DNA from: Limosilactobacillus sp. WILCCON 0051
GTDB lineage: Bacteria > Bacillota > Bacilli > Lactobacillales > Lactobacillaceae
Length of the DNA stretch: 64,000 bases
NCBI RefSeq assembly: GCF_039955095.1
Contig: NZ_CP154878.1
Location: 1,488,001-1,552,000 of the forward strand
Reading direction: 5' to 3'
Numbering within the stretch: position 1 is the first letter of the stretch; the number at the start of each line of letters is the position of its first letter. The position numbers and the translations under genes are program-made. Positions 1-64,000 of this stretch are shown one piece after another. The notes below the pieces were generated by a model. The model made no database searches and was not told where the DNA came from. It worked only from the letters and a program-made list of their open reading frames with translations.

Positions 1-111
1 CGTCAGGCAAAGCTCAACAATACGCGAGTTGACGATGCCAAGATTAAAAAGGTCGTCCGCATTTCGGTTAATGGCTTGTTTGAAGAAGAAAAACACGAAA
101 CTAGTTTATGA
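1..111 (+). CDS. 3' end of an unidentified CDS (partial)
   Basis: An open frame enters from the left edge and stops at TGA 109-111, giving 36 residues that end in EEEKHETSL. The next gene starts 13 bases later and its ribosome binding site lies just after this stop, so the two are probably co-transcribed. The visible part is lysine-rich and too short to assign to a family. Confidence 0.5.
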   Translation, partial: RQAKLNNTRVDDAKIKKVVRISVNGLFEEEKHETSL

Positions 112-124
112 AAGGGAATTGCCG

Positions 125-559
125 ATGATTAAATTTTACTTTCACACAAATAATCCTGCCAAACGGCGCGCGGAAAAGTGGCTGACCAAGCATGGCCTTG
201 ACTTCCAATCCCGCAACCTGAATAAAAATCCTTTAACGCGCGATGAGGTTCTCCAATTGCTGGAACTCTCGCCTGATGGTACTGAAACGCTGGTATCCGA
301 ACGTTCCAAGGCAACCAAAGAACTATACGCCAAATATCCAGCTCCTACCATGAATCAGCTGATTGATGCCATTCAAGAAACACCGCAGATCCTTAAAAGT
401 CCGCTGATCGTCAGTGGTCACAAAATGCTGACGGGTTTCAACGCTGATAAAATGGGGGTCTTGGTTCCTCATCAGCAGCGGCGCCTGGAACTGTCGCAGC
501 TCTTGGGTAAGCTTAACGGCCGCGGCTCAAGTCAAGCCATGCAGCTGGCCTATAATTAA
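125..559 (+). CDS. Spx/ArsC-family regulator lacking the CxxC redox switch
   Basis: This 144-residue protein has the thioredoxin-like ArsC/Spx fold signature: a short beta strand (IKFYFHTNNP), the K-W helix and the later segment PLIVSGHKMLTGF, which matches the Spx core. Spx proteins bind the RNA polymerase alpha C-terminal domain and redirect transcription under thiol stress. Classical Spx has a CxxC at residues 10 and 13; here these positions are Asn and Lys, so this paralogue cannot use that disulfide switch. I chose ATG 125 because AGGGA sits just upstream and because family members start right before the first strand. An in-frame ATG at 29 would add 32 residues that overlap the previous gene. 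The family is clear; the regulatory role is inferred. Confidence 0.85.
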   Translation: MIKFYFHTNNPAKRRAEKWLTKHGLDFQSRNLNKNPLTRDEVLQLLELSPDGTETLVSERSKATKELYAKYPAPTMNQLIDAIQETPQILKSPLIVSGHKMLTGFNADKMGVLVPHQQRRLELSQLLGKLNGRGSSQAMQLAYN

Positions 560-566
560 TCTCAAG

Positions 567-598
567 CCTCTTCTCAACCGGTGAGATGAGGTTTTTTT
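567..598 (+). terminator. Intrinsic terminator of the spx-like gene
   Basis: An imperfect 11-12 bp stem (CCTCTTCTCAAC pairing with GTGAGATGAGG) is followed by seven T residues, eight bases after the stop codon. Confidence 0.8.
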
Positions 599-609
599 AA
601 TCTAAAAAC

Positions 610-645
610 GCGGTGCCATCCTCACCTCGGGACAGCACCGCTTTT
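610..645 (-). terminator. Terminator for rsmF, possibly bidirectional
   Basis: GCGGTGC (610-616) pairs with GCACCGC (635-641). Read on the minus strand, the stem is followed by TTTTT, downstream of the rsmF stop. Confidence 0.7.
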
Positions 646-698
646 ATTTACGACTCTCGCTAGGCCGATTGCTTGATCGTTCAATCAAATAAGACGAC

Positions 699-2066
699 CT
701 AGAATCGAAGCCCTTTTGGATAAAAGTTCTTAAGCGTTTGACCAACCAGCTTGCCCCAGCCGCAGACATGGCCCTGACAAACCAGCAGCTGCCAGCCAGG
801 CTCGCCGCTCAGCTGCAGCGTATCGCCATGCACATATTGGCGCCACTGATCAAGCGTAATCGACAAGACATGGTCAGTATCCGTGGGCTGACTGGCTAAG
901 GCCCAGGCCAGCGCGGGTTCAAATCGATTCTTTTTAAACGTTCCCAAATGCAGTCCTGGCCGCAGAATCGTCATCTGCGCGATCTCATCGATTCCCTTTG
1001 GCAGATCGTAAAGCTGGTCGCCATAAGTCAGCAGATGATTTGCCTGATAGCTGGGCATCGTTTGGGCAGCAAACTTTTCAAATAATGCCCGCTGCTCTTT
1101 GGTAATCGAATTATGGTTAGCGCGCTGCTTGCCCTTTTTCTTGCTTTTCTTTTTAGCTGATACTGGCATCACTGAACCGCCCTGCAGACGGAATTTAGCA
1201 ATAAAATGGCCTTCACCTTGGATATGATGCGGGAACAGACGCACGGCACGACTTAACTCAGGATTGCCGTCTGCCCATTCTGGTCGGCCATCGTCCATGC
1301 CGGCATACTTCTTGATCGGCACCATGGTCAGATCATAGTTGTCCAACAGCCAGGCCGCGTTTTGCTCATCTTCTTCCGGCGCAAACGTGCAGGTGGAATA
1401 AACCAGCGTGCCCCCCGGTTTGAGCATTTTCATAGCTGAGCTTAAAATCTTGCGCTGACGATTGGCACATTCACTTGGATAATCCGGCGTCCAATACTCA
1501 ATTCCAGCCGGCTCTTTGCGGAACATTCCCTCACCAGAACAAGGCGCATCCACTAAGATTCGATCAAAAAACTGCGGAAACTGTTTTTCAAGGTCAGCTG
1601 GGCTCTCATTCATTACGACTGCATGCCGAGCCCCCCAACGTTCGAGGTTTTCGGCTAGGATATTGGCCCGCTTGCGAAAGATCTCATTGGCAACCAGCAG
1701 ACCCTCATCATGCATTTTGGCGATTAAATGCGTGCTTTTACCACCTGGTGCCGCGCATAGATCCAGCACACGCTCACCCGGTTGTGGATCCACGACCTCC
1801 CCAACGTACATGGCACTGGGTTCCTGACTGTATACCCAACCGGTAACGTGATCCAGCGACTTGCCATCAACCTTGCCAAACCAGCCATTTTCAACATATT
1901 CAACCTTGCCTGATGCTGTTTTCAAAGTGGCATCCGGCTGGCCGTTTTTTAAAGGATTGGTACGAAAGCCGCTGCAGCTTGGCTGATCAAACGCGGCCAA
2001 AAACGCATCGGCCTCATTACCTAACAGCTGACGGTATTTTTCAATAAAAGCAGTTGGTAGTTTCAC
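699..2066 (-). CDS. rsmF: rRNA cytosine-C5 methyltransferase, RsmF/NOP2/Sun family
   Basis: This 455-residue protein is an S-adenosylmethionine-dependent methylase that makes 5-methylcytosine in RNA, most likely 16S rRNA. The SAM-binding motif is VLDLCAAPGGKSTHL (about 100-115). The two catalytic cysteine motifs of the family are present: DAPCSGEGMF (base release) and YSTCTFAPEEDE (nucleophile). A lysine-rich linker (KKKSKKKGKQ, about 305-315) separates the catalytic domain from a C-terminal RNA-binding region, as in the longer Gram-positive RsmF proteins. The start is GTG at 2064-2066, with GAGGAG at good spacing; there is no better ATG. It is transcribed alone, convergent with the spx-like gene. 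Confidence 0.92.
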   Translation of the reverse strand: MKLPTAFIEKYRQLLGNEADAFLAAFDQPSCSGFRTNPLKNGQPDATLKTASGKVEYVENGWFGKVDGKSLDHVTGWVYSQEPSAMYVGEVVDPQPGERVLDLCAAPGGKSTHLIAKMHDEGLLVANEIFRKRANILAENLERWGARHAVVMNESPADLEKQFPQFFDRILVDAPCSGEGMFRKEPAGIEYWTPDYPSECANRQRKILSSAMKMLKPGGTLVYSTCTFAPEEDEQNAAWLLDNYDLTMVPIKKYAGMDDGRPEWADGNPELSRAVRLFPHHIQGEGHFIAKFRLQGGSVMPVSAKKKSKKKGKQRANHNSITKEQRALFEKFAAQTMPSYQANHLLTYGDQLYDLPKGIDEIAQMTILRPGLHLGTFKKNRFEPALAWALASQPTDTDHVLSITLDQWRQYVHGDTLQLSGEPGWQLLVCQGHVCGWGKLVGQTLKNFYPKGLRF

Positions 2067-2108
2067 AAAAAAAGCTCCTCGTCATAAAATATCCTTATTA
2101 TTATAGCA

Positions 2109-2906
2109 TTATTCTGCCGCCAAAGCCGTTAGATGGAGCTTACGGGTTAGAACGTCAACCTTTGAGTCATACAGCGCCTGGATAAACTCATCATCCTCAG
2201 CGTCATAATAAAGATACTGTCCTTTTTCGTTTGCTAATAATTCAATCAGAATACGAATGGCCCGACCATTGCCCTCACGAAATGGATGCAGGTAGTTCAG
2301 CTCGTCCAAAAGCTTGGCGTATGCGGCTCTCTGAGGACGTGACTGCCGTTTTAAAGCGGTAATCTCAGCATTAACCAAGCGAATGCCATTGTCAAAAACG
2401 TTCGGCGGCAAAAACAACGTCTGCTGCTTGGTCAGATTATAGTTGCGCAGCTCGCCGGCCCAGTCGTATAGATCACCAAACAAGGCCCGGTTGATCCGGC
2501 ATAGATTGTCAACACTGCTTACTTTAAAACCACGCTGCAGAATTCTCAGCCCTACCAATGATCCTTGAACAAACTCATGCTCATCAAGATCCGCTTTATC
2601 ATGAATGCCCAGCTTATTTTTCAAGGTTCCGTTTGGATATAAAAAAGCTTGAGCTAAGGCCTGCTCATCTGTGATCGCCGGCTTGACAACTGGAACCCGC
2701 CAATGCTGCAGCTGATCCAATTGTGCGTCTAGTTCAGGCTGTGGATGATCATATGCATCAGCCAGCGCCCGAATCTGCTCATCGGTTGGTTTCCAGCCTT
2801 CCATGGCACTGTTGGCAACCGTCACCGCCAGCAGCTGAAATTTGCGCGGATTGCGAAACTCAACGCCGCCAATATGACGCGTCTTGCGATTAATCAAAGC
2901 TGTCAT
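2109..2906 (-). CDS. Fic-domain protein with an N-terminal VbhA-like inhibitory motif
   Basis: This 265-residue protein carries the complete Fic motif HPFREGNGRA (about 207-216), including the catalytic His, the phosphate-loop Glu and Asn, and Arg. Such enzymes transfer AMP or another phosphate-linked moiety from a nucleotide to protein hydroxyl groups. The N-terminus has ANSAMEGWKPTDEQ (about 31-44), resembling the ANS..EG helix of VbhA-type antitoxins, which blocks the ATP site. Fused in cis it suggests a class II, self-inhibited Fic protein; the usual Ser is shifted by one position, so this is tentative. A segment LKNKLGIHDKADLDEHE matches the conserved lead-in of this subfamily. I chose ATG 2904-2906, which has AAAGGAAG upstream; an upstream frame adds 20 residues with no site. 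No separate toxin-antitoxin partner is next to it. Confidence 0.88.
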   Translation of the reverse strand: MTALINRKTRHIGGVEFRNPRKFQLLAVTVANSAMEGWKPTDEQIRALADAYDHPQPELDAQLDQLQHWRVPVVKPAITDEQALAQAFLYPNGTLKNKLGIHDKADLDEHEFVQGSLVGLRILQRGFKVSSVDNLCRINRALFGDLYDWAGELRNYNLTKQQTLFLPPNVFDNGIRLVNAEITALKRQSRPQRAAYAKLLDELNYLHPFREGNGRAIRILIELLANEKGQYLYYDAEDDEFIQALYDSKVDVLTRKLHLTALAAE

Positions 2907-3016
2907 GTTGCCATCTTCCTTTCTGAATCTAATTAAGCCAATTGTAGCGCGCTCATTGGCCATCAAACAATGCTTTCAAACATTAAAGGCTAATTGTCTT
3001 ACTGCTGTTGAATAAT

Positions 3017-3046
3017 TTGCCTTTAATAGCCGATCATCGATATAAT
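3017..3046 (+). promoter_or_regulatory. Promoter of the Cof-type HAD gene
   Basis: TTGCCT (3017-3022), an 18-base spacer and a perfect TATAAT (3041-3046), 35 bases before the start codon. Confidence 0.65.
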
Positions 3047-3080
3047 TTAAGCAGATACTTTTTGCGAAAGGAATTTTTTA

Positions 3081-3914
3081 ATGAAGCAGCATCTTATTGC
3101 CATCGATCTGGATGGAACCACGCTCAACAACCAGTCAAAACTGACGCCGACAACGATCAAAACTCTGCAGACGCTCAGCCGGCAGGGGCATCTGGTATCG
3201 ATCGTCACTGGTCGACCATATTTGATTTCTGGCCACCTCTACGATCAGATTGGACTCAAAACGCCAATGATCAACTTCAACGGTGCCTTGGGTCATATTC
3301 CGCATCGCAAGTGGGCCGGCGAATATGCGGTCAATGTTACTCGCGAGATGACGCTCGATCTGTTGGCGCATAAACAGGAACTAGGGATCAAAATGGTGAT
3401 TGCCGAGGATAAATACCACGTCTGGGCCGATCATCCCAGCAGCGATCTGCCCGAATTTCTACCTGCCAAACTGGCTCCCGAACAGATTCTTAATGAGCAT
3501 AATCTAAACAACGATCCAATTGCCTTAACGATTCAGTTTGATCCGGCTAAAAAAGATGCGATTTTAAATGCCGTGGATCAAAAATATGGCGATTTCGTTG
3601 AACCACGCGTCTGGGGCGGTCCCTACTCGATTATGGAGCTGATTCGGCGCGGTACGCACAAGGAAGCTGGGCTGCGTCACCTAGTCAAGGAATATCAGCT
3701 CAGCCCTGATCAAATCATTGCATTTGGCGATGAGCACAATGACGCCGAAATGCTCAGCTATGCCGGTCGTGGGGTTGCCATGAAAAATGCCGTTGACGAC
3801 ATCAAGCAGATTGCTGATGACGTAACGCCGGTTGACAACGATCATGATGGCCTGGCTAAATATCTGCAGGATTATTTCCATCTCGATGCCGCCAAACTGC
3901 AGCTGGCAGAATAA
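3081..3914 (+). CDS. Cof-type HAD-IIB sugar/flavin phosphatase
   Basis: This 277-residue protein is a HAD-superfamily phosphatase with the type IIB cap. Motif I is IDLDGTTLNN (catalytic Asp pair), motif II is the Thr in SIVTGRPY, and motif III/IV is IAFGDEHNDAEML, preceded by KEAGLRHLV with the conserved Lys. Cof/YidA relatives dephosphorylate small phosphorylated metabolites such as sugar phosphates, flavin mononucleotide or pyridoxal phosphate; the substrate cannot be read from sequence. The ribosome binding site AAAGGAA precedes ATG 3081. It is a single-gene unit with its own promoter and terminator. Confidence 0.9.
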   Translation: MKQHLIAIDLDGTTLNNQSKLTPTTIKTLQTLSRQGHLVSIVTGRPYLISGHLYDQIGLKTPMINFNGALGHIPHRKWAGEYAVNVTREMTLDLLAHKQELGIKMVIAEDKYHVWADHPSSDLPEFLPAKLAPEQILNEHNLNNDPIALTIQFDPAKKDAILNAVDQKYGDFVEPRVWGGPYSIMELIRRGTHKEAGLRHLVKEYQLSPDQIIAFGDEHNDAEMLSYAGRGVAMKNAVDDIKQIADDVTPVDNDHDGLAKYLQDYFHLDAAKLQLAE

Positions 3915-3939
3915 ACAATCATTCCAATGCGTACACGTA

Positions 3940-3990
3940 AAAACAGCGTTGCTTTAAGCTATCAAAGCTTGCGGCAACGCTGTTTTATTT
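3940..3990. terminator. Bidirectional terminator between the HAD and nitroreductase genes
   Basis: A perfect 13-bp stem: AAAACAGCGTTGC (3940-3952) pairs with GCAACGCTGTTTT (3974-3986), with T tracts on both strands. It serves the two convergent genes. Confidence 0.85.
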
Positions 3991-4043
3991 TGAATGCCAA
4001 TCTTATTTCCCGGGAAATCGAATCAGAAGGTTGCAATAAACCA

Positions 4044-4511
4044 CTAGTCAGCCTTGATCCAATTAATGGGAATCCGCTTGATATCAAGATCGCGCGGCGT
4101 CAGTTTTTCCTTGGTATGCCCCAGCGTAATCGCAAAACAAGGCGTCATCCCCGCTGGAATTACCGTTTTCGGCAGCGATGCCAGGCAGGCCATGTTATAG
4201 TTGGCGGCCAAGCCTTCATTTTCAGCAGCCAGCTCCATGTTGTGCACGATGATTCCGGCATCGATAAACTCCAGCTGCCCCGGGTCTGGTGATGAAACAA
4301 CGATCAAGGTCGGCGCTTGATAGATATTTTTAATCTGATTTAGCACCTTAGGATCTTGAATCACCGTCAGCCGATGATTGCGGTATTTTCCCAAGCCAAC
4401 TGGACTGGTTTCCGCGGCCAGTAGAATCGGCTGCAGCTCTTCACTGGTCAGCGGCTGATCATCATATTCGCGAAAGGCCCGTCGCGACTGTAATAAATCC
4501 ATCAATTCCAT
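4044..4511 (-). CDS. Nitroreductase-family FMN oxidoreductase, short form
   Basis: The N-terminal segment LLQSRRAFREYDDQPLTSEE is the typical nitroreductase FMN-binding start (Arg pair contacting phosphate). Later segments, the VSSPD strand and GIIVHNMELAAENEGL, match the dimer-core helix. Members reduce nitro, quinone or flavin-like substrates with NAD(P)H. At 155 residues it is shorter than the usual 170-200, but the core looks complete. I prefer ATG 4509-4511, which leaves nine bases after AAGGGGG; an ATG nine bases upstream would almost touch the site. The substrate is unknown. Confidence 0.85.
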   Translation of the reverse strand: MELMDLLQSRRAFREYDDQPLTSEELQPILLAAETSPVGLGKYRNHRLTVIQDPKVLNQIKNIYQAPTLIVVSSPDPGQLEFIDAGIIVHNMELAAENEGLAANYNMACLASLPKTVIPAGMTPCFAITLGHTKEKLTPRDLDIKRIPINWIKAD

Positions 4512-4932
4512 TTGGTGCATCCCCCTTGCTAAGCTCTCGATTGTCTACGTTTAGTTTAGCACCAATTTTACTGGCTGATTGATATCAAAACCGAAACATT
4601 TGGACAATTGTATTCATTAATGCTGCATTGCCGGAAGCTGTTTGCCTGGCGTAATTAAGCAGTGGTGTATCGCGTCAGTACTGCCGTTTCAATTTGATCA
4701 TCGCTTTATTTCAGCAGTCGGCCACAACCAAATATAAAAATTCCCCGCGCCATTTTTGCAGCGGGGAATTGATCTTCACCAATCTGATTTAAAATCGACC
4801 TTTTTCAACCCGTATCGTTATGGCAAGCTTGCTTAACCTGCCGATTTGAAAATAATCCAATAAAAATGGCCTGCGAAACGAATTCGCAGACCATGTTGAG
4901 AGAGAGAATTTTGATTCAAAACGAACTTTTAA
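4512..4932. other. Intergenic region with two hairpins
   Basis: No convincing ORF. It holds a perfect 8-bp stem TTCCCCGC/GCGGGGAA (4741-4768), which has a T tract on the minus strand, and the terminator at 4868-4892. The nitroreductase promoter should lie in the left part, but I cannot fix its boxes. Confidence 0.5.
4866..4892 (-). terminator. Terminator of the maltose operon
   Basis: GGTCTGCGAA and TTCGCAGGCC (minus strand, 4868-4892) form a 10-bp stem with one mismatch, followed by a short T run, about 40 bases after the pgmB stop. The hairpin at 4741-4768 could be a second terminator. Confidence 0.7.
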
Positions 4933-5595
4933 CTAGTCGAGCTGAGCCTTAATTGCTTCCAACGTAACGTCCTTGGTTGCGTCAAAGCGAATGTCGGCAT
5001 CATCAAGTCCGGCACCAATACCGATTGAGAGCTCGCCAGCATCGTTAATGGCTTGCACGCCGGCTTGAGCATCTTCCAGGCCTGCCACGTTGGCAACAGG
5101 CAGGTTCATCATTTCAGCGGCTGCAATGTAGATGTCAGGAGCTGGCTTACCGTGCTTAACCGAAGCTGGGTTGACGATCCCATCAAAGTAGTCGCTTAAT
5201 TTCAAGTACTTCAATACCTTAGGCGCGTTCTTGGAAGCCGATGCCAGTACCATTTGATAACCCTTGGCACGAATATCATCCAAGAAGGCCTGCATGCCTG
5301 GCAGAACATCAGCTGGCGTCAAGGTTTCAACCAAACGCAGGTAGTTGTCGTTCTTTTCAGCAGCCAGGGCTTCCTTTTCTGCTTGCGTGTAGTCGTTTTC
5401 GTGACCACCCGCCTTTAAGATCAGCTCCAGCGAATCCATTCGGCCGACACCTTTCAGACTTTCCTGCAGTTCTGGCGTCCAAGTCGTTCCTACTTTGTCG
5501 GCTAATTGATGCCAGGCTTGCGTGTGGAAACGGGCCGTGTCGGCAATAACGCCGTCCAGGTCAAAGGCAAAACCCTTCAGATCTTCAAACTTCAT
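4933..5595 (-). CDS. pgmB: Beta-phosphoglucomutase
   Basis: This 220-residue HAD enzyme converts beta-glucose 1-phosphate, the product of maltose phosphorylase, to glucose 6-phosphate through a phospho-aspartate. Motif I FAFDLDGVIADTARFH has both catalytic Asp residues; LASASKNAP carries motif II Ser; KHGKPAPDIY the motif III Lys; GLEDAQAGVQA the Mg-binding Glu-Asp pair. Length and motifs are standard for the family. It starts 12 bases after mapA, with AGGAGG just before the ATG, so it is the last gene of the operon. It is a useful active reference for the degenerate HAD protein at 21377. Confidence 0.95.
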   Translation of the reverse strand: MKFEDLKGFAFDLDGVIADTARFHTQAWHQLADKVGTTWTPELQESLKGVGRMDSLELILKAGGHENDYTQAEKEALAAEKNDNYLRLVETLTPADVLPGMQAFLDDIRAKGYQMVLASASKNAPKVLKYLKLSDYFDGIVNPASVKHGKPAPDIYIAAAEMMNLPVANVAGLEDAQAGVQAINDAGELSIGIGAGLDDADIRFDATKDVTLEAIKAQLD

Positions 5596-5607
5596 GTAAA
5601 ATGCCTC

Positions 5608-7860
5608 CTACTTCAGTTCCAGATCCTTACCAGCCAAGTCAATGGTCAGTGGTTCACCGGATACCAGTGATACGTGCGTGCCTTCCTTGTCAACCAGCAC
5701 CTTGATGACGCGGCCACGGAAGACCTGCGTGAATTGGTATGAATCCCACTTCTTAGGCAGGAATGGTGCGTAGTGCAGCTTGCCTTCACGAATCCGCATG
5801 CCAGCAAAGCCTTGCACGATATCCAGCCAGCTACCAGTCATCGAAGTAATGTGCAGACCATCGGAAGTGTCGTTGTTGTAGTTGTCCAGGTCAAGACGAG
5901 CAGAACGGTCGTACAGTTCAACGGCCTTGTCTTCGTAACCCAGGTCAGCGGCGATGATGGAATAGATCGATGGCGACAGACTTGATTCGTGAACCGTGTA
6001 TTGTTCGTAGAAGTCAAAGTTGTGCTTCTTTTCTTCTGGCGTAAAGTCATCGATGAAGTCCCAGATACCTTGGATAACGTCACCTTGCTTAACGTATGGC
6101 GAACGCAGGATCTTGTCCCATGACCAGTGTTGGTTGATTGGCAGCTGGTCGCTTGGAATGTCAGCAACCGGCTTCAGATCCTTATCCAAGAAGCCATCGT
6201 TTTCAGGGAAAATGTCACGTTCCTTGTCGTATGGCAGGTACATGTTGTCAACGATTGCCTGCCACTTGCGTTTTTCATTTTCAGTAACGTTGAGCTTGGC
6301 AGCTACGTCAGCGTCAACTTCCTTCAGCACTTGCAGCGTGTACTTCAGCGTCCATTGGCAAAGCAGGTTCGTGTACCAGTCGTTGTTGACGTTGTTGTCG
6401 TATTCGTCAGGACCAGTTACGGCATGCAGCATGTACTTGTTTTGACGTTGTGAGTAGTGAACCCGGTCAGCCCAGAAACGAGAAATTTCAGTCAGAACCT
6501 TGGCACCTTCATGCAGCACGTAGCTCTTGTCGCCCGTGTAGTTGGTGTAGTTGTAGATTGCGTAGGCAATGTCACCATTACGATGGATTTCTTCAAACGT
6601 GATTTCCCATTCGTTGTGGCATTCAATCCCGTTGAACGTAACCATTGGGAACAGGGCACCCTTCAAGCCTTGTTCTTGGGCGTTGACGTAAGCACCATCC
6701 AATTGGTCGTAACGGTACATCAGCAGGTTGCGGGAAATCTTAGGGTCGGCAACACCAAGGTAGACTGGCAGACAGTATGCTTCAGTATCCCAGTAAGTAG
6801 CACCGCCGTACTTTTCACCAGTAAACCCTTTAGGACTGATGTTCAGGCGTGAGTCGTTGCCGTAGTAAGTTGAGAAGAGTTGGAACAGGTTGAAACGAAT
6901 CCCTTGTTGAGCTTCGTCGTCACCATTGATTTCAACATCGGCTTTGTTCCAGCGTTCTGCCCAGCCGGCAACGTGGGGAGCCAGCAGATCGTCAAAGCTT
7001 TGACCATCCAGTTGACCAGCCAATTCATCCAGACGGGCAACCAGTGCTTCTTGCGTGTCAAAATCACGTGAAGTTGCTACCACGGAACGCTTTTCCAGTT
7101 CAACTTCTGCACCAGCAGCCAACGTGCCGGCAAAGTCGTTTTCAGCCGTCTTGGCAGTCGTGCCGTCGCCAACGTGTTCCAGCGTCGTCTTGGTAGTCGT
7201 CTTTACCCCAACCGTAAATTGAGGCGTGCCGAATGGGTTTGGCTTCGTCTTGGAAACCAGCAGTGCATGTTCGCCGGCTGCCTTTTGTTCCAGTACATCC
7301 CAGAACTGTTCGTCGTAGTTGGAGTCTTCGTTGTAGACGTCACCATTGATAACACTGGCAACTTCCAACTTGGCTTCAGCATCGCCCAGGTTCTTGACGT
7401 GCAGGCGCTGACCAACCAGTTCCTTTTGTGCTACGCTGACAAAACGTTCAAACGTAAAGTGCAGCTTGGCACCGCCAACTTCGGCCGTAAATTCACGGGT
7501 AAAGATCCCCTTCTTCAAGTCAAGGTCCAGCTTGAAATCAGTTGGTTCCTGCTTAGCCAGATCCAGCTGTTCGCCATTAACCTTGATCGTCAGTTGCAGG
7601 AAGTTGGTACCGTTGATCATCTTACCAAAGTACTTTGGATAGCCGATCTTCCACCAGCCAACCCGTGTCTTGTCTGGGAACCAAACACCACCGTAGTAGA
7701 CACCTTCCATCTTGTCGCCAGAGTAGCCTTCTTCAAAGAAACCACGCATCCCGAGGTTTTCGTTGGCCAGACTGGTCATTGATTCTTGCAGGCGCTTGTC
7801 TTCAGGAGCCCACTTGGTAGTTACGATATTCCAAGGAGCGACGTCAAAAGTTCGTTTCAT
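5608..7860 (-). CDS. mapA: Maltose phosphorylase, glycoside hydrolase family 65
   Basis: This 750-residue cytoplasmic enzyme phosphorolyses maltose to beta-glucose 1-phosphate and glucose without spending ATP. Family 65 signatures are clear: the WDTEAYCLPVYL segment, ECHNEWEITFEEIHRNGDIA with the general-acid Glu, and HAVTGPDEYDNNVNNDWYTN. The C-terminal beta-sandwich (about 670-750) follows the alpha/alpha barrel. Length is normal. It lies between the permease (57 bases upstream) and pgmB (12 bases downstream); with pgmB it feeds both glucose halves into hexose phosphate metabolism. The ribosome binding site AAAGGATAATATCTT precedes ATG 7858-7860. Confidence 0.96.
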   Translation of the reverse strand: MKRTFDVAPWNIVTTKWAPEDKRLQESMTSLANENLGMRGFFEEGYSGDKMEGVYYGGVWFPDKTRVGWWKIGYPKYFGKMINGTNFLQLTIKVNGEQLDLAKQEPTDFKLDLDLKKGIFTREFTAEVGGAKLHFTFERFVSVAQKELVGQRLHVKNLGDAEAKLEVASVINGDVYNEDSNYDEQFWDVLEQKAAGEHALLVSKTKPNPFGTPQFTVGVKTTTKTTLEHVGDGTTAKTAENDFAGTLAAGAEVELEKRSVVATSRDFDTQEALVARLDELAGQLDGQSFDDLLAPHVAGWAERWNKADVEINGDDEAQQGIRFNLFQLFSTYYGNDSRLNISPKGFTGEKYGGATYWDTEAYCLPVYLGVADPKISRNLLMYRYDQLDGAYVNAQEQGLKGALFPMVTFNGIECHNEWEITFEEIHRNGDIAYAIYNYTNYTGDKSYVLHEGAKVLTEISRFWADRVHYSQRQNKYMLHAVTGPDEYDNNVNNDWYTNLLCQWTLKYTLQVLKEVDADVAAKLNVTENEKRKWQAIVDNMYLPYDKERDIFPENDGFLDKDLKPVADIPSDQLPINQHWSWDKILRSPYVKQGDVIQGIWDFIDDFTPEEKKHNFDFYEQYTVHESSLSPSIYSIIAADLGYEDKAVELYDRSARLDLDNYNNDTSDGLHITSMTGSWLDIVQGFAGMRIREGKLHYAPFLPKKWDSYQFTQVFRGRVIKVLVDKEGTHVSLVSGEPLTIDLAGKDLELK

Positions 7861-7917
7861 AAGATATTATCCTTTCTCAATCTCAATTAATTTCTAAAGT
7901 TGCAAAATCAGTCAAAA

Positions 7918-9270
7918 CTAAGCAGCGAACGTTTCCTTGATGGCATTAACGGAGAATGCACCGATTGCCATAACGATCCCACCCAGCAGCAGCATGTGTG
8001 GTTGGGAGTTGCCCAACATTGGGTAAAGGAAGAAGCTGCAAAGTGAGGCAACAATCTGTGGCAGACAGATTGAGCAGTTAAACAGACCAAGGTAGGTACC
8101 CATGTGCTTACCAGACAATGCGTTGGTAACGATCGTCAGTGGGTAAGTGTTGATACCGGCCCAGCCAATCCCAACCAGGGCGTAAGACAGAATCAAAGCG
8201 TATTGGTTGGAGAAGAAGCAGACAGTTGCGAAACCAACCGCACCCAGCAGCAGTGAGCCCATGTAGCCAGCCTTGTGGTACTTGTTAGGCAGTTTAGCCA
8301 ATACGTAAGACCATACAACAGCGGCGATTGACTGAACGGCAGCCATCACACCGTACCAGTTACCAGCAGCCTGGTAAGCGGCAGAACTTGCGTTGGTCGT
8401 GTGCCATACGTTTTGAGCAATTGCACCAGCAGAGTAAGTCCACAGATATTGGAATGCAAACCAGCAGAAGAATTGTACCAAAGAAACCGTCCAGAAGGCT
8501 TTTGGAGCGTGCTTGAGCAGTTCAACCCAGTTACCGCCTTCCGTGTTGTCGGATTCCTTGATGCCATGGTACTTAGCGTAGGTTTCAGGGTCATATTCCT
8601 TAACGTGGGTCATCGTCAAAGCACTGGTACAAATCAGCAGAATAGCACCAATGTAGAAGGCCCAGCGAACCGAAGGAGGAACGACACCCTTAGGAGCCGT
8701 GTTCTGCAGACCAAACCAAGTCAGCAGGAATGGGAAGATGGCTGCCAGAACGGAACCGATGTTGTTCAGCAGACTTTGAATACCATAAGCATAACTCTTT
8801 TGATCATCGTTGACCATGTCACCAACCATCATCTTGAATGGCTGCATGGCAACATTAGAAGACAGGTCCAAGAAGGCAACGGTAATCGCACCGAACATCA
8901 ATGCCGCAAATGATCCATACCCGAAGCCAAGACTACCTGAGTTTGGCAAAAGCAGCATAACGATAACGGCAACAATCGTACCAAGCATCAGATATGGCAG
9001 CCGACGACCACCGAGCTTTGGTGCCCAGGTCCGGTCAGAGTAGTAACCAACGATCGGCTGCACGATCATACCCATCAATGGTGGCAAAATGAAGAACCAC
9101 CCAAGACTGTTAGGGTCGGCACCAATCGTTTGGAAGATCCGACTCATTTGAGAACTTTGTAAAGTAAAGGCCGTCTGTACGCCAAGAAAACCGAAGTTAA
9201 TCATCCAAATCGTTTTCTTGGACAAATATGGCAAGCCAGAGGTCTGTTTCTTTTGTTCTACTTCACTCAT
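7918..9270 (-). CDS. malT: Maltose permease, MFS/GPH (SLC45-like) sugar symporter
   Basis: This 450-residue membrane protein has about 12 predicted transmembrane helices with the layout of glycoside-pentoside-hexuronide type symporters. The loop motif GYYSDRTWAPKLGGRRLPY after helix 2 is typical of SLC45-like sucrose/maltose carriers. Being first in the malT-mapA-pgmB operon behind LacI-type operators makes maltose the likely substrate, imported unmodified as the phosphorylase requires. GGAG lies nine bases before ATG 9268-9270. The family is clear; substrate specificity is inferred from context. Confidence 0.88.
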   Translation of the reverse strand: MSEVEQKKQTSGLPYLSKKTIWMINFGFLGVQTAFTLQSSQMSRIFQTIGADPNSLGWFFILPPLMGMIVQPIVGYYSDRTWAPKLGGRRLPYLMLGTIVAVIVMLLLPNSGSLGFGYGSFAALMFGAITVAFLDLSSNVAMQPFKMMVGDMVNDDQKSYAYGIQSLLNNIGSVLAAIFPFLLTWFGLQNTAPKGVVPPSVRWAFYIGAILLICTSALTMTHVKEYDPETYAKYHGIKESDNTEGGNWVELLKHAPKAFWTVSLVQFFCWFAFQYLWTYSAGAIAQNVWHTTNASSAAYQAAGNWYGVMAAVQSIAAVVWSYVLAKLPNKYHKAGYMGSLLLGAVGFATVCFFSNQYALILSYALVGIGWAGINTYPLTIVTNALSGKHMGTYLGLFNCSICLPQIVASLCSFFLYPMLGNSQPHMLLLGGIVMAIGAFSVNAIKETFAA

Positions 9271-9322
9271 GACTTAAAACTCCTATCCTAAAAAATCCAC
9301 TCAATAAATAATTGCCAAGTCG

Positions 9323-9336
9323 TGTAAGCGCTTCAT
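9323..9336. promoter_or_regulatory. cre-like catabolite control site in the malT leader
   Basis: TGTAAGCGCTTCAT has the palindromic AAGCGCTT core of CcpA-binding sites. It lies just downstream of the malT -10 box, where bound CcpA would block transcription. The 3' flank is not a perfect consensus match. Confidence 0.55.
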
Positions 9337-9353
9337 GACTTTTAACACTTAAT

Positions 9354-9382
9354 AATATAACAAATGAATTCGTTTTCCGCAA
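9354..9382 (-). promoter_or_regulatory. malT-mapA-pgmB promoter
   Basis: On the minus strand: TTGCGG (9377-9382), 17 bases, TATATT (9354-9359). The -35 box overlaps the proximal LacI-type operator. Confidence 0.75.
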
Positions 9383-9414
9383 CCGTTTGCACACAATTTA
9401 ATGCAACCGATTGC
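9379..9414. promoter_or_regulatory. Pair of LacI-family (MalR) operators
   Basis: GCAACCGTTTGC (9379-9390) and GCAACCGATTGC (9403-9414) fit the LacI-family pattern GCAANCGNTTGC. They are 24 bases apart centre to centre. One overlaps the malT -35 box, so MalR bound there would repress the operon until maltose or a derivative is present. MalR being the ligand is inferred from adjacency. Confidence 0.75.
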
Positions 9415-9431
9415 GCAAAAATCTTAAAGAA

Positions 9432-9461
9432 AAGCCGGCCCATCAAGGAATGGACCGACTT
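9432..9461 (-). terminator. Terminator of malR
   Basis: AAGCCGGCCCAT pairs with ATGGACCGACTT (G-U pairs allowed). On the minus strand it is followed by TTTTCTTT and lies downstream of malR and upstream of the malT promoter. Confidence 0.6.
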
Positions 9462-9546
9462 AAAAATTTTTTATTTTTTTTGACGATTAATTCCGGCGCT
9501 TTGAAATCAATCATGTTTTTAACGTTCCGGTAGTTTGATTGACCGG

Positions 9547-10488
9547 CTAGTCAACTTTAAACGCAACAAAGGCATGCTGCAGATTAGGATTGAACAGCAG
9601 CTCAACCGCCTTTTTGCCCAGCTCATGCGGCTGCAGATCAACTTTTTCGACAGTTGGCAGCAGCATTCCCAGTAATTTGCTGTTGTTAAAGCAGATCACG
9701 GAAAGCCGATCCAGCAGGTGCATTTCCTGCAGCTCATGGTTCAGTTTCAAAAACAGCAGGTCATCGGCACATACCAGCCCATCGACCTTTGGATGCTGAG
9801 CAAAGAACTCCTTGGCCGATTGCGTGTCATAATACCAGTTCAGTTCTGGCAGATGCCGTTCTGCCAGACAGTTTTCGTAGCCCAGGCGCCGATCCTCCTC
9901 ATACTGCCAATGGTACGGCGAGCTGACATAGGCCAGATTAGTGACGTCATGATTGATCAGCAGCTGCTTGGTAGCCGCATAGCCTGCCGCGACGTTATCG
10001 TTGTCAACATAGCGATCGTTTTGGTGCCGTTCGGGATGACCGATTACCACAAAATTATAGCCATGCTCGCGCAGATAGGCCGCTACTGGATCATGTTCCA
10101 GCGTGTAGAACAATAGAAAATTATGAATTTTTGACTGCAGCGCCATTGATTTAACCGCACGCAGCAGTTTTTCCTGCGTGGGCGCCAATGCAACGACCAT
10201 TGAGTAGTCGCGTGATTCCAAAGCTGAAGCAATTCCCCGCATTAAGTCGATATGAAATGGGTTGGCTGGCGCTTCATCGGTGGTTACTGGAAAAACCAGT
10301 CCAACCATATTGGCCTCGCCCCGAGTTAGATTGCGGGCGGCATAGTTTGGATGATAGCCAATCTCAACGGCAATCTTCTTGATTTTTTCGCGCGTTGCCT
10401 CGCTGATTCGCGGGTTATCGTTTAAAGCTCTTGAAGCCGTAGAAACCGAGACTCCCGCGCGTGCCGCGATATCTTTAATTGTTGCCAT
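9547..10488 (-). CDS. malR: LacI-family maltose operon repressor
   Basis: The protein (313 residues from ATG 10486-10488) begins MATIKDIAARAGVSVSTASR, a textbook LacI helix-turn-helix, followed by the hinge helix (NYAARNLTRG) and a periplasmic-binding-protein-like sensor core that ends in the dimer-closing segment ELGKKAVELLF. It lies upstream of the maltose genes on the same strand, and matching operators lie between them. The start has no good ribosome binding site, although two tandem ATG codons lie 5 and 6 codons upstream; a good site precedes a short leader ORF further upstream (see 10522-10551). Confidence 0.9.
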   Translation of the reverse strand: MATIKDIAARAGVSVSTASRALNDNPRISEATREKIKKIAVEIGYHPNYAARNLTRGEANMVGLVFPVTTDEAPANPFHIDLMRGIASALESRDYSMVVALAPTQEKLLRAVKSMALQSKIHNFLLFYTLEHDPVAAYLREHGYNFVVIGHPERHQNDRYVDNDNVAAGYAATKQLLINHDVTNLAYVSSPYHWQYEEDRRLGYENCLAERHLPELNWYYDTQSAKEFFAQHPKVDGLVCADDLLFLKLNHELQEMHLLDRLSVICFNNSKLLGMLLPTVEKVDLQPHELGKKAVELLFNPNLQHAFVAFKVD

Positions 10489-10521
10489 GAACTGACAAAG
10501 CATCATGCCGATTCAAGTAGT

Positions 10522-10551
10522 TCAAGATTGTTGAACTGGCAAAACAGGCAT
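10522..10551 (-). CDS. Nine-codon leader ORF upstream of malR
   Basis: AAAGGAGAG lies five bases before an ATG (10549-10551) that opens a nine-residue frame ending in TGA. The frame is the same as that of malR, which restarts 21 codons after the leader ATG. A 6-bp inverted repeat GTTCAA/TTGAAC (10520-10536) overlaps its end. It could be a translated leader that couples or limits MalR synthesis. There is no proof that it is made. Confidence 0.35.
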   Translation of the reverse strand: MPVLPVQQS

Positions 10552-10893
10552 GACTCTCCTTTCATTATTAATAGATGGTTTGAGTCAACGGATGAACCAT
10601 TGATTAAAATCAGACTGCAGCTAAGCATATGCTTGAATTTCAAAAGTTTGCCATATGCCAAAAGTACTGATTTGATTTTGAAGTGAATAACTTAATTTTA
10701 GTCGTATCATGGCAAAAGGGTCAATAGTCGTTTAGGTAAAAGGATTAACTATTTTTGAGATCGCGTATCCTAATTGAAAATCAATTGACAATGAACCCGC
10801 TTAACATTTAGTCAGTTGCTTCAGCTTTGCGAGCATTGCATTTTTGGGGCCTGGATCATTTCAGCACCATACCTACGACTAAATGTTTTTTGA
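10552..10893. other. Intergenic region between the lipoprotein gene and malR
   Basis: AT-rich, with no ORF of interest. It should contain the malR promoter on the minus strand. I see no clear terminator for the lipoprotein gene. Confidence 0.4.
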
Positions 10894-11472
10894 TCAATCA
10901 TTGCCATCACGCGGTATGATCCGGCCATCTGGGTAGACGTAATAGTCATGTCCATCATAGCTGCCAGCCGTATTGTGCGCGTTGCGATATGCCGAATCCT
11001 GGCCCCGAATCCAATAAACCGGCTGACCATTCGCATCGGTAGCCATCGTGCCGTTTCCTTCCGACATGTAGGACCATTGAATATCGCCATTGCCATATTT
11101 GGCGTCAACCGCGGCAATTGCTTCTTGAACCGAATTGATGACGGCAGATTGACCAGCCGAACTCCCCGCGGTTTGACCGGCATTTTGATTTGTACCTGTC
11201 GTTTGGTCAGCTGCTTGACTGGCATTGCTCGATGCAGCTGACGATGAACTCTGCGCCGTTTGACTGCTCGAAACGCTCGCACTGGAAGCAGAATTTTTAG
11301 AACTAGCCGTTTGCCGCGCCGCTTTTTTTGTCGTCTTTTTCTTATGATGCGTCGTTTTTGAAGATGTTTCCTGCTTGGATGACGAATGGTTTTCCTGGCT
11401 CTGATGGCCACACCCCGCCAGCATCAGACTGCTCAGACCAATAATCCCCAGCATCTTTAAAGATTTATTCAT
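10894..11472 (-). CDS. Secreted lipoprotein of unknown function, Ser/Thr-rich stalk
   Basis: The first 21 residues form a lipoprotein signal with lipobox LAGC, so Cys21 should be lipidated and the protein anchored on the outer face of the membrane. Residues about 30-125 are low-complexity: a Lys/His-rich patch (THHKKKTTKKAAR) followed by Ser/Ala/Gln/Thr repeats, probably a flexible stalk through the wall. The C-terminal 65 residues (INSVQEAIAAVDAKYG to the end) look folded, with many Tyr, Trp and Gly; I do not recognise the domain. GGGAGG precedes ATG 11470-11472 at good spacing. It is a single gene. The Ser-rich stalk could be a substrate for surface glycosylation. Confidence 0.85.
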   Translation of the reverse strand: MNKSLKMLGIIGLSSLMLAGCGHQSQENHSSSKQETSSKTTHHKKKTTKKAARQTASSKNSASSASVSSSQTAQSSSSAASSNASQAADQTTGTNQNAGQTAGSSAGQSAVINSVQEAIAAVDAKYGNGDIQWSYMSEGNGTMATDANGQPVYWIRGQDSAYRNAHNTAGSYDGHDYYVYPDGRIIPRDGND

Positions 11473-11616
11473 AATGATTGCCTCCCATAGCCCTAATTTA
11501 GTTTATCCAGTCCCAATGCTTAGTATAATCTAATAATCTGCTTATGTCCCTGTCATCACGCCGATTAATTAATGATAAAATAATGGTAATACTTTAAATG
11601 AAATGAGGATGTCATC

Positions 11617-12030
11617 TTGGCCAGCAATTTTGCGTTTTTAAAATCTTATCATGGCATGCACAAACTGCATCATCTTTCCCATATGGCCGAAAAAGCCTAT
11701 CGCAATGGGCAGTTTGCCACCGAAGCCCTGTTGATCAGCGAGATCAGCGGTCGTTTGATTCGCAAGCTGGTAAAACAAGAACTACCCAATCTGAATCACC
11801 CCTTCAACAGTGAGGATGGCCTGACTAAGCTGCAGACAACGCAACTGCTCAATGATGAACTGATCATGCTGCTGACTCAATTACGCACGGTCGGCCGCCA
11901 TCCAAAGCGAATCGACGCGGCTTTTGCCTATCAGATCATGGTTAAGCTGCACTATCTGCTTATCTGGTATGTCAATCATTATCAAGATGGTCATGAGGAA
12001 CCCGGCCATTTTAAGCTGCACCGGCATTAA
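11617..12030 (+). CDS. Conserved-looking helical protein of unknown function
   Basis: 137 residues starting at TTG 11617, with GAGG at good spacing. It is all-helical in appearance and His/Leu-rich. The C-terminal half (DELIMLLTQLRTVGRHPKRIDAAF and the following LHYLLIWYV) is reminiscent of DUF4145-like helical domains found with HsdR-type proteins, but the GNxAxH signature is not intact. No signal peptide or membrane segment. It is followed by a strong terminator. Function unknown. Confidence 0.7.
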   Translation: MASNFAFLKSYHGMHKLHHLSHMAEKAYRNGQFATEALLISEISGRLIRKLVKQELPNLNHPFNSEDGLTKLQTTQLLNDELIMLLTQLRTVGRHPKRIDAAFAYQIMVKLHYLLIWYVNHYQDGHEEPGHFKLHRH

Positions 12031-12042
12031 CATCAAAAAAAG

Positions 12043-12090
12043 ACAGTGCTGTTTCAAGCCCTACTAAAACTTGAGACAGCACTGTTTTTG
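12043..12090. terminator. Bidirectional terminator
   Basis: ACAGTGCTGTTTCAAG (12043-12058) pairs with CTTGAGACAGCACTGT (12070-12085) with one mismatch. It is flanked by an A7 run on the left and T5 on the right, and serves both convergent genes. Confidence 0.85.
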
Positions 12091-12097
12091 TATTAGC

Positions 12098-12286
12098 TCA
12101 GTTTTTCTGGTGCTGCTTGAGCATCTTGAAAGTCAGCCCAATCGTAAGCAGCAGGCGCATCAACAATAGACCAGTCAAAATCAGATCACGCCGCTGTTTT
12201 TGACGAGCCGTCTTGATCGTGTGGCCGCATTTTGCACAGATTTTTTCGTGAGCCTTAAGCGGAGTTTTACAGTGTGGACATTTCAT
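12098..12286 (-). CDS. Small zinc-ribbon membrane protein
   Basis: This 62-residue protein starts with MKCPHCKTPLKAHEKICAKC: two CxxC knuckles that should bind one zinc ion. It continues with a basic stretch and a single hydrophobic helix (LILTGLLLMRLLLTIGL). This is the zinc-ribbon plus one-helix layout common in small Gram-positive membrane proteins of unknown role. I chose ATG 12284-12286, with AAAGGAC about ten bases before; the upstream GTG lies on top of that site. Confidence 0.75.
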   Translation of the reverse strand: MKCPHCKTPLKAHEKICAKCGHTIKTARQKQRRDLILTGLLLMRLLLTIGLTFKMLKQHQKN

Positions 12287-12443
12287 TGACAACACGTCCT
12301 TTCTAGTTTAGGTGTCTTTATTTTACGCCGATTCAACCTTGCTGAGTGTTCTTTTCGATAAATTTCAAAGCTTGGTAAAACATTATTAAAACAGACTTTT
12401 TAGGCTCTTTTTGATTTTTTATTCAGAAATTTTCGAAAAAGGC

Positions 12444-12472
12444 TTGCACTTAGTAAACCGTTATACTATTAT
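12444..12472 (+). promoter_or_regulatory. Strong promoter before an ORF-less region
   Basis: TTGCAC (12444-12449), a 17-base spacer and TATTAT (12467-12472). AT-rich A and T tracts just upstream (12410-12440) could act as an UP element. Transcription should start near the GG at 12479-12480. Confidence 0.75.
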
Positions 12473-12478
12473 ATTTAT

Positions 12479-12948
12479 GGGTCGTAAGGAAAGTGTTTTC
12501 AATCCTGCTTTTCTTTCATAACTTGTTTTATCGTGAAACCGTTCGTGCAGGCAGTCGACGATAGCCATCCCCTAACTACGCCAAGTTTACTGATGACTGT
12601 CACCGTCAATCAATCGATCTGTCGCCAACGTTTGACCGACCCTTCCTTCGACCGTTGAAGTACGCCAACTTTAACGGTCAGATGTTCATTTAACCTCAAG
12701 GCGATCCTTCGTCTTTCCTCAAAATCGTGAAGCTGTTGGTACTGGTATGCCAATCCCCAGTACCGGGCTCTCAATCCCTTTAAATCCACTTTAAGGCTTC
12801 ACGTCTGATCATCCTTGTTTGGCAGGCTCATCTCTTATGACTGACTCTTGTTCACTCTAATCATTAAAAATTTAATCCACATTACATCCATGAGCCTGCA
12901 GACAACTAAAAAAACGTCATCGAACGCTAAATTCGGTGACGTTTTTTT
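12479..12948 (+). ncRNA. Predicted large structured non-coding RNA (about 470 nt)
   Basis: No usable ORF exists here, yet the region has its own promoter and an intrinsic terminator. Between them lie several stable helices. ACCGTTGAAGT (12651-12661) pairs with ACTTTAACGGT (12668-12678), 11 bp with one G-U. GGTACTGG (12738-12745) pairs with CCAGTACC (12757-12764). CGTGAAGC (12726-12733) pairs with GCTTCACG (12796-12803), enclosing that hairpin and a second one (12777-12796) as a three-way junction. GCAGGCTCAT (12822-12831) pairs with ATGAGCCTGC (12890-12899). The motif GCCAA near TTT recurs at 12580, 12624 and 12664. It does not show the RNase P core or a tmRNA tag and 3' end. The minus strand has no matching promoter or terminator order. 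Family unknown; large phage-type RNAs such as ROOL or GOLLD are possible comparisons. Confidence 0.65.
12911..12948. terminator. Bidirectional terminator shared by the ncRNA and the fumarate-reductase-like gene
   Basis: ACGTCATCGAA (12914-12924) pairs with TTCGGTGACGT (12932-12942), with T7 to the right and an A tract (T on the minus strand) to the left. Confidence 0.85.
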
Positions 12949-12949
12949 A

Positions 12950-14776
12950 TTACTTTGATTTGACTTTGCTCAGTGCATCAGCAACTGCTTCACTCACCGC
13001 GCGGCTGGTCGTCGTTGCTCCCGAGATCGCGTCAACGGCTGGCGTATTGGCACTGATCATGTTTTTGGCAAGCTGATCAAAAGCCGCCTGACCAATCTCT
13101 TCGTTTTCATGGTTTTCTAAAATCTCAACTTGACGCAGCTTTTGATTTTGATAGGTCACGCGGACTACGATGCGGCCACCCATGCCATCATCCGAAACGC
13201 CCAGATACTGATCCGGCCCTACCATATAATGCTGAGCCGACAGATCCAGCAGATCATTAATATGCACCGTAACCGCATCATGCAGCCGCGCGACGTTGAC
13301 GGCATCCTTTTTTGGCTTGGCCGCATTTTCTCCCGCAATCTTGCCAAAAATCAGACATTCCGCCAGGTTGCCGCCACTCTGATAATAGTTAGCCGCAATT
13401 CCGCCTAATTCACCGGCGCTGTATAAATGAGGAATCGGCTGATCATCAACGTTTAAGACGCGTGCTTTTTCGTCATGCTGCGGTCCGCCCTGCGTATTCA
13501 AAACGTTGCTGGCCAACTCAATTGCATAGTATGGCCCTGCCCCAAACTTACGCATGGTATCCGTATCGCGACCGGTCTGATAGTCACGGCCAATCTCTTT
13601 AAAATGATTGAAGTCAGTAACCGTCTGTGTCAGGCTGATTGCTGGCACGTGCAGCTGTTTAGCCAGTTCTGGCAATGAATCCGCGCTGATCAGCTTTTGC
13701 ATAAACTTCGGATAAGGCAGGCGCCGGTCATCTTTTTCCTGCTGAGCAAAGACCTCGTACTGTGCCTGATCAAATACCAGATAAGGATGTTTTTGATAGT
13801 GCGGCAGAACCCAATGACCATGTGAATACAGATGACCATGACGCGCGGGCTGATTTTCCGCAAAAAAACGCGTGCCATCATCGCCAATCACAAAAATACT
13901 GCCATGATTCAACTGCGACCAGCTTTGAATTACTCGGCCCCGATGCTGCGTTCCCTCTTCAGCAAACGTCAGCCCAGCCAACGTGCCATAGCTTTCGTAG
14001 TTTCCCATGTGCCAAAGCTTAGCCTGAACTTCTTGCGCCATTTTAATGCCATCGCCACGGTTAAACAGCGTTCCCATTGGCATTAGCGCAGGCTTTTGCA
14101 GATAGTTTTGAATCATTTCCCGATTGTTTTCAAAACCGCCCGTTGCCAATACCAAACCATTCTTAACGGCAATCTGATAATCCTTACCGCGCCGACGCAG
14201 CTGAACGCCCTTTACCACACCGGTTCGTTCATCCTGGTACAGATGCCGAGCCCGCGTGTTGAGCCAGACATCGATCCGGTCCGCGCGCTCAACCACGTTT
14301 TGCCGCAGTATCTTCCATAGCGCTGCATCCTTATCGCGTCGGTGAACCAGGGCAATGTCGACTGACTCGCTGTCGGCCAGTTCTGGATACTCAGCCAGCG
14401 AGTGCTTGGGAACGACTGGATCGCCTAGGCGGATGTCGTCTTTCCAGCTGACTGCCTTAACGCCCAGGTACTTTTCAAAATAGTCTGGCATATTGACCAG
14501 TCCGCGCAGATATGTCTGCATCAGCTTAGCCGGTACCATATAATCGTCATTGAGCTGCTGATAATACTTGGTCAGCTGACCGATCCCTTTGCCCATTGCA
14601 ACGTGCTGTGAGGCATAGCGCGTATTGCCGCCCTCTCTTCCCAGAGGTGCCGTGTCAACCAATAAAACGTATGCTCCTGCGTCAGCCGCAAATCGAGCCG
14701 CCGTAGCACCAGCACCGCCAAAGCCCACGACAACCACGTCATATTGGGCATTCCATTGAACATCATTGGCTTGCAT
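12950..14776 (-). CDS. FAD/FMN-dependent fumarate-reductase-like oxidoreductase
   Basis: This 608-residue flavoprotein starts with the FAD-binding dinucleotide fold VVVGFGGAGATAARFAADAG and ends the FAD domain with GELGGIAANYYQSGGN, as in flavocytochrome c type fumarate and urocanate reductases. The C-terminal 90 residues are an FMN_bind domain with the covalent attachment motif SGATTTS (about 586-592), the target of ApbE flavin transferase. Soluble FMN_bind/FAD fusions of lactic acid bacteria reduce fumarate or similar enoates as an electron sink. There is no signal peptide, so it should be cytoplasmic. GAAGGAA precedes ATG 14774-14776. Substrate is inferred only from the family; no ApbE gene is in the window. 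Confidence 0.85.
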   Translation of the reverse strand: MQANDVQWNAQYDVVVVGFGGAGATAARFAADAGAYVLLVDTAPLGREGGNTRYASQHVAMGKGIGQLTKYYQQLNDDYMVPAKLMQTYLRGLVNMPDYFEKYLGVKAVSWKDDIRLGDPVVPKHSLAEYPELADSESVDIALVHRRDKDAALWKILRQNVVERADRIDVWLNTRARHLYQDERTGVVKGVQLRRRGKDYQIAVKNGLVLATGGFENNREMIQNYLQKPALMPMGTLFNRGDGIKMAQEVQAKLWHMGNYESYGTLAGLTFAEEGTQHRGRVIQSWSQLNHGSIFVIGDDGTRFFAENQPARHGHLYSHGHWVLPHYQKHPYLVFDQAQYEVFAQQEKDDRRLPYPKFMQKLISADSLPELAKQLHVPAISLTQTVTDFNHFKEIGRDYQTGRDTDTMRKFGAGPYYAIELASNVLNTQGGPQHDEKARVLNVDDQPIPHLYSAGELGGIAANYYQSGGNLAECLIFGKIAGENAAKPKKDAVNVARLHDAVTVHINDLLDLSAQHYMVGPDQYLGVSDDGMGGRIVVRVTYQNQKLRQVEILENHENEEIGQAAFDQLAKNMISANTPAVDAISGATTTSRAVSEAVADALSKVKSK

Positions 14777-14992
14777 TAATTTTCATTCCTTCATTCTATT
14801 TAATTACTCTTTTAGTCTAACTGAAGCCAGCCGCCAATGCCAACTATAAAAAGCCGCCCGTAAGCGACTCAATTGATTGAATATTTGCTGGTCAACATTG
14901 CTTCAATTGCAAAACCGACCGTTGAATCTGATCCGTTCTTTGCTTCAGTATCAATCGTTTACACGAAAGTTCTCAGTCGTTTTGTCGCAGCA

Positions 14993-15113
14993 GAACCGTC
15001 CTGTATACATAAATCAGCTGCTGCTAATATCCAGCCGCAACAGAGCCCACGCACACATAAGTCAGCTGTTGCCAAACGCTTAAGCTGTCCAGTCGTAGCA
15101 GAGCCCGAAAAAC
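14993..15113. repeat. Degenerate tandem repeat
   Basis: The elements CAGCAGAACC, CAACAGAGCCC and TAGCAGAGCCC recur, together with CATAA(A/G)TCAGCTG(C/T)TG, giving two to three diverged units of about 50-60 bp. It overlaps the 3' end of the orphan ORF at 15080, whose stop codon lies within the array. The rest of 14777-14992 holds nothing I can identify. Confidence 0.45.
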
Positions 15114-15550
15114 GCATTTCCAACGACAGCAACATGACATGGCCTGTCAACCGGCTTAATGCCCTGTCCCTGCCAATTGACCAGCGGCGATTTTAAGCTG
15201 TTATGATAAAACCGAACGTGACGGCCTTCATAAATCTGAATCGCTCCTTTCTGCAGACAAGCGACTGGTATAAATTCAACCTGCGACTGTGCATTGCGGC
15301 ATTCCGACCATTTAATCGGCTCCGGCAGCTCAAAGTCGTCAAAACGTGCGCAGTTCAATACCTGTTCCAAGACCACGCGCCCACGAAAAATAACGTTATC
15401 GCGCTCCGTTCCGCTTAACAGCTCACCTGGCAGGCCATCAGAAAAACACACCTGCTGCTGATAATGGCTTTCCAGCATTTTAAGCTCTGGCGGCAAAACC
15501 GCACAGTAGCCCTTTGAACAATGGTACACCATCAACTCATACGTAAGCAT
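15080..15550 (-). CDS. Orphan hypothetical protein
   Basis: 156 residues from ATG 15548-15550, preceded by AAGTGGGG at a short spacing. The sequence is Cys- and Tyr-rich (YHCSKGYCAVLPPELKML, VLEQVLNCARFDDFELPEP) with no membrane segment, and I do not recognise a family. An upstream in-frame start would add 17 residues. The 3' end runs into a degenerate tandem repeat, so the C-terminus may be altered. Its neighbours are non-coding on both sides, which fits an accessory gene. Confidence 0.5.
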   Translation of the reverse strand: MLTYELMVYHCSKGYCAVLPPELKMLESHYQQQVCFSDGLPGELLSGTERDNVIFRGRVVLEQVLNCARFDDFELPEPIKWSECRNAQSQVEFIPVACLQKGAIQIYEGRHVRFYHNSLKSPLVNWQGQGIKPVDRPCHVAVVGNAFFGLCYDWTA

Positions 15551-15961
15551 TGTTATCCCCACTTTAACAATCGCTGTCAGACTCACCCCTCCATCTGACA
15601 CGATTAATAAATTATTTTTTATTTAATTTAATCAATAATTAAACGCATTTGGTGGTTCATGCATGTTTTTTATTATTGCAAACATTTTCATATTTTGCAA
15701 AATCTGTTTCTGACAGTTCTCATTAACGAAAACACGGCTGCATCCAGGCTCATTCTCAACTATGGCTATGCGCAGAGATGCTGCTGGATCCGCCCCATTG
15801 ATAATCGCCAGTATAGTTAAGTGCTCTTCTAGAAATTTAATGCCGCCAAAGAATGTTGTTAGTGCGATGGAAACTGGCAAAGCTTGGAATTTTACGATTG
15901 TTTCAAGCTGCCAGCGTCATTTTCGATTTTTCCGGGCCAGGATGACTATTAACGGCTTACC
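15551..15961. other. Intergenic region, nothing identified
   Basis: AT-rich near 15600-15650. A minus-strand frame of about 80 codons (15632-15880) has a TTG start with no ribosome binding site; I do not call it a gene. Confidence 0.4.
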
Positions 15962-16277
15962 TTGTGAAGCAAAACAGGTATTAACAACCAGTGGCTTTGA
16001 AATTACCTACTATTCGCTGTTTTTGCGCCAGAAGTAGGTAACTGTATATTAAATCGGCCTAACTTTACCTACTTGCAGCAGCCTTTTTCTGAATAGTAGG
16101 TAAAGTTGCATATTTAAGGAGTGATTGGGCCAGACCGACTTTGTGAATTACCTACAATTTGGGGATTTTCGGCCAATAGTAGGTAATGTTAGGGACGCCT
16201 AACTCGATATACATTATTTTTTACCTACTATACAGTGCTTTTTTGAAAAAAGTAGGTAATGACATTTTTATCATATG
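15962..16277 (+). repeat. Four-hairpin intergenic element, copy A
   Basis: Four successive stem-loops share the arm TTACCTACT / AGTAGGTAA: 16003-16041, 16061-16107 (13-bp perfect arms AACTTTACCTACT), 16147-16187 and 16221-16259. Each loop is about 20 nt and holds a T4-T6 tract followed by a G-rich or A-rich run. A small fifth stem GTTAGG/CCTAAC lies at 16188-16203. A second, similarly organised copy in the same orientation is at 24989-25316, with a stretch of over 30 bases around GATTGGGCCAGACCGACTTT identical between the two. No ORF. Orientation is given only to match copy B. Confidence 0.85.
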
Positions 16278-16860
16278 CTATTATTCAGTTTTTCATGAAT
16301 AATTAGACATCATCACGTGTCAGGGCCGTTTACCGACTAGATCTGCACCATCATCGGCTACGAATCCTTTTTATCATTTATTATTGCGTATTACTCGCTG
16401 CTGAGATATTTCTGACAATCGATGAGTTCAGTCATTCATTGCACTGATCATGATCGCTCGGCTTGTATCAGATTTTCTGACTGATTGATATCAGGATTCA
16501 CCATCGAAATCAGATATTTGATCCGATGCCACGGCCGATAGTTTCCAACTAGGTACGTATTTCAAAATTAAATTATTTAAAATTGTTGATAGCACTTGAC
16601 TTAGAGTAAAAAAAATCGTACCAATCTTTTGCCCTGCAACACAGTAAGCTCTGACCAGACGCACATCAGAAGACTGTTTCGGCAACTAATAAAGTTTAAT
16701 GCTATGACCAGTGTTCTAACTCGTTAGCAGCTAAGGCAGATGTTTCGACAACTAATAAAATTTAATGCGATAATCAGATCCATATCGAGATACCGTTTCT
16801 AAAATCAATAAAGCTAAATCGTACATCACAGCAGCATTTCTTATAATCAATAAAGCTAAA
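16278..16860. other. Non-coding region with short degenerate repeats
   Basis: CAACTAATAAAGTTTAATGC (16683-16702) recurs with one change at 16749-16768, and shorter relatives (ATCAATAAAGCTAAA) occur near 16804 and 16845. No supported gene. The left part, 16278-16680, holds nothing I recognise. Confidence 0.5.
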
Positions 16861-16861
16861 A

Positions 16862-16892
16862 AAAAACCTACTCAATTCTGAGCAGGGGTTTT
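16862..16892 (-). terminator. Terminator after tRNA-Pro
   Basis: CCTGCTCA and TGAGTAGG (minus strand) form an 8-bp stem with a G-U pair and a 4-base loop, followed by a run of at least eight T residues, just downstream of the tRNA. Confidence 0.85.
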
Positions 16893-16900
16893 TAATCAAA

Positions 16901-16974
16901 TCGGGAAAACAGGATTCGAACCTGCGACCCCCTGGTCCCAAACCAGGTGCTCTACCAAGCTGAGCTATTTCCCG
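16901..16974 (-). tRNA. tRNA-Pro (anticodon TGG)
   Basis: The minus strand folds as a complete cloverleaf: acceptor stem CGGGAAA/TTTCCCG, D arm GCTC...GAGC, anticodon stem CTGGT/ACCAG around loop TTTGGGA with anticodon TGG, and T arm CAGGTTCGAATCCTG. Discriminator A is at 16901. CCA is not encoded. It reads proline codons CCA/CCG. Confidence 0.97.
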
Positions 16975-17109
16975 AAAATAAATCAGTAATCAACATTACC
17001 AACAGTTATAAATACTACCGCGGTTTATTTAAATCGTCAAGCAGATTTTATAATCATCATTAGTTCAATAATTGTATCAATACAATTCAGACTAATATCT
17101 GGCTACGTC

Positions 17110-17138
17110 TTGTCAGTCCGTGGCAGTCGCCGTATAGT
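17110..17138 (+). promoter_or_regulatory. Promoter of the pyridoxal kinase operon
   Basis: TTGTCA (17110-17115), 17 bases, TATAGT (17133-17138), about 40 bases before the start codon. Confidence 0.65.
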
Positions 17139-17179
17139 AAGACCATCAAATTAAAAAATGATTAGAGAGGATTGTTGAT

Positions 17180-18181
17180 ATGATCAAGCCCGCCCTGTTG
17201 ATTGAGGATTTTTCGGCATTAGGTCAAATTTCATTAATTGGTGCCCTTAGTATCTTGCAGGCAATGGGAATTACAACCGCATCCCTGCCTGCAACCATTC
17301 TATCCAGTCAAACAGAGGGATTCGGTCAGCCAGCAGTTTTAGACACCAAGCAATGGATTCAGGCTTCGCTTAGACATTGGCAGACACAAGACATTGAACC
17401 AAGCGGCGTTTTAATTGGCTACCTTGGTCAGTGCACCCTCGCCGAACAGCTAGGCAGCTGGCTTGAACAGCAAAACCTGACTGACTGCTTAAAAATCGTC
17501 GATCCGGTGATGGGTGATCAAGGTCGGCTATATCCTGGATTTGATCAAGATTATGTCGAGGCGGTCAAAAAACTATGCCGCCACGCTGATTTGATTACGC
17601 CTAACTGGACTGAGCTTTGTTTCTTGGCTGGTCTTCCATATTCGTTGCCAACTGCTGAGACACTAATTCAAGGGATGGATCAGCTAAAGGCAGTGGGAAT
17701 CAACGCCACGGTCATTGTCACCGGTGTTCATTTGAATGGACAGATTGGCAGCTGCTGGCGTCAGGATCAACAAACCGGATTTAATCCCCAACCGCAAATC
17801 GGACTTCAACATCAGGATTATCAGCACGGTAATGATGAAGGTCAGAATCTTCAAAACGGTTTTGCTTCACACCAGATTCTGCAAGGCAAAAACGATTGGC
17901 ATCATAATCAGCCACTGAATTTTTCCGGTAATGACGTTCAGGCCGGTCATTTCTATGGTACTGGCGATATCTTCTCGGCACTGCTTTACGGTCGGCTGCT
18001 GCAAGGCTGGTCGCTGGAGACAGCTGTTGAGAACGCGACGGATGCCATGGAGATCGCAATCCAGCAGACCGCTCCCCTCCCTGACAACGAGCGGCGATTT
18101 GGTCTGCGTCTCGATCATTTGATTCACTATGTAAGCAAGCATAAGAGGAGTGACTTTAATGAAAAAATCTGCAACGGTTAG
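17180..18181 (+). CDS. pdxK: Pyridoxal kinase, PdxY/PdxK-like, with a Gln/Asn/His-rich insert
   Basis: This 333-residue ribokinase-fold enzyme phosphorylates pyridoxal, pyridoxine or pyridoxamine with ATP. Characteristic parts are the N-terminal EDFSALGQISLIGALSIL, the VDPVMGDQGRLYPGF Mg/ATP segment, LITPNWTELCFLAG, and the anion-hole GTGD with catalytic Asp263. Between VIVTGVH and GHFYGTGD, residues about 195-250 form a low-complexity insert very rich in Gln, Asn and His. PdxY relatives have only a short linker there, so this is about 40 residues longer than expected. Its end overlaps the following ECF gene by 23 bases, indicating co-transcription for vitamin B6 salvage. AGAGAGGA precedes ATG 17180. 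Confidence 0.85.
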   Translation: MIKPALLIEDFSALGQISLIGALSILQAMGITTASLPATILSSQTEGFGQPAVLDTKQWIQASLRHWQTQDIEPSGVLIGYLGQCTLAEQLGSWLEQQNLTDCLKIVDPVMGDQGRLYPGFDQDYVEAVKKLCRHADLITPNWTELCFLAGLPYSLPTAETLIQGMDQLKAVGINATVIVTGVHLNGQIGSCWRQDQQTGFNPQPQIGLQHQDYQHGNDEGQNLQNGFASHQILQGKNDWHHNQPLNFSGNDVQAGHFYGTGDIFSALLYGRLLQGWSLETAVENATDAMEIAIQQTAPLPDNERRFGLRLDHLIHYVSKHKRSDFNEKICNG

Positions 18182-18668
18182 ACATTTGGTATTCACGGCG
18201 CTTTTGACGGCGCTGACTTTGATCTTTGGTCGTTTCTTCTTGATTCCGCTGCCTTGGACGCATGGCAACATCAATCTATGCGATGTCGGCATCTTTATCG
18301 GTGCCATGCTGCTGGGACCATGGGCAGGCGGCTTTATCGGTGGCTTTGGCGCCATGTTTCTGGACTTGATTTCCGGTTTTGCCCAATATGCACCGTTTTC
18401 GTTCATCTCGCATGGTCTGGAAGGCATCGTTGCCGGATTGGTCTTTAAATACGTTCGTGGCAAATGGGGCCGTGTTGCTGGTGTGGCCGCGGGGACGATT
18501 GTGATGGTAATCGGCTACTTCTTCTCAGATGCAATTCTTTATACCTGGGCAACTGGGGCGGCCGGCGTTTTCCCGAACCTGATTCAAGGAATTGTCGGCT
18601 CGGTAATCGCGCTTTTGATTGCTTCACCGGTTGAAAAAGCCGTTCACCCAGCCCTCTCCAGCAAATAG
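18159..18668 (+). CDS. pdxU: ECF transporter S component, probably for vitamin B6
   Basis: This 169-residue integral membrane protein has about five to six helices and the small-S-component look (GIFIGAMLLGPWAGGFIGGFGAMFLDL). S components bind one vitamin and dock to the shared EcfT/EcfA energy module, which is not in the window. The overlap with the pyridoxal kinase gene points to pyridoxine or pyridoxal as substrate, so the gene name rests on context. I chose ATG 18159, with AAGAGGAG eight bases before; a GTG nine bases upstream overlaps that site. Confidence 0.8.
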   Translation: MKKSATVRHLVFTALLTALTLIFGRFFLIPLPWTHGNINLCDVGIFIGAMLLGPWAGGFIGGFGAMFLDLISGFAQYAPFSFISHGLEGIVAGLVFKYVRGKWGRVAGVAAGTIVMVIGYFFSDAILYTWATGAAGVFPNLIQGIVGSVIALLIASPVEKAVHPALSSK

Positions 18669-18692
18669 CAATAATCCATTAATTATAAGAAT

Positions 18693-18737
18693 GACGCCGC
18701 ATCCAGACGATAAGTGTTTGGAGCCGGCGTCTTTTTT
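18693..18737 (+). terminator. Terminator of the pyridoxal kinase / ECF operon
   Basis: GACGCCG (18693-18699) pairs with CGGCGTC (18725-18731), extended by further pairs, followed by T6. Confidence 0.85.
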
Positions 18738-18902
18738 ATCTTCAAGTTTTTTTGATAAATATGATTTTTTGTTCAAGTAATCACAACGAAAAAATATTAT
18801 TTTGACTGCTTGGTGTATCGTTCTCATCTGAATTTTTAAGCAGATTATCTCAACCAATATGCATAATTGATAATTTTTATGTAAAACGTTTTAAATTAAC
18901 GG

Positions 18903-18932
18903 TTGACTAAATCTATCTAACCGCAATATAAT
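18903..18932 (+). promoter_or_regulatory. Promoter of the LPKTG adhesin
   Basis: TTGACT (18903-18908), 18 bases, perfect TATAAT (18927-18932). The start codon is 46 bases downstream. The rest of the gap 18738-18902 is AT-rich with nothing else identified. Confidence 0.75.
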
Positions 18933-18978
18933 CGCTCTCGTGCTGATTTAAGTTACTAAGGGGGTATTTTTTAATCGC

Positions 18979-21147
18979 ATGATAAAAAGGGGAGTATTAT
19001 TCTGCGTTTCCCTTGCATTTTCTTTAATGTTGCTGGTCAGTTTTGCTATGACCGGCAGCCATGTCTTTGCTAGTGAACTGTCCACAACATCGAGCAGCAG
19101 TTCACAATCAATTGTTAATAGCGCTTCTGTCAATAATCAATCAAAACAAGATCAAAACAGCACTACTAATGAACATACCGCGGTGTCGGCCGTCAGCACC
19201 AGTCATCAGCCGCAAGACGTCAGTGACCGCATCACTAATCTGACCGTTGTCGAACGTGATTCCAAAAAGTCGCAGTCAATCTATAACGATGGCGCTTTTG
19301 TCACGGTCAGCGGAACTTTTAGCGATGCCCGCGGTAAGATTCAAGGCGGCGACACGATTCACGTTAACTGGCCCAACTGTGGTCAAGCCTACATCAACAG
19401 TTTTGCAGGCGGCAAGGATCTTTACGTTAATGGAACGATGGTTGGCCACTACACCGTCGATCGCACTGGCGCAACCTTGACATTTAATGATCAAATCAAT
19501 GACCTGCAAAACGTTAGCGGCAGTTTTTCATTTGACGTTGAGGTTCGCAACACTGCCGAACAGAACCAAACAATCCGAATCACAGCTGGTAGTACTGCTG
19601 CATACATTCCAGTCAAAGGAATTACCAAAGGCAGCAGTGAACAGCCAAGCGGTAAAGGATGGCGTGGTGAAAAAGTTGGGATGATGACTAATCGAGGCAA
19701 TCATAATGCATTGGCCTGGGGGATCTATCTGAACAGCAATGCGGCCGCGCTTGGCAGTGACATTGTTTGTTCAGATACCATTCAAGGTGGCCAAGAGTTC
19801 GATCCTGATTCACCATATAATCGAATTACCGTTAATGGACAATCACTGTCTTTTAAAGAATTCAAAGCCGCCTACCCTAATTCTTCAATCGAAATCAACG
19901 GTAAGACTCTTACTTTCCGCTTCAATAAAGACGAATTTTCCGGTAAAACGATTCTGGTTGGCTACGGAACGAAAATCACCGATAATGACTTAGCGGTCTT
20001 CAACAACACGGCCACGGTCACCTATCAATTAAAAGAAGAAAGTCAGCCTACTACCGTTGACTATTCCAAAGCAGTGCAAAACATTTCATTTGATGCCAAC
20101 GTTACGGGAACCAAGCCTGGCGAAATGAAGATCATCAACAAGTACACTGATGAGGAAGGTAAAATTAAGACCTTGCCTGACGCAACTTTTGAAATCATCA
20201 AACCAGATGGCGAATCAATGACCTACACGACCGATGAAAATGGTGTGGTTGACATCAAGGACCTGCCAGCCGGAAAGTACACGATTAAACAGATCACAGT
20301 TCCTGACTGGATCGATTTCTCGAAAGCCAAAGACCAAACTTGGACGATTGAGATTTCGGACAATGAAAACGGTACGCCGTTGATTGTCTACAATGATGTT
20401 AAAAAGTCGATTCCTTGGACGCCATTGACGCCGGCCAAAGACGTTAAACCGTGGGCACCATTGACGCCGGCTAAGGAAACTAAGCCTTGGACACCGTTGA
20501 CGCCGGCTAAGGAAACTAAGCCTTGGACACCGTTGACGCCGGCTAAAGACGTTAAACCTTGGGCACCTCTCACGCCAGCTAAAGACGTTAAGCCTTGGGC
20601 ACCTCTCACGCCAGCTAAAGACGTTAAGCCTTGGGCACCTCTCACGCCGTCTAAAGACGTTAAGCCTTGGGCACCATTGACCCCGGCTAAAGACGTTAAG
20701 CCTTGGACACCGTTGACGCCGGCTAAGGAAACTAAGCCTTGGGCACCATTGACCCCGGCTAAGGAAACTAAGCCTTGGGCACCGTTGACGCCGGCTAAAG
20801 ACGTTAAGCCTTGGGCACCATTGACGCCGGCCAAAGACGTTAAGCCTTGGGCACCATTGACCCCGGCTGCAATTATTAAACCTGCTGATAAGCATGCTGA
20901 TTCTGAAGCAACGGCAACACCTTCAACTTCAGCTGCTCATGTCAACAAGTCAAATGCAGTGGCAGTCAATAATTACTCATCACAGCCAGTTACCAAGGCA
21001 GCTGCCGATAATGACGTAATCGCTCAAGCCCAAAAGCTGCTGCCAAAGACTGGTAACCAAACTTCCAACGCAATCTGCTGGCTGGGAGTCATGCTTTGTG
21101 TCAGCGTGGCCGGCTGGGTTGCAGTATCTAAAAAGAAAAACAATTAA
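18979..21147 (+). CDS. LPKTG cell-wall adhesin with Cna-like domains and 12-residue Pro/Trp repeats
   Basis: 722 residues, wall-anchored. Layout: signal peptide (1-32, cleaved near HVFA-SE); Ser/Thr/Gln linker (33-80); two immunoglobulin-like adhesion domains (about 80-365), the first containing NWPNCGQAYI and the second GWRGEKVGMMTNRGNHNALA, in the style of Cna/SdrC collagen or fibrinogen binders; a SpaA/prealbumin-like stalk domain (about 370-475, DLPAGKYTIKQ); thirteen 12-residue repeats PWAPLTPAKDVK (479-634); a linker; and sorting signal LPKTG, helix and KKKNN. Sortase A should link it to peptidoglycan. The repeats probably form a rigid wall-spanning stalk. ATG 18979 follows AAGGGGG at a long spacing, but shorter starts would break the signal peptide. 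Ligand unknown. Confidence 0.9.
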   Translation: MIKRGVLFCVSLAFSLMLLVSFAMTGSHVFASELSTTSSSSSQSIVNSASVNNQSKQDQNSTTNEHTAVSAVSTSHQPQDVSDRITNLTVVERDSKKSQSIYNDGAFVTVSGTFSDARGKIQGGDTIHVNWPNCGQAYINSFAGGKDLYVNGTMVGHYTVDRTGATLTFNDQINDLQNVSGSFSFDVEVRNTAEQNQTIRITAGSTAAYIPVKGITKGSSEQPSGKGWRGEKVGMMTNRGNHNALAWGIYLNSNAAALGSDIVCSDTIQGGQEFDPDSPYNRITVNGQSLSFKEFKAAYPNSSIEINGKTLTFRFNKDEFSGKTILVGYGTKITDNDLAVFNNTATVTYQLKEESQPTTVDYSKAVQNISFDANVTGTKPGEMKIINKYTDEEGKIKTLPDATFEIIKPDGESMTYTTDENGVVDIKDLPAGKYTIKQITVPDWIDFSKAKDQTWTIEISDNENGTPLIVYNDVKKSIPWTPLTPAKDVKPWAPLTPAKETKPWTPLTPAKETKPWTPLTPAKDVKPWAPLTPAKDVKPWAPLTPAKDVKPWAPLTPSKDVKPWAPLTPAKDVKPWTPLTPAKETKPWAPLTPAKETKPWAPLTPAKDVKPWAPLTPAKDVKPWAPLTPAAIIKPADKHADSEATATPSTSAAHVNKSNAVAVNNYSSQPVTKAAADNDVIAQAQKLLPKTGNQTSNAICWLGVMLCVSVAGWVAVSKKKNN
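20413..20880 (+). repeat. Thirteen 36-bp tandem repeats in the adhesin stalk
   Basis: Each unit encodes PW(A/T)PLTPAK(DV/ET)K. Variants alternate between DVK and ETK, and between A and T after PW. Synonymous codon differences (for example ACGCCGGCC and ACCCCGGCT) mark older and newer copies. The last unit is altered to AAIIK. Confidence 0.95.
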
Positions 21148-21187
21148 GCAAAGACAATAAATGTAAGGAAACTTCTGTAAATAAATT

Positions 21188-21230
21188 ATCGCACTACCAA
21201 AGCTTTTTGCTCGCGGCAGTGCGATTTTTA
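21188..21230 (+). terminator. Terminator of the LPKTG adhesin gene
   Basis: ATCGCACTACC pairs with GGCAGTGCGAT (one mismatch), followed by T5. Confidence 0.8.
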
Positions 21231-21376
21231 TTTTGGAGCAGCTCCTGATTTTAAAACATTTCATGATCAGTTGGCTAAATCAAGGCAATAAATCTCTCTC
21301 AGAGTATGACGGCGTTTTCATTTTGCAAGCTTTAGGTTAAAATAAAGTTATCGCATTTATTGAAAGGAATATTTTT

Positions 21377-22021
21377 ATGAAGGGTGCAATTTTTAACGTC
21401 AACAATCTAATCGTCGACACAAATCAGCAGCAGTTTGACGCCTGGCGCGAACTGGCAATGTATGAGTATGGACTGGGACTGCCAGGCAAACTGGCCCCGC
21501 AGCTCAAAAATCTCAGCGCTGCTGCTGCCCTGCCAATCGTTTTGAACCAGCTGCACCAACCGGCCGATGAAGCTGGACAGACTGCCTTGCTGGCTGAACA
21601 AGAACAAATGTATCAAAAAGCGTTGGACTCGCTGGATGAATCTTCAGTAATGCCTGGGATCGAACGTCTTTTAATCAACCTGGACGATCACTACGTCAAC
21701 ATGGGCGTCGTCGATAACGGTGGTCATGCCGAACTCATTTTAAAACAGCTGCAGATTGCCGACTACTTTACTGCCATCATCCCTAATGAAGGCGATCCCT
21801 ACTCTGCCTTTGCTCAACAGCTATCGGCAGCGCCAAGTGAGTGCATTGCTTTGGCTACCACTCCAGCCGATATCGATGCTATCAATCAGGCTCACCTGAT
21901 CTCAATTGGCGTTGGTGACGCAGAAATGCTGAGCGCTGCCGATTATCAGGTTGCTCAAACCGGCGATCTGCGGTACCCGATGCTGCGCAAGGTTTGGGAA
22001 GATCACCACGAAAACAAGTAG
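21377..22021 (+). CDS. HAD-fold protein related to beta-phosphoglucomutase, catalytic residues lost
   Basis: 214 residues aligned end to end with beta-phosphoglucomutase-type HAD proteins, but the active site is degraded. Motif I reads FNVNNLIVDT where the active family has FDLDGVIVDT: both the nucleophile Asp and the acid/base Asp are Asn (residues 7 and 9). The motif II Ser segment is GVVDNGG, the motif III Lys is missing (PNEGDPYSA instead of KHGKPAPD), and the Mg-binding Glu-Asp is replaced (TTPADIDAI). The frame is intact, has a ribosome binding site (GAAAGGAA) and its own terminator, so it looks like a maintained pseudoenzyme, perhaps a sugar-phosphate sensor. That role is speculation. 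The functional pgmB is at 4933. Confidence 0.85.
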   Translation: MKGAIFNVNNLIVDTNQQQFDAWRELAMYEYGLGLPGKLAPQLKNLSAAAALPIVLNQLHQPADEAGQTALLAEQEQMYQKALDSLDESSVMPGIERLLINLDDHYVNMGVVDNGGHAELILKQLQIADYFTAIIPNEGDPYSAFAQQLSAAPSECIALATTPADIDAINQAHLISIGVGDAEMLSAADYQVAQTGDLRYPMLRKVWEDHHENK

Positions 22022-22049
22022 TCCTGCCACTTTATCGCCAATCTTCTTT

Positions 22050-22084
22050 AGCATCCGCTTGATCAATCAGGGGGATGCTTTTAT
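22050..22084 (+). terminator. Terminator of the HAD pseudoenzyme gene
   Basis: AGCATCC pairs with GGATGCT around a 15-base loop, followed by TTTTATT. Confidence 0.75.
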
Positions 22085-22134
22085 TAGTTATGATAAAATA
22101 AAGGCAGTATTCAAAATCGAAAGGAGGCAGGCCC

Positions 22135-24075
22135 TTGTTGCGCTATCTAATCAGTATCCTGATTGGCGGCATTCTGCTTTTGATCTTTAAGGACTGGCTT
22201 GGGATCGGCCGAAAACATCCGCCACGTCAAAAAACTGCTCGTCAGCCGGATGCCGTATCTGAGCATGAACCAGAAACAATTGCTCCATCGACGTCAAATG
22301 TTCATCAACCGGCAATAATCGCTCAATCAGCGCCAAATGAGCATGGTCAATCGATACTAGACGAGCATGAACCGGCAGCGGCTGCTCAACCATTGCCAGA
22401 TGATCATGAATCTGCTGAATCACTGCCAGACGGTCATGAAACGGTAAAGAACGATCAATTACGACCAGTGCTGGCACCTAAGCCGGATGCTCACGAAGCT
22501 GTTTCACATGAAAACGCCTCTGCCCACTTTACCGAGCAAGATTTCGTGGCCACAAATGACAACAGCGCTACTGGACAGCAAGACATTTCGTCACAGACTG
22601 AAGCCATCAGTTTGAATCCAGCGCAAAATGATATTCAGCACGATCTTGGCAACTCAGAATCGAAACAGAATACTGTTCAACTCGAGCTTGGCAACTCTGA
22701 ATCAAAACGCGATGCCGCTCAATACGATCTTGGCAACTCAGAATCAAAACGCGATGCTGCTCAATACGATCTTGGCAACTCAGAATCAAAACGCGATGCC
22801 GCTCAATACGATCGCAAAAGCCAGCCGAATCTTGGCAACACTGAAATGCTGGCCAATCCAGCGTCAAAGCTTCAAGATCAAACCAGCGTGCAGCCTAAAG
22901 CTGATTCAAAGGCCCCCCATGATGCAGATTTCTCGTCCAGGCCGCGAGCTAAATCAAAACGATCGCCTTTTAAATCATGGTTTAGCTTCAAACGTCCGGT
23001 TAATTGGTCAACGGCAGCGCAACCGTTAAACTGGTCAAACCTGCTTACGACCAAACCGATCAGCAATGCCGCCTACTTAGAGCAGCTGCAGCAATGGGAT
23101 CGGCATCTCAGCATGGTAGCGGATCATGATGAGATTGCGACCCAGGCTCGGCAAAACTTTTCTGACGCCCAGAAGAACGCCTTTTTCCAAGATCCATTCC
23201 CTGGCCTGCGTTTTTTAGCTTATGAGATGGCCAAAACCTATTCTTGGTACAGCCACGGTACGGATCGCTCTCCACACGAACTGGCCATGCTCTCTAAAGA
23301 CCTTAAAGGAATCATTCAGCTGCATGAGCGCGCCACGCAGCTTTTGCAGGGAGATATCGGGGAGCGCCGCGTCTATCAACTGCTGCAGGAGCTTTATCCT
23401 CATGAGGAACTGCTGGACTCGCTCAACCTGCCCTTTGACTACTACAAAAAGCAAAATGCCGCCGCCGTTAACCAGATCGACATCATATTGATCACTCGCA
23501 ACGGTGTCTTGATTCCAGAGGTTAAAAACTATCAAGGCCTGGCGCTGCAGCTGACCAAAGATGGCGATTTCATCATTGCCTACCCCAACGGCTACTGTGA
23601 ACAGATTAAAAATGCCGCTGAACAGCTCAGCAACCACGAGCATGCGGTCTCACGCCTGTTATTTGAGGATGCCAACGCACGCCAGATTTTAATGAACGCG
23701 CAGCCAGTCATTCATTCCATGTTCGTAGCGGCCAACCCCGATCAAGCAACCATGCCCGCCCCTGGAATGCGAAATCGACTCTACTCACTGTCGCAGCTTG
23801 ATCAGTTTGCCAAGTTTAAGGCCAAGCGTCCATTAACCGGTCTCGAACAGCGCTATCTCAAAGAACTGCTGGCCAGTCGCGAAACCGGCGAACGCGAATA
23901 CGAGCAGCCCTTTATCATCAACCTGGCTAAACTGGAACGTCAGCTGCTTGCGATGGCAGCCTTGAATGATCAGTATCTTAATGACAACAGTCCACTGACT
24001 CGTTATGTTGACAGTGACATGCTGACCAGTCTGCATCGCGGCAATTTCATTGATGATCATTGCCGGCTGCGCTAG
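22135..24075 (+). CDS. Membrane-anchored NERD-domain protein with repetitive linker
   Basis: 646 residues from TTG 22135 (AAAGGAGG seven bases before). Residues 3-20 are a single membrane helix. Residues about 25-300 are a long low-complexity linker: first His/Glu/Pro-rich diverged repeats (SEHEPE, LDEHEPA, PDDHES, PDGHET), then four 14-residue repeats (DLGNSESKRDAAQY) and a basic stretch. Residues about 395-530 form a NERD (nuclease-related) domain: GDIGERRVYQLLQELYP, then QIDIILITRNGVLIPEVKN with the D...E-x-K pattern of the restriction-endonuclease fold. NERD proteins are thought to process DNA. The linker puts the catalytic part well away from the membrane, probably on the cytoplasmic side. 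Function in this strain is unknown; the repeats suggest rapid length variation. Confidence 0.85.
   Translation: MLRYLISILIGGILLLIFKDWLGIGRKHPPRQKTARQPDAVSEHEPETIAPSTSNVHQPAIIAQSAPNEHGQSILDEHEPAAAAQPLPDDHESAESLPDGHETVKNDQLRPVLAPKPDAHEAVSHENASAHFTEQDFVATNDNSATGQQDISSQTEAISLNPAQNDIQHDLGNSESKQNTVQLELGNSESKRDAAQYDLGNSESKRDAAQYDLGNSESKRDAAQYDRKSQPNLGNTEMLANPASKLQDQTSVQPKADSKAPHDADFSSRPRAKSKRSPFKSWFSFKRPVNWSTAAQPLNWSNLLTTKPISNAAYLEQLQQWDRHLSMVADHDEIATQARQNFSDAQKNAFFQDPFPGLRFLAYEMAKTYSWYSHGTDRSPHELAMLSKDLKGIIQLHERATQLLQGDIGERRVYQLLQELYPHEELLDSLNLPFDYYKKQNAAAVNQIDIILITRNGVLIPEVKNYQGLALQLTKDGDFIIAYPNGYCEQIKNAAEQLSNHEHAVSRLLFEDANARQILMNAQPVIHSMFVAANPDQATMPAPGMRNRLYSLSQLDQFAKFKAKRPLTGLEQRYLKELLASRETGEREYEQPFIINLAKLERQLLAMAALNDQYLNDNSPLTRYVDSDMLTSLHRGNFIDDHCRLR
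22642..22809 (+). repeat. Four 42-bp tandem repeats inside the NERD gene
   Basis: Units start at 22642, 22684, 22726 and 22768, each beginning GA(T/G)CTTGGCAACTC. The last two differ by very few bases; the first is the most diverged. Frame is kept (14 residues per unit). Confidence 0.93.
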
Positions 24076-24426
24076 GTCAAACTTGAAACCAGGTAACACC
24101 AGATTCTCTGGGACAAACTTAAAGTTGAATAGCACTGGAACTTTCCAGGTTGAACTTATAGATGAGTGCCGCCGAGAATTTTCAGTTCAAATCTGAAGTT
24201 AGGTAATGCGGATTTTCGCAGGCGAACCTGGAACTGAGGGCGCTGACTTCGCTAGGTCAAGCTTGAAACTGGGAGCGCTGACTTCGCTAGGCCAAACTTG
24301 AAACTGGGGGCGCTGACTTCGCGAAGCCAAACTTGAAACCGGGAGCGCTGACTTCGCTAGGTCAAGCTTGAAACCGGGAGCGCTGACTTCGCTAGGCCAA
24401 ACTTGAAACTGGGGGCGCTGATTTCG
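24073..24426 (+). repeat. About ten tandem 35-38 bp repeats directly behind the NERD gene
   Basis: Five near-identical 35-bp units start at 24252, 24287, 24322, 24357 and 24392 (pattern CTAGGTCAAGCTTGAAAC ... GCGCTGACTTCG), preceded by a diverged unit at 24217 and about four older ones back to the NERD stop codon, which itself lies in the first unit (CGCTAGGTCAAACTTGAAAC). There are no unique spacers, so it is not a CRISPR array. Units contain the inverted motif CAAGCTTG. It ends 30 bases before the next gene. Confidence 0.9.
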
Positions 24427-24455
24427 CGAACTTATTTCTAGAAAGGATAATCATC

Positions 24456-24737
24456 TTGCATCAAATCAATACAGATGGTCAATGGCTGCATCTCTTTTAT
24501 CAAGGTGAAGATCGTGATGACGGCTGTGCCAATGAATTGAGTCTGCAGCCTGCTAATGATGAGCACCGCTTAAATCTGCTTTTGAGTAATCACGGCCTTA
24601 ACGATGAACCGCATGACGCAACCTTTTCACTCAATCAAGCCGATGCCCAGGCTTTGCAGAAATATCTGGCTAATTGGCTGAATGACCGACAAAAGTCTCC
24701 GTCATCACACGGAGCAGACTCATACGACCAAGCTTAG
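24456..24737 (+). CDS. Small acidic protein of unknown function
   Basis: 93 residues from TTG 24456, with AGAAAGGA nine bases before. Acidic, Asn/Asp-rich, no membrane helix or signal. The core FSLNQADAQALQKYLANWL looks like an amphipathic helix. It lies behind the 35-bp array and may be co-transcribed with the NERD gene. Family unknown. Confidence 0.65.
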   Translation: MHQINTDGQWLHLFYQGEDRDDGCANELSLQPANDEHRLNLLLSNHGLNDEPHDATFSLNQADAQALQKYLANWLNDRQKSPSSHGADSYDQA

Positions 24738-24742
24738 GAGCG

Positions 24743-24790
24743 TAAAATGCCCTGTCGCCCAATCCAGGCGGCAAGGCATTTTAGTTTTTA
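24743..24790 (+). terminator. Terminator after the small acidic protein gene
   Basis: TAAAATGCC (24743-24751) pairs with GGCATTTTA (24775-24783), followed by GTTTTTA. Confidence 0.75.
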
Positions 24791-24988
24791 ATGCGTTTGT
24801 TAATTTTAAATCCTACAAACCAGCCAACGCCATGGTTTACACTTTCCACGAAAATCACAAATCAGCATCCATTCCACAACCTACTGATAGATACATCCCA
24901 TAACGGCACGTATTCCACCAGTCTCACGAATCTTCCTGAACTTGGAAAAACCAATTCATCGGATAATCAGCCATAAACACGCTGGCTT
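24791..24988. other. Short intergenic stretch, nothing identified
   Basis: About 200 bases between the terminator and the second four-hairpin element. Small frames here have no ribosome binding sites. Confidence 0.4.
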
Positions 24989-25316
24989 TGTGAAGCAAAT
25001 CAGGGTCTGGCGAACTGAGACCGTTACATTTACCTACTTTACGCCAATTTTTCGCCAGAAGTAGGTACCTGTATATTCGATTTGCTTAACTTTACCTACT
25101 ATTGACGCCTTTTTCCGAAATAGTAGGTAAAGATGTATATTTTGGCGCTGCCAGGAGTTGATTGGGCCAGACCGACTTTGTGAATTACCTACTACTGATG
25201 AATTTTCATCAAATAGTAGGTAATGTTAGGGATCCCTAACTCAATATACACTAATTTTTACCTACTTATACATCAATTTTTACGAAAAGTAGGTAATGAT
25301 GGTTTCGTCATATGTT
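24989..25316 (+). repeat. Four-hairpin intergenic element, copy B
   Basis: Same order and orientation as copy A. Stems are TACCTACTT/AAGTAGGTA (25031-25067), CTTTACCTACTA/TAGTAGGTAAAG (25090-25132), ATTACCTACTA/TAGTAGGTAAT (25184-25224) and TTACCTACTT/AAGTAGGTAA (25258-25296). The fifth small stem is here a perfect 16-base palindrome GTTAGGGATCCCTAAC (25225-25240). Loops differ from copy A in sequence but keep their length and T tract. Arm extensions differ between copies but stay complementary. Copy B is followed directly by the IS256-type fragment. Confidence 0.87.
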
Positions 25317-25341
25317 TTATGCAGGATTTTTTGCATATTAG

Positions 25342-25482
25342 CTAATAGCCCAGTGCGGCCGTCATCTCATTTTGCAGGAACTGATTGACGGCATCTTCAA
25401 CCTGGGCCCGAAACAGCTCTTTTAAAGCCGAATCGTCATCTGCCAGTAGCGCGGTAATGATATTTTTGATAGAATCTTCCAT
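25342..25482 (-). pseudogene. IS256-family (mutator-type) transposase, N-terminal fragment
   Basis: From ATG 25480-25482 the 46 residues MEDSIKNIITALLADDDSAL through NQFLQNEMTAALGY match the N-terminus of IS256-family transposases. The frame then stops at the junction with the four-hairpin element; the DDE catalytic region is missing. The remnant is therefore non-functional. It is the only insertion-sequence trace I see in the window. Confidence 0.8.
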
Positions 25483-25545
25483 GGGGAAAGCCTCCGTATT
25501 CTGATTGGTTTTTGACGATTTCAATCATACGGGGAGGGCTTTCCC
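25483..25545. repeat. Inverted repeat in the leader of the IS256-type fragment
   Basis: GGGGAAAGCCTCCGTAT (25483-25499) faces ATACGGGGAGGGCTTTCCC (25528-25546), forming a long imperfect stem that covers the transposase ribosome binding site. The arms could limit transposase translation. Confidence 0.6.
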
Positions 25546-25679
25546 TTTTTCAATACCTCCTTTAAATTTACACTCCCTAATTGACGCATTAAGCAGCATG
25601 GCTAAGGCTAGTTTTCGCTAATCGTAAATATTTCGCTGCCGCGGCCCGGCTCGTCTTAAGTTTCAAACAATCATTAACT

Positions 25680-25716
25680 AAAACGCACCACCCCAAACAC
25701 GGGATGATGCGTTTTT
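25680..25716 (-). terminator. Terminator of the first giant adhesin
   Basis: AAAACGCA pairs with TGCGTTTT, extended by CCACCC/GGGATG, with T tracts on both strands. It lies 114 bases after the adhesin stop codon. Confidence 0.75.
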
Positions 25717-25747
25717 ATCGTTGTCGATTCTGTAGGTCAAGCTGACG

Positions 25748-25850
25748 GCAAGACTAATCAGCTTTACGATTTACGCTTCTTAGAACGGGCTCGGCTCGTC
25801 CCAGATGTCAATTGCAAGACTAAGCAGCTTTACGATTTACGCTTCTTAGG
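25748..25850. repeat. Direct repeat of the adhesin 3' end
   Basis: A 36-37 bp segment (25748-25783 and 25814-25850) contains, on the minus strand, the codons for KKRKS and the stop. One copy is the real C-terminus of the adhesin; the other lies just downstream and is untranslated. Confidence 0.85.
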
Positions 25851-28800
25851 TTTAACAACACCAAAGCCTAAACCAGCAAGTACCAACCCCATCATCGCTA
25901 GGATCGATCCATGTTGAGCATTGCCAGTCTGTGGCAGCTGCTTGGTATCATTGGCCTTGTCGTGACTTAAAACGGCCTTAGCATTATTTTCAACTGCTGC
26001 TGAATCCGTCGAGTGTTCAAATTCACCTGATATATTCGACGTCACTGGCGACTCAGCAGGATCAGTTGGCGCTTGAGGCTGTTCTGGCGTCTCAGGCGTA
26101 GTCGGTTCTTCCGGCGCGATCGGTGTCTGATTCTTAATGTACGTTACCGTCGTGTCCTGCGTTGGATCAGTCGGCGTCACGGTTGGCGTGCTTGGCGTGT
26201 AGCCTGGCACGACTGGCACGGATTCATTTGGCACAACCTTTGTCGGATCACTTGGATCGTTTTGGTAGCTTGGCGTGTCTGCTCCTGGAATCGGGTTACC
26301 TGCTTCATCGACCGGAATGATCCTGCCGACCTGCTTATAGATGAACTTGGCCGTCTGATCACTATCGCCAAACGTACCGGCAGTGTTTTCCTGCTTGACC
26401 AGAACGTAGCCGCTGATTACTTGCGCGTCTTTAGTTACGTCAAACGAGTCGCCATAATGGTAGACACCGTTCTTGCTTGGCGCCAGTTCGTTGCCTTCCT
26501 CATCGACGAATCGTTCCGTCAACTGATATTCGTTTTGCGTATATGGAACAAATGTGTCTTTGCCCGCATCAATTGGGGTAACCGGACTGGGATCAACCGG
26601 CGTGTAGCCTTGAATTACCGGAATTGGTTCGTCGGCCATGACCTTTGTCGGATCGGTTGGATCTGTCGGATATGTCGGCGTGTCCGCTCCTGGAATCGGG
26701 TTGCCGGCCGCGTCAATTGGAATCAGCTTACCATTTGGCGCGTAGGTTACCGTTGCCGTTACATCTGGTTCAGCAGCCGTTGCCGTCAATCCGCCCGCTG
26801 TTTTCTTATCAGCATGGTAGCCTTCAATCACGTCCGTATCTTCCGTGCCAAACGTGAATGATCCCGTCCAGGCGCTGGTTGCGAGTACTTCGCCAGTGAC
26901 TTTGTCAATCGTAATCGTGCGCGTAAAGGCATCCTTTTGCGTCTGAACCTTATCACTTGGCGTTTGATCACCGGCCCCAACGTAATGAATCGTTTGGGTT
27001 GCGTCTTTAACCAGGTTGGCGCGAGAAACATCAGCTGGATAGTAGGGACCGTCCGGATAGTTTGGATTGATCGGATCACCCGGGGTTACCGGATTAGGAT
27101 CGTTAGGCGTGACTACCTGAATGGCGTGCTTAAAGTGAACCACGAAATCATTGCCTGTTTTGGCATAGATCTGCGTCCCATCGACAAAATCACTGGATGT
27201 CAGCTCATAGCCGCGTTCTTCATACTGCTTGATCTGATCAGCCGTGGTGTAGCCGATCAAAGAGCCGACCTCGCCAATTGGCAGCTCAAACTCATCCAAA
27301 GTCTTGCCCGTTGCGTCATCAACGTATTTGATCGTACCGGACACTTTGGCCTTGCTGTAGACAACTGATTGTGTCAGCGCTTGTTGCCCCGGCGTTACCG
27401 TAGCTGATTCAACCGTGGCCAGATCAACGTAGTCAAATCCCAGCGTGACTGGATCGGCTGACTTGACCGCGCCTAATTCAGCACTGCTTGGCATCCAGGC
27501 CGTGTCAGCATCGGTAGTATCGACTTTGCCATCACCATCGACGTCATAGCCTAAAACCTCTCCCGTTACGCTGTCAATGATTGCGGTTCGATTAAAGGTC
27601 GCGGTTTGAACGTACGTACTGCTGCCATCAGGCGAACCATTGACTGGATTGCCTTTTTCATCAACGTAATTGATCGTCCGCGTAACTGAGCTGCTGGTCG
27701 TTGCCGCGTGCGTTTGGTGCCGCAGCTTAACCGTATAGACCTGCGAAACATTGCCATCAATGTCATCGATCGAATCAAAGATAATCTTAGCGGGAACAGA
27801 GTCAGCCACCAATTCATAGCCCTGTGCAATCAGTTCCTGCAGGCGCGCGGCCGTTGAGTAGTCGCTTTGCGTGTTGGTTGGGCCGGTTAACGAAATCTCA
27901 TCGATAACGCGATCATTTTCATCCAGATCGATATATTTGATCAACACCTGCTGCTCATTTGCCTGATAGGTGATGTCAATCGTCTGATCCGTTGAGTTTT
28001 CATCAACGACTGCCTCAGCAACGGATGCAATGTCTGGCGTGTAGCCGGCAAACTCAGGCGCGTTAAATGACTCCCAGTTAGACGTGCTCCAGGTCCCAGT
28101 CGTCGTCGTGCCATCCTTTTGCACCGTATTGATTCGAGCAATCGTAGCTGTCTGTGTGATAACGGCAGTCGTACCATCTGGCTGGTGAACGTTGATCGTC
28201 CGCGTTACCGTCTTGGTTTCGGTACTTTGCCCGTAGACTTGAACATAGGTCGCGTTTGGCTGTTTGATTGGCGTTGCGAACTGATCGGCATAGGATTTAA
28301 AGCCCAACGCCAGCTGCTTGCCCGCGTCATCAGCCAGCGTGCGGTCCTTGACGTTGACGACGATGCTGCTGAGGTTGGCCGCAGTTGAGCTGGCTAACGT
28401 TGGCTGCTGAATCACAAAGCTCTTAATCTGCGACCAATCCTTCACCTCATCAGCCGTCAGCCAGCTGCTGGTATCCGGTTCGGCATTATCATTCAAATCA
28501 ACGGCCGTGGTTGAATAAAGAACCATCACGCTACCCGCAGTATTTGCCGTAACTGGCCCAGTCAGCACCACGTCGGCATTGTCAGGCAGGTTGACATAGA
28601 TTCGCGAATTGGTAAGATCGCTGCCAGTCAGATTTTTAGGCGTCAGCTTGTAGCTCATTGAATCATCGCCAGAATTAAGCGAGCTGCCGTGATTATGATA
28701 ATCGGTCCCATCGGCATTCCCTTGGCTGACCCCGCCAATCGTAAATTCAGCGCCCGGACTCAGAACCTGCGTGGAAAAGGCGTTGGCTACATAGGTATCG

Positions 28801-31217
28801 TCAGTAACGACCCCGCCCGTGTATTCCGGTTTATAAAGCTTTTTATCGTTGATTGCCTTTTGATTCTTAGGCAGCGGCGTTGAGGTCTTGACGTAGACCA
28901 GGCCTTGATACAGCCCCGGCAAGGCATCGTTGTTAATATCAAACGCTACTTTAAAGACGCCATTGGTATCACTGGTAAAGAGCTTGCTGTTATCAAAGAC
29001 ATAATCGCTTTGACTGTAGTCCAGCTTGACGACCTGTTCTTGACCGTTATTGACATAGAAAGTGGAGACCACCGGATTGCCTTCAAAAATGGAAAGATCC
29101 GGATTAAATGACGTATACTGCGGCAGCTTAATATAAAAAATTGGATGATCCAAAACATAGGTAGGCCATTCACCAGCATAGCCATTGGTAATCGAGCCGA
29201 CGCCAATGGTTCCAGCGTAGCCGCTGCCCCCACCGCCATTGCCTTTAAAGTTGCTGGACAGCCCACCCGTAATTGTCTGGGTAACGCTGAGCACGCTTGA
29301 AATCAGGTTGGAGCCGCCAATCGTCAGCGTATTCGTCAGCTGATTACCAACCTGAACCGCCGTGCCGTCATTGTACTTATCGGTCAAGCGGCCATTGATG
29401 TAAAAGTAGTTGCCAATCGTACCATTCATGGCATACAAGGCAACATCAGTGGCGGCTCCTGCCTTGATCAGATCCGGAGTTAAGACGGCCTTGCGAATCG
29501 AGCTGGTTCCTTTGCCATTGATCGTTTCCCCGGCGGCTACCGTTCCTTGACTGGTGGTGCCATCAGCATAGTAGAGCACGTATGCATATTTGGTGACGCC
29601 GTTTAATTTGGCCGTCGTGATTCCGGTAGCCTTAAAACCATCCGCGATCGTAAACGTCAGCGACGCGTCGTTCAGATCATAAATCGTAATGTTTTGTATG
29701 CCAAACGTTGAGATCTTGGTTGCGGATGGCTTGCTTGCCGTCGCATCGCTGATTGAGATCGTCTTGTCATCCCACGCGCCAGCTGCTGATCCACCCGGCT
29801 TGCCTGGCTGTGCGATTGAGTTCAGCTTTTCAGTCCATGGCTGATTCAGCGTCTTGATCAGCTGATGGTCCTGCTGATCATTAAGGTTCTGCACGATGGT
29901 AATGTTGCCATCAGCCGTTACGGTTTCATCAACATTGCCGCTCACGACGTACTGCCCGACCAGATAGTATGGCACGTCAGCCTGGGCCAGCGTCGATCCT
30001 GCTCCCTTAGGCACCGTGATGATAATATCGGCCCCCGTCTGCGCCTGCGTGATCGTCGTTCCATCCGTAAACGCATTTTTGGCGGCCGTCGCGTCAGCAT
30101 TCAGTTTAAAACTGGCGGGAACCGGAATCGTAATCGTCGTTCCATAGTTGACGCTGCCGTTGACGCGGGCAGTTGGGTATTTTTCATTATCATAGATGCC
30201 CTTGGTTTCTTTCAAATCCAGCTTGTACGTATAGTCAACGTTTGGCAAAAGCGTTTCTGAGGCTTCGCTGCTTGGCTCGCGACTCAAAGCTGGATCCATG
30301 TCAGGACTGATGATCTGCGTAAACGTTTTGGCAGTTGAGCCCAGATCGTTGCCATTGCCGTCAACTGCAGACAGGGTCGCCGTAAACTCGCGCTGACCAA
30401 TCGACTCGCCGTCAATCAGCTGACCATCAAAAGAATCATTGCGGCGGCTGGCAATCGAGATCTTTTGGCTGATGCTGCCGCTTTGCTTTAGGACGGTGGT
30501 AACGTAATAAAAACCGTTTGCCGTATCATTGGTAATCGTCGTGTCGGCAATCGAAAGCGATGAGGCCCCAACGATATAGTAGGCAACCTGGTTTTGACCA
30601 TCCTGGTTGGCTGGAAGCTTAAAGATTACCTTGTCGCCAGCATTCCCCGTATAGGAAATCGTTGCCGTGATATCGCGCTGGCTGTTCCCAGTATTGCCGA
30701 TCTCGGTACCAGAAAGCGTCAGTGAGTTTTCCTGGATCGCGGCATTGGCACTGTCAAAAGCCGGCTCAGCAGCAGTCTGGCTGACGGCAGCGGTTGGCTC
30801 CTGTGCGCTGATTGATTGCTCGCCCACTGCAGAAGATGTCGGAACGTCTGATGATAATGGAACGCCAGCTGCTGAATCAAGAACTGTCGATGCAGAAGCG
30901 TCAGCAGTTGAAGCAATGCCAGCTGAGGATAGCGCTGTCTCAGTACCCGCACTCGTTGATTCTGAAGCCAGCATTGCCGATTTCGCTTCGGCATTTGCCT
31001 CGCTGATCGTTGCCGAATGCTGATTTGATGAAGCACTGCTTAACGAGGAAGCCGCTTCATCAGCATGAACCAGCGGCTGATCTGATATCAGGCCGTACCC
31101 AAACGTAAAGCCCAACACAACGGAAGCCAGGCCCGTATTCAGTTTCCGCAGCGAAAAACGAAATGATCGCCGTTCCATTTTATGATCAAGCATTTGCCGA
31201 TTATTCTTTGATAGCAT
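25830..31217 (-). CDS. Giant YSIRK/MucBP/LPQTG mucus-adhesion-type protein (first)
   Basis: 1795 residues. The signal peptide is YSIRK-like (FRFSLRKLNTGLASVVLG), which directs secretion to the division septum. A Ser/Ala/Thr-rich stretch (about 55-150) is followed by a large unique N-terminal region (about 150-1060) not shared with the other three giants here, probably the binding head. The C-terminal half is a string of MucBP-type modules: LIKYIDLDEND, TRTINYVDEKGNPVNGSPDG, GTIKYVDDATGKTLDE, TIHYVGAG, IPIDAAGNPIPGADTPTYP, QLTERFVDEEGNELAPS, and a closing IPVDEAGNPIPGADTP unit. The sorting signal is LPQTG, a hydrophobic helix and KPKKRKS, for sortase anchoring. MucBP modules bind mucin glycans in related proteins; the ligand here is inferred. 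GAGGGG precedes ATG 31215-31217. Confidence 0.92.
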   Translation of the reverse strand: MLSKNNRQMLDHKMERRSFRFSLRKLNTGLASVVLGFTFGYGLISDQPLVHADEAASSLSSASSNQHSATISEANAEAKSAMLASESTSAGTETALSSAGIASTADASASTVLDSAAGVPLSSDVPTSSAVGEQSISAQEPTAAVSQTAAEPAFDSANAAIQENSLTLSGTEIGNTGNSQRDITATISYTGNAGDKVIFKLPANQDGQNQVAYYIVGASSLSIADTTITNDTANGFYYVTTVLKQSGSISQKISIASRRNDSFDGQLIDGESIGQREFTATLSAVDGNGNDLGSTAKTFTQIISPDMDPALSREPSSEASETLLPNVDYTYKLDLKETKGIYDNEKYPTARVNGSVNYGTTITIPVPASFKLNADATAAKNAFTDGTTITQAQTGADIIITVPKGAGSTLAQADVPYYLVGQYVVSGNVDETVTADGNITIVQNLNDQQDHQLIKTLNQPWTEKLNSIAQPGKPGGSAAGAWDDKTISISDATASKPSATKISTFGIQNITIYDLNDASLTFTIADGFKATGITTAKLNGVTKYAYVLYYADGTTSQGTVAAGETINGKGTSSIRKAVLTPDLIKAGAATDVALYAMNGTIGNYFYINGRLTDKYNDGTAVQVGNQLTNTLTIGGSNLISSVLSVTQTITGGLSSNFKGNGGGGSGYAGTIGVGSITNGYAGEWPTYVLDHPIFYIKLPQYTSFNPDLSIFEGNPVVSTFYVNNGQEQVVKLDYSQSDYVFDNSKLFTSDTNGVFKVAFDINNDALPGLYQGLVYVKTSTPLPKNQKAINDKKLYKPEYTGGVVTDDTYVANAFSTQVLSPGAEFTIGGVSQGNADGTDYHNHGSSLNSGDDSMSYKLTPKNLTGSDLTNSRIYVNLPDNADVVLTGPVTANTAGSVMVLYSTTAVDLNDNAEPDTSSWLTADEVKDWSQIKSFVIQQPTLASSTAANLSSIVVNVKDRTLADDAGKQLALGFKSYADQFATPIKQPNATYVQVYGQSTETKTVTRTINVHQPDGTTAVITQTATIARINTVQKDGTTTTGTWSTSNWESFNAPEFAGYTPDIASVAEAVVDENSTDQTIDITYQANEQQVLIKYIDLDENDRVIDEISLTGPTNTQSDYSTAARLQELIAQGYELVADSVPAKIIFDSIDDIDGNVSQVYTVKLRHQTHAATTSSSVTRTINYVDEKGNPVNGSPDGSSTYVQTATFNRTAIIDSVTGEVLGYDVDGDGKVDTTDADTAWMPSSAELGAVKSADPVTLGFDYVDLATVESATVTPGQQALTQSVVYSKAKVSGTIKYVDDATGKTLDEFELPIGEVGSLIGYTTADQIKQYEERGYELTSSDFVDGTQIYAKTGNDFVVHFKHAIQVVTPNDPNPVTPGDPINPNYPDGPYYPADVSRANLVKDATQTIHYVGAGDQTPSDKVQTQKDAFTRTITIDKVTGEVLATSAWTGSFTFGTEDTDVIEGYHADKKTAGGLTATAAEPDVTATVTYAPNGKLIPIDAAGNPIPGADTPTYPTDPTDPTKVMADEPIPVIQGYTPVDPSPVTPIDAGKDTFVPYTQNEYQLTERFVDEEGNELAPSKNGVYHYGDSFDVTKDAQVISGYVLVKQENTAGTFGDSDQTAKFIYKQVGRIIPVDEAGNPIPGADTPSYQNDPSDPTKVVPNESVPVVPGYTPSTPTVTPTDPTQDTTVTYIKNQTPIAPEEPTTPETPEQPQAPTDPAESPVTSNISGEFEHSTDSAAVENNAKAVLSHDKANDTKQLPQTGNAQHGSILAMMGLVLAGLGFGVVKPKKRKS

Positions 31218-31590
31218 GTTTTTCCCCTCGCTTTCTTCACTGCCACCCCCACGTTACACAAGCAATTGAATGACCAATGAAGACAGTTATCGATAAGCTG
31301 TATTTTTCTTTTATCAATATATAACAAAATTCGCAAAATACCGCTTTCTTTCATCTCCTATCTTACTAAATTAAATACTAATATTTAAGGAATCTTGCTT
31401 GATTTTAACAATATATACACATGATAACCCAAACTAAATTTTAAGTTTCTTTAAGTTATTCAATGGGCCGCCCAATAAGTTCATTCATTTCCCCATCTCG
31501 ATCAGCAAACGCTTGTTAAGCAGCAAACGCGCTATCCCAAGTCCTAAGACCTGAGCTGGCGCGTTTTTTTGCTGTCAGATTTATTTATGA
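31218..31590. other. Leader of the first giant adhesin and terminator of ndh
   Basis: TCGATAAGC at 31290-31298 recurs in the leaders of two other giant adhesins. On the right, AACGCGC (31526-31532) pairs with GCGCGTT (31559-31565), an ndh terminator with a stronger T tract on the plus strand. The AT-rich middle should hold the adhesin promoter. Confidence 0.5.
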
Positions 31591-32796
31591 CTAGTGATAC
31601 AGATCAAACCGGCCCTTGGCAAGCAGTTCCTTAACCCCGCCAGTTTCAATCAGCGACTTGTTGGCAATCATCTTCTTGATTACCGAAGCTGGGTAGCCAT
31701 AGTACTTCATCCCCATCGCAACGCCAAAAGCATGCGTGTTGCCCATTGAAGCCACAGTCCCCAGTGAATGGTATGAGTATGGACCAGGCCGCTGACCACC
31801 AGTTACGCGGGCTGCCAGATCCTTAGCCGCGTAGATTCCCATCGTCAGCGCGATCTGAGCCGTCGTTGGGTAAGGCCGCTTGCCATCTGGCGGCATTACC
31901 GCGGCCACGTCGCCCAAAACGTACAGGTCATCATAATCAGGAGCCGTCAAGTGATCGGTAACCATCACCCGACCACGCCGCTGCGGCAGATCAGAGGCTG
32001 CCATGACCGGACTGCCGCTGACCCCGGTTGTCCAGATGATCGTGCCAGCCGTTTCCTCATGCAGCTGTTCATCCTTGGTTTGATAAACGACTGCGCCCGG
32101 CTTGATTTCTTTAATCGCAGCCTGTCCCTGCAAGGTAAGCTGTTCTTTTTGCATCAGCTTGATAGCATAATCTTTCATCTTGTCATCAAACATTGGCAAA
32201 ATTCGTGGCGAGGCATCAATCATCTTGATTTTAATTGCGGCTGGGTCAACTTCTGCCACTTTGGCCAAACGCTTTCTGGCATCGTAAAGGGCCCCTGCCA
32301 GTTCAATTCCGGTAAAGCCCGCCCCACAGACGATGATCTTAAGGTGGTCGGAATCATGATCAGCACGGTATTGCATCATCTGATCGTTTAAATGATGGGC
32401 AATCTGCTCGGCCTGATCAACATTGGCCATTGGCAGGCTGTTTTCCGCGGCCCCCTTGATGCCAAACGTTTCCGAGACAAATCCCAGCGCCATCACGCAG
32501 TAGTCATAGTTCAATGGTGCGTGTTCGGCTAATTCAACCTGCTTAGCATCGGGATCAACCTTGACGACGCGATCCTTGATCAGTTTGACGGCCGGGCTGA
32601 GAACTTCTTGAATTCCAAAGCTGATATGTTCGGGCGCAACGTTGCCGGCTGCCACCTCATGCAGGCTGGTTGCCTCGTAATGATAGTCGTTTTGTTCAAC
32701 CAGCGTAATCTCAGCTGTCTTGGCTGCTTTTTTCTGCAGTTCAACAACGGTTTTCAAGCCAGCATAGCCAGCACCTAAAATGACGATTTTTTTCAT
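31591..32796 (-). CDS. ndh: Type II NADH dehydrogenase (NDH-2)
   Basis: 401 residues, FAD-dependent, membrane-associated and non-proton-pumping; it passes electrons from NADH to menaquinone. The FAD fold is KKIVILGAGYAGLKTVVELQ; the NADH fold is IIVCGAGFTGIELAGAL; the second FAD segment is LYVLGDVAAV; YPTTAQIALTMGIYAAKDLA matches the quinone-site region. The C-terminus is short. I chose ATG 32794-32796, with AAAAGGGG eight bases before; a TTG nine bases upstream is too close to that site. It lies 15 bases after menA on the same strand, so the two form an operon supplying the front end of the cytochrome bd chain. Confidence 0.92.
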   Translation of the reverse strand: MKKIVILGAGYAGLKTVVELQKKAAKTAEITLVEQNDYHYEATSLHEVAAGNVAPEHISFGIQEVLSPAVKLIKDRVVKVDPDAKQVELAEHAPLNYDYCVMALGFVSETFGIKGAAENSLPMANVDQAEQIAHHLNDQMMQYRADHDSDHLKIIVCGAGFTGIELAGALYDARKRLAKVAEVDPAAIKIKMIDASPRILPMFDDKMKDYAIKLMQKEQLTLQGQAAIKEIKPGAVVYQTKDEQLHEETAGTIIWTTGVSGSPVMAASDLPQRRGRVMVTDHLTAPDYDDLYVLGDVAAVMPPDGKRPYPTTAQIALTMGIYAAKDLAARVTGGQRPGPYSYHSLGTVASMGNTHAFGVAMGMKYYGYPASVIKKMIANKSLIETGGVKELLAKGRFDLYH

Positions 32797-32811
32797 TTTT
32801 TTCAACCCCTT

Positions 32812-33714
32812 TTAGAGAACCATTCCAATTAGATAAGTCAGAACCTGAGTCGCACCGCCTACCATCAAGATACGGACAGCGCAGATAAAAGTCTCTTTTT
32901 TAACTTGTCTTTTGATAAGCATCTTGTTCTGTTTGAAAACGAAAGGTACAATAAGCAAAGACAAAATTACTGTAAACGGTGAAATGTGAAAGAATGGTGA
33001 TATAGTGATAAATAAGAATGCCAAGACGTTTTTGACGCTAAAGGCAATCAGACAGGCGCGCTTGCCCAACAGCCGGACAATCGTATGCCGATGATTGCGC
33101 AGATCCTCGGCCGCGTCGCAAAGGTTGTTGGCCAGCAGCAGGTTTGAGATCCAAAGCTCCAACGGCATTGCCAGCACCAGGATCCGCCCCAGACTTAGCC
33201 AATCCCAGGAAAATTGCTCCTGTACGTTTAGATAGATGGTGATCAAGACAATCATAAAGCCCATCGTAAAACCGGCAAAAAACTCGCCCACCGGCAATCC
33301 GGACAGCGGATAGGGGCCAAACGAATAAAAGATCCCGACCAAAAAGCAGAAGATGCCCAGTCCTAAAAGCGGCCAGCCAACCTGAGCCACCAGCCAGATT
33401 CCCAATAGCGACGCGACCAAGATCATCCCGGCAATCAAGTATCGCATGGCCGGCAATGACAGCTGCTCGCGGCCGATGATGTTGGTCTTTTGCTGGTAAA
33501 CCTCAGTATCGATGGCATGGCGGTAATCGTTGTAGTTATCCATGACGTCGACGGCCATATTGAACAGCAGCATCGCGATCAGAAACACCAGCATTACCCG
33601 CCAGTCAAACGAATGGTAGTACCAGATGCTGTAGCCAACACCCAATAAAAAGGGCAGCAGACTGGCAGCCTTGGCTTTCACCTCAATCAATTCCAAAAAA
33701 ACTTTCAGCGACAT
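32812..33714 (-). CDS. menA: 1,4-dihydroxy-2-naphthoate polyprenyltransferase
   Basis: 300 residues with about eight to nine membrane helices, UbiA superfamily. The first Asp-rich motif is DNYNDYRHAID, the second is NNLCDAAEDLRNHRHT; both bind the Mg-diphosphate of the prenyl donor. It attaches the polyprenyl chain to dihydroxynaphthoate to give demethylmenaquinone. It is divergent from the polyprenyl diphosphate synthase gene, which makes its second substrate. No other men genes are in the window, so dihydroxynaphthoate may be taken up from other bacteria, as is known for several lactobacilli. Confidence 0.9.
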   Translation of the reverse strand: MSLKVFLELIEVKAKAASLLPFLLGVGYSIWYYHSFDWRVMLVFLIAMLLFNMAVDVMDNYNDYRHAIDTEVYQQKTNIIGREQLSLPAMRYLIAGMILVASLLGIWLVAQVGWPLLGLGIFCFLVGIFYSFGPYPLSGLPVGEFFAGFTMGFMIVLITIYLNVQEQFSWDWLSLGRILVLAMPLELWISNLLLANNLCDAAEDLRNHRHTIVRLLGKRACLIAFSVKNVLAFLFITISPFFHISPFTVILSLLIVPFVFKQNKMLIKRQVKKETFICAVRILMVGGATQVLTYLIGMVL

Positions 33715-33774
33715 TTTCTAAGCAATCCTTTCATCTCTTGCAGCAAAAATTATTTAGTTAAGGAACTCATTATT

Positions 33775-34767
33775 ATGATCAATTCATTTCAAACTCAAAC
33801 CAAACGCTTAATCGGCAGTGAATTAAAACAGGTTCGCCAGCTCATCGACACGCGCCTGCAGTGCCGCAATCCCGAACTGGCGCAGGCCTTGCAGCAGATG
33901 GCCAGTCACGGCGGCAAATTTCTGCGCCCAACGCTGCTGCTCTTGGTAGCCAAAGCGGCCGCGCCCAAGGATTGGACTCCCGCCACGCGCAGCCGTTTGA
34001 TCCAGCTGGGCGCTTCAATCGAGATTCTGCACATGGCAACGCTGATCCATGACGATATTATCGATGACTCGCCCAAGCGTCGTGGTCAGGTCAGCGTTCA
34101 GGCTCAATTCGGCAAGGATACCGCAGTCTACGCCGGCGACCTGCTGTTTACCCAGTTTTTTGAGCTGTTGATTGCCAACCTGGCCAACGATGAGTATCTG
34201 CAGATCAACGCACGGTCCATGAAAAAGATCTTGGATGGCGAATTAGGACAGATGGCGCTGCGCTATCATCAACAGCAGCAGATCATTCAGTACCTGCGCA
34301 ACGTCAACGGCAAGACAGCAGCGCTATTTCAGCTGGCGGCCAGCGAAGGCGCTCATTTTGCCGGAGCGGATCGCCAGACCACTGCTTATGCCGCGCGCTT
34401 TGGTCAAAACCTGGGCATTGCCTTTCAAATGATTGACGATCTGCTTGACTATACCGATCAAAGCAAGCTCAACAAGCCCGTGATGCAGGACCTGGCTACC
34501 GGCGTCTATTCACTGCCGCTTTTAATGGCCCTGCAGCACTCGGCGACGGCCAAAGAACTCCAGCCGCTGCTTGAACAGTCACTGACCCACGCCATTGAGC
34601 AGCAGATCAAGGCCATCGTAATCAACAGCGGCGCATTGGATGAGGCCCGTCAGTTAGCCCAGCGGTTTACGCAAAAGGCCGATCAGTGGCTGGCAAAGCT
34701 GCCGGATTCACCTGCTCAGCAACTGTTGGGTCAGCTGACGCAACAGCTTATGCAAAGAACCATTTAG
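33775..34767 (+). CDS. hepT: Polyprenyl (heptaprenyl-type) diphosphate synthase
   Basis: 330 residues, trans-prenyltransferase fold. The two Asp-rich motifs are LIHDDIIDDSPKRRG and FQMIDDLLDYT. GGKFLRPTLLLL is the N-terminal isopentenyl diphosphate site. Such enzymes extend farnesyl diphosphate to the C30-C40 chain used for menaquinone. Pairing with menA across a 60-base divergent gap supports a quinone-tail role; chain length cannot be set from sequence. No small HepS-like subunit is next to it. Confidence 0.88.
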   Translation: MINSFQTQTKRLIGSELKQVRQLIDTRLQCRNPELAQALQQMASHGGKFLRPTLLLLVAKAAAPKDWTPATRSRLIQLGASIEILHMATLIHDDIIDDSPKRRGQVSVQAQFGKDTAVYAGDLLFTQFFELLIANLANDEYLQINARSMKKILDGELGQMALRYHQQQQIIQYLRNVNGKTAALFQLAASEGAHFAGADRQTTAYAARFGQNLGIAFQMIDDLLDYTDQSKLNKPVMQDLATGVYSLPLLMALQHSATAKELQPLLEQSLTHAIEQQIKAIVINSGALDEARQLAQRFTQKADQWLAKLPDSPAQQLLGQLTQQLMQRTI

Positions 34768-34837
34768 CCAGCCGCGATAATCAGCCGGATGCTTTGAAGT
34801 ATCAAACTGGCTTGACATTGACCCGGCTTACGGCATC

Positions 34838-34917
34838 AAGCGCTCAAAAATTCGCCGAGCGCTTTTTCAATTTCAAAATCGGTTCAACCGCATCGGCAGC
34901 TTGCCGGTGCTTTTTTT
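34838..34917 (+). terminator. Tandem hairpins ending the prenyl synthase transcript
   Basis: AAGCGCTC/GAGCGCTT (34838-34864) with T5, then GCATCGGCA/TTGCCGGTGC (34890-34910) with T7. The second lies just before the convergent cydC stop. Confidence 0.8.
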
Positions 34918-34928
34918 ATTGACCGCAT

Positions 34929-36695
34929 TTATTTGCCAGCCTGACTGGTTCCGCCTTGATCGGCAGTCAGCAGGCCGCGGTAGTACGCGCTTTGCTGCCA
35001 CAATTCTGCCGGCGTGCCCTGCAGTTTAAGCTGACCATCGCCAATCAAGATCACACGGTCCATTCGTTCGACTCCCTGCAGGTGGTGCGTCACCCAGATC
35101 AGCGTGCGATCCTGCAGCTGCGTTTGAAACGTTTCGATTACCTGACGCTCCGTAATTGGGTCCAGCCCAACTGTCGGCTCATCCAGCAAAACGATCGGCG
35201 CGTTGTGCAGCAGAATCCGCGCCAATGCAAGTCGATGCCGCTCACCGCCAGAAAAACGCAGCCCGGCTTCAGCAACCGGCGTCTCCATTTTCTGCGGCAG
35301 CTGGTCAATCATTTCCCAGAGACCAACCCGCTGCAGCGCGTCTGCTAACTGCTCATCGCTGGCTTCTTCATTGCCCAGCCGCAGATTATTGGCAATCGTG
35401 GTGTTGAACAGGTACGGACGCTGGTTGATCACGCCAAAAATCTCAGCGGCCGCGTCGCCCAATTCAAAACTCGAACAATCGCCCACGGTTACCGTGCCCC
35501 CTGTTGGCTGAAGATCGCCCCGCAGCAGTGAGAGCAAGGTCGTTTTCCCGCTCCCGCTGCGTCCAAGAACGGCAATCTTTTCACCAGGCTTGATCGTTAA
35601 ATCGATTCCTTTCAGCACTTCGGCATCATCGGCCTCGTAGCGGAAATGCAGATCACGCAGCTCAATTTGATACGGCGCGCGGGGGTGTGAATCAGCAGCT
35701 GATTTCTGATCGGCAGCCGGCAGCTCATTCAAACGGCGCAGCGACTCGCCATACAAATTGGTTTCCTGAGCCGCAGCCGGCAGCGGCGACAGCGCGTCAG
35801 CCAGTGGAAACAGCGCCAAGACCAGCGCGGCAATCCAATCCGCTGCGCCGCCATGATACTGTCCCCAACGCGCGGCGCCCCAAAGAACCAGACTGACGGC
35901 CATCAGCAAAAACAGCATCTCCATTAAGAAATCTCGCCGCCTGGCAAACCGGTGCTCCGCCAGCCGATTGTTCATCGCCAGCTTTTCCGTTGCCGCGTGG
36001 CGTTTCAGATAGTCTTCGCGTCGTCCCGCCAAGCGCCAGTCAGCCAGCCCCAAGACGTCATCCGTCAATTCGGCATACATCCGATCACGCAGCTGCTTGT
36101 CTTTCATCTGACGCGCGCCGTTGACTACCGTTGACCACCATGGAATCGCGATGATCATCAAACCAAAGATCAGCAGTACGGCCAGCCCCAGCAATGGTGA
36201 AAGCCAGCCCAGCGCAATAATCAGGATCACGTAAAGACCCCAGGCAACCAGCATTGGAAAGATCGTCCGCAGATAAAGATTCTGAATGTGCCCGATATCG
36301 TCGGCTAGCAATCCCAGCAGATCCCCCAGCTGATAGCGACGGCGCCAAAAGATCGCGTCGGTTTCCAAGGCGTCATACAGTTGCTGCCGCAGCTTGGAAG
36401 TCATCTTAAGCACCCAGTTGTGGCTGACCAATCGCTCGGCATAATGCAGCGTGGGCCGGCCAATCCCAAACGCGCGCGTCAAGACGATCGGCACGTAGAC
36501 CAGCAGAATGTTGACCGGCTGCTCAGCGGCGCGGCTGATCAGGTAGCCGGCACTAAACATCAACCCGGCCGCGCAGACAAACGTCAGAATTCCCAGCGAG
36601 ATCGCCAGAATCAGACTTTTGCGATAGCGCCGCAGAAACGGGCGGACCCACGAATCATGCTTTAAAATCTGAAAAAGCTTGATCTGTCTAAACAT
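34929..36695 (-). CDS. cydC: Cytochrome bd assembly ABC exporter, subunit CydC
   Basis: 588 residues: six-helix membrane domain (about 1-310), then an ATPase with Walker A GRSGSGKTTLL, signature FSGGERHRLALARILL, Walker B VLLDEPTVGLD and switch His in WVTHH. CydDC is a heterodimeric exporter needed for haem insertion into cytochrome bd; it moves thiols or haem. I chose ATG 36693-36695, behind GAGGTGAG; this overlaps cydD by eight bases and indicates translational coupling. Last gene of cydABDC. Confidence 0.93.
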   Translation of the reverse strand: MFRQIKLFQILKHDSWVRPFLRRYRKSLILAISLGILTFVCAAGLMFSAGYLISRAAEQPVNILLVYVPIVLTRAFGIGRPTLHYAERLVSHNWVLKMTSKLRQQLYDALETDAIFWRRRYQLGDLLGLLADDIGHIQNLYLRTIFPMLVAWGLYVILIIALGWLSPLLGLAVLLIFGLMIIAIPWWSTVVNGARQMKDKQLRDRMYAELTDDVLGLADWRLAGRREDYLKRHAATEKLAMNNRLAEHRFARRRDFLMEMLFLLMAVSLVLWGAARWGQYHGGAADWIAALVLALFPLADALSPLPAAAQETNLYGESLRRLNELPAADQKSAADSHPRAPYQIELRDLHFRYEADDAEVLKGIDLTIKPGEKIAVLGRSGSGKTTLLSLLRGDLQPTGGTVTVGDCSSFELGDAAAEIFGVINQRPYLFNTTIANNLRLGNEEASDEQLADALQRVGLWEMIDQLPQKMETPVAEAGLRFSGGERHRLALARILLHNAPIVLLDEPTVGLDPITERQVIETFQTQLQDRTLIWVTHHLQGVERMDRVILIGDGQLKLQGTPAELWQQSAYYRGLLTADQGGTSQAGK

Positions 36696-38403
36696 GCCGC
36701 TCACCTCGCATTCCATTGATCAATGAGACGAAATAGCCATTTTTTGCCAAAAGCTCGTCATAGGTTCCCTGTTCAACCAGCTCGCCATGATCCATTACCA
36801 AGATCCAATCCATCTCCTTCATCCAATGCAGCCGATGCGTAGCAAAAAAGACCAGCCGCTGATCCATTAACGGCAGCATGCGTTCTTTCAGCTCCAGTTC
36901 GGTTTCAATGTCCAGATGAGCGGTTGGCTCGTCAAACATCATGACCCGCCGCCTGTCGTCCAGCAATGCCCTGGCCAATGCAATTCGCTGTGCCTGACCG
37001 CCAGAAAGCTCGCGGTGTCCTGACCCAATCATCGTTGCCAGGCCATCGGGAAGCTTGGCCAGCCAATCCGTCATGCCAACCGTTGCCAGCGCGGCCCTGA
37101 TCTGTTCATCAGAAACGTCTGGCGTGTAGAAGGCAACGTTTTGACGCACCGTCGCCGTAAAGATCGTTGGCGACTGCGGCAGATAAAGCAGCTGATTTTG
37201 CCAGTCCGGCAAGTTAAGCGTCGTTACCGTTTGATCCTGAATCTTGATCGTGCCTTGTTTAGGAGTCAAAAAACCGCTCAAAAGGTTGATCAAAGTCGTC
37301 TTACCCGCTCCGCTCATCCCAATGATGCCGACTTTCTGCCAGCCTTTGATCCGAAGCGAAAATGGCTTAATACTGGTGCCTTTTGGATATTGAAACGCCA
37401 TTGAGTCAATCGCCAGCTCATCAGTTGATCCCCAGGAATGCAGTGGTGCTTCGATACGCGGCTGCGCGGGCTGATTAAGGATCGTCAGCATTTTATGAAA
37501 CGAGTTGCGGCCATTGAGCGTGGCATGGAAATCACCAGCAAACCGACGCATCGGCAGGTAGTATTCCGGTGCCAGGATCAAGACGGCCAACGCGTTCAAA
37601 AGCGCCATGCGGCCATTTAAAAGATCAAACCCCAGATAAACGGCCACTACCGCGATGGAAAGCGTCGTAAAAAAGTCCAGGGCAAACGTCGAAAGCATCG
37701 CGACTTTCAGTACGGCCATCGTTCGTTTTCTAAAATGCTCGCTGGCCGTAAAGATGCTTTTAGAGTAGCGCTTGCTTAAGCCAAGATACTTAAGCGTGTC
37801 GATCCCCCGCAGCGAATCGATGAAATTGTTCGACAGGTGCTGAAAGCTGCCATACTGCTGCTCGGCTTTGGCTTTGGCGGCCTTGCCCAGGATGATCATA
37901 AACAGGATGATCAATGGATAGGTCACCAATAAGATCACGGCTGAGCGCCAATCAAAAATCCCAACGGCAATCAAGATCAAAACGGGGACGCTCATCATGC
38001 CGATCGTCTTGTCAAACGTCAGCTTAACGTACTGATTGACCTCGTCGATACCATCAAGCGCCATGGCAACCGTGCTCCCGGTCCCATTTTCCTGCACCAG
38101 GGCCGGCCCCTGATCATAGAGTTTGCTTAACAGCCGCGCCCGCAGATCAACGGCCGTCTGTTCCGCAAAACTATCCAGGATCCATTTTTCCAGCCACAAA
38201 AGCAGCTGGCGCAAGGTATAGCTGGCAATAAAACCCACTAAAAGCAGCCAATACAGTCCTTTTCCCTGCCAGAGCATAAACAGCGTGCCAGCTAAAAAGG
38301 CAGCCTGAGCGATAATAAAAACGGCCTGCAGAATCTTTATTCCGACAAGCCGTTTCACGATCGCGCCGGAACCCGGCAATTGAAATAAATCACGATCAAT
38401 CAT
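36688..38403 (-). CDS. cydD: Cytochrome bd assembly ABC exporter, subunit CydD
   Basis: 571 residues: membrane domain, then ATPase with Walker A GMSGAGKTTLINLL, signature LSGGQAQRIALARALL, Walker B VMMFDEPTAHLD and switch His in FFATHRL. It pairs with CydC. The ATG overlaps the cydB stop (TAATG), so translation is coupled. Confidence 0.93.
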   Translation of the reverse strand: MIDRDLFQLPGSGAIVKRLVGIKILQAVFIIAQAAFLAGTLFMLWQGKGLYWLLLVGFIASYTLRQLLLWLEKWILDSFAEQTAVDLRARLLSKLYDQGPALVQENGTGSTVAMALDGIDEVNQYVKLTFDKTIGMMSVPVLILIAVGIFDWRSAVILLVTYPLIILFMIILGKAAKAKAEQQYGSFQHLSNNFIDSLRGIDTLKYLGLSKRYSKSIFTASEHFRKRTMAVLKVAMLSTFALDFFTTLSIAVVAVYLGFDLLNGRMALLNALAVLILAPEYYLPMRRFAGDFHATLNGRNSFHKMLTILNQPAQPRIEAPLHSWGSTDELAIDSMAFQYPKGTSIKPFSLRIKGWQKVGIIGMSGAGKTTLINLLSGFLTPKQGTIKIQDQTVTTLNLPDWQNQLLYLPQSPTIFTATVRQNVAFYTPDVSDEQIRAALATVGMTDWLAKLPDGLATMIGSGHRELSGGQAQRIALARALLDDRRRVMMFDEPTAHLDIETELELKERMLPLMDQRLVFFATHRLHWMKEMDWILVMDHGELVEQGTYDELLAKNGYFVSLINGMRGERHV

Positions 38404-39416
38404 TAACGTACCTCAACGCGCGGCATCTCAATCCGCTTGCGGAAGATCCAGTAGGCAAAGGCCGTATATACCAAAATGCATGGCACCAGAACCAGCGTCG
38501 CAATCGTCATCACAATCAGCGTGTAGTTGGAAGATGACGCGCTCTTGATCATCAAATCATACTGACTGCTGATCGAAGAAATCATCAACCGTGGGAACAA
38601 GCCGCTAAACAGCAGTGCTACCAGTGAAACCAGCGTCAGACCACTGAAAACGAACGCCCAGCCATTGCGGTTTTTGAAGGTATTGGCATGAGCCAGCACC
38701 GAAAAGGCAACGATTAAAGCCAGCCCCAGCAGTGTTGACAATGGATGCACCTTGATAAAGTCGGTTTGGAAGAGCAAAAGCAGCGCAAAGATCACCTCGC
38801 CCAGATACAGAACCCAGTAGAACGCCTGGCTGTAGTTTTGGGCCCGTGCCTGAATCGCCCCCGTTGTCTTGAGCGCGATATAGTTCAAGCCGTGCAGGTA
38901 GGTCAGCAAAGTCAGCGCAACGCCGCCGACGATCGAAAACCAGTTAAAGTAGTCGAAAAAGTGAGCTTGAATGTTTCCCTGCGCGTCGATTGGCATCCCT
39001 TTGATCATCGAGATAAACATCACGCCAAAAAAGAATGGTACGATCAGACTGCCCAATGCCAGCGTGTTATCCCACCGCGGCTTTTTTTCCATGGGACTCT
39101 GCGCCCGAAACTCAAACGAAACGCCCCGGATAATCAAACCAACCAAAATCACCAGTAAAATCAGGTAGTAGCCGGAAAACAGCGTGGCGTACCAGTATGG
39201 AAACGAAGCAAACATCGCCCCGCCCGCCGTGATCAGCCAAACCTCATTGCCATCCCAGACCGGACCAATCGTACGAATCAGCTGGGTGCGCTCGGCCTCG
39301 TTATGAGCCAGGGTTTTAACCGCCATGCCAACGCCATAGTCAAAGCCATCCAAAAAGAAGAAGGCCGCAAACAGCAGACCGATCAAAAAGAACCATAATA
39401 TCTGCAGCATTGTCAT
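38403..39416 (-). CDS. cydB: Cytochrome bd quinol oxidase subunit II
   Basis: 337 residues, about nine membrane helices. The N-terminus FFLDGFDYGVGM and the following GPVWDGNEVWLITAGGAMFASFP are the highly conserved CydB signatures. It forms the heterodimer with CydA. It begins directly after the cydA stop. Confidence 0.95.
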   Translation of the reverse strand: MTMLQILWFFLIGLLFAAFFFLDGFDYGVGMAVKTLAHNEAERTQLIRTIGPVWDGNEVWLITAGGAMFASFPYWYATLFSGYYLILLVILVGLIIRGVSFEFRAQSPMEKKPRWDNTLALGSLIVPFFFGVMFISMIKGMPIDAQGNIQAHFFDYFNWFSIVGGVALTLLTYLHGLNYIALKTTGAIQARAQNYSQAFYWVLYLGEVIFALLLLFQTDFIKVHPLSTLLGLALIVAFSVLAHANTFKNRNGWAFVFSGLTLVSLVALLFSGLFPRLMISSISSQYDLMIKSASSSNYTLIVMTIATLVLVPCILVYTAFAYWIFRKRIEMPRVEVR

Positions 39417-40844
39417 TTAAAACGCCCCCTTAGCAAATGGATCCATAATCTTAGCCGATGCCGCAGCCTGATCGAATGGATCGTTGTGCAGCGCCCGTAC
39501 GATCAAGCCGATCAGGATCACTGCCAGACTGCTGAACAGACAGAAGTAGACGATGTTGGAAATCAAGAGCGAAGCCACTGAAACGTTTGGCGAGACGCTT
39601 TGAGCAATCGTAAACAGACCATAGACCGTCCATGGTGCCCGGCCCAGTTCCGTAATCAGCCAGCCGCTGGTATTCATCAAGAACGGCGCAAACGTCAAGA
39701 GCGCCATTACCCAAAGACACCAACGATGCTGATAGAGCGTCATCTTGTTTTTATGCGTCAGAATCAGGCCAACCAGCGAGCACAGTGCGATCAAAGCCCC
39801 AAAGCCAGCCATCACCCGGAAGCTCCAGAACAGCGTGTTGACTGGTACATAGTAGTTCATCTTGTGACCAGCAATCGTCGTACCATACTGCTTCTTAAGC
39901 TCAGCGTTGACCTGCTCCATCCCTTTGACGGAACCAGTCGTCTTGCCATAAGAAAGCACGCTCAGCATCACGGGAATGTCGATCTTGCCCTTGACTTCAT
40001 GGGTCTTGGTATCAGCAATCCCGACCACCGTCCAAGGCGCCTGTTTGCCCGTGGTCTTGTAGACGGCTTCCGTAGCGGCAAACTTCATTGGCTGTTCCTT
40101 GATCAGGTACTTCATCTGCAGGTCCCCCATCAGCATCGTTGCTACAGAGAAGACCAGCATCAATGTCATGCCCAGCCGCATCGTCTTGTGATAGACTTTA
40201 GTGTTTTCCTTTGACAGCTGCCGTTTCTTAAGCAGCTGGAAGGCAGCCAGACCGGTAATGATCGTCGCCCCGGTTAACAGCGCCCCCAAAATGACGTGAC
40301 CGTATTCAAAGAACAGCTGCGGATTCGTCAGTAAGGCACCAAAGTCAACCATTTCGGCCCGGCCATTGCGAATTGTATAGCCGACGGGATGCTGCATGAA
40401 AGAGTTGGCAGTCAGAATCCAAAGCGCGGAGGTCATTGTTCCGAACACGACCATCCAAATAAAGAACAAGTGCAGTTTCTTGCCAACCCGATCCCAGGTA
40501 AACATCCACAAGCCAATAAACGTTGACTCGATAAAAAACGACAGCAGCGCCTCAAAAGCAAGCGGCGCGCCAAAAATATCACCCATAAAGCGTGAGTAGT
40601 CGGACCAATTCATCCCAAACTGGAATTCCTGAATCAGCCCTGTGACCACGCCAACGGCAAAACTGAGCAGGAAGATCTTGCCCCAGAATTTTGCCATTCG
40701 TTGATACTGTTCATTTTTGGTATGAACATAAATCGATTCCATGATTGCAACGACAAAAACGGTCCCGATCGAAAACGGAACGAAAAAGAAGTGAAAAACG
40801 GTCGTCATCGCAAATTGGAAACGAGCTAGATTAACGATTGTCAT
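39417..40844 (-). CDS. cydA: Cytochrome bd quinol oxidase subunit I
   Basis: 475 residues, about nine helices. The N-terminal ARFQFAMTTVFHFFFVPFSIG carries the haem-ligand His18. YGHVILGALLTG carries the second haem His. GRAPWTVYGL is the conserved segment late in the chain. It has the short Q-loop typical of Firmicutes. The oxidase reduces O2 to water with menaquinol; activity in lactobacilli usually needs added haem. I chose ATG 40842-40844, with AAAGGGG nine bases before, rather than an in-frame start 14 codons upstream that lies before that site. Confidence 0.95.
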   Translation of the reverse strand: MTIVNLARFQFAMTTVFHFFFVPFSIGTVFVVAIMESIYVHTKNEQYQRMAKFWGKIFLLSFAVGVVTGLIQEFQFGMNWSDYSRFMGDIFGAPLAFEALLSFFIESTFIGLWMFTWDRVGKKLHLFFIWMVVFGTMTSALWILTANSFMQHPVGYTIRNGRAEMVDFGALLTNPQLFFEYGHVILGALLTGATIITGLAAFQLLKKRQLSKENTKVYHKTMRLGMTLMLVFSVATMLMGDLQMKYLIKEQPMKFAATEAVYKTTGKQAPWTVVGIADTKTHEVKGKIDIPVMLSVLSYGKTTGSVKGMEQVNAELKKQYGTTIAGHKMNYYVPVNTLFWSFRVMAGFGALIALCSLVGLILTHKNKMTLYQHRWCLWVMALLTFAPFLMNTSGWLITELGRAPWTVYGLFTIAQSVSPNVSVASLLISNIVYFCLFSSLAVILIGLIVRALHNDPFDQAAASAKIMDPFAKGAF

Positions 40845-40915
40845 TCTAACATCCCCTTTTAAACTTATTTCCCAATCACTTATCAATAGATTAGGAATAC
40901 CGCTTTTACAGCCTT

Positions 40916-40944
40916 AGTGTACCGCTTTGATAAAAGGCTTTCAA
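40916..40944 (-). promoter_or_regulatory. cydABDC promoter
   Basis: On the minus strand: TTGAAA (40939-40944), 17 bases, TACACT (40916-40921), about 70 bases before cydA. Confidence 0.65.
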
Positions 40945-41156
40945 CATGCAAATCGCTTTATTTTAATTTTGTCTCTCAACTCCCAGTTATCCGGCAATTT
41001 AAGCGATTTTAAGTATATTTAAGAAACAATGATTCTCTTAAAATTGTCCGTTTTTAAGTTATCAATCAATTAACAATATTCGGGATAATTCCAACATTTA
41101 GTTCATTTTTATTTATATTAATACAATCTATGAATTATGTCTGATCGGCCTAAAGT

Positions 41157-41183
41157 TTGTGAAATTAAAATCTTAATTCACAA
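41157..41183. promoter_or_regulatory. Rex-like inverted repeat
   Basis: TTGTGAA (41157-41163) and TTCACAA (41177-41183) are the half-sites of the NADH-sensing repressor Rex, but the spacer is 13 bases instead of the usual 4. The arms extend to a near-perfect palindrome (TTGTGAAATTAA / TTAATTCACAA). Confidence 0.4.
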
Positions 41184-41316
41184 TGTCAAAAAAGTAAATT
41201 AAGCGTTTTCCCTTTCTAAGTCGACCAATTGATAAGCAAAAAAATATTTTTAAATCGCCGATATATAGGTAATAACTATAACGTTTTTAATTATACGCAA
41301 CAAACCAAAAACATTT

Positions 41317-41331
41317 TTATAGCGCTTTCAC
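41317..41331. promoter_or_regulatory. cre-like site before the dehydrogenase gene
   Basis: Read on the minus strand, GTGAAAGCGCTATAA matches the CcpA site pattern with one mismatch. It lies 100 bases before the start codon. Confidence 0.45.
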
Positions 41332-41350
41332 ATATTTGGTGATAAGATAT

Positions 41351-41374
41351 ATTCACAAAGTTGATATTCACAAA
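41351..41374 (+). promoter_or_regulatory. Direct repeats of a Rex-type half-site
   Basis: ATTCACAAA occurs at 41351-41359 and 41366-41374, 15 bases apart, about 60-80 bases before the dehydrogenase start. Confidence 0.35.
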
Positions 41375-41430
41375 TCCTGCAAGGCATCGTTGCTTTTTAT
41401 GCATTTAATATTCAAGAAAGGTCGATAATT

Positions 41431-42477
41431 ATGAAAGCAGCAGTTTGGCATGGCGTAAAAGACATCCGTGTGGAAGATGTTGAATTAAAGCCTTTAAAAT
41501 CTGATGAAGTCGTTGTAAAAGTCGCTTGGGCCGGCATTTGCGGCAGCGATTTACATGAGTACGTCGAAGGTCCGGTTTTCATTCCAGTCGATAAGGTCGA
41601 TGAACTGACTGGCGGCCAGGCACCGCTGACAATGGGACATGAATTTTCTGGGATTGTTGAGGCAGTTGGCGAAAACGTCACTGATGTTAAAATCGGTGAT
41701 CACGTTACCGTCAATCCGACCGTTACTCGTGAACGCTGGAGTGATGATCTCAACGTTTATGACGGCTACTCCTTTATTGGATTAAGCTGTGATGGCGGTT
41801 TTACCACCTTCGTCAACGTCCCTGCACACAGCATTTATCATTTGCCAAGTGAATTTCCTTTAAAGCTGGCGGCCACGATTGAACCAACCGCCGTTGCCGT
41901 GCAGGCCATCAAGGAAGGTTCATTGAAATTCGGCGATACGACGGCAATTTTCGGCGCTGGCCCAATCGGCTGTCTGGTTACGGCGGCGGCTAAGGCAGCG
42001 GGCGCTAGAAAGATTATTGTCTGCGATCTGTCTGAGAGCCGTTTAAACAAGGCAATTGAAATGGGCGCAACCGACGTCATCAATTCTGGCCAGGTCGATG
42101 CCGTTAAGGAGATTCGCAAGCTGGTACCACATGGCGTTGACGTTGCCTTTGAAGTCGCGGGCGTACAGCCTACATTTATTCAGGCGATTCACGCAACCAA
42201 ACCGCGGGGCACGATGGTTGTCGTTTCAATTTTCGCGCGTCCAATTGAATTCAATCCGATGCTTTTAACCAACAGCGGCGTTAAGGTCACCTCAACGATC
42301 GCCTACTCGCGCCAGACGTTTAAGCAGACCGTTGACTTGGTTACGCAGCACAAGATTGAGGTCGCCCCAATCATCACCAAGGAAATCGCGCTTGATGACA
42401 TCGTTGCAGAAGGCTTTGAAACACTGATCAACGATAAAAAGCAGGCCAAGATTCTGGTTGAGCTGAGTGGTGAATAA
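41431..42477 (+). CDS. Zinc-type alcohol dehydrogenase, (R,R)-butanediol dehydrogenase-like
   Basis: 348 residues, medium-chain dehydrogenase. Catalytic zinc ligands are visible as Cys37 (AGICGSDLHEY), His70-Glu71 (MGHEFSG) and a later Glu (ATIEPTAVAVQA). The NAD fold is IFGAGPIGCLV. The overall pattern, including the long EYVEGPVFIP loop, fits butanediol dehydrogenases, which reduce acetoin or diacetyl with NADH. The structural-zinc loop usually has four Cys; here residues about 93-120 (NPTVTRERWSDDLNVY) have none of them. AAAGG precedes ATG 41431. It is a single-gene unit, possibly redox- and catabolite-controlled. Confidence 0.85.
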   Translation: MKAAVWHGVKDIRVEDVELKPLKSDEVVVKVAWAGICGSDLHEYVEGPVFIPVDKVDELTGGQAPLTMGHEFSGIVEAVGENVTDVKIGDHVTVNPTVTRERWSDDLNVYDGYSFIGLSCDGGFTTFVNVPAHSIYHLPSEFPLKLAATIEPTAVAVQAIKEGSLKFGDTTAIFGAGPIGCLVTAAAKAAGARKIIVCDLSESRLNKAIEMGATDVINSGQVDAVKEIRKLVPHGVDVAFEVAGVQPTFIQAIHATKPRGTMVVVSIFARPIEFNPMLLTNSGVKVTSTIAYSRQTFKQTVDLVTQHKIEVAPIITKEIALDDIVAEGFETLINDKKQAKILVELSGE

Positions 42478-42484
42478 AACAACA

Positions 42485-42524
42485 AAAGACCGAACCACGG
42501 GACTGCCCGCGTTCGGTCTTTTTT
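42485..42524. terminator. Bidirectional terminator
   Basis: AAAGACCGAAC pairs with GTTCGGTCTTT, followed by T on both strands. It serves the dehydrogenase and the second giant adhesin. Confidence 0.85.
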
Positions 42525-42565
42525 ACGTCTCATACCTTCAATTAAACTCTACTGCCGTGCAGCAA

Positions 42566-45500
42566 CTAGTCTTCACGACGCTTCTTGTGCGTGCCGAACA
42601 GTGCCAGCAGCGATGACAGCCCGGCCAGACCTAAGCCTGCAGCCGTGGCAGTTTCATTTTGGTCATTGCCTGTCTGTGGCAGAGCTGCCGACTTGCCCTT
42701 GCTTGCCGATGAGGCAGCCTGCTGGTTGGCTGGCGCCGTTTGACCTGGAACTGCTGGTGATGGTGCAGCCGGATTCGTTGGCGTGCCAGGTGCTGTCGGT
42801 TGGCTTGGAGTCGTCGGGTTAGCTGGCGTCGTTGGCTCACTTGGATTCGTTGGCGTCTCATTCTTGGTATATGGTACCGGCGTGTCCTTGGTTGGATCAG
42901 CTGGCGTCACACTTGGCGTACTTGGCGTATAGCCTGGAACGGTTGGCGTTGGCTCATTTGGTACCACCTTGCTTGGATCGTTAGGGTCGTTTTGGTAAAT
43001 CGGCGTGTCGGCACCTGGGATTGGATTGCCGTTTGGATCAACCGGAATGATGCGGCCAAGCTTCTTGTAGATAAATTTAGCCGTTTCATCGCCATTGCCA
43101 AACGTGCCCTTTGTATTCTCCTGCTTTACCAAAACGTAGCCATTGATAACCTTGGCATCCCCAGTGACGTCAAAGGCATCGCCATGCTTGTAGGAGCTGC
43201 CCTTGGATACGCTTGGCGACAGCTCATTGCCATCCTCGTCCACGAACTGCTCCGTCAAACCGTACTGATTCTGCGTGTATGGTACCGGCGTGTCTTTGCC
43301 AGGATCCGTTGGCGTAACCGGGCTTGGATCAACCGGCGTGTAGCCAGGCACACCTGGAATTGGCTCGTTTGGCACCACCTTGGTTGGATCAGTTGGGTCC
43401 GTTGGGTAGGTTGGCGTGTCCGCGCCTGGAATTGGGTTGCCGTTTGGATCAACTGGAATGATCTTGGCGTTTGGCGTGTAGGTTACCGTTTCTTCCACGT
43501 TTGGATCAGCAACAGTTGCCGTCAAACCACCGGCAGTCTTCTTGTCAGCATGGTAGCCATCAACAACCGGCGTATCTTCCGTACCAAAAGTATTAGAACC
43601 TTGCCAGTCACTGGTTGAAAGCACCTTGCCAGTAACCTTGTCAATCGTAACGGTCCGCGTAAAGGCGTCTTCTTTGGTCTGAACCTTGTCAGCTGGCGTC
43701 TGGTCACCGGCCCCAACGTAGTGAATCGTTTGGGTGGCTGCCTTGATCAGATTTTCGCGCGCAGCTGCTGGCGGGTAGACCGGACTGTTTGGATCGTTTG
43801 GATTGATCGGCTCGCCCGGCGTTACCAAATCAGGATCGTTAGGCGTGATCGTCTGCGTCTTGTGCTTTAGGCGAACCACGAAATCATTGCCGGTCTTGGC
43901 GTAGGTCTGCGTTCCATCGGTAAAGTTATTAGAAACCAGTTCATAGCCCTTGTTTTCGTAGTTCTTGATCTTGTCGGCCGTGGTGTAGTTGATCTTGGTG
44001 CCAACTTCTCCTTCTGGCAAGGCGTCTTCATCTAAAAGAACGCCCGTCGTATCATCAATGTATTGAATCGTGCCGGCAACTACTATTGGATCATTGCTGT
44101 AGACGACTTTTTCAACGATATCCTGATCACCAGGAACCACGCCATAAGTATTGACTTTTGGCCGATCAACATGCAGATAGCCTACTTCAGCCGGCGTCTT
44201 TGACTCAACCTCATCAAATTCACCATGCATCGGCGACCAGGCCCGCGCAGCATCCGTAGTGTCGACTTGGCCATCGTTGTTGGTGTCGTAGCCCAGCAGC
44301 TGGCCCGTAACCTTATCAATGACTGCCGCGCGCTTAAAGGTGACGGTCTGCTTAATCGTCGTCTCGCCATTTGGTCCACCCTTAACCGGATTACCGTCCG
44401 CGTCGACATAGTTAATCGTCCGGGTAACGGTATCAGTCAAATCGTCCTTAGCAACGCCATTTGGATATTCCGCGTCGCCCTTAGGATTGATCGGCTGGCC
44501 TGGCGTAGCTGGATCTTCCGGCGTGATCGTCTTGGTGGCGTGCTTTAGATGAACCACGAAATCATTGCCGGACTTGGCGTAGGTCTGCGTTCCATCGCTG
44601 AAGTTATTGGAAACCAGTTCGTAGCCTAGATCCTGGTAGTTCTTGATCTTATCAGCCGTGGTGTAGTTGATCTTGGCCCCAACTTCTCCTTCTGGCAAAG
44701 CCTTTTCATCTAAAAGCGTCCCAGTCGTATCGTCAATGTATTGAATCGTACCGGCAACGGCTAACGAATCCTTGCTGTAGACAACCGTAACCATCGCATC
44801 CTGATCGTCTGGCAAAACAACATGGCTGGCAACCGTTGGCCGGTCAACATGAGTAAAGCCGACTTCAGCTGGTGTCTTGGACGCAACTTCAGCAAATTCA
44901 TCACGAATTGGCAACCAGGCCCGCTCAGCATCCGTGGTGTCAACTTGGCCATCATTGTTGGTGTCGTAGCCTAAAAGCTTGCCGGTAACCTTGTCAATAA
45001 CCGCGGTCCGCTTGAACGTCACGGTTTGAACGTAGGAGCTGGTACCGTCTGGCGAGCCATTGACCGGCTTGCCCTGAGCATCGACATAGTTAATCGTCCG
45101 CTTTACTGTTTCAGTCAAATCATCCTTAGCAACACCATTTGGATATTCCGCGTCGCCCTTAGGATTGATCGGCTGGCCTGGCGTGGCTGGATCTTCCGGC
45201 GTAATCGTCTTGGTGGCGTGCTTTAGGTGAACCACGAAATCATTGCCAACTTTTTCGTAGACCTGGCTGCCATCAGTAAAGTCGTTGGATACCAGTTCAT
45301 AGCCCAGATCCTGGTAGTTCTTGATCTTGTCGGCCGTGGTGTAGTTGATCTTTGAACCAACCGTGCCGCTTGGCAGATCAGATGAGCTTAACATCTTACC
45401 AGTCGTGTCATCAACGTACTTGATCGTACCAGTAACTACTTGGACATATGGTACTGGCGTGTCCTTACCAGGATCAGCTGGCGTAACCGGACTTGGGTCA

Positions 45501-48500
45501 ACCGGTGTGTAGCCTGGTACGTCTGGAATTGGTTCGTTTGGCACGACCTTCGTTGGATCGTTAGGGTCCGTTGGGTAAGTTGGCGTGTCGGCACCTGGAA
45601 TTGGCGTACCGTTTTCATCTACTGGAATCAGCTTGCCGTTTGGAGTGTAGGTTACCGTTTCTTCCACGTTTGGATTATCAACGGTTGCCGTCAATCCACC
45701 GGCAATCTTCTTGTCAGCATGGTAGCCGTCAACAACCGGCGTATCTTCCGTACCAAAAGTATTAGAACCTTGCCAGTCGCTGGTTGAAAGGACTTTACCC
45801 GTAACCTTGTCAATCGTAACGGTCCGCGTAAAGGCATCCTTTTGGGTTTGAGGCTTGTCAGCTGGCGTCTTGTCACCGGCCCCAACATAGTGAATCGTTT
45901 GGGTGGCATCCTTAACTAAGTTTTTGCGGTCAGCATCGGTTGGGTAGACCGGGCTGTTCGGATCGTTAGGGTTGATTGGCTGACCTGGCGTTACCGAGTT
46001 TGGATCGTTAGGCGTAATCGTTTGCGTCTTGTGCTTCAAGCGAACCACAAAATCATTGCCAGTCTTTTCGTAGACCTGACTGCCATCATTAAAGTCGTTG
46101 GAAACCAGTTCATAACCCTTGTTTTCATAGCCCGTAATCTTACCAGCTGTCGTGTAGTTGATCTTGGACCCAACTTCTCCTTCTGGCAAGGCGTCTTCAT
46201 CCAGCGTTACGCCAGTTGTCTCGTCAATGTACGTAATCTTTCCCGATACAAAGACTGGGTTATTACTGTAGACAACCGTTTCCTTCAGATCAGCTTGACC
46301 AGGAACTATCGTCACCGTAGATATCATCGACTTATCAACGTTGTCAAAGCCCAGCGACTTTGGATCAGTTGACTTAACTTCGCTAAATTCAGCACTCAGC
46401 GGTGTCCAGGCACGATCTGCATTTTCAGTGTCAACCTTGCCATCGTTGTTGGTGTCGTAACCCAGAATCTTGCCAGTAACCTTATCAACGATCGTAGTCC
46501 GTTCAAACGTCACAGTCTGGGTGATCGTCTCCTCACCGTTTGGCCCACCTTTAACCGGGTTGCCTTTAGCATCGATATAATTAATCGTTCGGGTAACCGT
46601 GTCAGTCAAGTCATCCTTGGCAACGCCATCTGGATAGTTGACATCGCCCTTAGGATTGATTGGATCATTCGGAGTCTTAGGGTCAGTTGGCTTAACTGGC
46701 GTCGTTTGATGACCATAGTAAACCTTTTCCGTTACGTTGGTGGTGTTGCCATCAACCGTTACCGCTGCTACCGAAGTCCGATCTGGAGCCGTGTAGCCGT
46801 AGTCGGAAAGGTTGGCAGAATCCTGCTGCGTCCAAGTCTGAGCATCAACTTTCGAACTGTCATCGATCGTGTAGCTGGAACCGTCAGTTGAAATCGTACC
46901 ATAGCCGATAAAATTGTTCTGATCATCATAGATCTTGTTGCGCTTTAAGGTTGCGGTCTGTGTAACCGTGCTTTCCAGATTAGAAGGAATTGGCTCACCC
47001 GTTACACTGTCGTAGTATTCGATCGTCCGCGTAACGTCCTTGGTTTCAGCTTCCGTGTGATAAGTTACCTGTTCATAAACAAAGTAGACATCATTAACGG
47101 TGTTGGAGCTGATTCGGCCCGTTTCATCGGATGGCGCTACGTTGTACGTATAGCCGTTGACTTCAGTCGTGCCAGCATTTCCCTTAGATTTATCGCTCTT
47201 AACGTAGCGGTAGGTCTTGCCGTTAACCGTAATTGTCTCCGGTTTGTACGTTGAACCAGAGACATTATATGTAGTGTTATTGCTTGAATTTTCATATGCC
47301 GTTACTGGCGCTTGAATTACGGTACCATCATTGGTTATGTAGTTAACGCGGACTTGGCCTTGCGGTGCGTAGTAGTAGTCAACCGGTGCTTGACCGGCAG
47401 GATTAGGATTAACTAAAACATAGTTGACAACTTTCCCATTCCAACCGTCCAGTTGATCAAAGGTAAAGCCAGCTTTCTTAACGGCTTCCCCACCTTTAAA
47501 GGCATACGTAGCATCATACGAAGGATCACTTGGGCTAATATACTCTGGATCTTTTTCCGTAAGTTTATAGCTTGGATCAATTGCAAAACCGCCACGAGCC
47601 TTCGTCACACCATTATAGGTAGTTTGACTATTGCCAGTAGCTGATACCTCACCTGGTTTGAGTTCCTCGCTCTCAAAGACGACTTTCCAGACACTAGGAT
47701 CGTTAATATCATTGATACTTGCACCGATTTTGGCAAGACGGTAGCTGATACGGACTGTTCCGTCAGTATTCGTTACCAATTGCGTTCGAACAATCTGTAA
47801 ATAGTTCGAAATAGTTCTAGGAGTGAAGACTTGCAGATCGCCAACTTTATAACTGCGCTCTAAATTACCTGTGGTTTTTGAAGGAACTGACACCAAGTCA
47901 TAGCCAACAAAACCGCGTAGGCCCGACGCAGTGTATGTGGAACCAGGTCGACCAGTTTCTTCATATGTTGCTAATACCGTTTCGTTGCCTGCTGCGTCTT
48001 TTGCAATATAGCGGGTTTCAATCGTGCTTGCACTTGGATAATTAAAGCTTGGAATAGTTGCTTCAGTTCGCTTTGCAGAGCTGCCAACCTCATAAACCTT
48101 AGCGGAATACATTTTACCATTGGCACCAGTATTGTAAGGACTAGCATTAAACGAAATCGACTTCGAGGTTACCCCATTAACCGTCGTTTCTGAGTATGAG
48201 TATTGGAATGGTTGGCCATTAGTCGCCTGCAAAGCATCAATCGTTTTGTTTACATCGCCTGGCTTAGCCGCAGTTTCCCAAATCACCTTGTGTTGATCAG
48301 CGTCAACCAATTGAATGTAAACAGTGTCATCATACACACCGTTAGTCGCCTTAGCTGCCGTTGACAACCGGATGTAGTAATTGACACCGTACGTCTGATT
48401 ATAGCTAGTCATTCCCTCGCTAGTCACAGGTCCTAAGCTAAGAATCCCAAACGTGTAGCGGCCTTCAGTAGGATCAGCCTTATAGCCGCTAGGAATCTTT

Positions 48501-49144
48501 GATGAGTTGTCCAAGACCAGACTTGCTCCGTTGGCATTGCTCATTCCTGGCGTAACATCACTATCACTCAGACCTTTAGTCTTACCTTCGTCAGTAATCT
48601 TCCCTTCAGCAGATGCCGCATCATTACTAGTTGTTTGGCTATTGGCAGTCGTAGCAGCTGATGCTTCAGCAGTTGTAATAGAAGCATTAGCATCAGCCGT
48701 TGGAGTCGCGGTTGCAGCTGCCTTTACCGCTGTTTTACTCTGAGCTGCTGTCGACGTGGCTAGAGTCGTTGTTTTAGCAGCAGCCGTGGTTGTGTCACTT
48801 GCAGCCGTTGCTGAATTTGTCGCTGCTTGGCTGGCAGCCGTCGTGGAACTCGAGGTAGCCCGACTGGCAGTCGCAGCACTTTCACTGGCAGCTGCTTGAG
48901 AATTGGTACTGCTTAACACTACTTGACTGGCATTTAAATCCGTCGTCGTGCTGGCGGTCTTTGACTCAGTACCAGTACTTGTAGTATCGGTAGTGGTATC
49001 GGCCGACGCTTGACTATTCCCCATAAACAGCAAGGTCCCCAATAACACTGAAACCGTACCAATGCTTAATTTTCGCAAACCAAAGCGTTGAGCTTGATTG
49101 GCGATTTTTTTCTTTTTTAAATATGTATTATTTTTGGAAAGCAT
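42566..49144 (-). CDS. Giant YSIRK/MucBP/LPQTG surface protein (second, largest)
   Basis: 2192 residues from ATG 49142-49144 (GGGAGGG just upstream). Signal peptide with YSIRK motif RFGLRKLSIGTVSVLLG; Ala/Ser/Thr-rich stretch (about 50-190), a likely O-glycosylation region; a head domain (about 200-600, YTFGILSLGP, TRYIAKDAAGNE) shared with the next two paralogues; then about 14 modules. Using X for the YYAPQGQVRVNYIT unit, F for DVTRTIEYYDSVTGEP, A for RTINYVDAxGNPV, B for GTIQYIDDTTG, C for TIHYVGAGD, D for IPVDxNGxPIPGADTP and E for YGLTEQFVDEDGNE, the order is X-F-A-B-C-D-B-A-B-A-B-C-D-E-D. The end is LPQTG, helix, KKRRED. It has the extra B-A pairs that its paralogues lack. Probably a host mucus or glycan adhesin. 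Confidence 0.92.
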   Translation of the reverse strand: MLSKNNTYLKKKKIANQAQRFGLRKLSIGTVSVLLGTLLFMGNSQASADTTTDTTSTGTESKTASTTTDLNASQVVLSSTNSQAAASESAATASRATSSSTTAASQAATNSATAASDTTTAAAKTTTLATSTAAQSKTAVKAAATATPTADANASITTAEASAATTANSQTTSNDAASAEGKITDEGKTKGLSDSDVTPGMSNANGASLVLDNSSKIPSGYKADPTEGRYTFGILSLGPVTSEGMTSYNQTYGVNYYIRLSTAAKATNGVYDDTVYIQLVDADQHKVIWETAAKPGDVNKTIDALQATNGQPFQYSYSETTVNGVTSKSISFNASPYNTGANGKMYSAKVYEVGSSAKRTEATIPSFNYPSASTIETRYIAKDAAGNETVLATYEETGRPGSTYTASGLRGFVGYDLVSVPSKTTGNLERSYKVGDLQVFTPRTISNYLQIVRTQLVTNTDGTVRISYRLAKIGASINDINDPSVWKVVFESEELKPGEVSATGNSQTTYNGVTKARGGFAIDPSYKLTEKDPEYISPSDPSYDATYAFKGGEAVKKAGFTFDQLDGWNGKVVNYVLVNPNPAGQAPVDYYYAPQGQVRVNYITNDGTVIQAPVTAYENSSNNTTYNVSGSTYKPETITVNGKTYRYVKSDKSKGNAGTTEVNGYTYNVAPSDETGRISSNTVNDVYFVYEQVTYHTEAETKDVTRTIEYYDSVTGEPIPSNLESTVTQTATLKRNKIYDDQNNFIGYGTISTDGSSYTIDDSSKVDAQTWTQQDSANLSDYGYTAPDRTSVAAVTVDGNTTNVTEKVYYGHQTTPVKPTDPKTPNDPINPKGDVNYPDGVAKDDLTDTVTRTINYIDAKGNPVKGGPNGEETITQTVTFERTTIVDKVTGKILGYDTNNDGKVDTENADRAWTPLSAEFSEVKSTDPKSLGFDNVDKSMISTVTIVPGQADLKETVVYSNNPVFVSGKITYIDETTGVTLDEDALPEGEVGSKINYTTAGKITGYENKGYELVSNDFNDGSQVYEKTGNDFVVRLKHKTQTITPNDPNSVTPGQPINPNDPNSPVYPTDADRKNLVKDATQTIHYVGAGDKTPADKPQTQKDAFTRTVTIDKVTGKVLSTSDWQGSNTFGTEDTPVVDGYHADKKIAGGLTATVDNPNVEETVTYTPNGKLIPVDENGTPIPGADTPTYPTDPNDPTKVVPNEPIPDVPGYTPVDPSPVTPADPGKDTPVPYVQVVTGTIKYVDDTTGKMLSSSDLPSGTVGSKINYTTADKIKNYQDLGYELVSNDFTDGSQVYEKVGNDFVVHLKHATKTITPEDPATPGQPINPKGDAEYPNGVAKDDLTETVKRTINYVDAQGKPVNGSPDGTSSYVQTVTFKRTAVIDKVTGKLLGYDTNNDGQVDTTDAERAWLPIRDEFAEVASKTPAEVGFTHVDRPTVASHVVLPDDQDAMVTVVYSKDSLAVAGTIQYIDDTTGTLLDEKALPEGEVGAKINYTTADKIKNYQDLGYELVSNNFSDGTQTYAKSGNDFVVHLKHATKTITPEDPATPGQPINPKGDAEYPNGVAKDDLTDTVTRTINYVDADGNPVKGGPNGETTIKQTVTFKRAAVIDKVTGQLLGYDTNNDGQVDTTDAARAWSPMHGEFDEVESKTPAEVGYLHVDRPKVNTYGVVPGDQDIVEKVVYSNDPIVVAGTIQYIDDTTGVLLDEDALPEGEVGTKINYTTADKIKNYENKGYELVSNNFTDGTQTYAKTGNDFVVRLKHKTQTITPNDPDLVTPGEPINPNDPNSPVYPPAAARENLIKAATQTIHYVGAGDQTPADKVQTKEDAFTRTVTIDKVTGKVLSTSDWQGSNTFGTEDTPVVDGYHADKKTAGGLTATVADPNVEETVTYTPNAKIIPVDPNGNPIPGADTPTYPTDPTDPTKVVPNEPIPGVPGYTPVDPSPVTPTDPGKDTPVPYTQNQYGLTEQFVDEDGNELSPSVSKGSSYKHGDAFDVTGDAKVINGYVLVKQENTKGTFGNGDETAKFIYKKLGRIIPVDPNGNPIPGADTPIYQNDPNDPSKVVPNEPTPTVPGYTPSTPSVTPADPTKDTPVPYTKNETPTNPSEPTTPANPTTPSQPTAPGTPTNPAAPSPAVPGQTAPANQQAASSASKGKSAALPQTGNDQNETATAAGLGLAGLSSLLALFGTHKKRRED

Positions 49145-49235
49145 TAAGATCCCTCCCACGAATTAAAAATCTCAAAATCCAATTAATTTCTAAAGCATGC
49201 CCTTCAGCTATTTTTAGACTGATAGGTACACTTCT

Positions 49236-49263
49236 ATTTTACCTAATTGATATATAACATCAA
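49236..49263 (-). promoter_or_regulatory. Promoter of the second giant adhesin
   Basis: On the minus strand: TTGATG (49258-49263), 16 bases, TAAAAT (49236-49241), about 90 bases before the start codon. The remaining gap up to 49490 is AT-rich with nothing else identified. Confidence 0.55.
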
Positions 49264-49491
49264 GAAGTTTAATAAAGTGATATTTTGTTGTTATATTAAA
49301 CCATTTAGCATTTTAAAAAATCAATTGATATACTAATAGCAAAAGATGAAAACTTTATAATAGCAATTAAGGCAGCGCTGCCATAATAGAGCTTGTCATA
49401 AAAGGTAATTCCTTTTTCTAATTATCTAGTTCTTTAAATCACCGCTTATCAAACGCTCATCAAAAATCATTTTCCCATTTACGTTTAACAG

Positions 49492-49531
49492 CAAAAAGGC
49501 CGGTCACTTAACAGTAAAGTGATCGACCTTT
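49492..49531 (-). terminator. Terminator of the third giant adhesin
   Basis: AAAGGCCGGTCACTT pairs with AAGTGATCGACCTTT (two G-U or mismatched pairs), T5 on the minus strand. Nearly identical to the terminator at 55018-55056. Confidence 0.85.
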
Positions 49532-49579
49532 TCAATTTCAGTTTCTCATGAGCAGGATTCTGCTTTTGAAACCTTTAGA

Positions 49580-52500
49580 TTAATCTTCGCGACGCTTCTT
49601 GCGCGTACCGAACAGTGCCAGCATTGATGCGATACCGGCAAAGCCTAAGCCCATTGCAGCCGTAGCTTCGTTCTTATCGTTACCGGTTTGTGGCAGCGTT
49701 GCCTGCTTAGCAGCTTCAGTCTTAGCTGACGTTGGCGTTGCTTGACCCTGACCAGCTGGTGCTGCAGGAGTCTGTGGCTGTTCAGCTGGAGTAACTGGCG
49801 TTGTTGCTTCGCCTGGAGTCGTTGGTGTTGAAGGAGTTGTAGGCGTAGTCGGCGTCGATGGAGTATCAGGCGTCGTTGGCGTTTCCTTCTTAGTGTATGG
49901 TACCGGCGTGTCTTCAGTTGGATCCGCTGGCGTGATTGGACTTGGATCAACTGGCGTGTAGCCCGGTACTTCCGGAATTGGTTCGTTTGGAATAACCTTC
50001 GTTGGGTCGTTTGGATCGTTTTGGTAGATTGGCGTGTCCGCGCCTGGAATTGGCGTACCGTTTTCATCTACTGGAATGATTTTACCGATTTTCTTGTAGA
50101 TGAACGTTGCCGTTTCATCACCATTGCCAAACGTGCCCTTGGTGTTGTCCTGCTTTACCAGCACGTAGCCGTTGATGACCTTGGCATCGCCAGTCACGTC
50201 AAAGCCGTCGCCGCTCTTGTATGAGCTGCCCTTGTCAACGCTTGGTGACAGTTCGTTGCCATCTTCGTCCACGAACTTCTCCGTTAAGCCGTATTGGTTT
50301 TGCGTGTATGGTACTGGCGTGTCCTTACCAGGATCAGCTGGCGTTACCGGACTTGGGTCAACTGGCGTGTAGCCAGGCACATCAGGAATTGGTTCATCTG
50401 GCACAACCTTAGTTGGATCATTAGGGTCCGTTGGGTAGGTCGGCGTGTCGGCGCCTGGGATTGGCGTACCATTTGGATCAACCGGAACAATCTTACCGTT
50501 TGGAGAATAAGTTACCGTTTCTTCAACGTCTGGATTATCAGGCGTTGCCGTCAGGCCACCGGCAGTCTTCTTGTCGGCATGGTAACCATCAATGACTGGC
50601 GTATCTTCCGTACCGAACGTCTTGGTACCTTCCCAATCGCTCATGGAGATGACTTCACCAGTTACCTTGTCAATCGTAACGGTCCGCGTAAAGGCGTCTT
50701 TTTGAGTTTGAACCTTGTCAGTTGGCGTCTTGTCACCGGCGCCAACGTAGTGAATCGTTTGGGTGGCATCTTTGACCAAGTTGTTGCGGTCAGCATCGGT
50801 TGGGTAAACTGGACTGTCAGGATCATTAGGATTGATTGGCTGGCCGGGCGTTACCGGCGTTGGATCGTTAGGTGTGATGGTTTGTGCCTTGTGCTTCAGG
50901 TGCACTACAAAATCGTTGCCTTCCTTAGCATAAGTCTGCGTACCATCGGCAAAATTATTAGAAACCAACTCGTACCCTTGGTCTTCGTAAGCCTTGATCT
51001 TGTCGGCCGTCGTGTACTTAATCGTTGAACCAACTGCGCCGCTTGGCAGATCAGATGAGCTTAACGTCTTGCCGGTCGTGTCATCAACGTACTTGATCGT
51101 ACCAGTAACTACTTGGACATATGGTACCGGCGTGTCTTTACCAGGATCAGCTGGTGTCACCGGACTTGGATCAACCGGCGTGTAGCCTGGCACGTCTGGA
51201 ATTGGTTCGTTTGGTACCACCTTGGTTGGATCGTTAGGGTCCGTTGGGTAGGTTGGCGTGTCGGCACCTGGGATTGGCGTACCATTTGGATCAACCGGAA
51301 CAATCTTACCGTTTGGTGCGTAAGTTACCGTTTCTTCAACGTCTGGATTATCAGGCGTTGCCGTCAGACCACCGGCAGTCTTCTTGTCGGCATGGTAGCC
51401 GTCAACAAATGGCGTGTCAACCGTATCAAACGTCTTGGTACCTTCCCAGTCACTGGTTGAAAGAACCTTACCAGTTACCTTGTCAATCGTCACGGTCCGC
51501 GTGAAGGCGTCCTTTTGCGTCAGAGTGTTGTCAGCTGGCGTCATGTCGCCGGCCCCAACGTAGTGAATCGTTTGACTGGCATCCTTGACCAAGTTGTTGC
51601 GGTCAGCCTCGGTTGGATAAACCGGACTGTTCGGATCGTTAGGGTTGATTGGGTCGCCTGGCGTTACCGGATTTGGATCGTTAGGCGTGATCGTTTGCGT
51701 CTTGTGCTTCAAATGAACCACAAAGTCGTTGCCAGTCTTTTTGTAGACCTGACTGCCATCAGTGAAGTCGTTAGCTACCAATTCGTAGCCTTGATCTTCG
51801 TAATTTGCAATCTTACCAGCCGTTGTGTAGTTGATCTTGGAACCAACCTCACCGCTTGGCAAACTGTCTTGATCCAGCGTTACGCCAGTCGTATCGTCAA
51901 TGTACGTGATCGTTCCTGATACAACGACTGGGTTATTGCTGTAGACAACCGTTTCCGTCAGATCAGCTTGACCAGGAACTACCGTCACCGTAGATATCGC
52001 CGACTTATCAACATTGTCAAAGCCCAGTGTCTTTGGATCAGCCGACTTAACTTCACTAAGTTCAGCACTCAATGGCGTCCAAGCACGATCTGCACTGTCG
52101 GTATCAACCTTGCCATCATTGTTGGTGTCATAACCCAGAATCTTGCCGGTTACCTTGTCAACGATTGCCGTCCGTTCAAACGTGACAGTCTGTTCGTATG
52201 AACGGGTACCATCAGGAGAGCCATTGACCGGGTTACCATTAGCGTCAACATAGTTAATCGTCCGCTTTACCGTGTCAGTCAAGTCATCCTTGGCAACACC
52301 ATCTGGATAGGTAACGTCACCCTTAGGATTGATTGGTTCGCCTGGCGTGCCCGGATTAGTTGGCGTCACTGGCATCGTTTGGTGACCATAGTAAACCTTT
52401 TCCGTTACGTTGGTCGTGTTGCCATCAACAGTGACCGCAGCTACTGAAGCCCGGTCAGGAGCCGTGTAGCCGTAATCAGAAAGGTCGGCAGAGTCTTGCT

Positions 52501-54664
52501 GCGTCCAAGTCTGGGCATCAGCTTTCCAACTGTCATCGATCGTGTAGCTGGAACCATCAGCTGAAATCGTACCATAGCCGATAAAATTGTTTTGATCATC
52601 ATAAATCTTGTTACGCTTCAAGGTTGCCGTTTGCGTAACCGTGCTTTCCAGATCAGAAGGAATTGGTTCACCCGTTACACTGTCGTAGTATTCGATCGTC
52701 CGTGTAACGTCCTTGGTTTCAGCTTCAGTATGATAAGTTACCTGTTCATAAACAAAGTAGACATCATTAACGTTGTTGGAGTTGATCGTCCCCGTAGCGT
52801 CAGATGGCGTTGTAGTGTACGTAAAGCCTTTAACGGTCGTCGTACCGGCAGTTCCCAATGATTTGTCCGCCTTGACGTAACGGTAGGTCTTACCATTAAC
52901 CGTAATTGTTTCTGGGCGGTAGTTTGAGCCTGTAACATCATATGAGGTGTTGTTGCCAGAGTTCTCGTAAGCCGTCGTTGGATTTTGAATTACCGTGCCA
53001 TCACTGGTTACATAGTTGATGCGAACCTGGCCTTGTGGAGCATAGTAGTAATCTATGGTCTTTTGTCCTAAGGTTAAACGGTTCAACAGCAGCCAGTTCA
53101 TCGTAAAGTTATTCCAACCAGTTAACTGATCTTCCGTAAAACCAGCCTTTTTCAATTCATTAAGGCCAAGGTTAAGCTTATTACCCTCTTTATCCGTCAT
53201 GCTCAGGTTGACGGTAAAGGCACCATTGCTATAGAACACACCATTGTAGGTCGTACTGTTATTCCCAATGGATGACATTTCACCTGGCTTTAATTCTTCG
53301 GAAGTAAAGATGGTTTTCCAAATACTGGAATCGTTAATGTCACTAAGACTTGCATCAGCCTTGGCTACGCGCATCTGAATTCGACTTGTTCCATCAGTAT
53401 CAGTGATTACTTGAACACGTGCGATCTGTAAAACAGGATTTTCTTTAGTACCTGACAGGTTTCGCTGCCCAGTAATGTACACGTCCCCAACTTTGTAGTT
53501 TCTTTTAAGGGTTCCACTAATAGACGAAGGAATGTTGGTTAAATCAAAACCAACAAAGTTTCGTACTCCGGAAGCCGTGTATTGATAGCCAATTCGGCCG
53601 GTTTCATCATAAGTTGCCAGAATAACATCATTACCAGCAGCATCCTTGGCAATGTAGCGAGTCTCAAGCGTACTTGCAATTGGGTAATCAAAGCCAATAC
53701 TGGTAGCTTGCGCATTCTTAGTTGGATTTGATGGCTCATATACATTGATTGAGTACATATTTCCAAGGTTAGAAGTAAAATTAATTCCCTTAGATGCTAC
53801 GCCATTGACAACCGTTTCAGTATATGAATACGTATAGTAGGTATTATCACTTGTGTTCTTCAAGTAACCGACTTTTTTATTAGTATCACCAGGGACCGAG
53901 GTAGTTTCCCATAAGACAGTGTTGGTATCGGCATCTACCAATTGAATATAAACCGTATCATCGTAGACACCGTTATTGCCATTCTTAGCTACCGAGACGC
54001 GAATGTAATAGTTCGTGTTGTATTTTTGATTGTAGCTGGTCAAATCTGAAGCAGTTACCGGACCCAGGCTCAGAATACCAAACGTATAACGGCCTTCAGT
54101 CGGATCAGCTGCATAGCCAGATGGGATTTGACTTTGATCTGCCGTAATCGTTGCGCCATTGGCATTGCTCATGCCTGGATTTGCATCGCTGTCGCTGAGC
54201 TTGTCTTTAGCAACGATCTCGCCCTTGCTGGTCAGCGCGTCATCACTAACTGCCTGACTGTCAGCAGTCGTCGCAGCCGAGGATGCTGACGATACATCAT
54301 TCGTTGCAGTTGAAGCCGCAGAAGCAGTCTGCGAGCTATCCGCAGTTGATGTTGCAGCTGCTGATTGGCTGTTTGCCGAAGTTGCTGCAACAGTTGCCGT
54401 TTGCGCACTGGCAGCTGCTGAACCCGTACTACTAAGCGTAACCGCACTGGTACTAGTATCATTGGCAGTACTGTTTACGTTAGTTGCTTCGGCACTCGTA
54501 TCCGTACCATTCGTTGTGTCGGCGGATACTTGACCATTGCCAAAGAACATCAGCGTCCCCAAAAGTACTGATACCGTTCCGATGCTTAACTTTCGCAAGC
54601 CAAAGCGTTGAGCGTGGTTGGCACTCTTTTGCTCTTGCATATACTTATTATTCTTGGAATACAT
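49580..54664 (-). CDS. Giant YSIRK/MucBP/LPQTG surface protein (third)
   Basis: 1694 residues from ATG 54662-54664 (AGGGGG upstream; an upstream in-frame ATG would add 16 hydrophobic residues before the normal start MYSKNNKYMQ). Layout: YSIRK signal (RFGLRKLSIGTVSVLLG), Ser/Ala/Thr-rich stretch to about 165, the shared head domain (DPTEGRYTFGILSLGP), then modules X-F-A-B-C-D-B-C-D-E-D in the notation of the second adhesin, a Pro/Thr linker (TPTTPSTPTTPG) and LPQTG with KKRRED tail. It is the closest relative of the fourth adhesin, including its 3' untranslated region, so one arose by gene duplication. Confidence 0.92.
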   Translation of the reverse strand: MYSKNNKYMQEQKSANHAQRFGLRKLSIGTVSVLLGTLMFFGNGQVSADTTNGTDTSAEATNVNSTANDTSTSAVTLSSTGSAAASAQTATVAATSANSQSAAATSTADSSQTASAASTATNDVSSASSAATTADSQAVSDDALTSKGEIVAKDKLSDSDANPGMSNANGATITADQSQIPSGYAADPTEGRYTFGILSLGPVTASDLTSYNQKYNTNYYIRVSVAKNGNNGVYDDTVYIQLVDADTNTVLWETTSVPGDTNKKVGYLKNTSDNTYYTYSYTETVVNGVASKGINFTSNLGNMYSINVYEPSNPTKNAQATSIGFDYPIASTLETRYIAKDAAGNDVILATYDETGRIGYQYTASGVRNFVGFDLTNIPSSISGTLKRNYKVGDVYITGQRNLSGTKENPVLQIARVQVITDTDGTSRIQMRVAKADASLSDINDSSIWKTIFTSEELKPGEMSSIGNNSTTYNGVFYSNGAFTVNLSMTDKEGNKLNLGLNELKKAGFTEDQLTGWNNFTMNWLLLNRLTLGQKTIDYYYAPQGQVRINYVTSDGTVIQNPTTAYENSGNNTSYDVTGSNYRPETITVNGKTYRYVKADKSLGTAGTTTVKGFTYTTTPSDATGTINSNNVNDVYFVYEQVTYHTEAETKDVTRTIEYYDSVTGEPIPSDLESTVTQTATLKRNKIYDDQNNFIGYGTISADGSSYTIDDSWKADAQTWTQQDSADLSDYGYTAPDRASVAAVTVDGNTTNVTEKVYYGHQTMPVTPTNPGTPGEPINPKGDVTYPDGVAKDDLTDTVKRTINYVDANGNPVNGSPDGTRSYEQTVTFERTAIVDKVTGKILGYDTNNDGKVDTDSADRAWTPLSAELSEVKSADPKTLGFDNVDKSAISTVTVVPGQADLTETVVYSNNPVVVSGTITYIDDTTGVTLDQDSLPSGEVGSKINYTTAGKIANYEDQGYELVANDFTDGSQVYKKTGNDFVVHLKHKTQTITPNDPNPVTPGDPINPNDPNSPVYPTEADRNNLVKDASQTIHYVGAGDMTPADNTLTQKDAFTRTVTIDKVTGKVLSTSDWEGTKTFDTVDTPFVDGYHADKKTAGGLTATPDNPDVEETVTYAPNGKIVPVDPNGTPIPGADTPTYPTDPNDPTKVVPNEPIPDVPGYTPVDPSPVTPADPGKDTPVPYVQVVTGTIKYVDDTTGKTLSSSDLPSGAVGSTIKYTTADKIKAYEDQGYELVSNNFADGTQTYAKEGNDFVVHLKHKAQTITPNDPTPVTPGQPINPNDPDSPVYPTDADRNNLVKDATQTIHYVGAGDKTPTDKVQTQKDAFTRTVTIDKVTGEVISMSDWEGTKTFGTEDTPVIDGYHADKKTAGGLTATPDNPDVEETVTYSPNGKIVPVDPNGTPIPGADTPTYPTDPNDPTKVVPDEPIPDVPGYTPVDPSPVTPADPGKDTPVPYTQNQYGLTEKFVDEDGNELSPSVDKGSSYKSGDGFDVTGDAKVINGYVLVKQDNTKGTFGNGDETATFIYKKIGKIIPVDENGTPIPGADTPIYQNDPNDPTKVIPNEPIPEVPGYTPVDPSPITPADPTEDTPVPYTKKETPTTPDTPSTPTTPTTPSTPTTPGEATTPVTPAEQPQTPAAPAGQGQATPTSAKTEAAKQATLPQTGNDKNEATAAMGLGFAGIASMLALFGTRKKRRED

Positions 54665-54769
54665 ATATAGACCCCCTAAATTTGTAAATCCCAATATCAA
54701 AATAAATATCAAGGTTTCTTGTTGCTGCTCATCTTTTGAAACACATTAATCACCCCTTCAACGTTTTCA

Positions 54770-54807
54770 ATCGATAAGCAGAGTTCTTCTTCTCTAGAAT
54801 GATTCTA
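54770..54807 (-). promoter_or_regulatory. Conserved leader block of the third giant adhesin
   Basis: TCGATAAGC (54770-54778, plus strand) and a likely -10 box TAGAAT (minus strand, 54802-54807) lie in a block conserved with the leader of the fourth adhesin (60663-60699). A good -35 box is not visible. Transcription here would give a 5' untranslated region of about 130 bases. Confidence 0.4.
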
Positions 54808-55017
54808 TATGGGAGCGTTATAAAAATAAAGAGAAAACCGCGTTTTTACAAGGTTATTCAACTTGTTATACCCTAAGTATAATTATCTTTTATAACTTAG
54901 ATGTTTAATAAACTAATTGTTTACAATAGGATATTTTGACAATTTCGAGAAAATAGTTTTTCATTAATCAGTTTATACACCGATAACAGTTTTAATTTAA
55001 AATAATCCTGAAACAAC
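54808..55017. other. AT-rich intergenic stretch between giant adhesins
   Basis: No gene. The left part continues the similarity with the leader of the fourth adhesin (CTTGTAA and T-rich tracts on the minus strand); otherwise nothing identified. Confidence 0.4.
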
Positions 55018-55056
55018 AAAAAGGCCGGTCACTTAATAGTAAAGTGATCGACCTTT
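55018..55056 (-). terminator. Terminator of the fourth giant adhesin
   Basis: Stem AAAGGCCGGTCACTT / AAGTGATCGACCTTT with a T tract on the minus strand, almost identical to 49492-49531. Confidence 0.85.
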
Positions 55057-55101
55057 ATTTCAGTTTCTCATGAGCAGGATTCTGCTTTTGAAACCTTTAG
55101 A

Positions 55102-58100
55102 TTAATCTTCACGACGCTTCTTGCGCGTACCGAACAGTGCCAGCATTGATGCGATACCGGCAAAGCCTAAGCCCATTGCAGCCGTGGCTTCGTTCTTGTC
55201 GTTACCGGTTTGTGGCAGCGTTGCAGCCTTAGCAGCTTCCGTCTTAGCTGACGTTGGCGTTGCTTGACCCTGACCAGCTGGTGATGCAGGAGTCTGTGGC
55301 TGTGCTGGTTCAGAAGACGCCGTTGGTGTTGAAGGAGTTGTAGGCGTAGTCGGCGTTGATGGAGTATCAGGCGTTGTTGGCGTTTCCTTCTTAGTGTATG
55401 GTACTGGCGTATCTACAGTTGGATCTGCCGGCGTGATTGGGCTTGGATCAACCGGCGTGTAGCCTGGTACTTCAGGAATTGGTTCGTTTGGAATAACCTT
55501 CGTTGGGTCGTTTGGATCGTTTTGGTAGATTGGCGTGTCCGCACCTGGAATTGGCGTACCGTTTTCATCTACTGGAATGATCTTACCGATCTTCTTGTAG
55601 ATGAACGTTGCCGTTTCATCACCATTGCCAAACGTACCCTTGGTGTTGTCCTGTTTTACCAGAACGTAGCCATTGATGACCTTGGCATCGCCAGTTACGT
55701 CAAAGCCATCGCCGCTCTTGTATGAGCTGCCCTTGTCAACGCTTGGTGACAGTTCATTGCCATCTTCGTCCACGAACTTCTCCGTCAAACCGTATTGGTT
55801 CTGCTTGTATGGTACTGGCGTGTCTTCAGTTGGATCTGCCGGCGTGATTGGGCTTGGATCAACTGGCGTGTAGCCTGGCACTTCCGGAATTGGTTCGTTT
55901 GGAACAACCTTCGTTGGATCGTTTGGATCGTTTTGGTAGATTGGCGTGTCGGCACCTGGAATTGGCGTACCGTTTTCATCTACTGGAATGATCTTACCGA
56001 TCTTCTTGTAGATGAACGTTGCCGTTTCATCACCATTGCCAAACGTACCCTTGGTGTTGTCCTGTTTTACCAGAACGTAGCCATTGATGACCTTGGCATC
56101 GCCAGTTACGTCAAAGCCGTCGCCGCTCTTGTATGAGCTGCCCTTGTCAACGCTTGGTGACAGTTCATTGCCATCTTCGTCCACGAACTTCTCCGTCAAA
56201 CCGTATTGGTTCTGCTTGTATGGTACCGGCGTGTCCTTGCCAGGATCAGTTGGCGTAACCGGACTTGGGTCAACTGGCGTGTAGCCTGGCACGTCTGGAA
56301 TTGGTTCGTTTGGCACAACCTTCGTTGGATCGTTAGGGTCCGTTGGGTAAGTTGGCGTATCGGCACCTGGGATTGGCGTACCATTTGGATCAACCGGAAC
56401 AATCTTACCGTTTGGTGCGTAGGTTACCATTTCTTCGACATCTGGATTATCAGGCGTTGCCGTCAGACCACCGGCAGTCTTCTTGTCGGCATGGTAACCG
56501 TCAACAACTGGCGTGTCTTCCGTACCAAAAGTCTTAGTACCAATCCAACCAGTAGTTGAAACTACTTCACCAGTAACCTTGTCAATCGTGTCAGTCTTAC
56601 TGAAAGCGTCCTTTTGAGTTTGAACCTTGTCAGCAGGAGTGTCGGCGCCAGCCCCCGTGTAGTGGATGGTTTGCGTAGCATCCTTGTAGCTTACTGATTC
56701 TTCAGTTGCATGCTTCAAGTGAACTACGAAGTCATTGCCAACCTTTTCGTAGACTTGACTGCCATCAGTAAAGTCGTTGGATACCAATTCGTAGCCTTGA
56801 TCTTCGTAGCTCTTGATCTTGTCGGCCGTGGTGTAGTTGATCTTTGAACCAACCGTGCCGCTTGGCAGATCAGATGAACTTAACGTCTTACCAGTCGTGT
56901 CATCAACGTACTTGATCGTACCAGTAACTACTTGGACATATGGTACTGGCGTGTCCTTACCAGGATCAGCTGGCGTAATTGAATCGCCGGGCTGATTATC
57001 TTTTGGTTTCCAACCATCAATGCTTGGCACGGTTGGATCTAAAACTTTGGTTGGATCACTAGGATCGGTCGTGTACGTTGGCGTATCCGTACCTGGAATT
57101 TGCGTACCGTTTTCATCTACCGGAATCAGCTTGCCGTTTGGCGTGTAGGTTACCGTTTCTTCAACGTTTGGATTGTCAGGCGTTGCCGTCAAGCCACCGG
57201 CAGTCTTCTTGTCGGCATGATAGCCGTCAACAACTGGCGTGTCAACCGTGTCAAACGTCTTGGTACCTTCCCAGTCACTCGTTGAGAGCACCTTACCAGT
57301 TACCTTGTCAATCGTCACGGTCCGCGTGAAGGCGTCCTTTTGCGTCACAGTGTTATCAGCTGGCGTCTTGTCGCCGGCACCAACATAGTGAATCGTTTGG
57401 GTAGCATCCTTGACCAAGTTCTTGCGGTCAGTCTCGGTTGGGTAAACCGGGCTGTTCGGATCGTTAGGGTTGATTGGTTCGCCTGGCGTTACCGGATTTG
57501 GATCGTTAGGCGTGATGGTCTGCGTCTTGTGCTTCAAGTGAACCACAAAGTCGTTGCCAGTCTTTTTGTAGACCTGACTGCCATCAGTGAAGTCGTTAGC
57601 TACCAATTCGTAGCCTTGGTCTTCGTAAGCTTTGATCTTATCTGCCGTCGTGTACTTGATCGTTGAACCAATCTTACCGCTTGGCAAATTATCACTATCA
57701 AGTTCTACACCAGTAGTGTCATCGATGTACTTGATCGTACCCGATACTTGGTTGTTGCTGTAGGTTACCGTAACCGTTGTGTCGCCTTGATCTGGCGTAA
57801 CTACCAGTGATGAAACATTAGCAATATCGACGTTATCATAGCCTACTGAGCTTGGATCTGCTGATTTAACGGCATCCAAGGTCTTTTCAATTGGCATCCA
57901 GGCACGATCTGCACTTTCAGTGTCAACCTTGCCATCATTGTTGGTGTCGTAGCCCAGAATCTTGCCGGTTACCTTGTCAACGATAGCAGTCCGCGTAAAT
58001 TCAGCAGTTTGAACGTATGAGCTTGTACCGTCCGGAGCACCATTAACCTTATTGCCGTCTTCGTCAACGTAGTTAATCGTCCGCTTTACCGTAGCAGTCA

Positions 58101-60507
58101 AGTCATCCTTAGCAACACCATCTGGGTAGGTAACGTCACCCTTAGGATTGATTGGTTCGCCAGGAGTCTTAGGGTCAGTTGGCGTCACTGGCGTCGTTTG
58201 GTGACCATAGTAAACCTTTTCCGTTACGTTGGTCGTGTCGCCATCAACCGTAACCGCAGCTACTGAAGCGCGATCAGGAGCCGTGTAGCCGTAGTCGGAA
58301 AGGTCGGCAGAATCCTGCTGCGTCCAAGTCTGAGCATCAACTTTCCAACTGTCATCAATCGTGTAGCTGGAACCGTCAGCTGAAATCGTACCATAGCCGA
58401 TAAAATTGTTCTGATCATCATAGATCTTGTTGCGCGTCAAGGTTGCCGTTTGCGTAACGGTGCTTTCCAAATTAGATGGAATTGGTTCACCCGTTACACT
58501 GTCGTAATATTCGATCGTCCGCGTAACGTCCTTGGTTTCAGCTTCCGTGTGATAAGTTACCTGTTCGTAAACATAGTAAACATCATTAACATTGTTGGAG
58601 CTGATTCGGCCCGTTTCATCGGATGGAGTTACATTGTAAGTGTAGCCATTAACGGTCGTCGTACCAGCAGTTCCCATTGACTTGTCGCTCTTAACGTAGC
58701 GGTAAGTCTTACCATTAACCGTAATCGTTTCTGGTTTGTAGGTTGAGCCGGAGACATCATAAGCAGTATTATTGCTTGAATTTTCGTAGGCCGTTACTGG
58801 TGCTTGAATTACCGTACCATCACTGGTTACGTAGTTGATCTTAACTTGACCTTGTGGGGCGTAGTAGTAGTCAGCTGGTTTTTGGCCTTCAGGGTTAATG
58901 TTAAGCAGTAACCAGTTAAATACATACTTGCCCACCAGTTGTTCGTCAGTAAACCCAGCCGCCTTAGCAATTTCGTCAGTAATAACAAAGGCGCCTTTTT
59001 CATGGGAACCATTGTAGTTAGCCAGATTATTACCAGTGGTAGACCATTCACCCGGCTTCAGTTCTTCACTGGCAAAGACGACTTTCCAAATGTTAGGATC
59101 ATTAATATCGTCAAGGCTTGCACCATTTTCAGCCACGCGAATGCTGATAATGCTGGTTCCATCAGTGCTGGTAATCAAACTCGTCCGAACCATCTGAAGG
59201 CTATTAGAAAATTTTCTTGGAGTGGAGACTAACAGGTCGCCAACTTTGTAACCACGCTTCAAAGTCCCAGTCGTTTCTGAAGGAACTGATACTAGGTCAT
59301 AGCCAACGAAATCGCGCAGGCCTGATGCAGTGTAAGTTGATCCTGGTCGACCAGTTTCATCATACGTTGCTAAAATCGTTTCATTACCTGCGGCATCTTT
59401 AGCAATATAGCGCGTTTCAATCGTGCTTGCACTTGGATAATTGAAGCTAATAGCAGTCCCTGATGTCTGCGAATCACTATCTGCTTGATATACAGCAGTT
59501 GAGTACATTGGACCATTATTAGCATCAATAGGACTGGCATCAAAACTAATAGTCTTTGTAGTTACGCCATTAACAGTATTTTCTGCATATGAATATTGGA
59601 ATGGATTGCCATTTGTAGGGTTTAAGGCATCAATCGTTTTCTTTACATCGCCAGGTTTAGCCGTAGTTTCCCAGATCACCTTGTCTTGATCAGCGTCAAC
59701 CAATTGAATGTAAACAGTGTCATCATATACCCCATCGGTAGCTTTAGCAGCCGTTGATACCCGGATGTAGTAATTGACATTATACGTTTGGTTATAGCTG
59801 GTATAGCCAGATTGATTAATTGGTCCTAAGCTAAGAATCCCAAACGTGTAGCGGCCCTCAGTAGGATCAACCTTGTAGCCGCTAGGAATCTTTGATGAGT
59901 TGTCCAGTACCAGACTTGCCCCATTCGGATCACTCATCACTGGTGAAACATCACTGTCAGTCAGACCCTTCGCCTTAGCTTCGTCAGTAATCTTACCTTC
60001 CGCAGATGCTGCATCATCGCTGGCAGCTTGACTATTAGCAGTCGTAGCAGTTGAAGCATCAGTAGTTGCGGTAGTAGCAGTTGAAGCAGCAGATGAGGCG
60101 TCAGTAGTTGCTGCTGAAGCACTGGAAGCAGCAGATGAAGCCGTCGAAGCAGCCTGTGAGCTGTCCGTAGCTGACGTTGAAGCCGCTGCAGCCGTTGCAG
60201 TTTGCGCGCCGGCTGCTGCTGAACTGGCCGCCGCACTGCTGTTGGCATCGCTGGCAGCTGAAGAATCCGTGCTGCTCAGCGTAACCGCACTGGCACTGGT
60301 ATCATTAGCGGCGCTGTTTACGCTAGCCGTGTCGGCACTGGTATCCGTACCAGTCGTCGTGTCGGCAGATACTTGGCCATTGTTGAAGAACATCAACGTC
60401 CCCAAAAGCACGGATACCGTTCCGATGCTTAATTTACGCAGTGAGAACCGTTGAGCGCGATTGGCACTCTTTTGTTCCTGCATATATTTATTATTCTTGG
60501 AATACAT
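55102..60507 (-). CDS. Giant YSIRK/MucBP/LPQTG surface protein (fourth)
   Basis: 1801 residues from ATG 60505-60507 (AGGAGG upstream). YSIRK signal RFSLRKLSIGTVSVLLG; a very Ala/Ser/Thr-rich stretch (about 50-180); shared head domain; then modules X-F-A-B-C-D-B-C-D-E-D-E-D. The first D unit is variant (DPTVPSIDGWKPKDNQPGD) and the second C unit is shortened (TIHYTGAGADTPADKV, joined directly to a B unit). The final E-D pair is duplicated as a 411-bp unit. The end is LPQTG, helix, KKRRED. It is the adhesin closest to the glycosyltransferase genes. Likely role: binding of mucus or host glycans. Confidence 0.92.
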   Translation of the reverse strand: MYSKNNKYMQEQKSANRAQRFSLRKLSIGTVSVLLGTLMFFNNGQVSADTTTGTDTSADTASVNSAANDTSASAVTLSSTDSSAASDANSSAAASSAAAGAQTATAAAASTSATDSSQAASTASSAASSASAATTDASSAASTATTATTDASTATTANSQAASDDAASAEGKITDEAKAKGLTDSDVSPVMSDPNGASLVLDNSSKIPSGYKVDPTEGRYTFGILSLGPINQSGYTSYNQTYNVNYYIRVSTAAKATDGVYDDTVYIQLVDADQDKVIWETTAKPGDVKKTIDALNPTNGNPFQYSYAENTVNGVTTKTISFDASPIDANNGPMYSTAVYQADSDSQTSGTAISFNYPSASTIETRYIAKDAAGNETILATYDETGRPGSTYTASGLRDFVGYDLVSVPSETTGTLKRGYKVGDLLVSTPRKFSNSLQMVRTSLITSTDGTSIISIRVAENGASLDDINDPNIWKVVFASEELKPGEWSTTGNNLANYNGSHEKGAFVITDEIAKAAGFTDEQLVGKYVFNWLLLNINPEGQKPADYYYAPQGQVKINYVTSDGTVIQAPVTAYENSSNNTAYDVSGSTYKPETITVNGKTYRYVKSDKSMGTAGTTTVNGYTYNVTPSDETGRISSNNVNDVYYVYEQVTYHTEAETKDVTRTIEYYDSVTGEPIPSNLESTVTQTATLTRNKIYDDQNNFIGYGTISADGSSYTIDDSWKVDAQTWTQQDSADLSDYGYTAPDRASVAAVTVDGDTTNVTEKVYYGHQTTPVTPTDPKTPGEPINPKGDVTYPDGVAKDDLTATVKRTINYVDEDGNKVNGAPDGTSSYVQTAEFTRTAIVDKVTGKILGYDTNNDGKVDTESADRAWMPIEKTLDAVKSADPSSVGYDNVDIANVSSLVVTPDQGDTTVTVTYSNNQVSGTIKYIDDTTGVELDSDNLPSGKIGSTIKYTTADKIKAYEDQGYELVANDFTDGSQVYKKTGNDFVVHLKHKTQTITPNDPNPVTPGEPINPNDPNSPVYPTETDRKNLVKDATQTIHYVGAGDKTPADNTVTQKDAFTRTVTIDKVTGKVLSTSDWEGTKTFDTVDTPVVDGYHADKKTAGGLTATPDNPNVEETVTYTPNGKLIPVDENGTQIPGTDTPTYTTDPSDPTKVLDPTVPSIDGWKPKDNQPGDSITPADPGKDTPVPYVQVVTGTIKYVDDTTGKTLSSSDLPSGTVGSKINYTTADKIKSYEDQGYELVSNDFTDGSQVYEKVGNDFVVHLKHATEESVSYKDATQTIHYTGAGADTPADKVQTQKDAFSKTDTIDKVTGEVVSTTGWIGTKTFGTEDTPVVDGYHADKKTAGGLTATPDNPDVEEMVTYAPNGKIVPVDPNGTPIPGADTPTYPTDPNDPTKVVPNEPIPDVPGYTPVDPSPVTPTDPGKDTPVPYKQNQYGLTEKFVDEDGNELSPSVDKGSSYKSGDGFDVTGDAKVINGYVLVKQDNTKGTFGNGDETATFIYKKIGKIIPVDENGTPIPGADTPIYQNDPNDPTKVVPNEPIPEVPGYTPVDPSPITPADPTEDTPVPYKQNQYGLTEKFVDEDGNELSPSVDKGSSYKSGDGFDVTGDAKVINGYVLVKQDNTKGTFGNGDETATFIYKKIGKIIPVDENGTPIPGADTPIYQNDPNDPTKVIPNEPIPEVPGYTPVDPSPITPADPTVDTPVPYTKKETPTTPDTPSTPTTPTTPSTPTASSEPAQPQTPASPAGQGQATPTSAKTEAAKAATLPQTGNDKNEATAAMGLGFAGIASMLALFGTRKKRRED
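55390..56211 (-). repeat. Recent 411-bp internal duplication (E-D module pair)
   Basis: 55390-55800 and 55801-56211 encode two almost identical 137-residue units, from YGLTEKFVDEDGNE to PADPTEDTPVPY. The difference between matching points (CTGCTTGTATGGTA at 55801 and 56212) is exactly 411 bases, so the frame is kept. Confidence 0.93.
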
Positions 60508-60662
60508 ATATGTAGACCTCCTAAATCTAAAATCTCAATATCGAATAAAGCTAATATCAAGGTTTTCTTGGCAGCTGCTAATCTGGTGAATTTTTTGTTA
60601 ATCACTTTATAATCTATTTTCAAATTGGCAAACTTTTTTAATCGCCTAAATTCACTTTTAAG

Positions 60663-60699
60663 TCGATAAGCAGATTCCTTTTCAACACGAATGATTGTA
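60663..60699 (-). promoter_or_regulatory. Conserved leader block of the fourth giant adhesin
   Basis: TCGATAAGC (60663-60671) and a candidate -10 box TACAAT (minus strand, 60694-60699), matching the block at 54770-54807 in order. It predicts a leader of about 180 bases. Other parts of 60508-60908 show nothing more. Confidence 0.4.
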
Positions 60700-60908
60700 T
60701 ATGGGAACTTACAAAAAAGAAAGACCTATCCGCCTTCTTACAAGCTCTTTCACCTTGTTATACAATGAATGGTAATTAATGGTTTTGTGAGTCGATTTAA
60801 GAAACTATCAGTTTACATAAAGTAACCAAATAGGGAAATAAATAGCTGGCTAGCGCCGAATCCGTTTATATATTGATAACATCCAACTACTTGCTGCTGT
60901 TGAATCAG

Positions 60909-60946
60909 AAAAGCCGTTCCGCAAGTGATCACGGTAACGGCTTTTT
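60909..60946 (-). terminator. Terminator of the accessory Sec glycosyltransferase operon
   Basis: AAAAGCCGTT (60909-60918) pairs with AACGGCTTTT (60936-60945); on the minus strand it is followed by TTTTC, six bases after the last stop codon. Confidence 0.8.
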
Positions 60947-60951
60947 AGCAC

Positions 60952-61161
60952 TTATAGAAACAATCCCAGCAGCATCAGTCCCAGTGTAATCAAGAGAATT
61001 ACCCCCATGATCAGCTGACCAAACCACGATTCTCGCGGATTCTTTTGGTAGGTACGAGCCTTTTCGCGTTCAACCTGAGCCAAACGCGCGCTGGCATGCC
61101 GCTCGACCAGATCATCATGCTGATTGGGCTTGGTTAATGAATCAATCTTGCGCGTTGCCAT
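60952..61161 (-). CDS. Small single-helix membrane protein, possible Asp4/SecE-like accessory Sec subunit
   Basis: 69 residues: a charged N-terminal part (DDLVERHASARLAQVEREKA, likely helical), the segment KNPRESWFGQ, and one C-terminal membrane helix (LIMGVILLITLGLMLLGLFL) ending the protein. It starts one base after the gtfB stop, so it is co-translated. In streptococci, the small genes asp4 and asp5 follow gtfB and resemble SecE and SecG. Position, size and topology fit Asp4, but the sequence alone is too short to prove it. Confidence 0.6.
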   Translation of the reverse strand: MATRKIDSLTKPNQHDDLVERHASARLAQVEREKARTYQKNPRESWFGQLIMGVILLITLGLMLLGLFL

Positions 61162-61162
61162 T

Positions 61163-62506
61163 TTAAGACCTCAATTCTTTAAAACGCTTTTGGTATGTTT
61201 CAACTTTGGCATCCCCGGCAAACTCACGCTGCGAATCGATCAGCTGTTCCATAACGGCCGGTTTAACCATTGCCAATAAGAGCTTTTCAATCATCGCGTC
61301 AAGTTGCGTCTCATCATAACGATTATCAGGCGCGACCAGTTCTGGCAGATGCAGCGTGTCATTAAAGCCTAGAATCAGCTGGTTGTTCTCAAAGGCCGCC
61401 CGCACTGCATCCATAATCTGATCACCGCGATTGATATCCAGATAAATATCGCAATCGGCCATCAGCTGTTTAGCCTTTGCAAAACTGACCACTGGATACA
61501 GGTGCACGTTGGCTTGCTCACCGATCTGCAGCAGTTTTTCCGACATCTCGGTCAACGCCGCAACGTGAAAATCAAAATTCTTAAGCCGGGCTGCCAGTAC
61601 AGAAAGCATCTCGATCTGATCCGAGTTGGTCATGATCAAAATGGCTGGCCGCATCTGATTGCCGCGCGGATGCGGATAGATCGTACCCAGCCGCTGCACC
61701 TTAACGTCACTTGGCTGCGGATCGGCATCCAACGTCTTGGCAAATTTTTCTTGATACTGCACCCATGCCTGATGATTCTGCATCCAGATCTGCTTGGTGC
61801 GCGTCTGATTTTCAAAGATAAAGCGCATGTTGCCAGGCAGCTCGTCACCCAGTCCTTCCTGCCAGACTAGCACGTCGCTGGCATTTTCGTTTGGCAGCTT
61901 CAAGGTCGTAAAGAAAGCCAGGTTCAGCGTGTTGTAGATGACGTGATCCAGCTGATAGCCGCTGCTTTGCAAAAAGTCGGCCGTCAGTTCCAGCCAGTTT
62001 GCGAAATGACGCTGACGTCCGCCAGTATACAAAAAGATGTCGTCAGTCGTTAAATGATGGTCGATCACCACGTTTTGTGCCGCGTCATAGTACTGCTTGA
62101 GTTTTGCCTGACCCTTGGCATAAAACGTCTTGGCAAAACGCTGCCCATGCTGATCATATTGATCGATCCACTGCAGCTCGCCAGCCGCGTTCAGCCATTC
62201 GACCTGCTTGACGAAACGCGTATTGTCATTTTTAAAGAAACGGATCTCGGCACGCTTGGTATTCAGGTCATAAACCTGGGCCCCACTGGCATCCCCTTTG
62301 ATCTGCCAGAAGCGAGGCACCTGAACCTGATCAAAATAAAGCGGCTCGCCAGTCTGCTTACGATACTGCTTGATTGGCGAATCGACCTCTGCCGGCAAAA
62401 AACCATCATCATTGATCACCACTGTTGGCACCTTGATTTCAGCGATCTTTTGCGAGCGGACCAGGTCAATGCTGCCGCGCTGCCAGTCGTCAAATAGATT
62501 AAGCAT
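61163..62506 (-). CDS. gtfB: Accessory Sec system glycosylation chaperone/transferase GtfB
   Basis: 447 residues. GtfB is the non-catalytic partner of GtfA: together they add N-acetylglucosamine to Ser/Thr of serine-rich repeat adhesins before export by SecA2/SecY2. The N-terminus MLNLFDDWQRGSIDLVRSQ, the EIRFFKNDNTRFVKQVEWLN segment (the extended-sheet region), VIYNTLNLAFFTTLKLP and LVWQEGLGDELPGNM are typical of GtfB. It overlaps gtfA by eight bases. Export and Asp genes are expected further right, outside the window. Confidence 0.9.
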   Translation of the reverse strand: MLNLFDDWQRGSIDLVRSQKIAEIKVPTVVINDDGFLPAEVDSPIKQYRKQTGEPLYFDQVQVPRFWQIKGDASGAQVYDLNTKRAEIRFFKNDNTRFVKQVEWLNAAGELQWIDQYDQHGQRFAKTFYAKGQAKLKQYYDAAQNVVIDHHLTTDDIFLYTGGRQRHFANWLELTADFLQSSGYQLDHVIYNTLNLAFFTTLKLPNENASDVLVWQEGLGDELPGNMRFIFENQTRTKQIWMQNHQAWVQYQEKFAKTLDADPQPSDVKVQRLGTIYPHPRGNQMRPAILIMTNSDQIEMLSVLAARLKNFDFHVAALTEMSEKLLQIGEQANVHLYPVVSFAKAKQLMADCDIYLDINRGDQIMDAVRAAFENNQLILGFNDTLHLPELVAPDNRYDETQLDAMIEKLLLAMVKPAVMEQLIDSQREFAGDAKVETYQKRFKELRS

Positions 62507-64000
62507 CTGTTTCCTCCTTTACCAGCTGTCGCCATTTTGCAAGAATCCGATCATCCAAATAGTGCTCGGCAATCTCATAGGAATGCTGACTGAACTTCGC
62601 GCCCTGGTTTTCATCGGCAAAGAGCTGCTCGATGGCTCCCGTCAAAGCCGCGACTTTTTCAGCTTCATCCTGCTGTTCGTCATAAGGCAGCAAAAAGCCG
62701 TTCTGCTCTGGATCAATAAACGTCTGATTGCCATACGGGACGTCAAAGCCGATCATTGGCAGGCCCCCGCCGACCGCCTCTAACAGACTCAGCCCAAAGC
62801 CTTCACTGGTTGAGGCCGCGATGTAGCCGGCGTAGTTTTGGTAGACGTCATCCAGCCGGTGCTGTCCCATCAGATGAATATAGCCGTTTGCCTGGGCCGT
62901 GTCGATCTGGCGCTGGAGCCGATCATGCTGCTCGCCATAGCCATAGACATCCAAGACCAGATCGCCAACCGTCTGCCGGGCCGCGATTACCGCGCTGATC
63001 AGCCAGTCAATATGCTTTTCGCCAGCCAGCCGGGAAGCCGTGATCAGCGTATGCCGGCGTCGCTGCTGATACTGCCGCTGCTTGAGGGTGGTCAGACTGC
63101 CAACGGGAATTACGATGACCTTGGCCTCATCGTGCTGATACTTCTTCAGCTGTTTGGTCAGCATCGCTTGCTGGGCCGCGGTTGCCACGATGAAAAAGTC
63201 GGTGTCCGCCGCGTGCACGAACTGATACTCATAAAAGTTGTTCCAGAGGACGCGCTGATTATCCGTATGGTGCGCGTCATAATGTTCGGCATGCACTACC
63301 ACGCCCAGTTTGGCCGGTCCATGCAATTGATACCAGAGCTGGCCGCTGCTTAGATCCGGACTGTCCTCACGATCCAAAATCACCAGATCATCGTCCTGCA
63401 GGTGCAAGCGACGAATCATCTCAGCGTACAGTTCGGTTTTGGAGTAATAGATCTGCTCGGGAAACTCAAAGACCTCATTTTCGCCATTCAGGTACTGATG
63501 ATAGGCAACGCGGCCATCTTGATTCAAAAAGTCGCGCAGATAGACCTGGCCACTGCCATCCAGATATTCCACGGCATAGCAGCTGGCACTGAAGAATTCC
63601 CGCCGCATTAAGCGTGGTCCCGCAAAATACTCGGCATAGTCAATCAGCTGCCGTTTTTGGTCGACTACATGAACTCTGATCCGCCATTCTTCAGCCATTT
63701 CAAAGTCAACCAGCTGCTTGTTGCCTACAAAGGTCTGCGTCTTCATTGGCACGTCCTGCAGCTCATGGGCCTGGCGAAACTCAGCCAATGAATAGGTTGA
63801 TGGCGTGATTGGCATATCGGTAAAAAAGTTGTACAGCCAGATGACCTGATCATCACGCAGTCCCAGATTGCTCGTCAACGCCTGAATGTTATCGGCCAGA
63901 ATCATATCCGAAAAGATAAACCGGGCCTCAATGCCTGCCTGTTCAAAAACCTTGGCGCGATAAGCCTGGGCATACTCAACCCCACTGCTGGCCCAGCCAA
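62499..64000 (-). CDS. gtfA: Accessory Sec system O-linked GlcNAc transferase GtfA (5' end beyond the window)
   Basis: The frame runs to the right edge, where it reads GWASSGVEYAQAYRAKVF, the family start motif, so only about ten residues are missing. GtfA is a GT4 retaining glycosyltransferase that puts the first GlcNAc on Ser/Thr of surface adhesins. The nucleotide-sugar site is STSEGFGLSLLEAVGGGLPM (two Glu, E-x7-E). The segment DDQVIWLYNFFTDMPI belongs to the extended-sheet domain that binds GtfB. The end overlaps gtfB. I infer that the operon is gtfA-gtfB-small protein, reading leftwards. Confidence 0.92.
   Translation of the reverse strand, partial: GWASSGVEYAQAYRAKVFEQAGIEARFIFSDMILADNIQALTSNLGLRDDQVIWLYNFFTDMPITPSTYSLAEFRQAHELQDVPMKTQTFVGNKQLVDFEMAEEWRIRVHVVDQKRQLIDYAEYFAGPRLMRREFFSASCYAVEYLDGSGQVYLRDFLNQDGRVAYHQYLNGENEVFEFPEQIYYSKTELYAEMIRRLHLQDDDLVILDREDSPDLSSGQLWYQLHGPAKLGVVVHAEHYDAHHTDNQRVLWNNFYEYQFVHAADTDFFIVATAAQQAMLTKQLKKYQHDEAKVIVIPVGSLTTLKQRQYQQRRRHTLITASRLAGEKHIDWLISAVIAARQTVGDLVLDVYGYGEQHDRLQRQIDTAQANGYIHLMGQHRLDDVYQNYAGYIAASTSEGFGLSLLEAVGGGLPMIGFDVPYGNQTFIDPEQNGFLLPYDEQQDEAEKVAALTGAIEQLFADENQGAKFSQHSYEIAEHYLDDRILAKWRQLVKEETDA

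Follow-up and report, generated by a model that had tools for sequence, protein, structure and literature searches.

Bacteria seldom have long structured RNAs encoded as free-standing genes, and RNAIII, ROOL and OLE have proved to be either major regulators or RNA assemblies of an unusual sort. In sponge RNAs of the CsrB/CsrC type, the short motif GGA is repeated in several hairpin loops. RNAIII of Staphylococcus aureus has its own promoter and terminator and is about 500 nt long, a length similar to that of the RNA described here, and we take ROOL and a 520-nt long noncoding RNA (lncRNA) of L. salivarius to be of the same kind as each other. In the available excerpt of PMC2837412, RNAIII is described as consisting of several hairpins with C-rich unpaired loops that bind ribosome-binding sites, and the present RNA resembles it in its exposed C-rich strands. 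To ROOL and the L. salivarius lncRNA, as excerpts of PMC5643018 and PMC12286853 present them, it is alike in being long, free-standing, structured and found in few lactobacilli.

Here we describe the RNA and its locus in a 64,000-nt stretch of DNA from Limosilactobacillus sp. WILCCON 0051 (the window). Judged from sequence comparison, the plus strand at positions 12479-12949 very probably carries a free-standing gene for a noncoding RNA, belonging to the L. mucosae group. This agrees with the initial annotation, which had proposed a structured RNA of about 470 nt, free-standing and read from the plus strand; the conservation of the promoter, covariation and a terminator speak for it. The locus sits on a 2.36-Mb contig, in a gap between a divergent zinc-ribbon gene and a convergent flavoprotein gene (Table 1) in which, as had been claimed, the window contains no open reading frame of at least 60 codons. 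The zinc-ribbon protein carries its ribbon at the N-terminus together with a hydrophobic stretch, and its Pfam scores fall just below the curated cut-offs. Nearby, genes for a GH65 family enzyme, an MFS transporter and a LacI-family regulator are clustered at 5608-10506 (minus strand), and two palindromes that we take to be LacI-like, GCAATCGGTTGC and GCAAACGGTTGC, are read from the sequence upstream of the transporter gene. About 10 kb around the RNA locus share 95% identity with L. mucosae DSM 13345, and the loci of all three genomes that contain a homologue are collinear. The zinc-ribbon protein is present in the same three of 50 genus genomes as the RNA (plus one weak match), and the flavoprotein in these three and in one more at 52% (E ≤ 1e-60). 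Since the RNA and the zinc ribbon are confined to three genomes, and the flavoprotein nearly so, the RNA appears to belong to a locus peculiar to the L. mucosae species group, within what was searched.

Table 1. Features of the RNA gene and its surroundings (positions in the window).
Feature	Position	Strand	Basis or description
Divergent small-protein gene, zinc ribbon	12098-12295	-	occurs in the three species that have the RNA
Invariant 66-nt run (promoter and RNA 5' end)	12436-12501	+	identical in 3/3 homologues
Promoter TTGCAC-17-TATTAT	12444-12472 (TTGCAC 12444-12449, TATTAT 12467-12472)	+	sequence
Imperfect palindrome TAGTAAACCGTTATACTA, possible operator	12451-12468		in promoter; invariant in three homologues
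Proposed noncoding RNA, about 470 nt	12479-12949	+	fold, homologue alignment, consensus structure, covariation
Domain 1	12479-12642	+	closed by 12479-12484 with 12637-12642; loop ACGCCA 12578-12583; model R1
Domain 2 hairpin, hexaloop ACGCCA 12662-12667	12650-12679	+	two pairs changed on both sides; model R2 with domain 3
Domain 3 multiloop	12681-12813	+	hairpins 12698-12715 and 12726-12803; model R2 with domain 2
Domain 3 inner hairpin, loop with GCCAAUCC	12738-12764	+	within 12726-12803; three pairs changed on both sides
Domain 4	12815-12905	+	a long helix encloses a large G-poor loop, in which two weak hairpins are predicted
Predicted open C/U-rich stretches	UUCCUUC 12643-12649; UUUAACCUC 12689-12697; UCCUCAAAAU 12716-12725; CUCUCAAU 12768-12775; AUUACAUCC 12881-12889	+
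Intrinsic terminator	12907-12949	+	18-bp stem and T run; lies directly next to where the convergent flavoprotein gene ends
Convergent FAD/FMN flavoprotein gene (FAD_binding_2 and FMN_bind)	12950-14776	-

The only full-length homologues found are those of three genomes in a single genus, namely the present genome, L. mucosae DSM 13345 (98%) and Lactobacillus sp. MRS-253-APC-2B (85%). With blastn, five of 95 relatives give any match at E ≤ 1e-3, three of them at full length, and 14 of 396 family genomes do so at E ≤ 0.01, three at full length and the other 11 over short stretches, several at the terminator. Covariance models built on domain 1 (R1) and on domains 2 and 3 (R2) find 3/50 genus genomes (E ≤ 1) and 4/396 family genomes (E ≤ 0.1) for R1, and 3/50 and 6/396 for R2, where all homologue counts include this genome and the genus sample overlaps with the family sample, itself drawn from a larger group. 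The three extra family matches of R2 are taken as chance, because they are weak (21-25 bits), two of them lack most of the model, and they seem, as read from the sequence, to lie in or beside protein-coding genes; the one extra family match of R1 scores 19 bits. Because the model searches start from a sequence-based first look and apply strict filters, a strongly diverged homologue may escape detection. Searches of 50,697 records of phages and 72,556 of plasmids gave no match to the RNA. An exact 19-mer occurs in six stretches of genome contigs, of which two are the known homologues and four align over 19-24 nt at best; in viral contigs the 19-mer has a single match, with an alignment of just 25 nt, and three other exact patterns give none.

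A possible antisense relation to a surface-protein gene was rejected. In L. mucosae DSM 13345, a 28-nt stretch matches the complement of 12807-12834 at 93%, but the same blastn finds none in the present genome, so the match is probably due to chance. This stretch sits in one repeat midway in a gene (L039 2-4741) for a large repetitive surface protein with an LPxTG-type end. The window encodes a surface protein at 18979-21147 (plus strand), in which PW(T/A)PLTPAK-like repeats are arrayed many times in tandem and an LPKTG motif lies close to the end.

The promoter named in the initial annotation is present in the sequence, inside the 66-nt run that is invariant in the three homologues; in contrast to this run, the three 50-nt bins preceding 12450 are 55-74% identical to the MRS-253-APC-2B homologue. 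By hand count it agrees with the sigma-70 consensus at 8 of 12 positions, and a promoter scan with a cut-off of nine matching positions does not list it; taken alone, the promoter sequence would not stand out. We infer that the RNA is transcribed, with a start at about 12479. The terminator, likewise part of the earlier claim, was located by a scan, and its sequence could work in either direction. The palindrome in the promoter has what we take to be a LacI-family-like core and may be an operator, which is only a lead because the genome holds no second copy at up to three mismatches of 19 (a backwards control pattern gives 3 and 2 hits). The best NCBIfam match of the LacI-family gene nearby (9547-10506) is RbsR, at 101.5 bits against a cut-off of 382, and an assumed RbsR consensus was not found in the papers searched.

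The plus-strand RNA has a predicted folding energy of -138.3 kcal/mol (z -6.99), which none of 100 shuffles equals. Five helices had been read from the sequence, of which 12651-12678, 12738-12764, 12822-12899 and the closing helix of 12726-12803 are present in the consensus structure; the hairpin 12777-12796 is missing from it, and its CCUU/AAGG pairing becomes CCUU/UAGG in the 85% homologue. A suggested long-range pairing of 12557-12561 with 12709-12713 is likewise not supported: each partner falls within a predicted local helix, and since neither differs among the homologues there is no covariation. The inner part of domain 1 refolds in the MRS-253-APC-2B homologue, and in the large loop of domain 4 a 41-nt stretch (12839-12879) is invariant in the three homologues.

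The initial annotation had made the structured RNA depend on covariation among homologues, and this was found. In the three-sequence alignment, 13 of the 138 consensus pairs are changed on both sides and still paired, against a mean of 4.5 in shuffles (0/500 reach 13), although two of the sequences are near-identical, leaving effectively only two independent ones; when the consensus partners are slid, at most three pairs are double-changed. Because the consensus structure was derived from the same sequences, each sequence was folded alone and the homologue then scored on that fold. The window fold scored on MRS-253-APC-2B gives 11 double changes and 18 broken pairs (null means 2.5 and 31), and the reverse, the MRS-253-APC-2B fold scored on the window, gives 10 of each (null means 2.1 and 22.5); in both directions, the scores lie outside all 2000 shuffles. 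Domain 1 has double changes in its stem and its inner helices; the others occur in the domain 2 hairpin and in the inner hairpin 12738-12764 with its closing helix. Since the MRS-253-APC-2B sequence makes its own 9-bp hairpin at the place of the first hairpin, the three pairs broken there appear to reflect a shift in the alignment. The closing helix of domain 4, though conserved, tells little because it hardly varies (13 of its 16 pairs never do). The comparison indicates that the RNA fold is under selection.

What the fold leaves open is poor in G and rich in C: predicted unpaired bases of the plus strand are 7-9% G and 28-32% C, and eleven unpaired stretches of at least 5 nt are invariant. 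Conservation as such does not clearly differ between unpaired (151/182 positions conserved) and paired (235/291) parts. We propose that the helices of the RNA would keep several G-poor, C/U-rich stretches open, that these stretches would base-pair with the purine-rich translation starts of mRNAs, and that the pairing would alter the translation or decay of the target mRNAs, as with Staphylococcus aureus RNAIII. Action in trans is what we infer, and pairing as its mechanism is put forward tentatively, at clearly less than an even chance.

Pairing was examined for eleven hand-chosen segments against 378 gene starts, which a simple script had called from the window and a 400-kb genome sample. Seven of the eleven segments favour starts over coding sequence beyond the shuffle average, and four, including that at 12833, fall short. 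For the segments at 12643, 12689, 12713 and 12768, the start preference is 1.1 to 2.1 standard deviations above shuffles (ten shuffles), and the other three of the seven exceed shuffles by less than 0.5 standard deviation. The start preference is small and largely a consequence of C/U content. The unpaired parts hold no excess of anti-Shine-Dalgarno words, either in the window (4-mers 9 versus 10.6 expected, 5-mers 2 versus 2.5) or in the MRS-253-APC-2B homologue (4-mers 12 versus 11.0, 5-mers 3 versus 2.6). The RNA differs from RNAIII in this, in giving no Rfam match to it, and in that its mRNA targets are candidates only.

One such candidate target is the mRNA of the nearby MFS transporter (7918-9270, minus strand; start 9270), which is the best of the 378 starts for the segment 12833-12892, at -30.0 kcal/mol. 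Eight of 300 shuffled segments pair as well with this start, and 2/60 find an equal partner among the 378 starts, which is not significant given the eleven segments tested. The start also pairs strongly with shuffled segments (mean -20.8 kcal/mol). The paired stretch of the transporter is identical in the other two genomes and lies inside a generally conserved region; since the start is sticky and the region conserved in general, this identity tells little.

The main rival to trans-acting pairing is a scaffold or sponge, in which the apical loops with ACGCCA(A) would form a repeated site for a protein, following CsrB-like logic, or for loop-loop RNA contacts. The likeness to CsrB/CsrC-type RNAs lies in one short motif found in several hairpin loops; the motif here is ACGCCA, and the protein partner is putative. 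Two ACGCCA hexaloops (12578-12583 and 12662-12667) are identical and invariant, a third apical loop contains GCCAAUCC, and the pairs beneath these three loops change while the loops are kept. The initial annotation had noted GCCAA three times, twice in ACGCCAA loops; the loops at 12578 and 12662 are borne out, but there are four copies rather than three (12580, 12624, 12664 and 12749). None of 1000 shuffles of the window sequence reaches four copies of GCCAA, and in the 85% homologue ACGCCA occurs four times against 0.10 expected (0/1000 shuffles). The repeat is nevertheless less striking than it looks, because the motif was chosen after the fact and some 5-mer usually reaches four copies in shuffles. 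CAATC, AATCC and TTTAA are commoner here than GCCAA, the copy at 12624 lies outside the apical loops, and the binding partner is putative only. On balance, we consider a scaffold or sponge rather unlikely.

More improbable is a large ornate RNA of the ROOL, GOLLD or OLE kind, folding or assembling on its own without regulatory pairing. Its length, its multi-domain fold and its being a free-standing gene in a lactobacillus would suit such an RNA. The initial annotation had allowed for an outlier of this class; none of ROOL, GOLLD, OLE or raiA, whose models we take to be part of the Rfam library, is among the Rfam matches. At gathering thresholds, none of 4227 families matches the RNA and the window yields only a tRNA, which upholds the earlier view that the RNA is absent from Rfam; at E up to 10, the 12 matches in 12296-12960 include none that is sensible and no large ornate RNA. 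Neither phage nor plasmid records contain the RNA. According to the excerpt of PMC5643018, L. salivarius has a 520-nt, species-restricted and very abundant RNA; it is encoded on a megaplasmid, in contrast to the contig of 2.36 Mb that carries the RNA described here, and ROOL itself obtains no Rfam score here. In literature on small RNAs or RNA-seq of L. mucosae and on structured or regulatory RNAs of Lactobacillus, the RNA is not named among the matches listed, and the main text of PMC11109978 contains no lactobacillus term. The RNA appears to be a new, unclassified family of a known general kind, belonging to none of the families tested.

Transcription of the opposite strand was also weighed; the RNA would then be a structured leader to the zinc-ribbon gene, whose start is at 12295 or 12286. 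The minus strand folds well too (z -4.86; 0/100 shuffles as good), so that folding energy alone cannot pick the strand. It keeps 7 and 7 double changes, above the null means of 2.0 and 1.8, and its unpaired bases are A/G-rich, as is typical of many structured RNAs. The plus strand, however, keeps more double changes (11 and 10) and has the higher conservation index (0.77 versus 0.67). Single mismatches within Watson-Crick helices, counted over three sequences of which two are near-identical, are G-U rather than A-C by 8 to 3 in the plus folds and by 2 to 5 in the minus folds. The substitution strand test is neutral (G-U versus A-C 14 versus 12 in plus folds and 12 versus 13 in minus folds, with the two directions added up). 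The plus promoter is invariant, and the terminator would halt read-through at the 5' side of a minus-strand leader; no minus promoter is listed in 12296-13500, but the scan omitted the plus promoter as well. Favoured by its invariant promoter, higher conservation index, larger number of double changes and excess of G-U over A-C mismatches, the plus strand is in all likelihood the working strand, and a minus-strand leader is quite improbable.

A coding or dual-function RNA is less probable again. Among the ATG, GTG and TTG frames of at least 8 codons listed, only a 14-codon frame starting at ATG 12477 is preserved in start, reading frame and length across the three sequences. This ATG lies at the putative transcription start and has no ribosome-binding site, codons 9-11 change from NPA to RFC, and both ends of the frame fall in DNA that is invariant anyway, so that its translation is very improbable.

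The standard RNAs have the least claim. As stated before, the hallmarks of RNase P and tmRNA are lacking here: the one RNase P type B match of the genome (RF00011, 307 bits) lies elsewhere (G000:C1:1461947-1462322), and ARAGORN gives only a tRNA-Pro, and Rfam no tmRNA, in the window. Rfam gives no SRP RNA match in the window and no match to 6S (RF00013, a 187-position model) anywhere in the genome, and a 6S survey (PMC8414754), in the excerpt available, eliminated the candidate from L. mucosae in its first round. The same excerpt places 6S next to rarA in almost every species of lactic acid bacteria, and the neighbours of the present RNA are the zinc-ribbon and flavoprotein genes in place of rarA/uspA. 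A divergent copy of RNase P, tmRNA, 6S or SRP RNA, for which the missing 6S would leave room, is therefore extremely improbable, as 6S is also far shorter and the R1 and R2 searches find the RNA absent from 47 of the 50 genus genomes.

The best overall explanation is an RNA gene whose product would act as a trans-acting pairing regulator, a combination that we hold provisionally and at somewhat under even likelihood. A bolder reading, which we regard as unlikely, is that the RNA would represent, as its first known member, a new class of large RNAs in lactobacilli, born or acquired in one species group, with the ACGCCA loops and the 41-nt loop stretch binding a protein or RNA partner and the regulator of the promoter palindrome as its switch. 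A chromosomal RNA that is present in few lactobacilli and has its own covariation would provide a small, clean test case for the origin of large regulatory RNAs, and one that could be tested directly in L. mucosae.
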